DNA from: Ariolimax columbianus
Taxonomy: Eukaryota; Mollusca; Gastropoda; Stylommatophora; Arionidae
NCBI GenBank assembly: GCA_036924085.1
Contig: JAVGWX010000003.1
Span: 130,197,023-130,261,022, forward strand
Reading direction: 5' to 3'
Length of the DNA stretch: 64,000 nucleotides
Shown piece by piece: positions 1 through 64,000 of this stretch. The notes beneath the pieces are model-generated. The model had not been told where the DNA came from and made no database searches. It saw nothing but the letters and a program-made list of their open reading frames with translations. Positions within the stretch are counted from its first letter, which is position 1, and each line of letters begins with the position of its first letter. Made by a program: the position numbers and the translations under genes.

Positions 1-612
1 CGTTTTTCTTCCAGATGCCACATCAGTCTGGTGTTTATCATCCGTTCCATCAGCTTGCCGACACAGTTCAGTAGGCTTATGGGCCTGTATCCATTTGGAT
101 CTGTTTTGTCCTTTCCTGTTTTTGGTACTGGTACCAGTACTGCGTCTTTCCATGCCTGTGGTACAATTCCCCTTTTCCAGCTTTGGTTCAGGACCGATAG
201 CAGTTTCCTCTTCGCTGTTTGGCCCAGCCCCATCAGCATTTCGTTTGTTATCCCGTCTTTTCCGGGAGATTTCCTTTACTTTAGTGTTCTCATAGCCTCT
301 TCCATTTCGCGCATTGTTAATTTGGCCATCATGTGCTCTTCAGGTGCCGTATTCATGTTTTCGTGCCCCTTTAGCTCTTCGCTAATGTCTGTATGCTTAT
401 CTGCAGGCACCTCGATGGGGTTTGCTCTGGCATAGTGATCGACAAAGGCGTTTGCGGCTTTCTTACCTGTGATCAAGTTCTCGCCCTGCTTGATAGTAAT
501 TTGTTTATTTGACGGGGTTTCGTCGTTCATGGCTCTGACTAGCTTCCATAGCTTGTTCCCGTCTTTATCCAGGTTTAGACTTTCCGTTTTTTTTTTCCAG
601 CTGTTTGGATCC
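1..612 (-). pseudogene. Jockey-B LINE, partial reverse transcriptase, running off the window's left edge
   Basis: On the minus strand this reads as the linker and N-terminal reverse transcriptase of a Jockey-type non-LTR retrotransposon. Visible pieces are the linker (NKLWKLVRAMNDETPSNKQ), the segment ending EEAMRTLK, and SPGKDG. It is closely parallel, base for base, to about 7127-7640 in the fuller copy downstream. A nonsense change stands directly after EEAMRTLK, where the other copy reads LKKRKSPGKDG, so this copy is dead. Relative to it, the downstream copy lacks about 75 bp near 7500. The upstream (5') end at about 600-612 is a truncation, because similarity stops there. The 3' part lies outside the window. 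Family membership is well supported and the exact truncation point is not. Confidence 0.85.
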
Positions 613-662
613 ATTCCAGCGTAAGTTGGTTTTGTTTTGATCCAATCCAGCGTAAGTTGGTT
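608..662. repeat. Tandem duplication, 31-bp spacing
   Basis: Two near-identical ~24-bp blocks containing CCAGCGTAAGTTGGTT start at 608 and 639. They lie at the truncated edge of the Jockey-B fragment and may have arisen at the integration junction. The next ~335 bp, to 999, hold only a purine-rich stretch with scattered GAATTCGAAA motifs and no recognisable gene. Confidence 0.7.
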
Positions 663-999
663 AAGTGACAGGGCAGTGCAACCAAAAAGATCCACAGGTG
701 GACACATGTTCATAGATTGGCTGACGCCAATCTTGTAGAGCAGGGTACAACTAGTTGAACAATAAGAACGAAGCAACCTACAGGTGCTAGCTAAAACAAG
801 AAAAATAAAGAAAGAGGACGATAGAACACAGAAGGATGAGAGGAGAGAAGGAACCAGCCTGATTGACAGAGAAAACGTTATTGTACTGGGCGTGCTGGTT
901 ATAGCAGAATTTGAAAGCAGAATTCGAAAGTCGAGAACAGAATTCGAAATCGGAGTTCGTTTATTCTTACGTTGAAATTAACAGACAAGCCCTTGAGAA

Positions 1000-1165
1000 A
1001 CTAGTCTAACCCTCCTTCTTGTACACAACATGATAAAGATAGTTTAGAGTGAGGTTCATGCCCTCTACGTGTAGTCTTCGGTCAGCGATATCGCGATGGG
1101 TCTCTTGGACCATAAATACATTGCATCTGTGCTGTCTGCACATTTCAGATAGCAAGACCGTTTTT
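1000..1165 (-). pseudogene. LINE endonuclease N-terminal fragment (Jockey-A type)
   Basis: Minus-strand translation gives MCRQHRCNVFMVQETHRDIA followed by DRRLHVEGMNL. This is the beginning of an apurinic-like (EEP) endonuclease domain, and QETH supplies the catalytic glutamate. The same stretch occurs on the plus strand at 10435-10530, where QETH has become KKAY. The fragment is too short to be functional. Its neighbours on the same strand (1300-1680) are the C-terminus of a Jockey-type element, so two elements may lie head to tail here. Confidence 0.6.
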
Positions 1166-1299
1166 ATTACGAACATTTCTCTATGTTGATTGAAATTGAA
1201 CAGGGCAGATTCGTTTTCAAGTTTTCAATGTGTTTGGTTGCCGGTCGTGAAAAGATTTGTCAACTATGGATAGTTGTTTCCAGAGGACGCCAGACTGTT

Positions 1300-1680
1300 T
1301 TATAAATGTGTGTTTTTGTTGCAATCATCGTGGAGACTTCTTTCCTGCAGCCCCCGCCCGTCTTCTTCGGTCAACTGATGCAATGCTTCTAGCCCAGTGA
1401 GGTTCGCGAACGAGTCTGCGTTTCAGGTCTTCGCCGGCCTCTGATAGTTGTTTAGCATAGTCGTTCCCACAGGCCAGACAGTCTCTCTTTGGTCGGCATA
1501 AGTGAGGCAGTGCTGCAGGATATATTCTTGTGTTTGCTTGGGTGCTCCACAATCGCACGTGGTCGTGTCTCCAAGACCCATTATGTGGAAGTAGTCCTTG
1601 AGTCTGCAAGTGTCCCGTTTTATGTCTGAAGATCTTTGTCTGCCCACCTCTGCCAAGTTTGTCTATGCTGTTATTTACTT
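1300..1680 (-). pseudogene. Jockey-type LINE C-terminal fragment (post-RNase H, Cys/His region)
   Basis: Two overlapping minus-strand frames carry the usual Jockey C-terminal signature: RLKDYFHIMGLGD, then CDCGAPKQTQEYILQHC (a CxC...H...C cluster), then TYADQRETVWP. The frame changes near 1425, so at least one frameshift is present. This cluster follows RNase H in the same element class (compare 5255-5734). No (GAA)n tail is present, so it is a different family from Jockey-B. Confidence 0.7.
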
Positions 1681-1689
1681 AATTATATT

Positions 1690-2985
1690 ATGCTATATGG
1701 TTCTGAAACCTGTATTACTCTGCAGGGCGATTGAAAAGCGCATTTTAAAATTTTCACATGGGTAACCAAAGCTGCATTTCGGTGATCCATTGGTCATAAC
1801 CTACGGAAATCCTGGGAAAAACATTCACCAAGCTTATTTGTTTTTGAAATTATGGCTCGCCCTGTCAGGGACGTCCCCGTCCACCAGATCTTAAAGGATG
1901 CCATGAGCATCATGGATATAAAACGACCTTCTCCATCATGATCCCGCCTCCACTGCTGTCTACGTACCCCCTTATTAGATCCAATCCGAAAGACATCCTC
2001 ATTGCATGCAGCCTGGATCGACGGACCATTGTTAACTAAGTGGAGTACCTAACTTCCTTAATTCCCTACTTACCTACAGGCCTACCTATCAATCTACCTA
2101 CCTACTTATCTATGAGCCCTTATAGAATGTGACTGTTATAACTGCAGAAAAGATTGGCGCTTACTTGTTGCAACACAGGAATTCAACAAATGTGAGAATT
2201 GATTATTTACGCATGATATACAAATTATAATGTCTCTAAACAAAACTTCATTCGCTAAAATCTTGAACAATTACTTACATAGTCGGTCATGTTCTGATTT
2301 AAGAAGTAGATGCCCTCTTTAGCAACAACAACAAAATAATGTCAACCTTTTATAGGACGTGACAGGGAGCCCGATTACTAAACCTCGATAGTTGCCTTTT
2401 ACCACATGTATGACAGGTTGCATTTCTGGGAGGAACCTACCTCCTACCAGGCGCGTCAGCAGGGTTGCGGATTGCTGAAAGGCCTCCTAATTTGGAGGTT
2501 AGCTGCGAATAAATAAGCAGCCTTGGACAAAAACGGGTCGGCAGGCATGGAGACTGTAAGGAGGCAGCCCCTCCACCATGCAAAGACACAACAGGCTAAT
2601 CAAAACATAGCCTCTACACCTCACAATAGAAGAGGAGCGACTAAGTAGTAGTAGATGACAGATTACAGCGTTGTTATTCTTCGCTCCCCTATCGGACCTG
2701 GTAACATACGGCTTTTTATATAAAAAATACATTAAAAAAAGAAAATACTTTCAAAAACCTTTCTCAACAACATAATAACTTGTCAGATTAAGTAATAAGA
2801 AAACAGTTTTTGACGGTGAATTTGTTAGGGAATGTCTGAATAATAAAGAATTTGACATGTCCTAATAGAAAGTCAGTGTGAGGACAACTAAGCCTGGCGT
2901 GATACACTGTAGAACGGAAATGAGAGGACTTGTCAGTAGACATTTACCATACTATGACCAACAGACCAAATGGGTGGCTGGTTTG
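1690..2985. other. No confident gene; one structured GC-richer block
   Basis: At 1690-1730 the plus strand reads LLYGSETC, a weak echo of an RTE reverse-transcriptase C-terminus. 2360-2720 is GC-richer than its surroundings and contains inverted GGAGG/CCTCC blocks. It resembles a repeat leader rather than a gene, but I could not classify it. The rest is AT-rich with no signal. Confidence 0.4.
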
Positions 2986-2989
2986 TGAT

Positions 2990-3262
2990 ATAGCTCTGTA
3001 CGATATTACTGTTACAGTTCGGTTCTCTGTACAATAGCGCTGATATTACTGGCACAGTCTAGCTTTCTGTACAGTAGCGCTGACATTATTGGCGCAGTGT
3101 AGCTTTCTGTACAGTAGCGCTGACATTATTGGCACAGTTTAGCTCTCTGTACAGTAGCGCTGACATTACTGGCACAGTGTTGCTCTCTGTACAGTAGCAC
3201 TGACATTACTGGCACAGTTTAGCTATCTGTACAGTAGCGCTAAAATTACTGGCACAGTCTAG
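2990..3262. repeat. Minisatellite, 40-bp unit, about 6.5 copies
   Basis: The unit is built around CTGTACAGTAGCGCTGA, CATTACTGGCACAG and TTAGCTCT. Copies differ at a few positions and the first is the most diverged. The period is not a multiple of three and there is no open frame. Confidence 0.92.
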
Positions 3263-3799
3263 GAAACGACTGCATCATGAGATAATTTCTAAATACTTCA
3301 TTATTCATTATGAACAGCTGTTTGACAAGGTTATTGATTTGTGACACATGATGGGATGCGCTGAAGCCGTAATTGTCCTCATGCGATACCAGAGATTCAA
3401 TAATGTATAGTTCTAAGTTTTCTTTTTTAAGAGATGGGATCTAAGCATAACCTTATTGATTAAGCAAAATAGGTTTTTGAGACTACAGAAGGATGTGCCT
3501 GCAAGTCATGCGATTATTTGCCGGCCGGGTGATATCAAAAATATCAGAGATACAGGTTTTGAACTGTGTGCTCGTTTGGGCAATCACTTCAGTGATATTT
3601 CTAATGGCTCCAGTTCTACCTTCGCCAGTCACTTCAATAATCCAAGACAGCAGGGTAAGTTTAAAATAAGGACAACTGGCACGATCTTCTGCTCCATGGC
3701 GATCGAAACAATTCGAGATGAAGATTACTTGCATCGTTTGAATGGGATGTCTTAAACAGTCTGGATGGAATACTTCAGCGCATTCGATATTATGAAATG
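3263..3799. other. No recognisable feature
   Basis: Short opposing open frames at about 3456-3755 overlap each other on both strands. They show no domain, no similarity to the neighbouring elements and no codon pattern I would trust. Confidence 0.5.
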
Positions 3800-4150
3800 A
3801 CTACATTAATTCATATCAGAATATGAGATGCCTGTTTATTAGCCCATTTCAGACTATGAAATGACTGTTTATTAGCCCATTTCATACTTCGAGATGAGTT
3901 TTTATTAGCCCATATCAGAATATTAGATCATTGTACCTTATTCCACATCAGACTATAAGATGGTTGTACCTTACTCCATAGACTATGAGATGACTGTATA
4001 TTAGCCCACATCAGAATATGAGATCATTGTACCTTATTCCACATCAGACTATAAGATGAGTGTACCTTATACCATAGACTATGAGATGACTGTATATTAG
4101 CCCATATCAGAGTATGATTGTACAGTAGCCTATATCAGAATATGCTGTAA
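3800..4150. repeat. Degenerate minisatellite, about 35-bp unit, about 10 copies
   Basis: The units contain CATATCAGAATATGAGAT, GACTGTATATTAGCCC and variants. Some units carry TGTACCTTATTCCA instead, so two subtypes alternate. 4151-4560 holds no recognisable gene. Confidence 0.85.
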
Positions 4151-4562
4151 CTACTTCAACTTCAGTTCTAATGTTAACACTTAGCTAACAGTATGTAATT
4201 GGTGACATCTGTCTCTATAAACATTTACATCAAGGTGACTGTTCATTCCATCTTAGACCACCCTAGTCAGTGTCAGCTTCCCTGTATCCTGGGAAATTAC
4301 TGTTTTCAGTCCTAACCAGAATGTAGGCCGGTCGTAGAATGTGCGAAAATGTTGTCCAGCTTCAAGAGAAAGAGTGATATGTCGACAGACAAGAAAAGAC
4401 ATACATAATAAAATTAGACAAAAAACATTTGAAACGCTGGAAGATATAAAACGAACTAGCAGCGTGGTCTCAACAATACAGCAATAGAGAAATTGTCAAT
4501 ATGGAGGTTGGATGAAGAAGTAACAGGCTCTTTGTGGGGCTAGAGGTGGTTAACGTCTGGTA

Positions 4563-4985
4563 AGGTTGTTGTTATTGTTGTTGTTGTTGTTGTTATTGTT
4601 GTTACTGTTGCTGCTGAATGCCTACAGTGAATAGATTTAATCTGTTGTGCGCCCTGAAAAGTACGTTCAGTGGCGGTTTGCTGTAGCTGTCTCACATTCC
4701 GAATGTGCTAATGAAGGTGTTCCGGGATCCTCCAGGCGGGTGTGCTTGCTTTACTTCAACTGCGTATCGCTTACTACTACGGGGATCACGTCGATCCCTC
4801 ACATCGTTAGCCAGGCTGCATTAAAACAGCCCGATTCAAGGAATGACTAGAGGAAGTCGAGGTGTGGGTCTTGACTAGTATATTTTGCTTGATACTGATT
4901 AACATGTCTGATCAGCATGTTTTGCCTGAGGTGACGTTTCTCTTCCTCCCCGTATGGTCTGGTAAATTATTGATCAGACAATGTT
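4563..4985 (+). repeat. Interspersed repeat X, copy 1
   Basis: The copy begins with a (TTG)n run at about 4567-4617. The body follows: GTGCGCCCTGAAAAG, the stretch CTTACTACTACGGGGATCAC, CCAGGCTGCATTAAAACAGC. It ends with a CTGATTAACATGTCTGATCAG-type segment. The same order of blocks is seen in at least seven other places in the window in both orientations. It has no open frame, no tRNA-like head and no obvious terminal inverted repeat. A Helentron-like or 'pearl'-like non-autonomous element is one possibility, because of the microsatellite and terminal tandem units. The class is not established. Confidence 0.8.
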
Positions 4986-5040
4986 AGTTTGTGACAAGTA
5001 AACATACTTGCAGTTCTCTCTAAAAAAAACACTGGTTCAA

Positions 5041-5225
5041 TCTGACTAACGAGGTGGCGAACGATGTGATCCCCGTCGTAGTGAGCGTAACACGAAAGAA
5101 GCCAAACATTGCACATTTACCTGGATGATACCGATCCTTCACCCACGCTAGGAATCTGAGGAAAGATACTACAACCCGTCTCCTATGATACCTTTTTCAG
5201 AGCGCATTAAAGAGTAAAGTTACTC
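5041..5225 (-). repeat. Interspersed repeat X, copy 2, main part
   Basis: This is a reverse-oriented X body (GTGATCCCCGTCGTAGTGAG, TTTTTCAGAGCGCATTAAAG, ACTCACTGTGGGTATTC). The Jockey-B LINE at 5239-8337 interrupts it. Its CAA-rich end resumes at 8351 with AATAACAACAACG. Copies 1 and 2 face tail to tail about 55 bp apart. Confidence 0.85.
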
Positions 5226-5238
5226 ACTGTGGGTATTC
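5226..5238. other. Target-site duplication, left copy (ACTGTGGGTATTC)
   Basis: This 13-bp string recurs exactly at 8338-8350 on the other side of the Jockey-B insertion. It belongs to the host repeat X, which fixes the order of events: X first, LINE second. Confidence 0.9.
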
Positions 5239-5254
5239 TTCTTCTTCTTCTTCA

Positions 5255-5734
5255 TCAGACATCAACCTTTATTTTTTCGAAAAAAGCAGCGGTCATCCTG
5301 AGGCTGTCGACACTGCCATAGAGCTTGTCTAGTGTTGCCACTTGTGATGGCCACATCTGCTTTCTCTGGTCCGCGTATGTCGGACAGTTTTGCAGTGTAT
5401 GTTCAGCGGTCATTCTCCCGGTGCCGCACGTACATTCGTCAGTGCCACCTATCTTGAATTTATTGAATAGGTGGTACCTCAGTCTATTGTGGCCAGTGCG
5501 AAGTCTGAAGACCACGACCTGCTCTCTTCTGTTCAACTGGTAATAGGCATCGTTTTTTGTGTAGCCAGTATGATCTGTTTCCCATTTGGTCATGTATCTA
5601 GCTCTAATAAGCCTTTTTGACTCTTCGTATGTCACACTAGTATCTGGTTGTGGTAGTCTTGCACCTTCTTTTGCCAGTCTGTCTGCCTCCTCGTTGCCTT
5701 GGATGATACAGTGGGATGGAACCCATTGTACCAC
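5255..5734 (-). pseudogene. Jockey-B RNase H end and C-terminal domain
   Basis: The open stretch of 159 codons starts within RNase H with VQWVPSHCIIQGNEEADRLA, which supplies the conserved histidine and the last aspartate of the RNase H active site. It continues through a basic helix (NRREQVVVFRLRTGHNRLRY) and a CTCGTGRMTAEHTLQNC cluster, and stops at KVDV. A frame break separates it from the upstream RNase H half at about 5800. The same region is intact at 41244-42196 and 55891-56295. Confidence 0.9.
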
Positions 5735-5804
5735 TACTCTCTTTGGTGCGGACTGCTGGCATAGTTGATAGTGTACTGCTCTTAAATCATTGTTCAGTAT
5801 TTTT

Positions 5805-6713
5805 CTAGCTTTTTAGTGCTGTAACTACGGCCAGGGCATTTGTAAGCAGGACTATATGGCTTTCATTACTCTTTCTTGTCACCATTTCTTCTACTGCAGC
5901 CCTCAGTGCCTCAGATTCCGCTGTGAAATTGATTGAGTATTTTCCAGTTGCCACTGACCGTGTTACTTGTCTACCATTTGGTAGGCACATGAATACCCCT
6001 GCCCCTCCGTTCTGTGTTGTGTTTGTTACAGAACCGTCGGTGTATGCGTGGGTCCAGTCTATGCTTTGGTAGTTTTTCGTTTGGTAGCTCAGGGTTGTAT
6101 CTCTTCTTTCTTTTTCAGTCTGCCTGTTTTTTTTCCAATATCTGGTATGTTTTCTACCACCTCTGGAAATATGCTGCCTCCAGGTAGGTTTTCGTACAGT
6201 AGTGATGGTCTTTGGTGTTGTTAATGCGTTCATAGGGTCTTCGCTCATCTTTGCTTTGGTTATTTCTGCAAAGTTTCTCCGCTTTAGTTTCCCATTTCCC
6301 AAATTGTTTAGTCTCTGGTGCACTGGATGGTCAGTCAGTCTTCTGAGTTTCTCTGCCTGCTGCTGGGCTCTGCAGTCTCTTCTGTCGGTCATGGATTGCA
6401 GTTTTGTAATCTTTTCAAGTTCTACAATTGGCGTTGACTTCATGGCTCCTGTTATAACTCTCATGGCTTGGTTTTGGAGTTCGCTAATTTTATCAAAGAT
6501 CGCATTTGCTGCTGTTGTCCATGCCGCAATGCCATACTCTAGAACTGGTCTCACTCTTCCATTGTACAGTTTCTTTAGTATACTTTCGTCTGCTCTCCAG
6601 CTTGTGCCAGCAAGTTTCCTCATGATTGCCATTCTTTCTCTGGCTCTCATTCGGTTTCTCTCGATCTGACTTTTCCATGTCATGCGCCGATCAAATGTGA
6701 CTCCCAGGTCCAC
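5805..6713 (-). pseudogene. Jockey-B reverse transcriptase C-terminus and first half of RNase H
   Basis: About 300 codons are open, from DLGVTFDRRMTWKSQIERN (just after the RT palm) through the thumb region (YGIAAWTTAANAIF) to RNase H. In RNase H the first Asp (YTDGS) and the Glu (ESEALRAA) are present. The third acidic position reads LLTNALAVVTAL, whereas the copy at 41219-42196 has LLTDALAVVTAL. This copy has therefore lost a metal-binding aspartate. It ends in a stop after LKS and the frame then shifts. Confidence 0.9.
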
Positions 6714-7788
6714 ATAGCCAGATCGTCTGCAAACATTGAGCTATGGTCTCTTCTTTGTATATTCTCTGTTTTTTTATTTATATACACCAGGAAGAGAGTG
6801 GGTGACAGTACTCCCCTTTGGGGTACTCCCTGCTCAAGTGTCACCTTTTTGCTCATCTACCTTTGTACTTGAACTCTGGCTGTTCTGTTTTTGAGGTAGT
6901 GGCTGATCCATTTATACATTTTCCCATAAACTTCACTTCTTCTTAGCTTGACTCTAAGTCTCTCTTTCCAGACTTTGTCAAATGCGTTTTATAGGTCCAC
7001 TCAAACCACTACTGTGTGTTTTTGCTCCTGGTAGGCATCTTCTATTTCCTGGGCTATGAGGATGACCTGATCCTCAGTGGATCTGTGCTGTCTAAAGCCT
7101 GTTTGCTGTGGAATTAGTTTGTGTTTTTCTTCCAGATGCCACATCAGTCTGGTGTTTATCATACGTTCCATCAGTTTGCCTACGCAGCTCAGTAGGCTGA
7201 TAGGCCTGTATCCATTTGGATCAGTTTTGTCTTTTCCTTTCTTTGGTACTGGTACAAGTACTGCGTCTTTCCATGCCTGGGGTACAATATCCCTTTTCCA
7301 CTTTGGTTCAGGACTGATAGTAGTTTCCTCTTTGCTGTTTGGCCCAGCTCCATCAGCATTTTGTTTGTTGTCCCGTCTTTTCCGGGAGATTTCCTTTTCT
7401 TTAACGTTCTCATGGCCTCTTCCATTTCATTCATTGTTAATTTTGCCATCATATGCTCTTCTGGTGCCAAATTCATGTTGTCGGGCCCCATAATGTTCAA
7501 CATAATGTTTCTAGTGAGCATGTTGTCACCCTGCTTGATTGTAATTTGATTGTTTGATGGAGTTTCGGCATTCTAGGCTCTGACGAGCTTCCATAGTTTG
7601 TTCCCTTATTTGTCTAAATTGAGGCTTTCTGTTTGGTTTTTCCAGCCTTCTCTTGCTGTTTGGTTTAGAGTGTATTTGTATTTCGCCGTGGTGGCTTTGA
7701 GGGCGATATTTGCCTCCGTAGATTGTTCTCGCTCTGCCATGTTCCTAGCATTTATGACTGCGTCTTCCGCTTTCTGCAAATCATCATT
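6710..7788 (-). pseudogene. Jockey-B reverse transcriptase core
   Basis: Several frames must be followed on the minus strand. Seen in order are MEEAMRTLKKRKSPGKDGTT, GYRPISLLSCVGKLMERMI, PQQTGFRQHRSTEDQV, NAFDKVWKERL, PQRGVLSPTLF and MFADDLAMW. The FADD active site at about 6709-6735 is intact, but a stop lies before NAFDKVW (about 6985-6990) and more frame breaks occur near 7520 and 7575. A deletion of about 75 bp relative to the 1-612 copy lies near 7500. The domain order and motifs are those of the Jockey clade. Confidence 0.9.
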
Positions 7789-8337
7789 CTAATAGGGCTT
7801 ATAATTTTTCCTTGCCCCTCTTGGGATGGTTTCAGTGGCAGCTTGCATTATTGCTTTGCTTAGGCTTTCCACCATAAGCTTCATTTCCTTATTCCGTGTG
7901 TTGATGGTTTCACACAGCCCATCTGTCAGGCTTGCAAATCTGTCCCAGTCGGCTCGTTTGTAATTCCAACGTGGGAGCGGTTTTGTTTCCTGTGGGCCTA
8001 CTTCCATATCAACTTCTAGCCTAATTAGCCTGTGGTCGCTACCTGCCAATTGGTTTAGCACCTGGCGGTCTATTTTTTGGGGAATGTCCACTGTGGAAAA
8101 GGCCAAATCTGGAGTAAAGGTGGTATGCCATATTCTAGAATAGAAGCTAGGGCTATCCTCCGGCCTATTGATTAGATAGAGATTTGTGTCTATCTCCCAA
8201 TCTTCCACTTCGTCACCTCTGCTGTCTGTGTCCGAGTATCCCCATCTCTCCGAGTGGCTGTTGAAGTCTCCAACTACTATGCAGTTGGAGTCTTTGACGT
8301 CCATACTCGAGAGCGATAGGTCTTTGTTTGGTGGTCT
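7789..8337 (-). pseudogene. Jockey-B endonuclease, N-terminally truncated
   Basis: About 180 codons of the EEP-type endonuclease remain: CIVVGDFNSHSERWGYSDTD (the GDFN motif), the TPDLAFS region and AGSDHRLIRLEV (the catalytic SDH). The N-terminal part with the catalytic Glu is absent, because the element begins at the truncation point at 8337. The frame stays open upstream to 8487 only by chance, through flanking repeat X. The stop after RKNYKPY at 7789 is a premature break. Confidence 0.9.
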
Positions 8338-8350
8338 ACTGTGGGTATTC
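8338..8350. other. Target-site duplication, right copy (ACTGTGGGTATTC)
   Basis: This matches 5226-5238 exactly. Repeat X resumes immediately after it (AATAACAACAACG). 8365-8690 beyond that holds no recognisable feature. Confidence 0.9.
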
Positions 8351-8687
8351 AATAACAACAACGTAGCATGTACATTATTAAAAATCCTGATTTTGATAGT
8401 TGCTTGATCATCGATACAACTCTTGTGCAATCCAACATCTAATGTCACAAGTTCCATTCCAGATACAGATCGTCTAAACACGCACATAGTACCACTTTTT
8501 CAGTCACAGCTAAATGTCTTATATAAATTCAACATGTGATGTCGCTTGTTCAATTACAGATTAATTTCTTTGAACAAAGTCAGCATGCGATGTCGCTAGA
8601 TCAACTGCAGATTCATTTCTTTCATAAATTAAATGGGATGCCCCAAATCACATATACATTCTTGCGAAATAAAATATATAAATATAA

Positions 8688-8692
<5 letters not shown>

Positions 8693-8763
<71 letters not shown>
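8693..8763. repeat. (TA)n microsatellite
   Basis: About 35 uninterrupted TA units are followed by a few TGTA units. The apparent poly-Ile/Tyr frames across it are artefacts. Confidence 0.97.
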
Positions 8764-8775
<12 letters not shown>

Positions 8776-9904
8776 AAATATATATAAATTAAGTGATCCA
8801 GGATTCAGCTTCAAATGTCATACACATTTTTAAATTATTTGTCATACTGATTGCTACAACCATTTAAAAAAAATAATTTTTTGTCCTCTTCGCACATATG
8901 GTTCAGAATTAGCTTCAGGAGACTCAAACATCTCAATAAACACGACCATGATCGTGCGATGGAACAATTAAAACGACCATCTCCCATTTCGTTCTCTAGA
9001 GCCAAAACAATGACCTTGAAGAAACACTAGCTCCAAGAAGCGAAGGATGAATGACAGAATTATTGATGAGTGCATTTCCGAGTCGCATAGATATGTGTTC
9101 CAATTCGTCGGTTTAGGGATTGGTGAGGATGTTTTGCTTGAATTGATGCCAACAACGGGAACAGAATCAGGTGCGCAAATGAGTCTTACTAAACGCGTTC
9201 AACAGCTGGACATCTCGACTAATAAGCCTTCAACGCATAAATAATAACCTAAATAGACTATACATTCACAAACATGTTTAATGTAAGGCGGAGATAAAAA
9301 ATATCTGGACCTGGATGTCTTTGTATTATCGTTCATTCCAAACGATGGTTTTTTCAAACACAGACTGTTGAAAATTCAAATTTAATATTTTATGGCACAT
9401 AATATACGTGTGTAAGCATCACAGAATACATCTGTGTCTGTGTAAGTATTATTTTAGCGGATTTTAAAATTAATCCTGGTGCTTTTAATAATATAATTGA
9501 GGGTGACAAACTTCTCATTTTGCACTTCACATAACACTATTTAATAATATATAACGGTCCTAAAATAAACTACACTAATTCAACAGTTCACCAAGTGTTA
9601 TCTCTAAAATGTCAAATGTACTATACATTCAGATGTACCACTCTAAGTAAAACATTTACCAGAAAAGTGTTTATTATCGATTAGGACATGAGTACTAATG
9701 TACAGTGAGTGAAAATAGCAATATTCTCATAAGCAATAATACGTGCTGTTAAAATGTCAAGACTGGAGTGTTATGTCTTTTAGAGATTTAATGCACAACG
9801 GACATATGTTGCGTCCATAAACTATTTGAGTCATGCTGGCTATTCTTTCATTTGATAAACAGAAACATGCTGCTAGTTTATATTTTAATAGATGACTGTA
9901 GAAG
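8764..9904. other. No recognisable feature
   Basis: AT-rich, apparently single-copy sequence. A 65-codon frame at 9047-9244 has no domain or repeat signature I know, and I do not call it a gene. Confidence 0.5.
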
Positions 9905-10037
9905 ACAGACTTGTACCACCTTTATCAGTACGCTCGGGATGTGAGGAAAGCTACTGCAACCCGCTACTTAACGTCCTTTTCAGGGCGCATAAAAGAGTTA
10001 ACCTACTCATTTTGGACATTAGAAACAACAACAACAT
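9905..10037 (-). repeat. Interspersed repeat X, copy 3 (partial)
   Basis: Only the (CAA)n-proximal third is present: GGAAAGCTACTGCAACCCGC, CCTTTTCAGGGCGCATAAAAG, then AACAACAACA. 10038-10424 that follows holds no recognisable gene. Confidence 0.8.
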
Positions 10038-10424
10038 ACTTACTTTTCTCTTTAGTGAGAAAACGTACTGTGTTGGGAAATCCTAAAATTGACGGTTGGT
10101 CGTTTACTGAGATCAAGAAAAGGCAGTCTGGTCTGGCGATGCGCTCGAAAAGCTGTTGGTGACCGACGAAGACATAAGACGCAGTTTTCTCAGAGAACCT
10201 CGCCGGGCTGGGAGCATATTATCAGTGTATCTAAGAAGAAGGGTAACACGAAATTATCATCTACGAAGCTTGCAACACAAAAACTAAATTATAAAGCAAT
10301 CGGGTGTCTCCTGGAAACAGCTACTCAGTTGGCAAATCCTTTCACCACCGGGAACTAAACAAATAGAAAACGAATCTGACCTTCTGTTGATTTAGTTAAA
10401 CATAAAGGGATGCTCAGCAGACAA

Positions 10425-11640
10425 ATAGCTCTTGCTACCTGAACTGTGCAGGCAGCGAAGATGCGATGTTCTTATGGTCAAAAAGGCATATCGCGAAATT
10501 GGTGACCGAAGACCACACATAGAGGGCATGAACTTCATTCCAGAGATAGCACACACATAATACGGAAGCTCGATTTTCATTAAGCATGGCATGGAAATTA
10601 AATATGCGGAATGCACCTTCAAAAATAATGTTGAGATACTCACAATCCAAATGCAATAATGTCCCTATAGCAACTAATACATGGCCCACAATTGTCACCA
10701 ACGTTCAATAGCGACAGATGGAAAAGAGGATACAGCCACAAAAACATTTTTACATCATAGTAAACCAGACAGTAAAATATGTAGAAGAATGAATCCCGCT
10801 GAGTCAACAAAGACTAATCCCATGCAGTATTAAAGCTATGGCCAAACCTGAGACGGTGCCTTTTAAAAGACGTTTCAATTTCAAACGAGCGACATGGAGT
10901 AATATTGATGCTGATTTGGATAGAAAAATATTGAAAATCAACTCTAAACCAGGAAAGTATTAACCGTTTGTTGACCTCGTCAAGAAAATATCAAGACGAT
11001 ATATTCCAAGAGGATGCAAAACATAGTTCATACCGGGTTTCAAAGAAAAGTAAAAAATATTCTTAGAATAAAATACAGCCTTGTTTGAAAAAGACCACAT
11101 TCCTGAGGAGACGATCATGACAGGAAAAGAACTAATACATTGGATGTAGCCTCTAAGAGATAAAGATGGTGTAGGTTGTTGAAAGAGCTTGATAGAAAAC
11201 AGAGCATCTGACAGGCATGGACATTTTATCAAAAACCTCAGTCACGATCCAACTGTAAATGCAAATATACAGACACCAATCGCTCCTGAACAGATTTCTC
11301 AACAATTATTGTTTAACGTGAAAACGAACCACAAAAAGCGAAAACCTCAAATCAAAAGAGAAGAGGAAAATGATACGCTGGGAACATCATTCCTCATTGG
11401 GAGCTGAATGATGCAATAAATAGAATGCTAATTAATAGAGCGCCGGAAATAGATGAACCGAGAACAAGGCAAATCAGACATTTTGGTCCCAAAACCAAAT
11501 CATGGATAATAGAATTGAAGAACATGGTGACATTGCGGATACCAAAGAGCTGAAGAAAAGCTGAAACCTTGGAAAACTCCAACAGAAGCCAACAATCTAA
11601 AGAAAAGCTAGAGTCATGGTACTGCTGAAACCTTGGAAAA
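10425..11640 (+). pseudogene. Jockey-A LINE, endonuclease to reverse-transcriptase N-terminus
   Basis: Plus-strand frames read the endonuclease start (LCRQRRCDVLMVKKAYREIG, where the catalytic QE has become KK), YGSSIFIKHGMEI and NNVEILTIQM. Then, after an apparent internal deletion that removes the GDFN region, they read FNSDRWKRGYS. Next come PFKRRFNFKRATWS, VDLVKKISRRYIPRGC, QLLFNVKTNHKKRKPQIKRE, FGPKTKSW and IPKS-RKARVMVLLKPWKTP. This is the linker and first finger region of a Jockey-type RT. Stops and frameshifts are frequent. The similarity runs directly into the 64-bp array at 11558, whose unit is the last motif. No YxDD region follows on this strand. Confidence 0.8.
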
Positions 11641-12015
11641 CTCCAGCAGAAGCCAACAATCTAAAGAAAAGCTAGAGTCATGGTACTGCTGAAACCTTGG
11701 AAAACTCCAACAGAAGCCAACAATCTAAAGAAAAGCTAGAGTCATGGTACTGCTGAAACCTTGGAAAACTCCAGCAGAAGCCAACGATCTAAAGAAAAGC
11801 TAGAGTCATGGTACTGCTGAAACCTTGGAAAACTCCAACAGAAGCCAACAATCTAAAGAAAAGCTAGAGTCATGGTACTGCTGAAACCTTGGAAAACTCC
11901 AGCAGAAGCCAACAATCTAAAGAAAAGCTAGAGTCATGGTACTGCTGAAACCTTGAGAACACCAGCAGAAGCCAACAAGCTGGAGAAAAGCTGAAGACGT
12001 GCCACTGCTGAAACC
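11558..12015. repeat. Minisatellite, 64-bp unit, about 7 copies, seeded in Jockey-A
   Basis: The units start at about 11611, 11675, 11739 and so on, exactly 64 bp apart, and differ at only one or two bases until the last two. Translated in the frame of the upstream LINE, one unit reads RKARVMVLLKPWKTPAEANN, a standard RT fingers motif that directly continues the LINE at 10425-11557. The array is therefore an amplified piece of transposon coding sequence. Because 64 is not a multiple of three, each repeat shifts frame. Confidence 0.93.
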
Positions 12016-12069
12016 TTGGTAACACCGTGGAAAGCCTGTCAGGCGCTATCTTTGCCTCTAACCACATAA

Positions 12070-12630
12070 CCAAGACCTGATGTTATAGCCACATATTCGA
12101 TATATTCTCTGTGGGGCGAATATAACTGTCTACTTTTCGGAAGTCGGGGTGTTGATCAGCCCATTATCCTCTAAATTTGGCTTCAATTTTGGTCTTGGTC
12201 TAATTTTATGTGATGCTCAGGTCTGTTTGTGGGGATGTTTCTTCACACGTTGCTACTTTGTCTGCAGCTTAATTGCCTTCACTGTATGACTAAACTTGGG
12301 TGTTCTGCTCAGAGGTATGTCTGGGAGAACATACATTGCTCGAGATCTTTATCTTTAAGTTGTTTTAGCGCTGCTGACGCAGCATCAGTCAGGAATACTA
12401 TGTTTTCTTGGTGGATATCTTTATCTTTGATTACAAGCTCAGCTGCAGTCTTCAGCTTCTGCACGGAAGCTATTGGAGTACGTTCCCGTTGTTAATACTC
12501 GAGTTTTTTCTTCTTTATTTCTTAGTCAGTAATAGACACCAAATCCATTGGTTGTGGCTTTCTTAGATGAGCCATCTGTATATATGTCTTACTTTAGGAT
12601 TTGCAGGAAACGTTGCTAAAAGAGTAACAT
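12070..12630 (-). pseudogene. Jockey-A type RNase H domain
   Basis: On the minus strand, NPKVRHIYTDGSSKKATTNG gives the first Asp, FRAEAE the Glu and VFLTDAASALKQL the second Asp of a type-1 RNase H domain. Frameshifts separate these pieces. The C-terminal part (to about 12070) is eroded. Immediately upstream on the same strand is the 52-bp array. The orientation is opposite to the Jockey-A piece at 10425-11640, so they are not one element. Confidence 0.75.
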
Positions 12631-12639
12631 TATGTGTAG

Positions 12640-13085
12640 TTTTACTAAACCTTACAGTTTATGGTTCGGTGGCCCAGGATGCAGAAAACAAGGAGGGCGT
12701 GTACCTCTACTATGCATTACATTTTATGGTCCTGTGGCCGTGGATGTCGAAATGAAGTCTACTATACATTACATATTATGGTGCGGTGGCCGAGGATGTC
12801 GAAGTGAAGTCTACTATACCTTACATATTATGGTGCGGTGGCCGAGGATGTCGAAGTGAAGTCTTCTACACCTTACATATTATGGTGCGGTGGCCGAGGA
12901 TGTCGAAGTGAAGTCTTCTACACCTTACATATTATGGTGCGGTGACCGAGGATGTCGATGTGAAGTCTACTATACCTTACATATTATGGTGCGGTGGCCG
13001 AGAATGCTGAAGTGTAGTGGTTTATGAAGCTCTACTACACCTTACATAGTATGGTACGATGGCCGAGGATAAAGAAGTGAGGTCT
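12640..13085. repeat. Minisatellite, 52-bp unit, about 7 copies, seeded in a LINE
   Basis: The units carry TGGTGCGGTGGCCGAGGATG then TCGAAGTGAAGTCTACTATA and CCTTACATATTA. Starts at 12779, 12831 and 12883 are exactly 52 bp apart. On the minus strand the unit reads LGPPHHNM-GIVDF, and the terminal unit at 12650-12700 reads GPPNHKL-GLVKLH. That terminal unit continues without a break into the RNase H domain. The unit therefore looks like the RT-RNase H linker of the same LINE, amplified. Confidence 0.88.
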
Positions 13086-13129
13086 AGTGAACGTGATCAT
13101 TAATGGTTCCATGACCTAGCATCAACAAA

Positions 13130-13760
13130 GAACTGAAGTGTAACAATAGTGTGTACTCTTTTAGAACATGGTTGTGGTTTAGTTCAGGCGTTCCTGGTTG
13201 AACAGCTGACCTGGCAAGATCTACCTGATATTCATGCTCGTAGCAGTGCCGTGTATAACATTAAAGAGCAATTCTGCCTAGCCGATGCTTCAGAGATTCT
13301 GTGCCAACAAACATCACTCTTTGACACAGTTGGTGACTTGCGAGGGTACATACAATTCTCCTTCGTGCATTAATCGAATCATCATAAAACTAGCGGACAA
13401 TTGTCATGAATCATCTGGCGGATTACCAAAAGTGGCATGCCATGATTTGTCAGAGCCCTCCCCTGTTGACTGTCAAAGGCCGGGGTGAGGTCAACAAAAT
13501 GCATGTCACAATGCTCATCTTGATAGTTTTCTGGCGTCGACTTGCTGCATAAATCTAGTCAATCGTCCCTCAACCTGCTCGAAAACTATGACTGACAGAA
13601 GAGAGATTCCCTTGTGGTTATTGCAGGACTGACTGGTATTCTTTCATTTGTACATTTGGAGAACTGGGGCAACTTTCACGTTTTGTGATATCTAGCTGTC
13701 ATACAAAACGCCTGTCACTCGTTGTAGCAGGATATAACCTACTGACTTGTAAACCAGAAT
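13130..13760 (-). pseudogene. Non-LTR reverse transcriptase fragment (RTE-like type)
   Basis: The minus strand reads APVLQMYK, NNHKGISLLSVIVFEQVEGR, HFVDLTPAFDS (the first catalytic Asp block), then SPTVSKSDVCWHRI, which matches a degraded 'NGVKQGCVLAP', and LQFFVDARSW where the YxDD box should lie. The second Asp of that box appears to be lost. The piece stops next to the 52-bp array. The family differs from Jockey-A, so this is probably a neighbouring fragment rather than the N-terminal part of the RNase H relic. Confidence 0.6.
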
Positions 13761-14039
13761 GAAGAGTGTCTGGCCTGGTAGCCTTGTCGGTTGAAATGTG
13801 GCTGATTACGTTATTGGCCTAATCAATTATTGACAGACACATATATGATTCTATATCGATTTTGATAAACGTGCTTGATAGTACAGACCATAGAGTGATT
13901 TGAAACATATTAAAATGTTATGGAAATTTATGAGAATTGTCAGTTTTTTTTTATTTTACAATAATAGACCAACCGAATAATAGTCAGCAAAGTCATGTCG
14001 GGCTCATTTACAATTCTGGGGCCAGACTACTTATCTCAA

Positions 14040-14810
14040 CATTCAGATTTATGGTTACAGACTGTGTGATGCGGCAAATTACAGAGGGTAGGAAAACAAG
14101 AATACAATGGACATTTCATAAGTATCTGGGAGAACTCGATTATACGGATAAAATATTGTCTGCTGCCACATTAACAGCACGAGAGACACGGAAAGATAGA
14201 CTAAAAGCTGAACCAGAAGAGGCGGGATTGCAAACTGATGTGAACAAAAGAAGTTAAATGAAAATAAATAAATTTCTGAAGTTTTACAAGTCTTTGTAGT
14301 GGCATTGAAAATAACGGAACAGCAAACCAAGAAATTAGCGCAAGGATTGACAAGGGCATGTTTGCTTTGAACTCCATTCGTCCAATATAGATTTCGGCAG
14401 TAATATCCATGGAAAAAAACCAATAGACTGTTTAACACAAAATGTAAAGTCAGCTCCGCTATATGGCTGGGAGACATGTCATGCAACTAAAGGTGTCATA
14501 TTCAGATTGCAGACTTTCATCAACAAATGTCTTCAGTATAAAACTCACATGCGATGAATAGAGGCTATTGATAAACATTGATGCGTGGTCAATAATGCGG
14601 CAATACAGATGCGAAAGTAAATTTGAAAGAGAAAGTTGAGATGGATAGGGCACACTCTCTCAGAAAAAAGCCGTACAGTACATGCCGTTATGCTCTGGAT
14701 TGAAACCCCCAGGGATACAAACGAGTGTGAATGCCAATCTCAGAAGGACGGTATATGACAGAAACCGACCGAGAGCGACTGTTGCTCTCTTATGTTCCAT
14801 GGGAAATTAG
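14040..14810 (+). pseudogene. RTE-like reverse transcriptase C-terminal half
   Basis: The first frame (to about 14257) reads MRQITEGRKTRIQWTFHKYL, GELDYTDKILSAA and LKAEPEEAGLQTDVNKR. This is the YxDD neighbourhood, with the second catalytic Asp replaced (YTDK), followed by the usual NVNKT motif. A later frame gives NVKSAPLYGWETCHATKGVI, LQTFINKCLQY and KRKLRWIGHTLSEKSRTVHA, the typical thumb and C-terminal 'YGCETW...RWIGH' signature. Stops separate the two halves. No tail or target-site duplication was identified. Confidence 0.8.
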
Positions 14811-15821
14811 ACGTGTAAATGATGAAAATGAAGACACGATCATGTAAAGTTTACTGCACATAAGTTATATATTTATAGAACAGTTATACTGCGTCTACAT
14901 AAAGTATTAGGGAAATTCAGCGTACGTGCGTGAAGCTAGAAGACACAATCCGTACTTAGGCACATCTGTATGTAAACTCAAAAACAGGCACGTACATCTC
15001 TAGGAGTGTTACACAATGTATACTGAAACTGACGTCTGTTTCTGACATTTGCGAATGTCTGCCCAATGTTACGAGCCACCTTCACTAGCCACAATTTTTT
15101 TTATTGTCCATATCTATGAGCAGATGAGAGGTAAGGCCAATGAGTCGTGTGATAAAATATGAGGAGAAGTGGTGAGACCTGCATGCTTCCTGTTGTGATA
15201 CAAGGGGCGGTAACAATAAACAATCTAGTTAAAGTGTGTATATAGTATGTCAACTGAAACATGAAGAGAGAGAGAAATTGGCAATAACCATAGCATTTCT
15301 TGAATCATTTGAATACTACAGCATTCCATCAAACCATAAGAACGATACATAGCTCCTGTGAAACCAACCAGACCCAGGCTACTCATTCTGAAATAGGGAA
15401 TTACCTATTTTCCAGAGTGACATATTACAGAGAAAGAGATACAGCATATATAGAAACAATGAAACAAGTGTCGAGTCAAAACCGTTTGTTAAATGCATAA
15501 CTGACATTTTTTAAATTCAATCTGTAGAAGAAGCTACCAGGAGTAAAAACAAACTCAACACAATAATACTTGAATAACAGGAGAAAATACGATTGAAAAC
15601 TTTACCGATTTGGAATTGTTTGCCTCAAGTGACCCCAAGATCATCCGTTGGGATCTTATAGAAAAGAAGGAAATACACATACGTACATGAACATACGACT
15701 ACTCTAAGACATATGTTAATAAGATGAAAAAAGCAGCTAGCAACATAATCTTGAAAGATATTGTTCGTGGAACAGATATTGAATAAATGTGAGATGGTTT
15801 CAAAACAATTCTAGAAAAGCT
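14811..15821. other. No recognisable feature
   Basis: AT-rich sequence. A 66-codon frame at 15300-15500 shows no known motif. Confidence 0.5.
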
Positions 15822-15937
15822 GTTTTTGTTGGTGATGTTGTTGTTGCTGTTATTGTTTAATGCTCACAATGAGTAAGTTTACTATTTTGTTCGTCCTAAA
15901 AAGGACTTTAAGTGGCGGGTTGTAGTAGCTTCCATTT
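15822..15937 (+). repeat. Interspersed repeat X, copy 4 (5' part only)
   Basis: The sequence is TTGTTGTTGCTGTTATTG, then GCTCACAATGAGTAAGTTTA and a diverged body ending at GTAGTAGCTTCC. The rest of X is missing. Confidence 0.8.
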
Positions 15938-16562
15938 TTTAATTTTTTTTATTGTATGTGTTTGTCTCACTAGTTTAAATTGGCGGATGCGCGCCTGTTC
16001 CACCCAAGACCGTAGTCAACGGCAATATTTAGACGCATAAACCAGTGATTGGATGTATGTGTGCATCGGTATGTACCTATGCTAGGTTTGTGCGCTCTCA
16101 GAAGCCAACCCAAAAGTGCAATGGAAGGGTCTCACTCTGAGGGCGCGTGTGAAAGTTGTGCAAGAGTGTGATTGTTGGACAGAGTCAAATGAAACAGAGT
16201 GAGGTAAGAAGAGAAAGGAGAGTCTTCGCCAGACCTAAAGGATTATCTCTCTACGTTTCCCAGGTTTGCCTTGGTTTTTATAAATTCCGGACTATATTTT
16301 TCAACGCCTGACCTAATTTCAAAATGGCGTCATGTCCGGATTTTTTTCCTGTCTTCCGCTTTCGTGTGTCCCAGATCATTCGGAGCACAGTCGCGGTATT
16401 TGCTGACGTTGTGAGTGGTTAGGTTCTGTGGATACTCCGTCCCTAATTCTACTGGCTTTTTTTTTTACATATATAATTACGCTTGCGGCTTAATTCTGGA
16501 ACAATTAGAATTCTCTATACTGAGAAAAGATTTGTCTGGCAAGACTAAATCTGTTATAAAAA
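15938..16562. other. Non-repetitive stretch with a possible promoter or first exon
   Basis: 16318-16410 contains AAAATGGCGTCATG, a YY1-like start context. It opens a 29-codon frame (MASCPDFFPVFRFRV...) that runs into GTTGTGAGTGG, a good match to a 5' splice donor. Nothing downstream supports a gene, so this is only a pointer. The remainder shows no feature. Confidence 0.15.
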
Positions 16563-16995
16563 ACCTACACATTCACATAAACAATTTCACATTTACACAC
16601 AAAAACCTTCACATTCACACAAACCTTCACATTCACACACACAAACTTTCACACTCACACAAACCTTCACATTCACATATAAAAAACGTTCAAATTCACA
16701 CAATCCTTCACATTCACACACACAAATCTTCACATTCACACAAACCTTCACATTCAATCACAAAAACCTTCACATTCACCCAAACCGTTGCATTCTCACA
16801 GACATATCTACACTTTCACAAAGACAGACAATTACTTTCTCACACACAAGCCTTCACACTCACAAAAACAATCCGTCACACACTAACAGACAAACATTAA
16901 CATTCACACAAACAAACCGTCACATACTGAAAGAGAAACTTTCACATTCACACAAACAAAGCTCCACATTCACACAAACAAAGCTTCACATTCAC
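16563..16995. repeat. Minisatellite, about 18-bp unit (TTCACATTCACACAAACC)
   Basis: About 20 imperfect copies are present, with interspersed CACACA. The 161-codon open frame that spans it reads a His-Ser-Phe repeat and is a by-product of the period being a multiple of three. Confidence 0.92.
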
Positions 16996-17325
16996 ACAAT
17001 GAGTAAGTTTACTCTTTTGTGCGCCCTGAAAAGGACGTTATGTGGCGAGTCGTAGTAGCGTTCCTCATATCCAAAGCCTTATGATGAAGGTGAACCGCGG
17101 ACTTCTATGTGGTTGTGCTTTGATTGGCTTCATCTACGTGGCGCTCACTACTACGGTGATAACATTGATCCACATCTCGTCAGCCAGGCTGCCTTAAAAA
17201 CAGCCTGTTTCCAGGACCGCTACATGGAAGAGAGATTGTGGTCTCGGTGAGTGTATTGTGTCTGACCCAGACCGGATGTCTTCGTCAGTATGTTGTGGAC
17301 TAGCGTCTCAGTTCCCATTTATAAG
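16993..17325 (+). repeat. Interspersed repeat X, copy 5
   Basis: The body starts at CACAATGAGTAAGTTTACTC and runs through TTGTGCGCCCTGAAAAGGAC and CTCACTACTACGGTGATAAC to CCAGGCTGCCTTAAAAACAG. The usual (TTG)n head is absent. The 18-bp array joins directly at the point where it should be. Confidence 0.85.
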
Positions 17326-17379
17326 AGCTATAAGAGGAATGTGTTCTATGTAGTTAAGTAAACCCCAATCGTAATAAGT

Positions 17380-19318
17380 GGATAACAAGATTTGTATTTA
17401 TATGAAGAAGAACTAAAAGTATAGCATTAAAAGATATAGAGAGGCAGGTAAATCAAAAGAAACATATTTAAAATAACAAGACAAGAAAAATATAGCTCAG
17501 GAAGTGAAGAAAGCAGCAAAATTAGATTTCGAAAAAAAAGGTTCTTGTAGGATCAATACTGATAGTAAAAGTTATTTTCTTATGTTAGAAATAAACAAAG
17601 AACGAAAGACAAAGTAGGACCTCTCATAGATAGCACAGGAAAAATAATAAGTGAGAATAGGTGTATTGTTATTCTACTCAATCAGTTCTTTGTCACAGTC
17701 TACACAAAAGAAAACCGATCCAAAATTCCAGAGCCCAGATATATTTTCTAAAAAGATGGTTTTTAAAACATTGGAGGGCTTGAAAGTGGATAAATGTCCA
17801 GGTCAACATGATATTCATCCAAAATTGATGTTTGATATTAGAGACCAACTAGAAAAACAATTGGCTATATTATGTTTTCAATCACTTGCAAAATGGATTA
17901 TTCCACGGGATTGAGAAGATGCAGGAGTGATACCTTTATTCAGAAAGGGCCAAAAAAACAAATCCAGCAAATTACGGACTGGTGAGTTTAATGAGCATAG
18001 TCTGTAAATTTTTAAAGTCAATAATCAAAGAAAACTTTGTAATGCATTTAGACAAGTTTAATCTAATCAGAAATAGTCAGCATGTATTTACTAGTGGGAG
18101 GTCGTGCTTAACAAATGTATTAGAATTAATGGAGGAAGATACTAAAATGAAAGATAAAGGGGAGCCAGTGGACGTTTTTCTTCTAGATTTTGCAGAGGCA
18201 TTTGATAGATAAACCTCATCAAAGATTATTTCGAAAGTTAAAATCACATGGAATAGGTGGGGAAGTTGCCAAATGGACTGAAAATTGATTAACGGGAAGA
18301 AGGCACAGAGTGGGCATAAATAACTAGTGACCTGAGTGGTGTGAAGTGAAAAGTGGAGTGCCACAGGGCTCAGTTTTGGGACCAATTTTTGTTATTCATA
18401 TATAAACGATGTGTACATTGATATGGGATCCATGATTGCAAAATGTGCTGATGACACAAAACTATTCAGTAGTGTCTCATCTAAAGCAGAAGTGAATATA
18501 TTGAGGTCGGATTCAGATAAAATTCGAGAACGGTATGTACGCTGGGAAATGGAGTTTAATGTAGATAAATGTACAGTCATCCACATGGGTAGATCCAATA
18601 TGGAACAGAATTACAGAATAGGTGAGAAAAATATTAGAAAGATAGATAAGGAAAAGGACCTAGGGGTTATAATCGATCATACAGGTAATGTGAGTGAGCA
18701 AGTTCATGTAGCAGTGAAAAAGGCAAATGTAATGTTAGGTATGATAACAAGAAATTTTAAGCATAGAAACAAGGAAGTGATAGTCAAATTGTATAAAGCA
18801 TGTTAGATGTAGATTACAGTACTGTGTACAGGTGTGGAGTCCGTATCATAGAGGGGATATAAACATGCTGGAAAGAATACAAAGAAGAGCGGCAAAGCTG
18901 ACTGTGGGATTCCAGAATTACAGTTTTAAGGAAAGACTCAGAAAAACCGGCCGACAGTGTCAAGAAAAGAGAAGAATTCGAGGTGACTTAATACAGATTT
19001 ATAAGATGATCAGAGAAATGTATAAATTACACTATAACAAGTTTTTTTTAAAATACAGCAACCCACAATAACAGGAAGGCATAGCTGCAATCTGACTAAA
19101 GAGAGGTCTAGATTAGATATTAAGAAATATTTTTTTAGTCAGAGAGTGGTGAATGCTTGAAATGCATTGCCACGGGAGGTAGTAGAGGCAAGGACAATTA
19201 ATGCATTAAAGAATAAATTGAATGCGCATAGCCTTCAGAGCCAGGTAATGCAAATGAAACTGGTTGTATACAGACTCTGCAAGTTTTCTTAACCAGTATC
19301 AAGACGTTAAGTTAAGTT
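17380..19318 (+). pseudogene. CR1-like LINE ORF2, nearly complete reverse transcriptase, frameshifted
   Basis: In order, across several frames: EVKKAAKLDFEKK, GPLIDSTGKIISEN-type text, TKENRSKIPEPRYIF, LKVDKCPGQHDIHPKL, VCKFLKSIIKENF, RNSQHVFTSGRSCLTNVLEL, DVFLLDFAEAFDR (first catalytic Asp), SGVPQGSVLGPIF and GSMIAKCADDTKLFSSV. In the last, both Asp of the YxDD box are present but the aromatic residue is Cys. Then come MEFNVDKCTVIHMGRSN, EKDLGVIID, SPYHRGDINMLERIQRRAAK and the C-terminal RGDLIQIYK. The 3' end is a short GTTAAGTTAAG repeat at 19304-19318, shared with two other copies. The endonuclease part is absent. Confidence 0.92.
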
Positions 19319-19319
19319 A

Positions 19320-20015
19320 AGACAAAATTAAGGACCAACAAGGTCGAGGGGTTCAACAGTAGGATAAAGGCTAATGGCCAGGAACTCAAAGTGGTTGACC
19401 GTTTTAAATATCTAGGTTCCATTGTCGGTGATGAAGAATCAAAATCTGAGGTTTTGTCCAGAATAGCAAAGACAATAGCAGCGCTTACGCGGCTTAACAA
19501 AATCTGGCAAGATAAACGGTTAGCACTATGCATGAAAAAAAGATTAATACGTACATTGGTCCTGTCAATATTCTTCTATGCTTGTGAGACATAGACAGTT
19601 ACAGCTGACCTTCAACAAAAGATGCAGGTATTGTGATGAGATGTTTCCGAAGACTTGTAAACGTCACGAATAAAGAGCGATTTACAAAAGAAGAAATACG
19701 AGATAGAATTACAATAGCAATATGGCCTATTGAAGACCTCTTGGCAACTGTCAAAAGAAAGAAACTCGCTTGGCATGGTCACATATCGAGATCAAATGTT
19801 CTTGCAAATACGATCCTGCACGGAAACGTGCAAAGCAGACGACGAAGAAGCCGACCCAAAAAGAGGTGAGAAGACACAATAAAAGAATGGATCAATCTCC
19901 GACCAGAAGAGGCACAGGCAGCGGTCACTGACAGAGAAGGGTGGTTTGGGATTGTGAGGATGTCTTCATCTGTGCCTCAACGACATCACGGGTTACGAGA
20001 TGACCTGACCTGACA

Positions 20016-20017
<2 letters not shown>
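19320..20017 (+). pseudogene. RTE-like LINE, reverse transcriptase C-terminus
   Basis: It reads VVDRFKYLGSIVGDEESKSE, VLSRIAKTIAALTRLNKIWQ, LIRTLVLSIFFYACET and then, after a stop, MRCFRRLVNVTNKERFTKEE. It continues with KKLAWHGHISRSN and EAQAAVTDREGWFG. This is the 'YLGS...YACETW...MRCFRRL...WHGHI' signature of RTE-type elements. A second copy lies inverted at 55150-55810, and the two are clearly similar down to their last bases. It directly abuts the CR1-like 3' end on one side and a (TA)n tract on the other. Confidence 0.88.

Positions 20018-20076
<59 letters not shown>
20018..20076. repeat. (TA)n microsatellite
   Basis: About 29 perfect TA units lie between the RTE-like piece and the next CR1-like fragment. 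Confidence 0.97.
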
Positions 20077-20084
<8 letters not shown>

Positions 20085-20985
20085 GGACACTGATTTCGGA
20101 TCCATGATTGCAGATGACACAAAACAATGCAGTGGTGTCTCATCTAAAGAAGAAGTTGATATAATGAGATCGGATCTAGATCAAATAGGAGAATGATATG
20201 TGAACTGGCAAATGGAGTTTAATGTAGATAAATGTAGTCATCAATGTGCGTAGATCCTAGATGGACTTTAGTTACAGAATAGGCGGGAACAATAATAAAA
20301 GTAAAGTAAAGGAAAGGGACCTACTTATTTTAAAATATCATACAGTTAAGGTGATTGAGAAAGTCCAGGTAGCAGTGAAAAAGGCAAATGCAATGTTAGG
20401 TATGATAAAAAGCAAAATTAAACATAAGAGCAAGGAAATGATAATCAAACTGTAAAGAGCATTAGTTATACCTAGATTAGAGTGCTGTGTGTACAGGTGT
20501 GGAGTCCTTATCGCAGAGGAACATTAACATGCTGGAAAGGATACAAAGAAGAGCGACAAAATTGATAGTGGGATTCCAGAATTACATTCATGAGGAAATA
20601 CTCAGAACAATCGGTCTACAGTGTCTAGAAAAGAGAAGAATTCGAGGTCCCTCAACAAACATGAATGTATAAGATAATCAACGGTAAGGATATTATTAGA
20701 CTACAACGTTTTTTTTAAAATACAACTAACTACAAGAACAAAATGGCTACACATTAACTAAAGAAAGGTCGAGATTAGATTTTAGGAAGTATCTTTTTAT
20801 TCAGTGAGTGGTGAGTACTTAGAATGCATTGATATAAACAGTAGTATAGGCAAGGACAATTAATGCATTCAAGAATAGATTGTGTGCGAATATTTTTTTA
20901 AACAAGGCAATGTAAATGAAACTGGTAGTATACAGACTGCACAGTTTTCTAAACCAGTATAAAGATGTTAAGTTAAGTTAAGATA
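20085..20985 (+). pseudogene. CR1-like LINE 3' fragment
   Basis: It is 5'-truncated at the equivalent of about 18425 in the larger copy. It reads GSMIADDTKQCSGVSSKEEV, DIMRSDLDQ, WQMEFNVDKC, KVQVAVKKANAMLGMIKSK, NMLERIQRRATKLIVGFQNY and LEKRRIRG, and ends in GATGTTAAGTTAAGTTAAG. The residues immediately before ADD are deleted. Frameshifts and stops are numerous. Confidence 0.9.
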
Positions 20986-20986
20986 A

Positions 20987-21023
20987 GAGAGAAAGAGAGA
21001 GAGATAGAGGGAGACAGAGAGAG
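20987..21023. repeat. (GA)n-rich tract
   Basis: Imperfect AGAGA repeats immediately after the CR1-like tail. 21024-21365 holds nothing I recognise. Confidence 0.85.
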
Positions 21024-21365
21024 AATGATGAATAAACTATCCAGCAGATAATTTTCTCTAATTAATAACAATTCGGTTATAGTAAAACTTATAGTCGGCT
21101 ACAAATCTATTCTAGATTATTTACACAAATATAGATCCAGTCAGAAAATATACTACTTGAATATGTAACAGTCTGGGGACACACAAAATACTACTACTTC
21201 TGGAATATTTAGCAGGCTGTATTTGGAAAATCAATCGCTTGTAATGAACCATACTGGCAAACGTTTCCCCGCATAATGTAAACCTCCAGGGCCAGATATT
21301 TGTTGTCCGTGTTATCTTCGGTCTTGCATTAAACATGTTTGTCATTATGTTGTCTATATAAACGG

Positions 21366-21512
21366 CTGTGTGTGTCTATGTGTGTATGTATATATGTGTG
21401 GTGTGTGTATGTGTGTGTGATGTGTTAATGATGTGTGAGTGATGTGTATGTGATATGTATGTGATGTGTATGTGATGTGTATGTAATGTGTGTGTGATGT
21501 GTGTATCTATTT
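21366..21512. repeat. TG-rich tandem repeat, partly 12-bp units
   Basis: Alternating TGTGTG and ATGTGTATGTG blocks, with a local 12-bp period (GTGATGTGTATG) at about 21440-21490. Confidence 0.85.
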
Positions 21513-21589
21513 CCAAGGTTCTACTCGTCGATGCTCCAGTCACTGTTGAACGTGGCTAGTCACTCCCGTTTCTGTACACATTTATGTTC

Positions 21590-22500
21590 TTCTTATTAGC
21601 ACAACTTCAAGCAAAACACCTTCACTAATTATGTTCTCGTTGCCGACACCACTTCAAACAAAACACCCTCGCTAATTATGTTCTTCTTATTAGCACTACT
21701 TCAAACAAAACACCTCACCAATTTTGTATCCTTATTAAAACTACTTCAAACAAAACATCCTCACCAATTATAGTATTCCTATTAGCACTACTTCAAACAA
21801 AACACCCTCACCAATTCTTTTCTCGTTAGTACCCCCACGTTAAACAACTCACCCTCACCAATTATGTTCTCCTTATTGGTATCACTTCAGCAAAAACACC
21901 CTCATCAATTATGTCCTCGCTGTTGGCATCAGTTCAAGCAAAATACATTCACCAATTTTGTTCTCGTTAATGACACCAGTTCAAGACAAACACCAACACC
22001 AATTATGTCCTCACTGTTGGCATCAGTTCAAGCAAAATACATTCACCAATTTTGTTCTCGTTAATGACACCAGTTCAAGACAAACACCAACACCAATTAT
22101 GTCCTCGCTGTTGGCATCAGTTCAAGCAAAACACCTTCACCAATTTTGTTTTCGTTACTGACACCAGTTCAAGCAAAATACATTCACCAATTTTGTTCTC
22201 GTTACTGACACCAGTTCAAGCAAAACACCTTCCCCAATTATGTTTTCGTTACTGACATCAGTTCAAACAAAACACCTTCCCCAATTATGTTTTCGTTACT
22301 GACATCAGTTCAAACAAAACACCTTCACCAATTATGTTCTCGTTACTGACATCAGTTCAAGCAAAACACCTTCACCAATTAATGTTCTCGTTACTGACAT
22401 CAGTTTAAGCAAAACACATTCACCAATTATGTTCTCGTTACTGACACAAGTTCAAGCAAAATACATACACCAATTATGTTCTCCTTATTAGTATCAATTC
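21590..22500. repeat. Minisatellite, 47-bp unit, about 19 copies
   Basis: The unit is AATTATGTTCTCGTTACTGA, CATCAGTTCAAGCAAAACAC then CTTCACC. Units vary in a patterned way: an 'AATTTTG...GTTAATGACACCAG' subtype alternates with an 'AATTATG...GCTGTTGGCATCAG' subtype at 21900-22140, a 94-bp higher-order repeat. No open frame of interest. Confidence 0.95.
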
Positions 22501-23151
22501 AAGAAATCATTCTCATCAATCCCCGAACGGCCCATTTGGTACCGTTATCCATGCCACACGCAAATATACTGATCAATAATTCTGTCACTCTTCATTTAGC
22601 TCTAGGAGCTGTGGTTTACTAAATGTCATTATTTTGCCTCTGACACATATATGTGAGGCCATGTTTGCATTTGGTTAAAACATGAATGTTGCAGCCTTAA
22701 CTGCGATGAGTGTGTCTCCTAGTGTTAATATGACGCCTATCCCCACACGAGATTTGAAAACGAGATTTTTATAGCAATCATTGTGACAACTATTCTGACT
22801 CTAGCTGTGACCTTTGTTGCGGAAATACATATGACTTTATTTTTCTTTGGCTAGAGTTACCAATTCCAGTGTGTTACAAATTTGAAAAGCAATACCAACA
22901 GAAAAGTCTAAATTTATCATAATGGCAATTAAACATTTTTGTCACAATTTACTTTTTTAAATATGCAAATAAGAAATATTTGATAAAAGTTGACACGTTG
23001 ACTGTGCAATGTAGATAAAGTGGCATCATTTTGTAGCCTTGATCTTGATCAGTTTATAGAAATGGGATGTACATTCCTGAAGAGAAAAGCACTGATACAA
23101 GAGTTCATCCTTATATATAAACACACGAATAACATTACCAATCTTACTCTT

Positions 23152-23155
<4 letters not shown>
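22501..23155. other. No recognisable feature
   Basis: AT-rich, apparently single-copy sequence with no domain-bearing frame. Confidence 0.5.

Positions 23156-23197
<42 letters not shown>
23156..23197. repeat. (GA)n microsatellite
   Basis: About 19 GA units preceded by a short CACACA run. A G-rich patch with a 9-G run (about 23286-23294) lies nearby. Confidence 0.96.
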
Positions 23198-23198
<1 letters not shown>

Positions 23199-23454
23199 CT
23201 TAATCACTTATGTATAAATAGATCAAGGAATAGAACGAATGACTTCTAACTATTGTATAGTTAGGATTTGGACCGGGGTGGAGGAGGGGGGGGGGAGGTG
23301 GTGTAGGGCAGGGGAGGAAGCAGATATGCCAGCCCAGCAAACACAGAACCTGTGGAGAATAAATGTCCGGTGTATAGACAGATCCAGGATCTGCTCCACG
23401 TTCCATAAGCTAGATCATTAGGTACTTAATTACAAACGTAGACGCATGCACTAT

Positions 23455-23800
23455 TCCGGTGAATATTTCAGCAGGTGTCTGTGCAAGGTCGACTTTGGGT
23501 TGGGAAATTGAAAGATCTGGCTGATGCATTTGGGCTGGGAGAAGGGATTAATCGAGAAGACAAAGTAGAAGAAATATCGGAAGATACACGAAACAATCAT
23601 TAGGCAAGCCATGTTTACACTAACATTCAAAATGAGTGTGGACGTGGAAACTTTGTGAGCATATTATTCACAATAAAATTAGCTACAAGCCGCACACATG
23701 ATATTTGGAAATGCATTATTGTATTAAAAAACAATTCCAAAATAGGATACGTGACAGTACTCTTTTATCTTTGAATTAAAAACAGTTTTAACGAAAATAA
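23455..23800 (+). repeat. Interspersed repeat Y, copy 1
   Basis: This matches the reverse complement of 36890-37225. Shared blocks include GATCTGGCTG[A/G]TGCATTTGG, GTTTACACTAACATTCAAAA and GACGTGGAAACTTT. It is not recognisable as any protein family, and the class is unknown. Confidence 0.75.
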
Positions 23801-24399
23801 TAAGCTAGAAATGGCGTAGTTCATATAAGAATTATTTCTCAGATGCAAGTTTAAAACAGCAGAAAAGTCGGAAAAGACCATGGAACAAATGAAGAAAAGA
23901 TCTTGAAATACACCACAACGATAATGAACAAATGTTGACTGATATTCAAAATACAGTGAAGTGATATGATCAATAGATGTGGGCGATAACTGGTAATTAT
24001 ATAAAAAAGAATCAAAATCCGTGTATGGAAGATGTTCAACACTTCAAATGAACGAAATATTTTGGTCATTGTTGTTGATGTATTTTTGCTTGAGTCATTT
24101 TAAAAAAGTGTCTTGCCATATGAATTGAGAATGTTCAATTTCGTTAGGGTAAATTTTTATATCGATTGTCTTATAAATTCTCAAAGAAACCTTTTGTCCC
24201 TTGCTCACTGTATCCTCAATTTGATTTCCCCTCCAATCCTACAATTTGAGTAAATTGTTACAAATTGTGTGCTTACAATTTGTAGACCATTTTCCCTATT
24301 TCAATGAGGATGTCATTTGCAGCATTTTGTATCTCTTTTATATTTATCTCGAATGCGTGTTTCTGTGTTCCAAAGATGTAACCTATCATTTCATTTAAT
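23801..24399. other. No recognisable feature
   Basis: AT-rich sequence without repeats or convincing frames. Confidence 0.5.
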
Positions 24400-24815
24400 G
24401 CTGTGACCTATCATCCAGCCGTAGAGACATCTCGTTCAGGTTTTATGACCTCTCAACCAGTACTGTAAAATCTCATTCAGCCGTAGAGACATCTCTTTCA
24501 GGTTTTATGACCTCTCAACCAGTATTGTAAACTCTCACCCAGCCGTAGAGACATCTCGTTCAGGTTTTATGACCTCTCAACCAGTATTGTAAACTCTCGT
24601 CTAGCCGTTGAGACATCTCGTTCTGGTTTTATGACCTCTCATCCAGTATTGTAAACTCTCGTCCAGCCGTAGAGACATCTCGTTCAGGTTTTATGACTTC
24701 TCAACCAGTGTTGTAAACTCTCGTCCAGCCGTTGAGACATCTCGTTCAGGTTTTATGACCTCTCAACCGGTATTGTAAACTCTCGTCCAGCCGTTGAGAC
24801 ATCTCACCCAGTCTT
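24400..24815. repeat. Minisatellite, 62-bp unit, about 6.5 copies
   Basis: GTAGAGACATCTCGTTCAGG recurs at 24421, 24483 and 24545, with close variants thereafter. The remaining part of each unit is TTTTATGACCTCTCAACCAG followed by TATTGTAAACTCTCGTCCAG. Two diverged half-units extend to about 24860. Confidence 0.94.
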
Positions 24816-25139
24816 GCGATCTCAAATCCAGTCTCTGTGACCTCTCATTCAATAGATGTGACATGTTATGCAGTGTTATGAGCATCATTCATTCAGCAGT
24901 TGGAACACTATATCATCCATAATTATGACCTTTCATCTCCCAGTGAAGTTTGTAACTAACTCATAGTTTGGAAATACCAGGCAGCCAGGAAGGAAACACG
25001 TAGGGGGTTACCATCAACAAAAGATTCTTCACTGTGAAATCTTCTATCTCTAATGATGCAAACTCAGGGCAGGGATTGGTGGCGCGATCAAATCACATGT
25101 TTGGTAGTATGATAAGTCATTGTCTTTAACAGGAGACAC

Positions 25140-26015
25140 ATCGTATTTGGTAAGATTGAAACACGCTCTATTTTACTGAGACACGCTCTAATTTAGTGAG
25201 ACAGGCACAAAGTTACTGACACGCTCTAATTTAGTGAGACACGCGGTTTCTTACTCTGACACGCTTTAATTTATGGAAAAAAGCGTTATTTTACTGAGCC
25301 ACGCTCTAATTTAGTGAGACACTTACAACGTTACTGGCATGCTCTAATTTAGTGAGACATGCACAAAGTTACTGGCACGCTCTAATTTACTGAGACAGAC
25401 ATAAAGTTACTGACACGCTGTAATCTAGTGAGATACGCACAAAGTTAGTGATACGATCTAATTTAGTGAGACATGCACAAAGACATGCTCTAATTTACTG
25501 AGACTAGCTCTATTTTACCGAGACAAGATCTAATTTACTGATACACGCTCAAACAGTGAGGCATCCACAAAGTTACTGACACGCTCTAATTTAGTGAGAC
25601 AGGTAAAAAATATACTGCCACGCTCTACATTAGTGAGACACGCGTTTTGTTTACTCTGACATGCTCTAATTTATCAAAGGAAACTTCATGTGACTTAGAC
25701 ACGCTCTAATTTAGTGAGACAGGCACAAAGTTACTCACACGCTCTAATTTAGTGAAACAGTCACAACGTTACTGACACGCTCTAATTTACTGAGACAGGC
25801 ACACAGTTACTCACACGCTCTAATTTACCGAAACAGGTACTAATTTAACAAGACACGGGTTTTTTTACTCTTACATGCTCTAGCTTACCGAAGGAAACTT
25901 TCTTTTACTGAGACACGCTCTTATTTAGTGAGACACGGACAAAGTTACTTGCACGCTTTAATTTAGTAAAACACATTAATTTACTAAGACACGCTCTAAG
26001 TTACTAACACGCTGT
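25140..26015. repeat. Degenerate satellite, about 38-40-bp unit, about 22 copies
   Basis: GACACGCTCTAATTTAGTGA alternates with GACA[C/G]GCACAAAGTTACT. Units vary in length and several carry a TTTTTTACTCTGACATGCTC variant. It is the most diverged array in the window and thus probably the oldest. 26016-26429 that follows holds nothing recognisable. Confidence 0.9.
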
Positions 26016-26429
26016 ATCCTACGAACTGTTCAACATTTCAATTCCTAATGCTATACTATGAGTTCCTCTGTTGCTGATATTCTTCAGAAATTATTAACAG
26101 TTGATGCATAAGGCCTCTATAAATAGTTTTCTTTTTGTGATGTTTTGCTTAGCTGATATTAATTGACGGTTTACTGGGTATTATCCAGGAGTGATTCTTA
26201 CAAACATGCGAGCATCGTATCTATTACTTCCAACAAACAACGTGTTTGACCCAGACTCTGCAATCATTATCCCATTAGTTAGGCAAGAAACATAAACAAG
26301 GTTAAAGTAGTCTCATATCATACGTAGCGGTAGAGATGAAATGAGATATTTCATTTTACTAGGTCTACTAGATATATAGAAGACATTTTGTGTTGATGTT
26401 TCCATCATGATACCGGAAGAGAAAAACTA

Positions 26430-26965
26430 ACGTCTGATCAGACAAACATGCTGATCATAGATGTTAGAGGAAGGTGAAACATGCTGATCAGATATGCTAG
26501 TTAGGGTCAGGTGAAACATGCTGATCATGTATGTTAGTTAGAGTCAGGTGATACATGCATGTTAGTTAGGTCAGGTAAAACATGCTGAAAATGCATGTTA
26601 GTTAGGGTCAGGTGAAGCATGCTGATCAGACCTGTTAGTTAGGGTCAGGTGAAACATGCTGATCAGACATTAGTTAGGGTCAGATAAAATACTCTGGCTA
26701 AGACCCTAACCTTGACTTTCCCATAGTTATCCATGAAAACGGGCTGTTTTGATATCGTGGTGAGGGATCGGCGTTTTCCTCATAGTAGTGAGCGATATGC
26801 GGATGAAGCCAGGCTAAGCACAAGCGTCTGGTGGACTGCGATTCACCTTTAACAGCACGATCGGGATCTGAGGAATGCAACAAAAAACAACCTCTTGATG
26901 TCTTTTTCAGGGGGCTCAAAAGAGAAAATCTACTCATTGGCATTCGATAATAACAACAACCATGA
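26430..26965 (-). repeat. Interspersed repeat X, copy 6, with expanded terminal units
   Basis: Seven or so ~38-bp units (AACATGCTGATCAGACATGT, TAGTTAGGGTCAGGTG) occupy 26430-26695. The X body follows in reverse orientation (CATAGTAGTGAGCGATATGC, TCTTTTTCAGGGGGCTCAAA) and ends in AATAACAACAACC. Other copies carry one to three of the ~38-bp units, so the terminal unit number varies between copies. Confidence 0.88.
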
Positions 26966-27695
26966 CACCCTTACGACACTATCTGGTTAAGGGTTTATTG
27001 TTATTGATTGAGCAGGTCTACTAGTAATTATGAACCTACTATATCTTGTAAGTCAGGTTTGTTCTGAATGCACGTATAAATCAGTAGTAATCCTCGTTAC
27101 CTTGATTTCTCCAATTGTAAGGCGTCCACTCATTTAAAACGGACTAAACACGCAGCATAAAGTATTATACGAATGTATCGTCATCATCCCCATCATCACT
27201 AAGGCTCGACGCTTACAGAAATCATGTGCGATAGCAGGCCGCGCTCCCTTATAGCTCAGATTTCTACATTAATGTAGTTAACATCATCACGAAAACAACT
27301 GTATACTTGAGCATTCTACTTATTATATTAACAGCCATTCCGTAGGTTGCAATAGTCATTCACTTCTCTACTTAATGTCACTCATCCTCAGTTGAAATTA
27401 TGTAGAAATCGCGTAGACGGTAGAGCTAACCACTTTAGATGTTGAAAGTACGCTAGAATGAGATGGCGACAGAAATCATAATATCGGAAGTATAAATTAT
27501 GCAAGAAAGACGTGCAGAGTAGTATGCAGAGGTATTACGATTTTCTATCGATTTATGGGACAGAATCCACAGGGGGGCACGAATGCAATGTCATGAATTA
27601 TAATTAAGAGCAAAATGAACTTACGACATCGAAGGCTATAACAATTCTAAAAGTACAGTAACGGCGCAGCTAACGACATCAGATGATATGCAAAA

Positions 27696-27696
<1 letters not shown>
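26966..27696. other. No recognisable feature (between two inverted X copies)
   Basis: AT-rich sequence with no frame of interest. It is flanked by X copies 6 and 7, whose CAA/TTG ends face inward. Confidence 0.5.

Positions 27697-27759
<63 letters not shown>
27697..27759. repeat. (TA)n microsatellite
   Basis: About 31 perfect TA units. Confidence 0.97.
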
Positions 27760-27763
<4 letters not shown>

Positions 27764-27778
27764 ACATTTCTATACATG

Positions 27779-28150
27779 TTGTTTCTGCTGTTGTTGTTGA
27801 ATACCCACAATGAGAAAGATTACTTCTTGTGCGCTCTAGAAAAAGGGCATTAAGTGATCGGTTGCAGTAGCTTTCCTCACATCATAAGAGTGCTGATGAA
27901 GGTGGAGGAAGGTCCCCCAAGTTGTGCTATGCATGGCTTTATCTGCGTGTCGGTCGCTCACTACTACATAGATCACATCGATTCCTCACCTTGCTAACCA
28001 GGCTGCTATGGAAAAGTCCGTATTCCAGGAAAACCTGCGTGGAAGTGAGATGGGGGGACTTAGTCAGTATATTTTACCTGACCCTGACTAACAGTATTCA
28101 TTCAGTATGTTTTTGCCTGACCAGACGCTGGTCTCCTCTCATCATACACA
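27779..28150 (+). repeat. Interspersed repeat X, copy 7
   Basis: It has the full block order: TTGTTTCTGCTGTTGTTGTT, AATACCCACAATGAGAAAGA, GCAGTAGCTTTCCTCACATC, CGCTCACTACTACATAGATC and CTGACCCTGACTAACAGTAT. 28151-28505 after it shows nothing recognisable. Confidence 0.88.
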
Positions 28151-28507
28151 CACAGCCTAACTACCGTTATGCTATATTACAATTACACAAGGAAGGTTTC
28201 ACCGATCAATAAACTAACAAACATTAGTATTTTGACAAACATACAAGCAGAGACAGATTACATCTTCTCCCAGCTTCTATTTTACCCTCTCTCCGATCAC
28301 ATGATGCTGAGACCAGCCGGCAAGTTTGTTTTACCTTTCTCCGCGTGCTGGTAATTCTTTTTTAAATATTTAGTTGTCTATTCTTGTCTGTCAACATATC
28401 GTTCTCTCCCTTGAAGTTGAGCAACATTCTCGCATATTCTACGACCAGGCTACATTCCGCTTATGATTGAAGATACAGCCACATCTAGGCTAAAGTACAA
28501 CAGATAT

Positions 28508-28690
28508 AGACTAAGGAAGGGTTTCGGAACTGGTCTTCTGGGTAAAAAGTGGGTTCGAATTCCACGAAATATATTTATGGGTTCCTCGGGAGATTGCCTT
28601 GGGAAAAAAAACATTCCTCCTTTACATTAAAATAGCCTGGCAATTGTGGAATGAGACCTTGAAGCTTTGTGTGTCAACGCTCAATGAATG
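28508..28690 (+). repeat. Probable tRNA-derived SINE
   Basis: GGGTTCGAATTCC at about 28551 is a near-canonical RNA polymerase III B box. An A box in the expected upstream position is degraded. Downstream, TTGCCTTGGGAAAAAAAA and a tRNA-unrelated body run to an AT-rich end. No target-site duplication was found. It is not a functional tRNA, because the acceptor arms do not pair. Confidence 0.45.
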
Positions 28691-29175
28691 TTTTATATTA
28701 TTTATTGATATAGATACGATATGATTTCCAGAGGTTTGGTTATCAATCATTGTGTCTAAACATTTATGCTGTGTAAAGATTCAAGGAATATCGATCAAAT
28801 TAATTACGGTTAGACACGATCTTGCTAGTGCATCTTGATCTATAGATACTAGACATGAACATGCAAACGAGTCTTGTCCTAAGGTATCAGAATTGTTTGA
28901 CTTGATCATGCTAACGCGTCTTGACCTGGTATCAGATTGCTTCATGATGTGTAGGTATCAGAACCACGTGCAGGAGTTCTATACCAACTTGCAATTTTTA
29001 AAAGGTTTCAGACTTTTAAAAAAATAAAGAAATTGATATAGTCTGCTCGTTGTGTACGAAACGGTGAAGCACATAGGTCTTTAAGTATTTGGAAACATAG
29101 ATAGATGTCGCCAAGTGAAAACTGTTTGTCACGTATTATTTTCAAAAGATCAGATGTACATGCATGTGTCCTCTA
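28691..29175. other. No recognisable feature
   Basis: AT-rich sequence without repeats or frames of note. Confidence 0.5.
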
Positions 29176-29690
29176 ACATGATATCGGTTGAGGTTCAATT
29201 ATCTCATAGTTTTATACGGGCTGAGGTACAATTATCCCATAGTTTGATATAGATTGAGGTACAATTATCTCATAGTTTGATATGAACTGAAGTACAATTA
29301 TCTCATAGTTTGATATGAGCCTGAGGTACAATTATCTCACAATTTGAAATGGACTGAGGTACAGTTATCTCACAGTTTGATATGGACTGAGGTACAGTTA
29401 TCTCACAGTTTGATATGGACTGAGGTACAGTTATCTCACAGTTTGTAATGGACTGAGGTACAATTGTATAATTTGATTGTGTTGTGCATTGTCATCTAGT
29501 AGTCTTATATTGGTTATACAATATATTCGCTGTAGTTTAATATGAACTGCAGTACAATTATCTCCATCTGATATTGGAGAATATTGATATACCATTTTAT
29601 ATTGGTTGCACAATTAATAATTATTACACAGTTTAATACGGACTGAACTACACTTATCTCCATCCCATATGGATGCACATTTATCTCGCA
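29176..29690. repeat. Minisatellite, 33-bp unit, about 9 good copies plus a decayed tail
   Basis: The units (GATATGGACTGAGGTACA, GTTATCTCACAGTTT) start at 29179, 29212, 29245 and 29278, exactly 33 bp apart, to about 29475. More diverged relatives run to 29690, and a further decayed stretch is visible at 31500-31580. It is one of three independent 33-bp arrays in the window. Confidence 0.93.
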
Positions 29691-29768
29691 GTCAGTGGAA
29701 GTGTACAAAATGAAAGAAACAGTAATTTTACAATGAAAGCTTCTTATTATTAATCTCATTGATCATTT

Positions 29769-30404
29769 TCATATTCCACAACTGGATGAATGAAAACAAG
29801 TAAATAATATATAATAATAAAAATACAAACGATGCACGTTATCTGCTTTCTTCTTTTGAACAATGATAGTCCAATACAGTGAGTACTGAAAAACTTGAGA
29901 AATAAATATCGATACGGAAACAATTATAGTGAAAACATTTGAAAAACATTTCACCAAAGCAGAAATTAAACATATAGATGAACTTGTCATATGTGTACAG
30001 ATACGTTGGCACGTTGTTGTTCTACACTGGGGGATATATGTTTTATACATGGTGAAAAGATGTTTTGTCCTGGGAAAGGATGTTCTGTACTGCTGGAAAG
30101 ATGTTCTGTAATGGTGGAAATATGATCTATTCTGGGGAAAATATGTTTTGTAATGGTGGAAAGATATTCTGTACTGATGGAAAGGTGTTTTGTACTGTTG
30201 GAAAGACGTTAAGTACTGATGGAAAGATGTTTTGTACTGTTGGAAAGATGTGTTGTACTGATGGAAATATGTTATGCGCTTGTAGGAAGATGTTCTGTAC
30301 TGATAGAAAGATGTTCTGTGCTTGTAGGACGATGTTCTGTACTGGTGGATAGATGTTCTGTGCTGATTAGCGAAGATTACATATTCGAAAGTGTTGAATC
30401 GCAA
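29769..30404 (-). other. 211-codon open frame produced by a 21-bp array; doubtful gene
   Basis: The frame begins MRFNTFEYVIFANQH and then repeats a seven-residue motif (HQYRTSF and variants) about fifteen times. It then runs through a hydrophobic stretch (ALVKCFSNVFTIIVSVSIFI) and ends SSSCGI. The repeated part coincides exactly with the 21-bp minisatellite. No domain, signal or homologue was recognised. The open frame is explained by the repeat period, so I treat it as non-genic. The only reason to keep it is the non-repetitive ~80-residue tail with a possible membrane segment. Confidence 0.12.
30039..30372. repeat. Minisatellite, 21-bp unit, about 15 copies
   Basis: The unit is TGTTCTGTACTGATGGAAAGA with point variants. 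The period is a multiple of three, and frames stay open on both strands. Confidence 0.95.
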
Positions 30405-30659
30405 ACATGCACGTGCAATAGAAAGTAAAGGGAAGAAATTTCAAATCTGAAATATCAATTAATAAAATGTATGAACTGGCGACCACAGCTTTTAAAAATA
30501 ACCATCTTCCTTTTCTTCTTCTACTTATTTGTCATCGGCTCGCAAATAATTGCATCTATTTTTCTCATAAGCTTGGCGTCATCGTCGTCATTCAATTCTG
30601 CCCTCAATTAGATTGAGTAGGGTCATGTTGTCACTATACACCCCTCGTGAAGTCTGCAG

Positions 30660-30975
30660 ATCTAGTTAACATGCCCACCGTTTGCTTGTTCTCCCGTATG
30701 AGCACACGTCTGCGTGTTCAATTTTTAATTTGCTGAACCGATGATATCTCAGTCTGCAATGAAATGTTCGTAGTCTGAATCGGGTAACTTGATTCCGTCT
30801 TGGCAAGTGGCAAGCTCCACTCATGTGACCGGCAGACCTGATAAACATGTTCCATCGTTTGTTTGGTCTCTCTACATGGACGCATGTCTGTATGACCAAT
30901 TTTACATTTAATGAACAAATGATTTTTCAGCCAGCAGTGACTTGTTGGCAGTCTGAACATGATCTCTCCTTGGCA
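30660..30975 (-). pseudogene. Jockey-type LINE C-terminus, internally duplicated
   Basis: The minus strand carries two versions of the same post-RNase H region in tandem. One reads FRLPTSHCWLKNHLFIKCKI, GHTDMRPCRETKQTMEHVYQ. The other reads FRLRTFHCRLRYHRFSKLKI, EHADVCSYGRTSKRW. They are offset by about 180 bp. This is the 'FRLRTGH.RL..H....CxCG' helix seen at 5255-5734. The copies have drifted apart and neither is intact. Confidence 0.72.
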
Positions 30976-31639
30976 AGGAGTGGCATGCGTCTGGTTTTAA
31001 AATAACCAATGTTTAAATGTGATAGTTATTTAATCCAAAACGTATTTACTTTGAAGTAGTACTTATGTCCTTCCACAGCGACCCACTTTCATGTACGTTT
31101 TATTTGTAAAAATGATGTAATTTCAGAGAGACCTATGTTCTTGTAGGGACAATTCTGCATACGAAGTAAAACGACGACTTCTTAAAAATTATCGCTTAAC
31201 GGAACGCACTGCCTTCGGACACCCAAAAAGACCGAGTTCAGTGAACCTGATAAGAATGCCACCATCACTGGTTTTTAAAAAGTATGTATAAAATGTATAG
31301 GAAATTATTACAATGAGTTAAACGAATATGTACAAACTAATACCCTTAATATATAATTAATATCGAACAATAAAAGTTTAAATTGTCATGTCTTCATGTG
31401 AGGTTCAAAGCCAACGAGGCGACAATGGAAAGTCACGAAACTTGAGTATGTAATTTGTTAAAACTAATTCTTACGTACGTAAGGAAAGTAATATATAGAT
31501 TTCATAGTTCAATATGAGCTCAAGTACGGTTATCTCCGTCTAATATGGGTATATACTTTCATCTCGCATTGATATCAGTTGGGAAATATAAAGAGGACTA
31601 TGGAATAAATGGGCAAGTAATAAATCATTTTAGAGCATC
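30976..31639. other. No recognisable feature
   Basis: AT-rich. 31500-31580 holds a decayed relative of the 33-bp unit at 29176-29690. Confidence 0.45.
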
Positions 31640-32660
31640 ATTAATTTAACAACAAAACATACGAAAAGCAACACATGCTTTTAAAATAACAGGAGGACGA
31701 CACAGGTGTGCTTTCACTATTGTTGCTAAACATTTATATGGACATAATAACACAGAGACCATCCGAGTAGAAACATCGAATGTGGAATGCAACATACGAA
31801 ATGAAGAGCCCAACTCATTACGTGAACTACTCCTCGCTGACAAACAAAGCTTTTACATTCAGGGACGAAGATAAACTGCAAAATCATATGATACACTTGA
31901 CACAGTCCGTGATAGATATGCTATGAAGATTAGTACATTAAAAACGTAAACTATGATGGTTAGCAGAAAACTAGGTCCACTAATTACACATGTAAACAAT
32001 ATCAAACTTAGGCAGGTCCAAGACTTCGAATGTCTAGTCAGTATGTTTTTACAAAAAGGTAAAAGGCTTGACAGAGACATTGAAACTAGATGTTAGAAAG
32101 TTTCTGTTCTGACATTTCAACTGTCACCATTGCTAAATTACCAGAACACCAGTTTGACAACGTAGTAATCGGTCAAACAAGGTCCTTTTCAAGGCATAGG
32201 AACTAAAAATGACATGGTGTGGAGGGTGTCTAACAAGAAAGCCATTTATATATCTAGGAGGGATAACAAGAAAGCCATTTGTATCACTAGGAGAGATAAC
32301 AAGAAAGCTATTTGTATCACTAGGAGGTATAACAAGAAAGCCATTTGTATCACTAGGCGGGATGACAAGAAAGCCATTTGTATCACTAGGAGGGATAACA
32401 AGAAAGCTATTTGTATCACTAGGAGGGATAACAAGAAAGCCATTTGTATCACTAGGAGGGATAATAAGAAAAATGATTACATTCGAAATATAATGAGAGC
32501 TACCTCTTGTGCTCAGCACATTTCAAAACACCAAATACGGTGATTTGATCAACTCAGGAGAATACAACCTGATCAACACACTTGGCCCAAGACAAGCAAC
32601 TTCCAGGAAGCTGGAAGGCATACGTGGGTGCAACAGACAAAGTAAAACACATTTAATATG
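31640..32660 (+). pseudogene. RTE-like reverse transcriptase with an in-frame 33-bp array
   Basis: The order of motifs is RNEEPNSLRELLLADKQ (in place of 'LLYADD'), RDRYAMKISTLKT-TMMVSRK, LGPLITHVNNIKLRQVQDFE, CLVSMFLQKGKRLDRDIETR and LTFQLSPLLNYQNT. This is the palm-to-thumb stretch of an RTE-like RT ('NNIKLRQVQEFKYLGS'). Then NKKAIYISRRDNKKAIC enters the array. After it, ITRRDNKKNDYIRN, QHISKHQIR and the remnant FDQLRRIQPDQH correspond to the normal C-terminal sequence ('TRRDRIRN..IRN...QIRWFGHL'). The protein is thus continuous on both sides of the array, and the array units are copies of its own segment. Stops elsewhere make it a pseudogene. Confidence 0.75.
32226..32475. repeat. Minisatellite, 33-bp unit, 8 copies, inside an RTE-like ORF
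   Basis: Repeat starts at 32231, 32264, 32297, 32330, 32363, 32396, 32429 and 32462 are exactly 33 bp apart. The unit (TAACAAGAAAGCCATTTGTA, TCACTAGGAGGGA) reads KAICITRRDNK in the LINE frame and is open in other frames on both strands. Copies differ by single bases. Confidence 0.97.
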
Positions 32661-32839
32661 GACAGGAGTATAGATACCTTGGCTGTGATTAGTTCATTAG
32701 CCTAGTCCCAGATGTTATGTTAAAGTTGAAGGCTAACCTGGAACAAATGATGCATGTTCTGAATAGCTGCATCACCGCTGCCAAAATATCCAAACCAGCA
32801 GCAGGAAATCGCATCAGTGTCGGTACACATTAAGTTATT

Positions 32840-34620
32840 GCAACTAGAAAAATGCTCAAGATCAGAAGTGGGCTAGATAGGATCACACTCTGCTTACTAT
32901 ACATGAAGATGAGACACAGGCTAAAAGAAGATTATGAGCAGTATAGCTTACAACGTCTAATTAACGCAGATGAGACAAGAAGGGGTATCATAAACTGCAG
33001 GAAGACACTACAACAAAGCAAGAGTTTCTTGACAGCCCTAAAGAAGGAAGATGGTACAACATTGACTTATAGAGTTAAGTGAGACAAATGCATAAAGTTC
33101 TACACGGGTCTTTTCGCATCAAAAACAGTAGTGACCAAAATACTACTCAATTTAGATATAGCTAGCGACGAGGTCCTACACGCGACTCAACACCTAAAGT
33201 CAGACAAATCGCCTGATCTGAACGGATAACTGTAGAAAGAGGTTGGCTTAAATACAGTTGCATGTCAACTGGCTTTATTTTTCAACATCTGCCTTTATAA
33301 ACGACAAATTCCAGATCAGTAGAAGTGCTCCAAGGCAGTTTTGATTCACAAAAAGGATGACGGAAATTCTGGTGAGCTACCGCCCAATCTGCTTGATATC
33401 AACTAAACTGTTCACAAATATCATTATCTGCAAATTAGAAAGGCAACTCGCTAAGAACCATTCGCATGTACAGGCTGGTTTCAAGAAGAGCTTCTCAACC
33501 AATGGTTACCTTCATACAACCAACCAGTTAATGGAAAGATCGTGAGAAGTCAGTGTGCACCTTTGCATTATGTTTGTAAACTTCGAAAAGGCCGTTGACA
33601 TCGTGGAAATAATTGCAGTGATAAATGCTTTGTGGAACCAAGGTATCGACAAAAAGTACGCACAGCTTATAGAGAAGATAAATGAGGCTGAACTGCTATC
33701 ACTCTTTTCCACAAGCTACTTTTCATTCCTACACACCGAGGACAACGACAAGCATATACTATCACTCCAAGACTGTTCACAGCTGCCCTTGGATACGTTT
33801 TTAGAACTCTACTGATAGTATCGAGGTGTAAACATAGATGGCGAGATGCTCTCACATCTACGCTTATAGAAGCCATTGTGATCTACAGCCACAGCACTGC
33901 AGAAGTCGAACAAAGCCTAGCGGGCTGAATAAAGCAGACAAAGCGGTTGGCCCGAACTTAAATAGAAAGAAGACAATTTCTACTGAACACTGTCTTCCCT
34001 ACTGTGGAACTGCAATTGGAAAGTTGGGCCATCGAAAATGTCAATGCACATGTCCACCTAGGCCAGGAAATCAACAACAACCACAACGTTGATAAGGAGA
34101 TATCACGTAGGACAGCAGCGGATTGGCTCAGCTTTAACTGCAATAAACCGATACTCTAGCGGATGACGAACGTCAAGGCCAGGGCTCACACTCTCAATAG
34201 CATGACTATTCCAGCAATGGTAAAAGGATGGGAGGTTCGGAGTCTCCGCAAATCAGACGCAGAAAAGCTATAATATACTGAAAGAGCAATTGAGCGAAGA
34301 ATCGTAAATATCTTCTTAAGAGACCCCATCCGAAATGCCGACATCCGTGACCAAACAGAGCTCCACATGTCGTCGGTTCTGTGTCTGCAAGTGCAGATGG
34401 GTCGACCATGTGGTTCGCATGACTGAGGATAGATGGACGAGGAGGGTATCTTTCTGGTGGCCATACAACTACAACCGCATGCCGCATGCCGAGGAGATGT
34501 AAAAATGACCTACACATCGGCTTTGAACTATCATGGTACTCCAAGGCTAAGGAGAGGCACATATCCCATCAATATTGGCTAGCGAACATGAGGCAGCCTT
34601 GGCTGTTTGATTACCAAGGT
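32840..34620 (+). pseudogene. RTE-like LINE, linker through reverse transcriptase, heavily frameshifted
   Basis: It reads in order LKSDKSPDLNG (finger), SKAVLIHKKDDGNSGEL, RPICLISTKLFTNIIICKLE, FVNFEKAVDIVEI (degraded first catalytic block), VHLGQEINNNHNVDKEISRR, TAADWLSFNCNKPIL, MTNVKARAHTLNSMTIPAMV, KGWEVRSLRKSDAEKL, ERAIERRIVNIFLRDPIRNA, then a damaged CRWVDHVVRMT-like end. This matches the RTE-type RT known from C. elegans F52C9.6-like transposon proteins. The YxDD box is not visible. Stops occur throughout. Confidence 0.85.
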
Positions 34621-35439
34621 TTCAACTATTCAAGTAAGTAAGACGGCTATCCCCTAGCAGGAACTGCCCTCAACGATAACGTGTTGCCAGTTCCTTTCCT
34701 TGCTGCCGTGTGATCTCTATCTGGTAGTCAGTTACCCGTTTACGGCTAGATAGAATGAAGCTTACCTTGACAGAGGATTGAACTCAGACCTTTGACGATA
34801 CAGCGAAATCCAATATCTTTAATTGCTCAGGCATTAAAAATATGGGTTTGTATGTCCACCTTAAAAACAAAGCCAATTGATTACAACTCGATCAGAAAAA
34901 ACACACAGAGAAGATACACATAATTACCTACAATTTCGTACATTAGGAGAAATTTGCCTTCATATCGTAAACATAACAATGTTATACAAAAAGAATTGAA
35001 GTATTTAGATGTTAACTTAAGGATATAGAAAGCTATCGGTTTAAGTGGTCAGTGAAAATTCAACGAAAATCGATACACAATAATATATAAATGTTATTCA
35101 TCATTCTCAACTTGCATATCTAGGCAGTTTTATTGTTCAACTGGGCAGTTAAAAAAACAACAAAAACATTTACAAATATATATTTATAATCCAAAGTACA
35201 GTAGACCGTTAATGTCAATGATTTACTGAATATAGACCAGGTATCACAACATTCTTTCTATCCTATCTCAAAACTCATTTTCTAATTTAAGTCGAGGTGT
35301 GATCATTTTTGTTAAGATAACGTTACACAAGGACGTGTTCGACGGTTTCAAGCTTTTCCTGGTTGTACCAAACTCCCACCCGACATATGGAGAAATCGTC
35401 TAGTCACGGTCTAACTTCGTCTTCTCTAAACATTCATTT
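34621..35439. other. No recognisable feature
   Basis: AT-rich sequence. Nothing beyond low-complexity A/T runs. Confidence 0.5.
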
Positions 35440-36295
35440 TTCGCTTACAGTATAGAATCAACTTGGAGAAAGACCAAAGTTATGATGATTGCAAGAAAAG
35501 AAATTGAAACAAAAATGTTCTTACAAAATCAACAAGTAAAACAGATAAAAAATTTACCCTACCTAGGTAACATAATCTCAGCGAATAGCAAAGGAGACAC
35601 TGAAATCCAACACAGATGTAATAAAGCAAGTCAAATCATTGGACAAATGTTTCCGATATTGCAATGTAAACACGTCATAATGAATACAAAATGAACACTA
35701 TACAACACAATATTCCTACCAAAATTGCGCTACTAGTATCAGAATTGACACTAACAACAATGAAAGACACATCGTAACAACAGAGATGAAATACCTGTGC
35801 AGAATACTTGGAGTAACAAGAATGGATAGAATCAGAAACAAAGATGTCTTCTTCGTTCGCTCTCAATCTCCCGCTACCAAGCCCTGAAAACGGCTTTGCA
35901 AGTAACAGAATGTAGTCTGGAGAAAGGAATGTGTTGTGTTATAGTTTATAGCTTGACTAGGATATTTGCAACTTTCGGTCCGACACAACCGACTTCAGCA
36001 GGAGAAACAAGGATATTAGGAGACAAGTAGGTACAACACTAGTGCTAGACCTTATAAAGAGGCAAACAATCAAATGGTTCGGCCACTTGACACATCAAAC
36101 ACCAGATAGAATCCATCAGAAGGATTTGCTAGACATATACAATGGATACAAAACCAAGGGTCGATCACGCAAAATATGGACAGCATGAATAACAGAAGCA
36201 AGAAAGCTCCCGGTGTAAGAAGCACATACTATGGCCTAGTCAAGAAACATCGCCACAACCTGACGCTGAAAGGCACAAGTAGGACACAATGTGGA
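35440..36295 (+). pseudogene. RTE-like reverse transcriptase C-terminus, copy 2 of a subfamily
   Basis: It reads TKVMMIARKEIETKMFLQNQ, QVKQIKNLPYLGNIISANSK, GDTEIQHRCNKASQIIGQMF, KYLCRILGVTRMDRIRNKDV, TLVLDLIKRQTIKWFGHLTH, QTPDRIHQKDLL and GRSRKIWTA. The same subfamily lies inverted at 57950-59250 ('QNQQVKQVKSFTYLGNIISA'), and both end in the same CCTTTCAGCGTCAG-type terminal sequence. Several stops are present. Confidence 0.88.
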
Positions 36296-36375
36296 AAGAA
36301 ACAATTTTTTTGTTTTAAATTTACTTTATTCTATTTTCTGTTCTAATTTTGATACTTATGTTGTTGTTGTAGAAG

Positions 36376-36594
36376 TCACTCGTGCTGAATGAACTTGGCT
36401 TTTGATGTATCTTTGCTGGCGTACTGCAGTTGATCTTCTAATGTGTCGAGGCATACATGAGAAGGGGAACCAGGGTCATCCTGACTGTAGTGTAATGCGA
36501 GGCTCCTGAAAAAGCTCACCATTATGGGGTTTACAGTGTCCATCTCCACCTCATCAAGCAGACTGACTTGACATAGTCTGTTTATAGAAACCAT
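36376..36594 (-). other. Unrecognised 72-codon frame, possible exon or repeat-borne
   Basis: The frame reads MVSINRLCQVSLLDEVEMDT, VNPIMVSFFRSLALHYSQDD, PGSPSHVCLDTLEDQLQYAS and ends KAKFIQHE. The amino-acid composition is unusually protein-like for this window: no low complexity, and a mix of acidic and hydrophobic residues. It matches none of the element families seen here. It lies next to repeat Y copy 2 on the same strand, so it could belong to an unknown mobile element rather than a host gene. Confidence 0.25.
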
Positions 36595-36889
36595 GACCAG
36601 TACCTCAGATGGGGGCCTTGAATAGTATATGTCACGTGACTATGTCACAAGTGTTACAACCCTTTGTTCCCCATGAAGCATAAAATTTCAATTGTACCTG
36701 ACTCCTCACAGGAAGTGTTTACCGAAAAACTTTGTGAATACTTTCATTTTTTTTTTCCCGCAGTAGCAAATTTGTTACATAGTGAGGGAGCATGTCACAT
36801 GAGCAGCCTTCTTCAGTCGCGTTTCTCAACATACTTGAAATGGTGCCATCGGTTTGTTTTTCCGGCACCGGCACCGACTTTCACTTTCG

Positions 36890-37225
36890 TTATTATAATT
36901 TTAACTTTCAACTAAAAGCATTGGGTAACGTCTGCCATCTTGGCATTGTCTTCAAATACAATAATGCATTTCTAAATCTTATGTGTGCCGGTTTGTTGCT
37001 AATTTGATTGCAAACATTGTGCTCAGAAAGTTTCCACGTCCAAAGTCATTTTGAATGTTAGTGTAAACAAGGCGTCCTAATGAGTGTTCTGTGTTTCCTC
37101 GCCATTTTTTCTAATTTGTCGCTTCAGTTATTCATTTTCCCCAGCCCAAATGCACCAGCCAGATCTTTTCATTTCTCATCATTAGTTGAACCTGGCACAA
37201 ACAAAATGCCTGCTAAAATGTTCAA
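36890..37225 (-). repeat. Interspersed repeat Y, copy 2
   Basis: The reverse complement matches 23455-23800 over about 300 bp with moderate divergence. Y may extend further, to about 36340, in this copy. Confidence 0.75.
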
Positions 37226-37745
37226 CTTAGGTGGTGTGTGTCTGTGTGTTTGTATGAGTGTGTGTTTGAGTGAGTTTGCGTGTGTATGTTTGTGTATGTG
37301 CGTTTGTGCGTGTGTTTGTATGTGTAGGTGTGTGTGTGTGCATGCGTGCCTCCGCTCTCGCACGGATGCAATTAAGTGTCAAATGGCCTGACCTATGGAA
37401 CATACAGCAGTTCCAGAATTTATTACCACATCTAAACTCGTTCTTCAACAAGTTCTGTCCATACCGCCTCTTCTCCTTAGGGAATGCGTGAATACACAGA
37501 CTTTTAATTGCATTAAATACTTAATTATCTCTGTTAGGTTTCCCGCTCTCGTCTACCTAGATGTGATTGCATGTGTTACTGTCTGTTCGTGTATGTGTGT
37601 GTGTATTAGTGTACCAGAGTGTGTGGGTGTGTGTAAGCTTCAAAGTGTTAGTGTGTGAGAACGTGAGAGTGTGTTGGTGTGTGTGTGCGTCAGTCTGTGG
37701 GTGTGTCATTGTGTTTGCTTTTACTCATTCATGTGAATATATACA
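37226..37745. repeat. Two (GT)n-rich tracts
   Basis: 37226-37350 and 37590-37720 are imperfect TGTGTG/TGTATG repeats. Between them is ordinary sequence. The Cys/Val-rich frames are artefacts. Confidence 0.85.
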
Positions 37746-37829
37746 TCTGTATTTATACGAGTACGTGAATATACACACAGACACACACATACACAAACGT
37801 GCGCACGCGCGCGCAGACAGGCAGACAGA

Positions 37830-37985
37830 CAGACGTACGTACAGACGTACGTACGTACATACATATATTCATACATAGGTACATACATACATGCATACAT
37901 ACATACGTACGTACATACATACATACATACATACATACATACATACATACATACATACATACATAAATACATGCATGCATACATT
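37830..37985. repeat. (CATA)n tetranucleotide microsatellite
   Basis: It moves from (ACGT)-rich and CAGACAGA units into about 30 ACAT units. Confidence 0.95.
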
Positions 37986-38109
37986 AATGCATGCATCATG
38001 TTGTAAGAAACAATGCCTATGTCTGTGTCTGCAACAGCGTCACAATTTGATTTTTCAAGATTAGTTACATCGCTACCAGACGACTGAAGCTGTTTCTGAC
38101 CTGCCATGC

Positions 38110-38990
38110 ATGGGATGTCCTCGATTAACGACCAGATTGCTGGATCGTTACATCACTCTCACATATCTGCGAAACTGATTTTAGCTAGAAACTATCACTG
38201 CTGGCACCATCCCGGGACTGAGGAAATACGTTCAGTTACTGTCATGTACCCTTTGCGCGGGCAATGTCAAATGTGCATGTATGTTCAACCATGCAGCCTC
38301 GGCATCATGTCACATGACTAGCCTGGGGGCCAGACAAAATCTACGCTTTGGAAACGCATTGGGGTACAGAGTACTTTTTACTGACGAATGCAGGATCCAC
38401 CTTTCAAGAGCCGATGATCGTCAGAAAGTGTATCGTCGACATGGAGAGCGATAAGCCAACAACTGCATCCAAAAGCGCGCTCGTCATGGTGGTGTAGGGA
38501 TTTTAATCTTGGCAGGCATCTGCACCAATCATCGGACAGACCTCGTTATGTTAAACAGTGCTGTTACCGACTTGTGATACCGTGATGAGATTACGAGGAA
38601 CCATATCGCGCCTTTTGTGCTGAACCATGCACCAGGCATTGTGCTTCAGCAGGACAATGCCCCTCCCAGAATAAACTCCAAGCCAGAGTCGTACAGGTTA
38701 AACTCGAAGCCAGAATCGTACAGGTTAAACTCCAAGCCAGAAACATTGCAATCTTGCCCTGGCCAGCAATTTCACCTGACCTGTCATCAATTGAGCATCT
38801 GGGACGAGCTGAAACGTCGATTTCAGCAACGACAGCATTCACCGCAGACTGAACAGCATTCACCGCAGACTGTACAGCAACTTCGTCGTCCAGGAGTGGC
38901 AGAACATTCTACAGGATTTACTGAGGCGCTGCATTCGATTCACGATGTCAAAGCTATGATCATCGCACGTTGTGAACACACGTGGTAATG
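38110..38990 (+). pseudogene. Tc1-like DDE transposase relic
   Basis: Frames read LDRYITLTYLRN (end of the DNA-binding part), NLRFGNALGYRVLFTDECRI (first catalytic Asp in FTDE), HLSRADDRQKVYRRHGER, ARHGGVGILILAGI, HRTDLVMLNSAV, YRDEITRNHIAPFVLNHAPG, IVLQQDNAPPR (second Asp) and WPAISPDLSSIEHL, the third-acidic-residue region, in a shifted frame. This is the Tc1/mariner DD34 pattern. Between the second and third catalytic blocks a 27-bp segment is tandemly repeated (NSKPESYRL twice, then NSKPET). Later a 21-bp segment is duplicated (QHSPQTE/QHSPQTV). The N-terminal helix-turn-helix part and the terminal inverted repeats were not identified. Confidence 0.9.
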
Positions 38991-39144
38991 AGCCTTGTCA
39001 TTTTTATAAATGACAACCATGCCCCCATGTTCACAGACGCTGCATAGACAATCACACATGACACGAAAATGTATTTTCAGATGTTTCAGTTTCGTACTAA
39101 GCAATTAAGTTTCTTTTCCCCAATTTTTGTAATTTGTGGTTTAT

Positions 39145-39148
<4 letters not shown>

Positions 39149-39179
<31 letters not shown>
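39149..39179 (+). repeat. Poly(G) tract, 31 uninterrupted G
   Basis: A very long homopurine run, expected to fold as G-quadruplex in single strands. The true length is uncertain, because such tracts are sequencing-error prone. Confidence 0.9.
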
Positions 39180-39182
<3 letters not shown>

Positions 39183-39289
39183 GCTTGATCGAGCGTACAC
39201 ATGGCTACGTTGACAATCTTAAATTGTATACACATGTGGACTACGACCTCGGTTGTGTCCAGTTCTGACTGAATCATAACACAACAGAT

Positions 39290-39870
39290 TGTTGTTGCCT
39301 ATTTATCTTACGGTAATCGTCTTGTGTTGATTTTGGCTTTCCGATTGATTTGGTCATCCTTTTTATATGATGGCGTGTAACAGGTACATCCGGTTTCTCG
39401 TTTGCAGCACTCTACTTTGCTAGTCGATCTGCTCTCTAGTTTTCCGGTATTCCACAATGAGACTGTATCCACTGAATAGCAATCTTGCGCTCGTTATTCA
39501 ATTCTGACATTAGAGACTGTTCACTTGGCAGTTTCCCGGGTTTTATTGTTTCGAGGACTGATTTTGCGTCTGCAGGAAATACTTCAGGTTTTGGCCCACT
39601 ATTAGTGTTGAACAGGTTTTCAGCTCCCACCTTGACTGTCTGGATTTTGCATCACAATTATAACAGAATTCAACGGTTCACACTCCGATCGTATCCCTAA
39701 TATTGGTTGGGTGTTCTATGTATACTAAAGCTCCTCCATTCTTACTGCATGCTTTGACTGATATGTATATTTTCGGATCCAGAAGTCTTGTGGGCATTCT
39801 CCATCCAGGAAACTGAGCGTAACTGTCCTTTATTGTACACTGATATGCTCATTCTTATCTAGTATTCTTT
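39290..39870 (-). pseudogene. Jockey-type RNase H relic
   Basis: The minus strand reads the degraded start (KNGGALVYIEHPT in the 'NGGAG' position), then PKPEVFPADAKSVLETIKPG, MSELNNERKIAIQWIQSHCG and IPEN. This is the central and C-terminal part of an RNase H domain, including the QW.QSH.GI.EN motif with the conserved His. The DGS motif is not seen. It is clearly a different family from Jockey-B. Confidence 0.72.
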
Positions 39871-40216
39871 TAAGTTTTTGTTTGTTTAGATAAATACTAA
39901 TAATCTTTGTGGAAGAGGTTTGTTCTAGCATGGACTTTAAGGGAAGGTCAACTTCAAGTAGATCTGTAATATATACTCTATGCCTCTCTAGCTCTAACAT
40001 CTCTGTCTCTTTCTTTCTCTCTCTATCTGATTTACCAAATAAGAGATACTATGCTGCCTTGCTGAAACTGTCCTGTACCTCCACCTGTTTAATTTTCTAG
40101 CCCTTTTTGCAAACACTCATTGTTCATTTTCCGATGGCTCATTTTGAGCTTGGTATACCTCTTTGTTACAGTGCTTTTAAAATTCTTCTTTCCAAGTATT
40201 TAGCCTTTAAACAATA

Positions 40217-40372
40217 TGGCGGCTTCAGGAGTGGAACATATTCACAGAAATCATAAAAAGGACATAGCTGACAGACATGTTTTTTCGTATACTCATTGTG
40301 TTAAAGCAGTTGAGAAGATGGCCGTCATTTCAATTCGTGTTTCGGGTGCGCTTGTGAATATTCTATTTTGAA
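40217..40372 (+). other. Short unannotated frame with a YY1-like start context
   Basis: ACAATATGGCGGCTTC begins a 51-codon frame: MAASGVEHIHRNHKKDIADR, HVFSYTHCVKAVEKMAVISI, then a stop after NILF. AAnATGGCGGC is the kind of initiator used by many TATA-less metazoan promoters (established for YY1). A second AAGATGGCCGTC follows 100 bp later. No domain is recognised and no downstream exon is seen. It is a candidate first exon only. The rest of 39871-40423 is otherwise featureless. Confidence 0.2.
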
Positions 40373-40423
40373 AGTGTGTGGGCATACAGTTTTGAAGGAC
40401 GGCTGCGGAAAGGAAGACTAAAG

Positions 40424-40803
40424 TCTGGTCAGGCAAAATATACTGACCAGACATGTTAGTCAGGGTCAGATAAAATATACTGACCAGACATGTTAGTCAG
40501 GGTCAGGTAAAATATACTGGCCAAGACCCTCACCTTGGCTTCCTCGTAGCAGTTCCTAGAAACGTCCTGTTTTCATAGCAGCCCGACTAAGAAGTTGGGG
40601 GATCGACATGAGCCCTGTAGTAGTGAGCGACACGCAGATGAAGCCAAGCATAGTACAACCACTTGAAGGGTCGTGGTTCACCTTCATCAGCTCATTCGAG
40701 ATGTAAGTAAAGCTACTATAACCCGCAATTTAACATCCTTTTTAGGGCGCACAAAAGAGTAAAACTAATCACTGTGGGCATTCGAGACAACAACAACAAC
40801 AAA
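40424..40803 (-). repeat. Interspersed repeat X, copy 8
   Basis: Two and a half terminal units (ATATACTGACCAGACATGTT, AGTCAGGGTCAG) are followed by the body (GTAGTAGTGAGCGACACGCA, CATCCTTTTTAGGGCGCACA) and ACAACAACAACAAAA. It is the best-preserved reverse-oriented copy. 40804-41129 beyond it shows nothing recognisable. Confidence 0.9.
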
Positions 40804-41129
40804 AGTCGCCTGCCAAAGTCAGATTCTGCTGCAATTGCTTGTCAAGCTGCTAAATCGAGGTTCCTAGAGCTAAGAAAGGAATCTATAGAAGACAATGCAC
40901 AGAGAAATTCATGAGATTCGGAGTTTACGGGGTGGTTATTGCATCATACATCTAGAGCCCTTTTTTATGCTCATTGATGCGAATTGTAGACACTGTATAA
41001 ACCATATGAGAAAGAGATATGATCACATTCGAGTGAGAAGATTCGTATCGGCATGAATTGAGATTGATCTAGAAGGCAGTCCGACTGTTCTCCATCGCCA
41101 TTGCATTGGTGTTTAAAGAAAGAATAGTG

Positions 41130-41218
41130 GCCTTTCTACGATCGAAGTCTCTTGGCAAATGTGGTTCTTCCGGAATCCTGGGAAATATCCCAGTCTCTAG
41201 ACAAAATGGGTTCTTTCT
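41130..41218. repeat. Minisatellite, ~47-49-bp unit, left remnant
   Basis: Two units (GGTTCTTCCGGAATCCTGGG and relatives) are separated from the rest of the array at 42197-42475 by the Jockey-B insertion. Positions 41207-41218 are the left target-site duplication (TGGGTTCTTTCT). Confidence 0.88.
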
Positions 41219-42196
41219 TCTTCTTCTTCTTCTGCGTACACAGTCAGACAGTAACCATTATTTTTTCGAAAAAAGCGGCGGTCATCCTGAGACTCTCGCC
41301 ACTACCATAGAGCTTGTCTTGCAGTTCCACTGGCAGTGGCCACATCTGCTCTCTCTGATCCCCGTATGTCGGGCAGTTCTGCAGCAGATGTTCAGTGGTC
41401 ATTTTACCAGTACCGCACGGGCATTCGTCGGTACACCCTATCTTCAATTTGTTGAATAGGTGGTACCTCAGTCTATTGTGGCCAGTGCGAAGTCTGAAGA
41501 CAACGACCTGCTCTCTTCGGTTCAACTGGTAATAGGCATCGTTTTTGGTGTAACCAGTATGTTCGGTTTCCCATTTGGTAATGTACCTGGCTTTGATAAG
41601 CCGTTTTGACTCTTCGTACGTCATACTGGTATCTGTTTGTGGTAGCCTTGCACCTTCTTTTGCCAGTCTGTCTGCCTCCTCGTTGCCTTGGATGTTGCAG
41701 TGTGACGGAACCCACTGTACCACTACCCTTTTTGGTGCGGACAGCTGGCACAGTTTGCAGAGTGCTGCTCTTAAGTCATTAAGCTCAGTGTTTTTCTGGC
41801 TTTTTAGCGCTGTGACTACGGCGAGAGCATCTGTCAGCAAGACTATGTGGCTCTCATTTTCACTGTGTGTTGCCATTTCTTCCACTGCCGCCCTCAGTGC
41901 CTCTGCCTCCGCTCTGAAATTGCTTGTGTACTTACCAGTAGCGAATGACAGTGTTATTTTTCTGCCATTTGGTAGGTTCAGGAATGCTCCTGCCCCTCCG
42001 TTCTGTGTAGTGTTTGTTACAGAACCGTCGGTGTATGCATGGGTCCAGTCCATGCTTGGGTAGCTTTTCGTTATGAAGCTTAGGGTAGTGTCTCTCCTTT
42101 CTTTTTCGGTCTGGCAGTTTTTGTTTGCAATACCTGGTATATTTTCTACCACCTCTGGAAATATATCCTGCCTCCAAGTAGGTTTTCGTACAGTAG
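41219..42196 (-). mobile_element. Jockey-B LINE, 5'-truncated copy inside a minisatellite
   Basis: A 978-bp insertion flanked by an exact 12-bp duplication (41207-41218 and 42197-42208). The 3' end is a (GAA)n tail, seen as TTC repeats at 41219-41233, with the stop codon 8 bases before it. It covers the region from just before RNase H to the C-terminus. It is young: its protein differs from the copy at 55898-56316 at only about five of some 130 aligned residues. Confidence 0.95.
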
Positions 42197-42335
42197 TGGG
42201 TTCTTTCTGAATCCTGGGATATTCCGAGGTATCTTGGCAAAAAGGGTTCTTTCTGAATCCTGGGATATTCCGAGGTATCTTGGCAAAAAAGGTTCTTTCT
42301 GGATCCTGGGATAAAATCCCGAAGTAACTTGGCAA
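41244..42335 (-). pseudogene. Jockey-B RNase H and C-terminal domain, open, fused by read-through to array-encoded peptide
   Basis: The 363-codon frame begins in the minisatellite (FAKIPRNIPGFRKNPFCQDT), which supplies about the first 46 residues by chance. The LINE part starts at TTVRKPTWRQDIF. RNase H has YTDGS, AEAEALRAA, LLTDALAVVTAL and VPSHCNIQGNEEADRLA, so all catalytic acidic residues and the His are present. Then come NRREQVVVFRLRTGHNRLRY and CPCGTGKMTTEHLLQNC, ending IMVTV. It is the longest open frame in the window and the only one with an intact catalytic domain. No reverse transcriptase is attached, so it is not autonomous. Confidence 0.9.
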
Positions 42336-42475
42336 AAGGGGTTCTTCCTGAATCCTGGGATAAAATCCCGAAGTGACTTGGCAAAAGGGGTTCTTCCTGA
42401 ATACTGGGATAAAATCCCGAAGTGACTTGGCAAAAGGGGTTCTTCCTGAATCCTAGAAAATATCTCAAAGTCTCT
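42197..42475. repeat. Minisatellite, ~47-49-bp unit, right part
   Basis: Two subtypes: a shorter one with GATATTCCGAGGTATCTTGG and a longer one with GATAAAATCCCGAAGTGACT. They are grouped, not interleaved. 42480-42959 beyond is featureless. Confidence 0.92.
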
Positions 42476-42959
42476 TAGTGGTATAAAAACATGTTTACTT
42501 AAGCTACGAAGAATGTTGATAAATGCTGTAAGTACATCTAATAACGTGGTTCTTGTGGAGGCACAGACACAAATACAGCCTTTGGCAAAAGGCAGTCAAA
42601 CTTATTCTGGCATGTCAGGGGAAAAGACGGGAAGAATAACACAGTGACAACGGACATAATCTCAGGCAAAGGGACAGAAGGAAGCAAAGAGAGACACTAT
42701 TTATAGCTTGAAGGCATGGCATAGAAGGCGACCAACGGTGGAGCAAATAAACGACACGCTGATAAGAGGAAATGGAATTCCATGTTCGCCAACACCAACC
42801 GACAGGGCACATGATTATCATGATGATGATGGTAACAACCAAGTACACCATTACTAGTCAACCTTTTTATACTTGGCGCGCATAATTTTCTTTACCACCC
42901 ACTAAAATCTCAATTGAAGAACGTTTCGCGATCGTCCCCTAAGTCTGTATGTTTTTCAT

Positions 42960-43260
42960 TTTTCAAATTCATCATCATGTGGCATATCCTCTGCATAACG
43001 GGGCTCCCATCATAGCCCGTCTAAAAGAAACTTGATCACTTGCCAAATCTCTAGCCTGCTGCAGAGTTCTGCCCAAGCATTCCTTGACATCTTTATGCCA
43101 TCGACTTCTTGGTCTGCCTCTCTTGGACGACACCATACCTTTCATTACAATTCTCTAAAGACCATTGTACCTTTTGATGTGGCAAAAGTATTTCAGTTTT
43201 CTGTTCATCGTGGAATTTATGAACCAGGGTGACAGTTCCATCTGGAGCATGGGCATTTAG
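42960..43260 (-). pseudogene. RTE-like C-terminal fragment
   Basis: The minus strand reads SSKRGRPRSRWHKDVKECLG, RTLQQARDLASDQVSFRRAM and MGAPLCRGYAT. This matches the 'GRPR.RW..DV...........A.DR..WR' end of non-LTR RT proteins. Only this end is recognisable. 43261-43690 has no feature. Confidence 0.65.
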
Positions 43261-43689
43261 GGCAGGGGAGATTGGACTAGCGACTCTAAGAAACAATGGT
43301 TGCCTGAATGCGTTGGACGAACGCAGGTCCCGCCAGTGTCAATCACCGTTTCAACACTAAGTCGACAAAGAAAACGAGGGGTTTAGGTGGAAGACTTTGT
43401 CTGGTACAGGGGTGGGTGTTCGTAGCTGACCACTGTGGCGTTTAGAATTTACGTGGAGGGTGGTTGGTGACAGTCTGATGCTGCCACGACCGGCTACCAC
43501 ATTTAGAATGGCAGTGACTCGTGGATAGACAACCAATAACATTTAGTTAAGTCTAGTTCCAAATTGGAGTGATGTTCAGACAGCCAACTGAAGGCCATTG
43601 GACAGTCATGTTATTGATTGAGACTATAATATATTCCGCATAGATAAAAAAACCTCCTATTGTAGTTAAAAATGTATATGATTATTTAG

Positions 43690-44130
43690 TTTAGATGTCT
43701 TTACTTTATGTTGCTACTAGGCAACGATAATTCTTGTAATAAATTATATTGTTTTGTTTTATGATCAGGATAGTTTTTACTGTATTTTTCTGTGTTGAAG
43801 TTATATAGTGGTATAGATGCATGTTGTAACATTTTAGTTACGTAAACTACACAACTAAACCTAGACTCTACCACACCTGTTTTACTATATGCTCTACTCT
43901 TACCGAATGTCTGTATTCTTTTTTTCGGTCCATGGTATTCTCTGAACTCTTCTATAACATTTCGTCTCGAAGAACTCCTTTTTCTTTCTCGAGGTTTCGG
44001 TAACTGTCCATGTTTCACAGTCGTATGCTTTACCCGTGGAAAAAAAACCGGTTCTCAAAATGTTCCCTTTAGTTGGTTTGCTGCTATTCTGTCATAGTTT
44101 CTTCAGGTTGTGTAGCCTTTTGCATTGCGA
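43690..44130 (-). pseudogene. RTE-like reverse transcriptase thumb fragment
   Basis: Near its left-hand coding end the minus strand reads AYDCETWTVTETSRKKKEFF, ETKCYRRVQRIPWTEKKNTD. This corresponds to the 'YGCETWTL...FE.KCYR...IPW' motif of RTE-type elements. The remainder is degenerate and its boundary is approximate. Confidence 0.7.
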
Positions 44131-44229
44131 TAATAATAATAATATGTTTTTTTCAAAACAAAATGCAATGATTCTGCTATAGCCCACGTAAATGCTAAAA
44201 TCACCACTAGAGGGCGCTAGCACCCAGTT

Positions 44230-46620
44230 TGAAGAGCTCTGATCTACACCAACTCAACAACAAGATGATGAAGACATGGAAGAATATTATGAGAACTTAC
44301 AACAGACCCTACGACCAATACACTTTACTAATCATCTGATAGTATAACGAGCATGAAACTCCAAATAAAACAGAAAAATACAAGAAAATGTTTGGCAAAT
44401 TGGACAAGGGAAAAATGAAAGGGCCAGCAGATAGGCTGATACATTTTGGGGTATTAAAACAATTAGTCATTTGTAACATATTTGTCCAACAAATTCCACG
44501 AAGACTATACACGGGGAAAAGCCCAGGAGATATAGTAAAATAAGATTGACTGTACTTTGATAAAAAGAGTTTGGAAAATACTGTCACAATAAAAATATAT
44601 TCAGGTGCAGATATACAATCCTGTGACAATTATTGAGTAATAACAATAGCCATCAGACTGATAAATATTAGAAGAACATATGCAAACCATCTCCAAATTG
44701 AATTAAAGCAGCCAGACATTAATCATAAAAACCTTGTGGAAGTCAACAATAAATATGAAAGCCTGCTCTCAGAAAGCCTGGAACAATACAAACGACAAAA
44801 ACCAAGAGAGAATATACGCACTAAATGGCACTGTCTAAGAACAATCATACAAACAAAAATAAACCTACTGAAAGTCAAGTTAAAGAAAAATCTAGTATAG
44901 ACGACAGAAAGGATAAAAATGAATCAAAGAATAACAGTAAATACAGCATTCTAGAACATAGGGTGCAATGGGAAATGTACTAAATGCCGAGATGCAAAGG
45001 AACAGTGAACTTAATTTAAATACAAGATAGTAGAAGGCATAGGATAGAAATATAGTGCGAGAGCTATGTATGCAGAAATAAATCATCCTGAAAACTAAAA
45101 CACGATACAGCTGAGTAAAAGAGAAAAATACATTAGAAACAAGAATGGAGACATCTTGATTGATGAGCAAGATATATCAAACAGATTGACAGAGTATACA
45201 AGTGAACTGTTAAAAGAGATTTACTGTCTTCGTTTAAAAATTATGGCCCCCTGCATTCTCAGATAAAAAAGTAAAGAAAGCAATAAAAGATATGAGCAAA
45301 GGGAAAAGAACAGGCACGGAACATTGAATATAGAATGATATAGATGCTAAAGGAACTCGGTGTCGATAAACTCACTGACGGTCTATGTAATACCATCTAC
45401 AATACATGAACTGTACCGATCGATCTGCTTACATAATTCGTTATAACACCACCCGAGAAACCTAACAGTACAGAATGTTCTGATTTTAGTACAATTAGCC
45501 AGATAAGTCCCAACATTACGATGCTGATCAAAGTTATACATTAGATATTTTGGAGTAGAGTAGATAGTGAAGTTCAGGATGAGAAATTAACATTTCAGAA
45601 AACAGCGTTAAAGAAAAAACAACGTTCTGTTTAAGGACTTAGGCAAGAACAATACAAAGAAGTTCAAAGAAACATTTTCATATGCTGTAAAGACATGACA
45701 AACTATCTAAATGTTTGGAAAACATAAGTATGGATGGACAAAAAATACAACAATATCAAGTAACGTTTACTGGGAGTAAACTGACACTGCAAGATCAGGC
45801 CGGCTTTACCTACCACGAACAAATGTAAAACGAGACGTGTAACAAGGATGCTTACTGTCCACTTGTTTGGTTATTATTTACACAGAAACAAAATCAGACA
45901 ACATATAAAGGAAATTCAAGGAGTCAGGACTCGGTGGTGTATCACTGAAGAAATATCAGATATGCTAGCTGAAAGCGAACATGAATTACAAGAATTAGCG
46001 ATTCAAGTAAAGAGCAAAAGTCAAGTTTATGGATTGGACATTAACACTGAGAAAACGAAAGACTATGATAACTAGTAAAGTAAACTCGACATGTACTTTA
46101 CAGATAAAAATATACATTGTTTCACAAACGTCAGTCATATATCACACATTAAAAGTGAAAGGATTAGGTGTTATGTGCACTCGTTTTTGTTGTGGGACAC
46201 AGGAACTGGGACAATGGAGAAGATAATTTATACATTTGAAATTGTATCATCATAATGATGGGGGGGCATGTCCTGAACAGAAAAATAAAGCAAAAAATGA
46301 AGTTTGGGAGAAATTAGGAATGCAATGAGAGTTGTTGAACGAAGTCAGAACACGCCAGATATTTTGATTACATAAAAGACCTAACAACTTGTTGTAAACA
46401 ATGCTGGAAGGATAATTTTTAAGGTCAAAGTTGAAGAGATACACAATGCAATAACTGGTAGGAAACCATCATGAAATGAACTGAGAAAAACCTGACAGAT
46501 TGTACCATTAAAGTAAGAGACAGAGGACGTTGGACATCCATCGCAGCCCAACTTCGATACGCAGATGACACTTGAACTAAAATCAACTACCCAATAAAGT
46601 TTGTTTTTTATCTTCTGCAC
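44230..46620 (+). pseudogene. RTE-like LINE, long but very degraded
   Basis: Scattered but ordered motifs appear across frames: DEDMEEYYENLQQTLRPIHF (endonuclease region), KYSILEHRVQ, the linker, AESEHELQELAIQVKSKSQV, YGLDINTEKTKDYDN (post-YxDD region) and finally DCTIKVRDRGRWTSIAAQLR, YADDT at the C-terminus. This order is that of an RTE-like ORF. The catalytic boxes are unreadable and stops occur every few dozen codons, so it is probably an old copy. Confidence 0.6.
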
Positions 46621-47520
46621 ATGTTTATTGGTTGGGAGCTTTTAAATTATGCTGTCAATACCCAAACAATCTCTGTCAGGGAGGCTGCACAATATGAAAG
46701 ATACATAAGCAGTTTCATATCAGCGTATATCTCTCTTCCCGTATCTCTAGGGTACTACATGCCAACATGCACCCACACACCCACTACCAACTCTCTCGCC
46801 TCTTCATCCTTCAACAGGTCCGTCGTCCTGCCCATCTCTCATCACCCCCCCCCCCCCCCTGAAGACGTTAGCGTTCAATGAGAGCCAATATTTTTCATGG
46901 CGCTAATTCTTTTCAGTTTCTTCGTTGTTTTTTGTTCTTTTTTACACTCCCGATACATTTATCCACTTGCGTACTCAGACAACAACAAAAATATTGTAAA
47001 CATTTCACACTTCTTCTTTAAAAGTTTTGTAGTATTTAAAAAAAAATATATTATTAGTACAATTACACAAACCTAAAGCGTGACCATTTTTATGCGGATG
47101 TATCAAACGCACCTAGAAACGCCCTGTTCTCAACATGTTTTTGATGGGGCTCAACTTAGTAAAAAACACAAATATATTTTCAAACAATTGCGACAAAAAT
47201 GCAGACAAACCTAGTGAATTATTTAATTAATGTGTGGATTGTTCTTTGCAGTGTGACTGTCATATTGTGCTAATAATTCAAAAGTACTCGTCATGTGGTT
47301 GAAAGAAACGCCATGCCAAAACGAGGCAGAAATAGCTAAATAATGACATAATTGTTGTTTTTGTCAAAAATTCTGGTATGACATTTCTTTAGTATCGACG
47401 TTACGTTTAGTAGTCTACTCATAAATAATTTATACGAGGTTATAATAAACAATTGCCAAAACTACATAATCATTATGTTCCTATTAAATGTCACAGTGAA
47501 GTACTAAATAATGTCCTAAA
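46621..47520. other. No gene; contains a 15-base poly(C) run
   Basis: A C15 run is at 46845-46859. The rest is AT-rich without repeats or motifs. Confidence 0.5.
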
Positions 47521-47745
47521 CCAGTGGTTCTTTTTCTGTTGTACACGGACTCCTTGGTGTCCACGAGGTCTTCTTTGGGCTTCCTCAGCGGCCAGGAAAG
47601 CTTGAAGAAATGTTATGAGCTTTTACATTTAAAGTTGACAAATAAATTGTAAGACTTAAAAAATAGAAAGACAGACGCAAGGGTAAATACAGCAGAAGTT
47701 AATTTAGACAACGTTCGCACAATTTTATCAATGTAAAGTAAACAG
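47521..47745 (+). mobile_element. hAT-type element, left end
   Basis: AACCAGTGGTTCTTTTTCTG at 47520 resembles the CAGTGGTTCTCAACC terminal inverted repeat of many hAT transposons. The following ~220 bp are similar to 50815-51022 (shared CTTGAAGAAATG, ATAGAAAGACAGA and AGACAACGTTCGCACAATT), showing two copies of the same family. The BED-finger relic at 48195 lies downstream in the expected orientation. Confidence 0.7.
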
Positions 47746-48194
47746 AAACACGCTTGGGACTTTGAGCAGGTAAAGCAGGTGACCTTATATTATAGCAAAG
47801 CTATCGTCCGTGATCGCAAGCGTCTAAAAATCCCGCCACTGAGTAGAATATCAAATGATGCGGATCAGAAGAAATCAAAATACTCAAACGGGAAGATAGT
47901 AAAAAAGCTTTTCATGGTCTAAGAAATTCGAGAGAGTGGCCTGACTGATCGTATTTTAGATCACTACTAAAAATCAAACTTGGTAAGACGATTGATTTGC
48001 TGAGATGATCTTGGGAAAAATAGGATAAACACCATCGCGTTGAATGTTGCTAAAAATGCATTTTGGCTGAGTCTCAGGATAGATCGCTGATTGAATTTGA
48101 AATGTAAACTTATTGATAATGCAGATGATGAGGATGAACCTTGTTCAATATCAAATGAAGCTTCTTCCAAGGATCTTAAAATAGGTCGATGTTA

Positions 48195-48620
48195 TGTCAA
48201 TGAATACCTGTCGTTTGGTTTCACGTATTAAAGCCCAGTAGATAATCAACTACCTCAGTGTGTTTTATTTTACGACATATTGTCCAACGAGGCCATGAAA
48301 ACGTCAAAATTGTGAATACATCTCCATAGAAATTATAAAGATTTTTGTTTTTCAAAAGTAAGGAGGAATAGCTTTGGGAAAGTAAAAAAATGGTTACAAA
48401 GATTGCAACCATATTTGTTGCAACAAACAAAATGCAATGACGGCCGTATTTGAAGTTGCTAAACTAATAACTCATACCAGAAAATCACACACAATATCTG
48501 AACAACTTATATTACTTGCTGCAAAAACCATGATTTCGACTTTGATCAACAAGAAAATTGTCATCTCCTGAAAATACTTTCCAAAAATTACTGCTCGTCT
48601 CCTCTTTGGTAAACAGTGCG
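48195..48620 (+). pseudogene. hAT transposase N-terminus (BED zinc finger, ZBED5/SCAND3-like)
   Basis: It reads EYLSFGFTY, then PVDNQLPQCVLFYDILSNEA, MKTSKL-IHLHRNYKD and AKTMIST-type text further on. This is the BED zinc finger of ZBED5-like hAT transposases ('YLSFGFT...QCVLCYDVLSNEAMKPSKLKRHL..KH'). In this copy the second zinc-binding Cys is Phe and a stop breaks the His half. The family match is strong and the domain is non-functional. Confidence 0.8.
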
Positions 48621-48659
48621 TATAAAAAAGTATTTAATAACTTAAACGGATGCATTGCA

Positions 48660-49030
48660 CATCAAGACATGTTAGTAGTTAGTTTTCTTTCCACTTGTGC
48701 CGTTTAGCGTCCTGAGAAGCTTAAGTCGTCTATCCTGCGCCAAGTGCGTTTCGTCGATCAACGTGAGCCCTTGTCGCTGCACAATCACTCTAATGTCCTC
48801 TATCCATCTACCTCGCGGCCGCCCCTTCCCTGTAGCCAGATCTACCAGCATTGTAAGCCATCAGTGGAAGATGATGAGGGTGCATTCTCATGAGATGAAC
48901 AAACCAAGTTATTTTCTGCCTGGAAATATATTCGACACAAGACGTAGTACTGGTCTAAATGTCTTGAAATTAGCACAGGCGGTCATGTGCATTGTCTTGA
49001 AATCTTACAGGACTTGTAGAACAAATTAAG
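48660..49030 (-). pseudogene. RTE-like C-terminal fragment inserted in the hAT relic
   Basis: The minus strand reads TWFVHLMRMHPHHLPLMAYN, then, in another frame, ATGKGRPRGRWIEDIRVIVQ, RQGLTLIDETHLAQDRRLKL. This is the 'W.GHV.RM......GRPR.RW.D.I........A.DR' end of a non-LTR RT protein. It sits between the BED half and the central hAT segment, suggesting an insertion into the transposon. Confidence 0.7.
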
Positions 49031-49039
49031 AAAATCATA

Positions 49040-49360
49040 TCCTCAGTAGCTTGGTACCATTTCTGCATACACTGGGAGGCATTAGTTGTTAAGAAGATAC
49101 CAGAAAAACTAAAACAGAACTTGATTTGTCAATTTTATAAAAAGCACATCACTTAACTCAAGACTTTTTAACAGCATTGCAAAGATTTGAACAGTGAACA
49201 TCATCAAATAGTATTAGATTGAGAACTTCGCTGGCTTTCACGAAGTCAAGTTTTATCTCGTGTAGGGCAATGGAGTGACGAGATAAGAATATTCCTCGTA
49301 GAGCAGCAATTTCACATCAGCGATCGTTTGACACATTTTTGTCTTGATAAGTCAAATTAG
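49040..49360 (+). pseudogene. hAT transposase central segment
   Basis: It reads WYHFCIHWEALVVKKIPEKL, then KDLNSEHHQIVLD-ELRWLS, RSQVLSRVGQWSDEIRIFLV and EQQFHISDRLTHFCLDK. This matches the conserved 'CxxHREAL..K.LP..L...EVRWLSRGKVL.RV.ELR.E...FL' core of hAT transposases. A stop lies before ELRWLS. It probably belongs with the BED fragment upstream. Confidence 0.8.
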
Positions 49361-49491
49361 AATATTTGTCTGTTACCTTCACACACTTATAAATGCTCAA
49401 TGTAAATCTTCAGTGAAAAGAAGTTACAAGTTTTCAAGTTGGAAGACAAGCAATTATTTAAAATTTAGAATTGTGGCATCATCGTCTCTTA

Positions 49492-49535
49492 CAACGGTTC
49501 TCAACCTTTTAGTTACCGCGGACCTATGTAATATC
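49492..49535 (-). mobile_element. hAT-type terminal repeat, end of a minus-strand copy
   Basis: CAACGGTTCTCAACCTTTTA is a near match to the hAT terminal consensus. It lies about 500 bp beyond the stop of the minus-strand hAT C-terminus at 50030, as expected for that element's 3' end. Confidence 0.55.
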
Positions 49536-50029
49536 ATTTGTTGTAGCAGACTTTCAAAATATTCCGTATGTGAAAATATTCATGAACGAAATACCTGTGT
49601 GTTTACTATAGTAAATAACGTCTGTAGTTGAGAACAGTAATGGAAATATATTGTTAATAAGGAGAACAATAGAATAAAATGAAAATAAAATGTTTCTCCT
49701 ACCGTCCAATTTGAATGAGTTCTCCACTACTAATCTATTTTCATTACATATCCATATTTTTACAATCTGAAAAGTGTCATCAGTTGTAAAGCACAAATAA
49801 CATTTTAATTAAAGTTTATAGTGTCCACAGTGTGAGAACGAGGCAATACACACAAATGTTCACTTTAAATTAAATTATATTTATCGAATATTATATCGAC
49901 AATCAGTACTCTGTTATATTTATTTAAACTCTCTGAGACCTAGAGGACTATCCTACTTCAGTTTCAAAATTTGTTGTAAATTAAATTGAACTGTTGACTT
50001 CCTAAAATGTAAAAGCTAATACTACATTT

Positions 50030-50300
50030 CACATACAATTCTTGTTATGTCGGGGTTAATGGCAGAAACTTGTATTTTGAGTTCTGACTGCACGTTTTTC
50101 AAGCGGTCTCTATACTGATTGTTAAGATGAACAGGAGTAGAGAATGATTTTTCACAATACTTTGCCCTTACGAAAGACATCAATGCTTTCAAAGATCTCT
50201 TCGATAATTCCGTAAAATCTGTTTGTGAGTTGAGATATTTCCGAGGGACTGTACATTGAACTGCAACTGCAGAGTGCCATCTAAGGATATTTCAATAAGC
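50030..50300 (-). pseudogene. hAT transposase C-terminal dimerisation domain
   Basis: The minus strand reads VPRKYLNSQTDFTELSKRSL, KALMSFVRAKYCEKSFSTPV, HLNNQYRDRLKNVQSELKIQ, VSAINPDITRIVCEM and then a stop. This is the hAT-C (Dimer_Tnp_hAT) region, with the 'C E..FS......K.R.RL' motif and the final short tail. No stop lies in the recognisable part, so this end is younger than the plus-strand relic. Upstream coding sequence is missing. Confidence 0.82.
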
Positions 50301-50479
50301 ATGTCCTTTCCTGCTGCTCAAAGTCCTTTGCCTACTTCGAAGACGTTAACTGAAAATCGATCTCTGATCGAGTTTTTGCTTGCATCAGAAAAAGGAAAAT
50401 ATTCTCGGAAACTATGTTGCAAATCTTTCAAATGTCGTTTACGTTGCGTGATTATTGTCCTCAGACAACTCTTCCGCTA

Positions 50480-50735
50480 AGGCGGCGTGGGCTAGTGGTT
50501 AAGTGACACGGCTCACAATCAGAAAGTGCTGGGTTCAATCCCCATCACAGCACCGGCCGTTACCCCAGGGAAGCAAACCCTTAGAAAATGCAGGAGGAAG
50601 AAGACCCTTACATAAAATGCATGCTGAATTCAGATGCACTAGTCCGACAGGCGCAAAATAAAAAAACCACAGTGCAACGCACACCGCTTTCGGGAGTACA
50701 TAAATAAGGCGAACGAACAAACAAATAATTTTTTT
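50480..50735 (+). repeat. tRNA-derived SINE
   Basis: GGCGGCGTGGGCTAGTGGTT (A-box region) and GGGTTCAATCCCC (B box) have the spacing of an RNA polymerase III internal promoter. A tRNA-unrelated body follows, with TAAATAAGGCGAACGAACAA, ending in a T-rich tail (50728-50742). The tRNA-like head cannot form a clean cloverleaf, so it is not a tRNA gene. No target-site duplication was found. Confidence 0.8.
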
Positions 50736-50814
50736 TTTTTTTAAAGACTACTCTTCGTTGGCGGAACTAAAATAATTGTGAGGTTTGAAATTGTTCCATT
50801 GTTACTATTCAATA

Positions 50815-51022
50815 AACAAGCGGTTTTTAACCTGTGGCACGTTGACACTTGGGAGTCCACGGAGCCCTCTTCGCTTGAAGAAATGTGATGAGCTTTAATA
50901 TTTAAAAGCAACAGATAATTAGAAAAATATTTTTTTTTAAATAGAAAGACAGAAACAAGGACAAATATAGAATATGTTAATTGAGACAACGTTCGCACAA
51001 TTAGATAAATGTCCATTAAACA
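50815..51022 (+). mobile_element. hAT-type element, left end, second copy
   Basis: The CAAGCGGTTTTTAACCTGTG start and about 200 bp are similar to 47521-47745. No transposase follows. The RTE-like piece and an 8-bp array lie next. Confidence 0.65.
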
Positions 51023-51029
51023 AGCAGGG

Positions 51030-51077
51030 CGCTGTACCGCTGTACCGCTGTACCGCTGTACCGCTGTACCGCTGTAC
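51030..51077. repeat. 8-bp tandem repeat (CTGTACCG), about 6 copies
   Basis: Perfect units at the junction between the hAT end and the RTE-like fragment. Confidence 0.95.
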
Positions 51078-51760
51078 TATACCATTTCTGATGTCGTACC
51101 AATATGCCCATTTGCTTGGCCAACCTTTTTTTTCGCCAATGCTGCCTTCAGCTCCGCAATTGTGATTTGATGTTTATTCGTTGATATTCTTTGTATTATA
51201 GTCAGCCGCATTTATAACTTTGTCTTTATATGTGCAGAGAAGCTCTGAGTAGTATTCTTTCCATCTATCCATTTATTCCCTCTGGGTGGTATGCAAAGCA
51301 CCTTGAGCCATTAAGAGTGAGAATTTCGACAGTGCAATCGTCCACTTTCTTTTCCATCAGATCAGCATACTCTTCGTTGGCAACTGCTCTGTATGTGCAT
51401 TCAGTGCACAATGACGATATTAACTAACTTGCCTTCTTCTTTAAAGTCCAGTACAATCAAATATTCGAAGACAAAATTTACATCTCACGATGTCGTATCT
51501 TTGAATGGGTGACATAATACAATCCCCTTCTCCTTTGGTTCTGTCGATAGTGAAAGCTCCGCCGTAGAGAAAATATTCATCTAATGAATAATGAAGGTCG
51601 ATGACCACCAAACCTTTTCCTTCTTAATTTATTTGAGCGTTAGGAATTCTAGTTTGGGTTTCTTCATTTCTTCAATGATTTCGTTATTTTTCCGTTAATG
51701 CCTCTAACATTTAATATTTTATAAATCATAGTCTATAATTTGCGGCAGCTCATTGTCTTT
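51078..51760 (-). pseudogene. RTE-like LINE, endonuclease to linker
   Basis: Minus-strand frames read the degraded start (ILNVRGINGKITKSLKK), KGLVVIDLHYSLDEYFLYGG, AFTIDRTKGEGDCIMSP and RRCKFCLRIFDCTGL. Then, towards the RT, they read NEEYADLMEKKVDDC, EYYSELLCT-like text and ITIAELKAALAKKKVGQANG. The order matches an RTE endonuclease N-terminus ('NVRSL...KGKG....L...Y....GV') and the 'RW.EY..ELL' linker. It ends at the 8-bp array. Confidence 0.65.
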
Positions 51761-52330
51761 TAGGACCACCTGGTTATGTTTTTTTGTTGAATTGTAATCG
51801 GGAGGATGGATAGACAGGTGATTTATCTGTTGCGTTTTGCAAAGTGGATGAGCTGTCTCATTTTTGTCTCCATGCAGTACACCTATTCAGAGCAGCAACT
51901 GTTTATTTTATATCAGCAAATAACATCCACATGAGACTGACATTCAGTTATCCTCTTCTCAGCTGACCCGTCTGGTAGGATGTCCGCGTGTCCCTCCGGG
52001 GTTTCAAAACTATGTTGCTAATATAGCTCATAGAATTGATTATCCAATGTTATTCACATTTCCGAGTCTAGAGTTTCTAAGGCAAGGCCATGATTATTGA
52101 TTTTAACACCAAACTAAAACTTGTCCTGCGTCATAAACGTTGTTTAGGAGACGTGTGCACGCATTCAGGCCAAAGACTTCCAGAAGCTGCACCACTTTAC
52201 AAGTGATTTTACTTGGGGCATTCAAGTGTTTTAATTTCTTTGCCATATTGTTTTCTTTTTCATTTATTATTGTTGTTGGCCTCCTTTTACTAACATAGCT
52301 GGCATAATTGTGTTTATGAACGTGAACTTA
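51761..52330. other. No recognisable feature
   Basis: AT-rich, apparently single-copy sequence. Confidence 0.5.
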
Positions 52331-52335
52331 AAGTT

Positions 52336-52411
52336 TAAATATATGTGTATGTGTGTGTATGTGTGTGTCTATGTGTGTGTGTGTGTGTGTATGTGTGTGT
52401 GTGTGTGTGTA

Positions 52412-52470
<59 letters not shown>
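52336..52470. repeat. Compound (GT)n-(TA)n microsatellite
   Basis: TGTGTATG-type repeats switch abruptly to about 21 perfect TA units at about 52427. 52471-52815 that follows is featureless. Confidence 0.96.
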
Positions 52471-52472
<2 letters not shown>

Positions 52473-52817
52473 TGGTGATACCGAATATTTTATTTGTATT
52501 CTTCAATTCGGAACCAAATTCAATGAACAATTCGTATTTCGCCGAATATGACCATGACATCGAATAAAATGAGGTCAAAGAACGACATGATAACCCACGT
52601 ATGATTTTCAAACGTTGTGATATGTGCATCACAGGTTCATCCACCGCAGTGCAGTGTCAATCAAGAGGTGGTCATTGATCAACTTCTTCTTTGATCAACT
52701 GTTGCCAAAAACAAGCTAGCTGAAATCGAATGTATTGGGCTGAAAGACATCGCAAATATCGCAGCATTAATGTTTTTGTTGTCTGTCCATCGCTTCCGAA
52801 GAAGACAATATTGACAA

Positions 52818-53175
52818 TCTGTCAGGCGCTGAGCAGCGCACGAGCAGAAGTGGTCAGCGACCCATATCTTACCGCTAGTGTCAGGGCCAGCGAACCAGAG
52901 CTGCCAAGGCCTTTTTACACCTCCACCGAGTGATCATGGATAACAGGCTGCAACAGAGCAGACTGGCTAAGTAAAAGAGATGGAAAAGGGAAGGCTAACT
53001 CGGTATTCAAGAAATGCCTGCTGAAGTCGTATGTGTCTGATCGAAAAGTATAAATATCGCAGTCAAGCTGTAGACCACGACACAGCGCACTCCGTTATCT
53101 AGACTACATTTTACAGCTTGCAAAACTTTTGTTCAGGGCTTGGTAACGGGGGAGATTGAGAACGAACGAAGAAGA
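52818..53175 (+). repeat. Interspersed repeat Z, copy 1, with a GAA end
   Basis: This is similar over about 340 bp to 63380-63745. Shared blocks include GTGGTCAGCGACCCATA, GTGTCAGGGCCAGCGAACCA and ACAGACTGGCTAAG-like text. It ends in GATTGAGAACGAACGAAGAA, so it has a (GAA)n-type 3' end like Jockey-B. It has no consistent open frame. It may be a non-autonomous element mobilised by a GAA-tailed LINE. Confidence 0.78.
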
Positions 53176-53739
53176 AGTATTTTTAAAATCTTGTTATAAT
53201 TAAAGTCCTTTTTCGTCTGATGTATTTATTTGTTCATTAGTGACACACTGTTGCCCATTTTCCACTCCTTCTATCTTTCAAATAACTACATTTGCTATTG
53301 TTAAATTGTTTAGTTCTTAGTCGACATTTACTTATACAAGAGCAAATGCTCCTGTACATGTCTTTGCTGTGGTATGAGCTGGATGTAGCCAGGAGAAGGG
53401 TTTCCTGCTTAGCGGGCAAGGCTCGAGCAGCTTAATACTCCGCTTCGTTGGGGCAAGCGATTACGGAAGGTGGTTACCGATGTGCGAGTCAATCTGAATA
53501 CTCAAACACTATAGGAAAGTAGATCTGCGGCCTATTAGGTGCCATCTATGCTGCTCTAAACAAATTACCTAACTATGGCCGGTGTTATGTCATGTTACAC
53601 AGTTAGTCTCCTCTTACGACATGCCCCCCCCCCCTCACCCCCCATGTGGGGCAGTGGGGCTGTTCTTGTTCTTGTCATTCACAAAGACATGAACAGACCA
53701 CTCGGGACCCACTCTTGAATTTAGATTTGTCACTTCTTA
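53176..53739. other. No gene; C-rich run near 53624
   Basis: An 11-C run is followed by TCACCCCCC at 53624-53642. Otherwise there is no recognisable feature. Confidence 0.45.
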
Positions 53740-54310
53740 CCTGATAGATTCGGCGTCATGGGTACTTTTTTAATCGGCCAAACAAAATCCTCCTAGTTCC
53801 CGTTAGTACATATGAAGGCAAAGGGTGTCCTCCGATGGTTTTATTTGGCGTACTTTCCTGGAACTTCACGAATGAGACGCTATTCTCTTCTTTTCTTTCC
53901 ACTTCTTTGCTGTGTGTTCTGTGGCTGTCCCACTCGTTTCGTTCCCTGTAAGTGTCGGTCCAGCGATGGTCTGATAATAATGTAATGTTGTTTCCTGTGA
54001 TGTATGTGGGTGTTGTTGTGCTCTCTAAGTTCATCACAATAATATCTGAGTACTCTGCTATTTTGTTTGTCGTGTTTAATTTATCTGGATCCAGTTTGAT
54101 GTTGTGAGGCTTATTTTTGTTCTTCTTTTCGTTTTTCATAAATTCTTTTATTATATGGATATAATCGATGTATCAGTGGCTGATTTGTGTTTCTGTTAGT
54201 GCCTTTCTGTGTCTCCTGTCAACTAATACATAATCTATCTTAGTTTAGGCATTATCATTTGCGGTTTTATATGTTGATATTCTGCTGGGTTTTATTTAAG
54301 CCAGGTTCTG
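53740..54310 (-). pseudogene. RTE-like LINE, end of endonuclease and linker
   Basis: The minus strand reads IDYVLVDRRHRKALTETQIS, the standard 'IDYILVDKRHR' segment of RTE endonucleases. After a stop the 127-codon frame reads NEKKNKNKPHNIKLDPDKLN, TTNKIAEYSDIIVMNLESTT. The catalytic SDH that should follow is broken. The downstream part of that frame is not recognisable. Confidence 0.7.
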
Positions 54311-55149
54311 CCAATAACCACATTGATGATTCATTAAATCGCTATCGCAACGTTTTTATACGCGACTGATATTATATTATATTATATTGCTCGTATCATT
54401 TTTCTTTGTCCGCCTGCAACCTATTTTCTCGTCAGCGTTTCATTGTATCCAAATAATTTGTAACTTTCCTTTTCTCATAACAAAACCTGGACTAGTATTC
54501 CACTTTCTTAAACAAAAGTCATAATTAGCCCTCCTGTGTTTTGAACTAAAAGTAGCGTGGAGGAACGATCAAACTAAGCGACCTGATAGCGCAGCCCGTC
54601 ACACGTTCACCATGTGCCTCTTGTTGTGTACCAATTATAGATGCTGAGTTGAATAATTCTTCTAAATGCTAAACAAATCATACGAAATGTGTGTATTATC
54701 CTTTGTGTTATTTGTAGTCGTAAAAATTCAATACATAAAATCATTATTTCAAAACAATTGTTGCGTTCACATGTCGTATTTCGATGACATGCCCATAGGT
54801 TACTGGGATCATAGAATAGGCAACACTGTAACCTGATTGGCATGTCGTAAATGCAGACTAAAGATGGTTGGGCATGATGTCGACTCCAGATCATGTATAA
54901 ATTATAAATCGCCAGAAAAAATAAAGAAATATCTCTACGCCCCATGGTAGATGCGTAACAACTAAGTCAAATTAACTCGAAGGGTCTGGCATGTGGCCTG
55001 CGATTCCATTCTGTACAAACTATAAGACGCAAGAAAAATAAAAGATTACTTCTGCGTCCAATGACACATAAAGAGCATCTAAGAGGTTTCGGTGACAAAT
55101 ACTTTCAATATTTGCCGTCCTCCGCTCCCATATCCCTATCTCCATCCTC
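54311..55149. other. No recognisable feature
   Basis: Includes a short (TTATA)n run near 54370. A pair of ~50-bp segments with AATAAAAGATTACTTCTGCG-like text recurs at 54910 and 55030, otherwise nothing. Confidence 0.45.
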
Positions 55150-55810
55150 AAGAACACGGTTTCGTCAACTCGTTAGCGGCGATGTCTTTGGGGCACACAT
55201 GAAGACAACCCCAGAACCCCAAGCCACCTCTCTCTGTCAGCGGTCGCTGCCTGTGCCTGCTCTAGTCGGAGATTGGTCGATTCTTTTATGTTTTCTTCCA
55301 ATCTCTTTTTAGGGACCACGTCGTCGTCGTCCGCTTTGCATCTTCCCGTGCGGGGTCGTATTTAAACAACCGTTTGATCTCGACTTTGGGCGTATCAAGC
55401 GAGTTTCCGTCTTTTTACCATCTTTTTCCAAAAGGTCATCAAAATGTCCTATTATTGTTTTAATTCTTTTTTGTAATGTATCATGTAGGACTCGGTCTTT
55501 GTATGTGACATTTAGAAATCATTGGAAACATGTTATTTCCAAGACCTGTATCCTCCGCTGCAAGTCAGTTGTAGTTGTCCCTGTCTCACAAGCATAGATA
55601 AATATTAGCAGGACCAATGTACGCATTAATCTTATCTTCGTTCATGGGAAAAACCGTTTATCTTTCCATATTTTGTTAAGCCGTGCAAGAGTTACTATTG
55701 TATGTGCAATTATGGCCACCGCCTCACATTCTGATCCTTCATCACTAACAGATATATAAAACGATCAACCACCTCACGTTTCTGGCCATTAGCTTTTACT
55801 CCACTGTTGA
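55150..55810 (-). pseudogene. RTE-like reverse transcriptase C-terminus, inverted relative of 19320-20017
   Basis: The reverse complement aligns closely to the plus-strand piece at 19320-20017 over its last ~130 bases. The shared end is AATCTCCGACTAGAGCAGGC versus AATCTCCGACCAGAAGAGGC, followed by CACAGGCAGCG. The remainder reads the same VDRFIYLLV-, RTLVLLIFIYACETG- and WKRLK-type motifs in broken frames. Confidence 0.8.
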
Positions 55811-55897
55811 GGCCTTTGTTGCACGAGTTTAGTCACATAATAATATTGCATACAGGCTGAAAATGTTGTAATATAACCACCAATCGTAAGATGGAAC

Positions 55898-56316
55898 CAC
55901 AAACAGATACTAGTATGACGTACGAAGAGTCAAAACGTCTAATCAAAGCCATATACATGACCAAATGGGAAACCGAACATACTGGTTACACCAAAAACGA
56001 TGCCTATTACCAGTTGAACCGAAGAGAGCAGGTCGTTGTCTTCAGACTTCGCACTGGCCACAATAGACTGAGGTACCACCTATTCAACAAATGGAAGATA
56101 GGGTGTACCGACGAATGCCCGTGCGGTACTGGTAAAATGACCACTGAACATCTGCTGCAGAACTGCCCGACATACGAGGATCAGAGAGAGCAGATGTGGC
56201 CATTGCCAGTGGAACTGCAAGACAAGCTCTATGGCAGTGGCGACAGCCTCAGGATGACCGCCGCTTTTTTCGAAAAAATAATGGTTACTGTCTGACTGCG
56301 TACGAAGAAGAAGAAG
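55898..56316 (+). mobile_element. Jockey-B LINE, short 5'-truncated copy
   Basis: A 419-bp insertion with a (GAA)n tail at 56304-56316 and a 10-bp flanking duplication (AAGATGGAAC at 55888-55897 and 56317-56326). The left junction has a 2-base microhomology. It contains only the C-terminal part after the RNase H active site: TDTSMTYEESKRLIKAIYMT, FRLRTGHNRLRYHLFNKWKI, CPCGTGKMTTEHLLQNC, ending IMVTV. The coding part is intact to its natural stop. The nearest relative is the copy at 41219-42196, with about 5 residue differences. Confidence 0.95.
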
Positions 56317-56419
56317 AAGATGGAACATGGCAAAGTGCAAGGACTTCTATTTGTATCATTACAGACTACTTGCGCCTTAGCACGCAGGTGTTTTGGAAGT
56401 GAAGACAGCCTAAAGCACA

Positions 56420-57300
56420 TTGCTTGAGATTGTGTGTTTGCTTGCCTTGTATACAGCTCTTCGTATCCGGCTTTAACAACATACAAAGTCATTATCATGC
56501 TGCATGTCCTTTGCAGAACGTCGCTTTCACAACAGCCGATCTGTAAGAATTTCGATCTCTGGTCAAAACTCCCGCCTCTGTTGATGTCATAATCAGGACC
56601 TACGTGATGCCTTGTATCCATATTCTTCTCGGTCTGCCTCTACCCCGCTTCCCAGGCACCATGGCCGCCATTATCATTCTATATAAGCGTTTGATGTGGA
56701 TAAAATATTTCATTATTCTGGACAAGATAATGTTTACTAACCAATTTTCCTCGACAGCCAGTTCTTTTAGGATATCTGCATTTTTCTTTTTCGTTATCCG
56801 TGATATTTTGACCACTTTTCTGCAGCACAGTAGTTGTATTTTAAAAACACTCAGTGTTAATCTTAAGTGTTTGTATGGTGACCATGTTTCACAACCGTAT
56901 GTTGGCAACGGAAAGATGCAAGTTCACAGGATATTTATTTTCTCAATGTTATTAGTGCTCTGCTTAAGTTTCATATTTTATTCAAAAACTTCTGCATTTT
57001 CATAGCCATTCTCTTTCTGACTTCCTTCAGGCAATTCATTATCGCTTGTAAATGAGCAAAGGTACTAAAAATGTATGACTTTCTCAATCTCCTGTAGTTA
57101 TAGAATAACTTTAGGTTTGGTTTTTACCTTGTCTGTGCTCTGCATCTTGGTTTTACTTATATTTAGGTATAGATTTTGGTGTTCGCTGTGTTGTTTTATG
57201 ACAGAATCATCATTTCCAGCCCCGCACACTCTTTGAGAGAACAACTGTGTTATCTGCATATCTGGGATCTGCTATTACATACAAAGAAAGGTGCAGTAAT
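56420..57300 (-). pseudogene. RTE-like reverse transcriptase C-terminal half
   Basis: The minus strand reads PRYADNTVVLSKSVRGW (degraded YxDD: YADN), MPTYGCETWSPYKHLRLTLS, VVKISRITKKKNADILKELA, VEENWLVNIILSRIMKYFIH, RLYRMIMAAMVPGKRGRGRP and RRIWIQGIT. This is the RTE/BovB-like thumb and C-terminus, ending in the GKRGRGRPR motif. The C-terminal third is open over about 100 codons. Confidence 0.85.
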
Positions 57301-57949
57301 TATGTTCTATAAGAGCCAAGACTTATATCAAGATTAGGTGAAGCATATTTTGCAAGTTCCCACCTCTCAACCTTGGGAGACATCTGGAAACTGACTGCGT
57401 TACAGCATTCTGGTCGATGAGGCGATGATAAATATTGTAAGCCTACTATTGAAGAGTCTTCTTAGAAGTCTCGCATTGCGCTGGTGTCGGGAAGTGCCAG
57501 GTTAACATTCTTTAGTGTGCCTCTATACATAACAAAAGCCACAACAACCTGCTACAAAAGAAAAGTAGTTAAAAGTGAAAAAGCAGGCAAAAGCAGCTTC
57601 CAACAACAACACCATGTTTTATCCTTCTAGTTATTCAGCCTGAAATCCACATCAAAGTTACATTACAAAATATGAACCCGACTTATTAACTCCCCTTATT
57701 TTGAAGTCTGCCTCTGTTCATGTTTTGCCTATTCCCAATCAGAAGTACCTGTTGACACTCCATCGTCTTCTTGTGATCGCAACTTTGATGTTTATACAGG
57801 CAGACGAGTTCCTGTGATGAACCAAACCGTGTTTGGACTTCCTTATTAGCCCCGTGCAGTTTTGTAAATAAAGTTGTGAATCATTGGCGCAGTGTACATT
57901 CCTTAACTGGACATACCGGGTACAGCTTGTAACACCATAACTATCTTTT
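57301..57949. other. No recognisable feature
   Basis: No motif or repeat relationship to other parts of the window was found. Confidence 0.5.
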
Positions 57950-59250
57950 TCTTTTTTCTTTTCGCTTTTTGTCCTGCTTGTGCCTTTCAGCGTCAGATTA
58001 TGAAAAGGTTTCTTGGCCGAGTCGTACTATGTGTTATGTACACGTGGAACTTTACTGATTCTTTTATTTCGGCTGTCCATGTTTTTGCGTGGTCCTCCCT
58101 TGGCGTTGCATCCGTCTATCTGTATAGCATCGCTTTCTGATAGATATGCATGTCACGTGGCCGAAACTTGTGGTTTACTGTCACTTGATGATTTCTAGCA
58201 TTGAAGTTGTACCTACTTGTCTCATATTGTCTTCGAGATTTCTTCGACTTATTTCTCTATTCTCTTATTCGCTGTGCATTGGACTGTGTTTTTATTTTAC
58301 GCCTTTCAGCCCAGTGCTTCCAACATTGGCATGTATTTTATGAAAATGTCTGCCTCTTCCTTCATTTTATAAAGGTTTTCTTTCCTGGGTTAACGGCCGG
58401 TGCTGTGATTGTGGAGCGAACCCAGCACCTTCAGGATGTCAGCCGTGTCCCTGAACGACTTGCCTACATCGTCCCTATCTTCGTTTCTGATTATATATAT
58501 TCTTGTTACTCCAAGCATTTTGCAAAGGAATTTCATCTCTGTTATTACAACGTTTCTTTTATCTTTGGTAGTTAATGTCCAATTCTGGGACTAATATTAC
58601 AATGGGGTTGAGGATATTGTGTTGTTTAGCGTTCTTTATTTGTATCCAGTGTAACGTGTTTACACAGTAACATCGAGAATACTCGCCCAATAATTTGACT
58701 TACAGTTATACATGTGTTTTGGATTTCCGTGTCGCTTTGCTATCTGCTGAGATTATGTTACCCAAGTATGTGAAACTTTTTACCTGTTTTACTTGTTGGT
58801 TTTGTGTGAATATTGTCGTTTCTATTTCTTCTAATGCAATCGTGTTAATTTCAGTTTTCTCTATGATGATGCTCATACTGTAATCTGTATAGACCTCATT
58901 AAGATTGTTCATGTGTTTCTGCAGGTGTGTTTCTAAGATTGCTATTAGTGCTAGATCATCAGCAAAGAGAAGTTCATTTAAGTGATCACTGAGGTTATTT
59001 CACTAACTAATGTTGGCTTGTTTACATATTGCATCTATATATGTGATAAACGGTAAAGGAAAAAGTACATAACCTTGCCGTACACCGGATCTCTAACATG
59101 ACATTTTTCGTAATGTTCTGCGTTTGTTCTATTTACATCAAGACTTTTACATAGGTTGGTCAAATGTTTATTTACTCCATAACGTTCTAATGTTGTCCAC
59201 AGTTGGTATCTGTTCACGAAAGCAACGTATAGTGTTTGATCATTAGATCC
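57950..59250 (-). pseudogene. RTE-like LINE, reverse transcriptase to 3' end
   Basis: The minus strand reads NRYQLWTTLERYGVNKHLTN, LCKSLDVNRTNAEHYEK, the region before the catalytic loop (SLCD-like), MNNLNEVYTDYSMSIIIEKT, EINTIALEEIETTIFTQNQQ, VKQVKSFTYLGNIISADSKA, then PLQNAWSNKNI- and RPRKTW-type debris. The 3' end is GCTTGTGCCTTTCAGCGTCAG-like, matching the end at 36220-36270. Same subfamily as 35440-36295, in opposite orientation. Stops and frameshifts are common. Confidence 0.85.
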
Positions 59251-59501
59251 TCATTAGATGTTCGTTAATGCATATGTGCAAAATGGTGAAGCAAGCAGAT
59301 GTCGAAACTTGTACATGTGTTTATTCAGTCTGCTGTGCATCAACCTTAGACGAAAAATGATGATCTATCCCTGACGGTCAAGGGTGTTATAGAGATCGAT
59401 GGGTAAGGCGCTAGTCTCTCAAAGCGAATTAACAGAAACTAGCGAACCCGTGCAGAACATAAGCCCGTCATTCTTGATCTTCCTTTTTTTTATCGTCTCC
59501 C

Positions 59502-59797
59502 TTTCTACCAGGTTGTAGCTCAGTGTCGTCTCACTTTCTACCAGGTTGTAGCTCAGTGTCGTCTCACTTTCTACCAGGTTGTAGCTCAGTGTCGTCTCAC
59601 TTTCTACCAGGTTGTAGCTCAGTGTCGTCTCACTTTCTACCAGGTTGTAGCTCAGTGTCGTCTCACTTTCTACCAGTTTGTAGCTCAGTGTCGTCTCACT
59701 TTCTTCCAGGTTGTAGCTCAGTGTCGTCTGACTTTCTACCAGGTTGTAGCTCAGTGTCGTCTCACTTTCTAACAGGTTGTAGCCCAGTGTCGTGATA
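59502..59797. repeat. Minisatellite, 33-bp unit, about 9 copies
   Basis: Starts at 59502, 59535, 59568, 59601, 59634, 59667, 59700, 59733 and 59766 are exactly 33 bp apart. The unit is TTTCTACCAGGTTGTAGCTC then AGTGTCGTCTCAC. Copies differ by one base at most, so it is recent or homogenised. It is open in phase on both strands (LVESETTLSYN on minus). Confidence 0.98.
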
Positions 59798-59867
59798 TGT
59801 ATTTGTGTTTTTCCTCTCTCGTGGCACGTCAAATGTTTCCTCATTTTACGGCAGGTCTCTTTTACCT

Positions 59868-59962
59868 ATCAGTGTTGTCGCTTTTCTTTGTATCCTTTTC
59901 AGCATGTTTATATCTCCTTTACGATAAGGACTCCACACCTGTACACAGAGGTTTTGTTAAAG
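59868..59962 (-). pseudogene. CR1-like LINE, short fragment
   Basis: The reverse complement reads TGTACAGGTGTGGAGTCCTT and CATGCTGAAAAGGATACAAA, matching about 18825-18890 of the main CR1-like copy. Only this ~95-bp segment is present. Confidence 0.85.
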
Positions 59963-61120
59963 TCCACGTTTGACACCGGTAACAGAGAGTTGGCATGAAT
60001 ATACTATTGATCAGCATTCTTTTTGTGGACATGTTTATGTTAGGGTGTTTCAATAATTGAGACAGCTGGAATGCTATTGCATTTGCTTTCGTGTACTAAA
60101 CCTGGAAATTCATTTTTAATTTAGCAACACATGCCAAAATGGCAACTCTTTACAATTTAAATATTGTGTAGTATCCTTTAACTACCAACATGCACTCTCC
60201 AAGGCTACATTCTGCAGTGTGCCGGAAAATGCATGTGCTAGACTCTGAGTGCAGTAGTGGTAAAGACAATAAAAAGTAGAGGTTGTTCTGGTTATGGCTC
60301 AAAATGATAGATATTACATATATGTCGAATATAAAAATTATATTAATATAAGAGATAACCGCAGGTTTCAAACGATCCCTTGTCTCAGCGGAGGTAGGAC
60401 CAGAATGTATGTATCCTAAGCCCCACTGGCTGATCCTCTTGCCAGTCGCACAAGCTAGCTTGGAACGAGATAGTGAGATTGATGACCAGTGCAGAATGTT
60501 CCTTATTTTAATCCAAATATAGCGCAAGTTTGATAATCAAGACAAAGATCGTCTGATGATATCACCATCATCGCTTACCATGGGCAACTAACTAACTAAC
60601 TAACTGGGTTCTGTTCTCTTCTAACAGCCTGGATAACTCTCTTGTTATCAAAGTACGTGATTTTAATGTCTTGTTCACAACCCTGATTATACTTTCAGAT
60701 GGCATCCACGACTTTATGAAACGAATCAAACAAATAAGAATGATCGTAAAGTCGAGATTTATTTAAGCATTCTGAAAATGTATATTCGAAACTACAGAAA
60801 AGAAACGGAATTAACAGCCACTCAGGAATTTAATCTGACCCTTCCAGGCGTCAAACGCGCCTCGCTTCAAGATACAACGACTTCTGGCATTCAACCAACT
60901 GGGCTCGTATCTTTCTCATCGCAAAGCGCGCTCGTCTCAGAGATGAAACGGGCTCATTTCCGGATCGTCTATTACTTCACTAGCTTTTTTGGTGTTTGAT
61001 ATACGATACTTGTTCAAAGTTCTTCCAGAAACTGATTGTATTTGCTAGCCTGTATGTTGCTCTATTTATTATTAAGTGGTCTTAAAGTTTCCCTCTCTGT
61101 CATTACCCACATCAGCGAGT
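59963..61120. other. No gene recognised; short (CTAA)n at about 60588-60606
   Basis: The 73-codon frame at 60778-60999 has no known motif. The rest is AT-rich. Confidence 0.5.
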
Positions 61121-61124
61121 TTGT

Positions 61125-61690
61125 CTGATCTTAGAACAATTAAGTGATAGTCAAACTCTATAAAACATTAGCTAGATTGAAATTGGAGTACTGTGTACAG
61201 GTAGGGAGTCCTTATCGTAGAGGAGAAATAAACGTGCTAGAAAGGATACAAAAAAGAGCGGCAAAGCTGATAGTGGGATTCCGTAATTACAGTTATAAGG
61301 AAAGACTCAGATAAACCGGCCTTCAGAGTCTAGAAATGAGAAGAATTCGAGGTGACAATACAGGTTTATAAGATAATCAAAGGAACGGATAATTTAGACC
61401 ATAATAAGTTTTTTTCAAAATACAACCACCTACAAAAACTAGAGGGCATGGCTACAAATTAACTAAAGAAAGGTCCAGATTAGATATTAGAAAATAATTT
61501 TTTAGTAAGAGGGGTTGAATGCTTGGAATGCATTGCCACAAGAAGTAGTGGAGGCAGGGACAATTAATGCATTTAAGAAAATATTGCATGCATATAGCAT
61601 TTAGAGCAATGAAATATAAATGAAACTGTTTGCATACAGATTCTGCAGAGTCTTCTAAACCAGTATAAAGACGTTAAGTTAATTGTCTAA
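61125..61690 (+). pseudogene. CR1-like LINE 3' fragment
   Basis: It reads ARLKLEYCVQVGSPYRRGEI, NVLERIQKRAAKLIVGFRNY, SYKERLR-TGLQSLEMRRIR and HGYKLTKERSRLDIRK in broken frames. It ends with GACGTTAAGTTAATTG, the same 3' terminus as the copies ending at 19318 and 20985. Confidence 0.9.
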
Positions 61691-62660
61691 TGTCAACTTT
61701 CTAGTAATTCATCTCACATTCATAATAGTGATACGGCGCTACTATTTCAGCCCTGGTACTACATACACTATTATTGTTGTTCGTTCATCTTGAGTGAAGA
61801 AGACCACACTCTCTGTGTATACAGTATACCAAGAAAAGAAAGAGCAAGGTTTGTTAGGAGCTATTATTTATGAACAGGCACGCTAACTTGGCATGGAGTT
61901 GTTTGAGCTCATATAAATCTGATGCAGAATTCGAAAAAGCAGATTACTACGCGGTGATTACACCAGCTACGGATCGTTAGCATTGCTAATTAACGTTGCG
62001 GATCGTTACTCGGTAATCTATCTTTGATATCTGGCCACCTGTACGGGCCTAATATGCAAAATGGCGATCTATTTCTTGTCTTTCAGTTCGCGTAGAGATC
62101 ACTTAATGTTCTTCTTGTATTGAAATATAAATTAACAGATGACGTGTAAGCAGACCCGCGTCAAATTTGAAGTTGTACAAATAAAGACAAGTGTGGGTGA
62201 CCTCTAAGTACAAGCGGCCACTCAGTGCTGTTATCTGATCCATTTTTATTGTGTGTTTTTTTCCTCATTTTTGTGCCAGTCAGTCGTTTATCCCTGAACA
62301 AATGTTAACTTCGTCGACGCTTTCTAAATCTAGACAAAAAGCTAACACTTGCCTGGGTGTCAGGTCTGACGAAGGTTGTGCTGCAAATGTATGATACCTA
62401 GCCAAGAAATTCTGGAGTGACGTTAGTAAACTTTGAACTTGCTCCCGCCTACATGACAAAAGGTTGATGTTTGAACACTCTTAGAGTTTCCATTTCGAAA
62501 CAGGGGAAGTACACGGGTGAAACCCCCAGAAAAAAATGGAATGTACAAACATGAGAAAATGGAACAAAGAGAAATACAAACTGTAGACGTCGCGCCAGCT
62601 CAGGCTATTTGTTCCCGTCTCTATTTTACTCATTAAAAGGCTTTACTTGGATAACTGAGG
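61691..62660. other. No recognisable feature
   Basis: A CAAAATGGCGATC YY1-like site is at about 62067, but its frame closes after 12 codons. Nothing else. Confidence 0.45.
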
Positions 62661-62661
62661 A

Positions 62662-62900
62662 GCGTGTGGCCGAATGGTTTTGATGTCGGTCTACTGACTA
62701 GGAAGGCAACGGATCGAATCCCGGATAAGGCATTTCTTGTTTTTCTGTTGTGGGTGAAATTAACAAACATATCCATCACACGACGTGGTGACAGCAGTGG
62801 CGAAGCGGCAACCAGTTCTCAGCCTAAAATCCCATCGACTACCCCCAGGAATGTGGATAAGGTCGGACGACAAAGAAAAAAAAAGGAAACTTTTTTTTTC
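62662..62900 (+). repeat. tRNA-derived SINE, second family
   Basis: GTGTGGCCGAATGGTTTTG (A-box region) and GATCGAATCCCGG (B box) are spaced as in a tRNA promoter. The body (GTGGCGAAGCGGCAACCAG) ends at GACAAAGAAAAAAAAAGG. It does not resemble the SINE at 50480. No target-site duplication was found. Confidence 0.75.
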
Positions 62901-62990
62901 TGTGATACAAGGACATTCATGACAATAGTTATTTTATGTGAAACCTTCTAAAGTGATAGATGTGTTCCTAATTGAAGTGTATAGCCATGG

Positions 62991-63023
62991 TTGGGGGGGG
63001 AGGGGGGGTGGGGGGGGTGAGGG
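62991..63023 (+). repeat. G-quadruplex-like tract
   Basis: G8-A-G7-T-G8-TGA-GGG on the plus strand gives four G-runs with one- to three-base loops, the ideal quadruplex spacing. 63024-63375 beyond it is featureless. Confidence 0.85.
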
Positions 63024-63379
63024 ATGAATTAGTAGTTTCAGAATGATTCCTTTGTTTCTTTACAATAAAGTAACTATACCATAATGCCCAGGTCATTGTG
63101 ACATGTTTCTATGCATGGCGCACTACTATCCGACATGGATCTGAGCTGAATACAATGGCTGAGGCTTAGATAATTTTACTGACGATTGACAAAATGCGCA
63201 ACAGCTCAACTATTAAGCGAGCCCCATGTGTCCCACGTGATGCAGTACCAGTCATGCTCTGATAGGGCTCTGCGGCTATATGCGATCACACATGCTATTA
63301 CAAGAGATTACATCATGTTTTTCAATTTTTCTATAAATGATCGATAAATACCAGATTCTTTACGGCCAGTCGAACAGTA

Positions 63380-63745
63380 CAGTATGAGATCAAGATGCTG
63401 AGCAGCGCATGAGCTGCAGTGGTCAGCGACCCATAGCTGACTGCTAGCGTCAGGGCCAGCGAACCAAGGCTGCCAAGTCCCTTCGACACCTCCACGCGGT
63501 GATCCTAGATAACAGGCTGCAGCAGGGCAGACTGGCTAAGGAGAAGGGATCGAAGAGGGAATGCTAACCCGGAACTCAAAAACTGCTTGCAGAAGTCGGA
63601 TGTGTTGGACCGAAAGGAGCAAATATCGAAGCCAAGCTGTAAACTACGACACAACGCATTCCGTTCTCTGGACTTCATTCTGCTACTTACCCTTTCAGGG
63701 TTTGGTAGTGGGAGATTGAGAACGAACAAAGAAGAAGAAGAAGAT
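63380..63745 (+). repeat. Interspersed repeat Z, copy 2, with (GAA)n end
   Basis: See 52818-53175 for the shared blocks. Here the end is longer: GATTGAGAACGAACAAAGAA followed by (GAA)n to about 63751. This supports a GAA-tailed, reverse-transcribed origin. 63752-64000 is AT-rich with a short TTAAAT repeat and no gene. Confidence 0.8.
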
Positions 63746-64000
63746 GAAGAAGAACAGTACAGTATGAAAGAAAGGAAAAAATTAATTAAACAAAATTAAA
63801 ATTAATTTAAATTAAATTAAATTTTAAAAGGGGCATGGTCAGATACCGCACCGAGACGAAAACACACAGGAAACCTACGCTACGACTAGTATGCCTTCAT
63901 CATTGACAACACACAACAGCAATGCTGAACTAGCAAATCATAGAAGAAGGGAAGAATACATAAATGGGGGATGTCATAATAAAAGGAACAAATAGTGTAC

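What the first reader, a model, noticed from the sequence alone, without database searches (positions are those of the whole stretch)
32226..32475. 33-bp array inside an RTE-like ORF, in frame on both sides
The protein before the array (NKKAIYIS) and after it (TRRDNKKNDYIRN) are the two halves of one conserved RTE C-terminal motif ('RKA.NKTRRDRIRN..IRN'), and each of eight units (KAICITRRDNK) repeats that motif's middle. Because 33 is a multiple of three, the reading frame is preserved. This is a third, independent case of a minisatellite born within a LINE coding region.
Basis: partly seen in the sequence, partly recalled or inferred. Interest (0 to 1): 0.75.

Follow-up and report, generated by a model that had tools for sequence, protein, structure and literature searches.

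The report
Minisatellite grown inside dead LINE copy
A 33-base stretch of a decayed mobile element's gene has been copied about seven times in a row, and other copies of what looks like the same element elsewhere in this genome carry their own arrays, with other repeat lengths, from the same spot.

Summary
Window 32231-32471 is a 33-bp tandem array (7.3 copies, 92% matches), and the reading frame continues on both sides. Both flanks belong to one decayed, RTE-like LINE copy, family 'A'. A second, different RTE-like copy starts near 32736. Eight of 19 fetched relatives align through the motif without an array, so the array is an addition to the element.

Seven further loci carry arrays of the same motif, with units of 21, 24, 34, 36, 31/36 (12.1 kb), 32/39 and 52 bp. 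Both edges were read at three of the seven, and each sits in the LINE motif. Differing units argue for several separate births, probably by slippage between short direct repeats; support for that step is mixed.

Nothing suggests selection on the frame: stops bound the open stretch, 4 of 8 distinct substitutions are silent (P=0.13), and four sister loci have units that break the frame. TE-born minisatellites are a known kind. Whether this motif is a true hotspot is untested, because the control searches did not complete.

The parts
31671..32230 (+). C-terminal part of RTE-like LINE copy A, upstream of the array, decayed
   Evidence: Matches a dispersed family: 41 rows, 40 scored of 910 candidates, relatives 68-77% identical, best starts near query base 29-42 of window:31640-32230; stops in the frame
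32231..32471 (+). 33-bp tandem array, 7 full units plus an edge piece
   Evidence: TRF; unit by unit translation
32231..32240 (+). left short direct repeat TAACAAGAAA
   Evidence: Pairs with TAATAAGAAA at a spacing of 33 in the one-unit form of the site; may also be no more than the array's partial unit
32462..32471 (+). right short direct repeat TAATAAGAAA
32472..32600 (+). C-terminal part of the same LINE copy A, downstream of the array
   Evidence: 75% identical to L026 over 104 bp; matches L063, L061, L055 and others
32736..34640 (+). second RTE-like LINE copy B, a different family, directly downstream; not part of the array
   Evidence: Relatives begin at window 32735 or later (39 rows besides the window itself); 51 rows for 33220-34640; no tblastx match between A and B
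48690..48941 (-). short 3' piece of a family-A copy, beginning downstream of the motif
   Evidence: 64% over 254 bp to the C-terminal stretch of L026; sequence read

Best explanation
The array is a minisatellite born inside the C-terminal coding stretch of a LINE copy, and it most likely has no function. Shown: the flanks are the two halves of one LINE motif, aligned relatives lack the array, and the unit is the motif's own middle. Inferred: two near-identical short repeats in the motif (here TAACAAGAAA and TAATAAGAAA, 33 bp apart) let the polymerase slip, or let sister strands exchange unequally, which gave a two-unit duplication; further slippage or exchange grew it to about seven units. Other copies of the family duplicated the same stretch in other registers, giving arrays of 21 to 52 bp. 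The frame is kept here because the spacing happens to be a multiple of three.
For: Flanks homologous on both sides to L026 and to array-less copies. No array of period 20-60 at the motif in 19 fetched relatives, of which 8 align through it. Sister arrays read at both edges at C8, C14 and C2. In the one-unit forms of the window and of C2 the longest short repeat around the core has exactly the array's period, 33 and 24. Flanking short repeats are the accepted start of minisatellites: Haber and Louis, as told in passages of PMC6947457 and PMC3389668.
Against: In the one-unit forms of C8 and C14 the 36-bp spacing is not among the short repeats printed. Repeats at array edges can be mere partial units. 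The test of period against short-repeat spacing is mixed: P 0.019 on a hand-read motif, 0.02 to 0.94 on five single copies, 0.66 on a flawed automatic consensus. No two-unit intermediate was found.
Confidence: 0.85

Rival explanations
1. One ancestral duplication arose in a master element; copies inherited two units and these were later expanded and trimmed at several loci. The arrays would then be one birth and not many.
For: Window 33, C8 36 and C14 31/36 could all be derived from one 36-bp unit by small deletions (inference). Separate births were inferred from unit length and edges only; no tree was built.
Against: Units of 24, 39 and 52 bp use other registers of the motif. Units are alike within the window array (92%) but only 71% identical between loci. 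None of 19 relatives carries a two-unit form of 20-60 bp.
Confidence: 0.2
2. The array codes for a kept protein repeat: the frame is preserved by selection on the LINE protein or on a new peptide.
For: Frame open through the array and in register with both flanks; 4 of 8 distinct substitutions silent against 26% expected.
Against: P=0.13; stops on both sides; sister arrays of 31, 32, 34 and 52 bp break the frame; only 4 of 8 loci have units all divisible by three.
Confidence: 0.03
3. A satellite from elsewhere was inserted or transposed into the LINE copy.
For: This genome is rich in minisatellites.
Against: The unit is the LINE motif itself. The genome search with the array found itself and three other places at 71% identity, two in the C14 array and one at C8, both arrays within the same motif (its count is a lower bound).
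Confidence: 0.02

Closest known systems
Minisatellites born from transposable elements in the human genome (Alu, LTR12 and others; PMC3389668, passages read)
   Same: Tandem arrays inside copies of a mobile element; some element regions hold more arrays than others; 300 such arrays flanked by direct repeats of 5-20 bp.
   Different: There Alu and LTR12 are the elements named for hotspots in the passages; here the coding end of an RTE-like LINE in another animal, with several unit lengths from one motif.
Haber and Louis model of minisatellite origin (as told in PMC6947457, passages read)
   Same: A motif flanked by 5-10 bp repeats is duplicated by slippage or unequal crossing-over, then expanded; fits the 10-base repeats at the window and C2 edges.
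Satellite DNA from retrotransposon-derived tandem repeats in a plant (PMC7004042; listing and start of abstract seen)
   Same: Retrotransposon-borne tandem repeats as the source of long arrays; compare the 12.1-kb C14 array.
   Different: Plant material and long satellites studied with nanopore reads; here mostly short arrays in a LINE.

Membership tests
TE-derived minisatellite | Sequence of one element copy on both sides of the array | tested here: met
   Both flanks match L026 and array-less relatives
TE-derived minisatellite | Unit is a piece of the element itself | tested here: met
   One-unit form aligns with array-less copies
TE-derived minisatellite | Related copies without the array exist | tested here: met
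   8 of 19 fetched relatives align through the motif with no array of period 20-60
Minisatellite by the Haber and Louis route | Short direct repeats whose spacing equals the period | tested here: inconclusive
   Top-ranked at the window and C2, not printed at C8 and C14; P values mixed
Hotspot segment of an element | More arrays at this segment than at other equally common segments | not tested
   Control pattern searches did not complete (first sent)
RTE clade LINE | Reverse transcriptase of the RTE clade | tested here: inconclusive
   Pieces of families A and B gave no Pfam RVT_1 match and a family-A piece found no homologue; copies are decayed and short
RTE clade LINE | C-terminal motif of the type TRRD.IRN | tested here: inconclusive
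Coding repeat under selection | Excess of silent changes within units | tested here: not met
   4 of 8 distinct changes silent, 26% expected, P=0.13

The most novel reading that the evidence does not exclude
One short C-terminal coding motif of a LINE family is a built-in cradle of minisatellites: short repeats inside it allow duplication in several registers (such as 24, 36, 39 and 52 bp), so the spread of the LINE seeds the genome with sites from which new arrays, up to 12 kb, arise independently again and again.
Probability: 0.35. Interest if true: 0.6.

Novelty: new member of a known kind. Interest (0 to 1): 0.4.

Why it matters
If the births are separate, this LINE family is a natural replicate experiment: hundreds of similar start sequences, a few of which became arrays, where period and junction tell which short repeats slipped. 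The start of a minisatellite is usually hidden by later change, and here it could be tested directly. For this window alone it is a modest, ordinary piece of genome decay.

Tried and rejected
Rejected: that the flank match is spurious. Rejected: that the array and the reverse-transcriptase-like stretch downstream are one element; family B starts near 32736 and A and B show no tblastx match. Rejected as unsupported: selection on the frame.

Led nowhere: protein searches with family-A pieces (no candidate; two candidates, none scored); Pfam matches of the array's open frame (nine unrelated families, all below their curated cut-offs); Rfam (0 at gathering scores); phage records (no match).

Rows dropped before counting the array loci, because the unit does not continue as the motif: six arrays (C1:26615367, C1:42298134, C4:130631528, C5:108867599, C9:85467738, C12:87270654; the C5 one is ambiguous) and three (C4:108335084, C10:29686353, C19:2107286). 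One search found 474 places and listed only the first, up to part of C14, so loci may be missing.

Tests against the slippage reading: one search gave P 0.66 on an automatic consensus with one spurious column; one search gave P 0.02 to 0.94 on five single copies (0.019 on the hand-read motif); a binomial of 0.03 used offsets chosen by eye after the fact.

Full report
The array. TRF places a 33-bp array at 32231-32471, 7.3 copies, 92% matches, no indels. It is thus seven units plus an edge piece, not eight. The open stretch is 32169-32543, after two stops and before another; upstream QLSPLL and downstream AQHISKHQIR are in the same frame. In L052, an array-less relative, the stretches matching the two flanks are also in one frame.

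What surrounds it. The window lies in an unnamed assembly of 2.29 Gb. A LINE reading frame elsewhere in the window has 93 protein hits; those that carry a species name are molluscs (Littorina, Gigantopelta, Elysia, Nucella, Mytilus) and one nemertean (Lineus), so the host is probably a mollusc; that is inference. The 591 bases 31640-32230 match a dispersed family: 41 rows, 40 scored of 910 candidates, relatives 68-77% identical. Nineteen relatives were fetched (L048-L066). The C-terminal motif could be aligned in eight: L052, L054, L055, L057, L060, L061, L063, L065. In L058 it is split by about 1.1 kb, and in L055 about 340 bp lie just downstream of it. In the other ten it was not recovered whole. 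The motif reads roughly CEMKCLRKVIGVTRRDQMRNDDIRN, then PCAEYISRQK (read by hand). TRF on all 19 found no array of period 20-60 at the motif; L061 has a 10-bp unit repeated 2.8 times within it. From about 32736 a different RTE-like family, B, begins: the 39 other rows start at window 32735 or later, and 51 rows cover 33220-34640. A and B show no tblastx match. The RTE label comes from recalled motifs; the short pieces tested gave no reverse-transcriptase match in Pfam.

Other arrays of the same motif. (1) C8, L026: 36-bp unit, 4.8 copies, flanks homologous to the window's, 65% over 239 bp upstream and 75% over 104 bp downstream. (2) C14:14051617-14063737: 12,121 bp; 181 spacings of 36 and 144 of 31 bp, counted over two fetches that overlap by 101 bases; left edge TGAAATGAAATGTCTAAGAAAAGTTATTGG, right edge GATGACATGAGAAATGAGGACATCAG and, further on, AGAACTACCACTTGTGCTG. 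(3) C2:148400434-148403153: 24-bp unit; left edge 87% over 47 bp and right edge 68% over 179 bp to the hand-read motif. (4) C6:22437277 onward: 34-bp unit; the left edge resembles the motif by eye, the right edge was not reached. (5) C11:62601842-62602842: 21-bp unit, flanks not read. (6) C14:16731482 onward: 32- and 39-bp units, flanks not read. (7) C5:114359742-114360078: an exact 25-base core seven times at 52-bp steps, flanks not read; the other 15 of the 22 places in that search stand alone in the list. With the window this makes eight loci, four of them read at both edges. Nine more arrays caught by the patterns were set aside because their units do not continue as the motif. The reversed control patterns gave 0.

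How it may have arisen. At C14 the unit junction GATATAAGAACAG looks by eye like the right flank (GACATGAGAA) joined to the left flank (AAGAAAAG). Anchors in the array-less copies L055 and L057 lie 36, 39 and 52 bp apart, and in four others they are shifted by 0 to 6 bases; arrays of 36, 39 and 52 bp exist. This fits slippage or unequal exchange between short repeats, the Haber and Louis model as told in passages of PMC6947457 and PMC3389668. The test is mixed and edge repeats may be partial units, so the mechanism is likely but not shown.

Frame and selection. Nine substitutions, eight distinct, in the seven units: four of the eight are silent against 26% expected, P=0.13, and no other frame gives a lower P. 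Four of eight loci have units all divisible by three (33, 36, 24, 21). The C8 array and the part of the C14 array tested have stops in all three forward frames; the C2 array is open in one frame because its unit holds no stop there. Nothing points to a maintained protein.

Background and novelty. The window holds 14 arrays of period at least 20 with at least 5 copies, 0.22 per kb, counted from rows picked by hand out. A family of perhaps a thousand copies would hold many arrays by chance, so eight at one motif need not exceed the background. The controls, tandem searches of two other conserved segments, did not complete. A 28-base segment further downstream has 15 exact places, but without its tandem search this is no control. 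Literature searches of the held library listed papers on TE-born minisatellites and satellites; in the titles and abstract starts shown I saw none on repeated array birth at an RTE coding motif. I read passages of two papers only. I file it as a new member of a known kind, with repeated birth at one motif as the novel case.

Noticed in passing
window 42198-42454 (-): A 49-bp array (5.4 copies) inside a LINE-like reading frame 41244-42452 on the minus strand; the stretch after it (TTVRKPTWRQ) is shared with the frame at 5805-6740, which lacks the array.
   Followed up: partly
G000 C14:14051617-14063737 (L025, L067): A 12.1-kb array grown from the same LINE motif, mixing 36- and 31-bp units, with a 909-base exact match at offset 1758 inside it, so a recent larger duplication.
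   Followed up: partly
window 1-64000: Very high density of minisatellites: 14 arrays of period at least 20 with at least 5 copies.
   Followed up: no
L061 2125-2152: In an otherwise array-less family-A copy, a 10-bp unit (AGACGAGATA) is repeated 2.8 times within the same motif, perhaps a young duplication.
   Followed up: no
L026 4535-4768; window 50483-50661 and 58475-58286: A dispersed repeat, SINE-like by eye, lies in the C8 copy just upstream of its array and occurs twice in the window, 79-90% identical.
   Followed up: no
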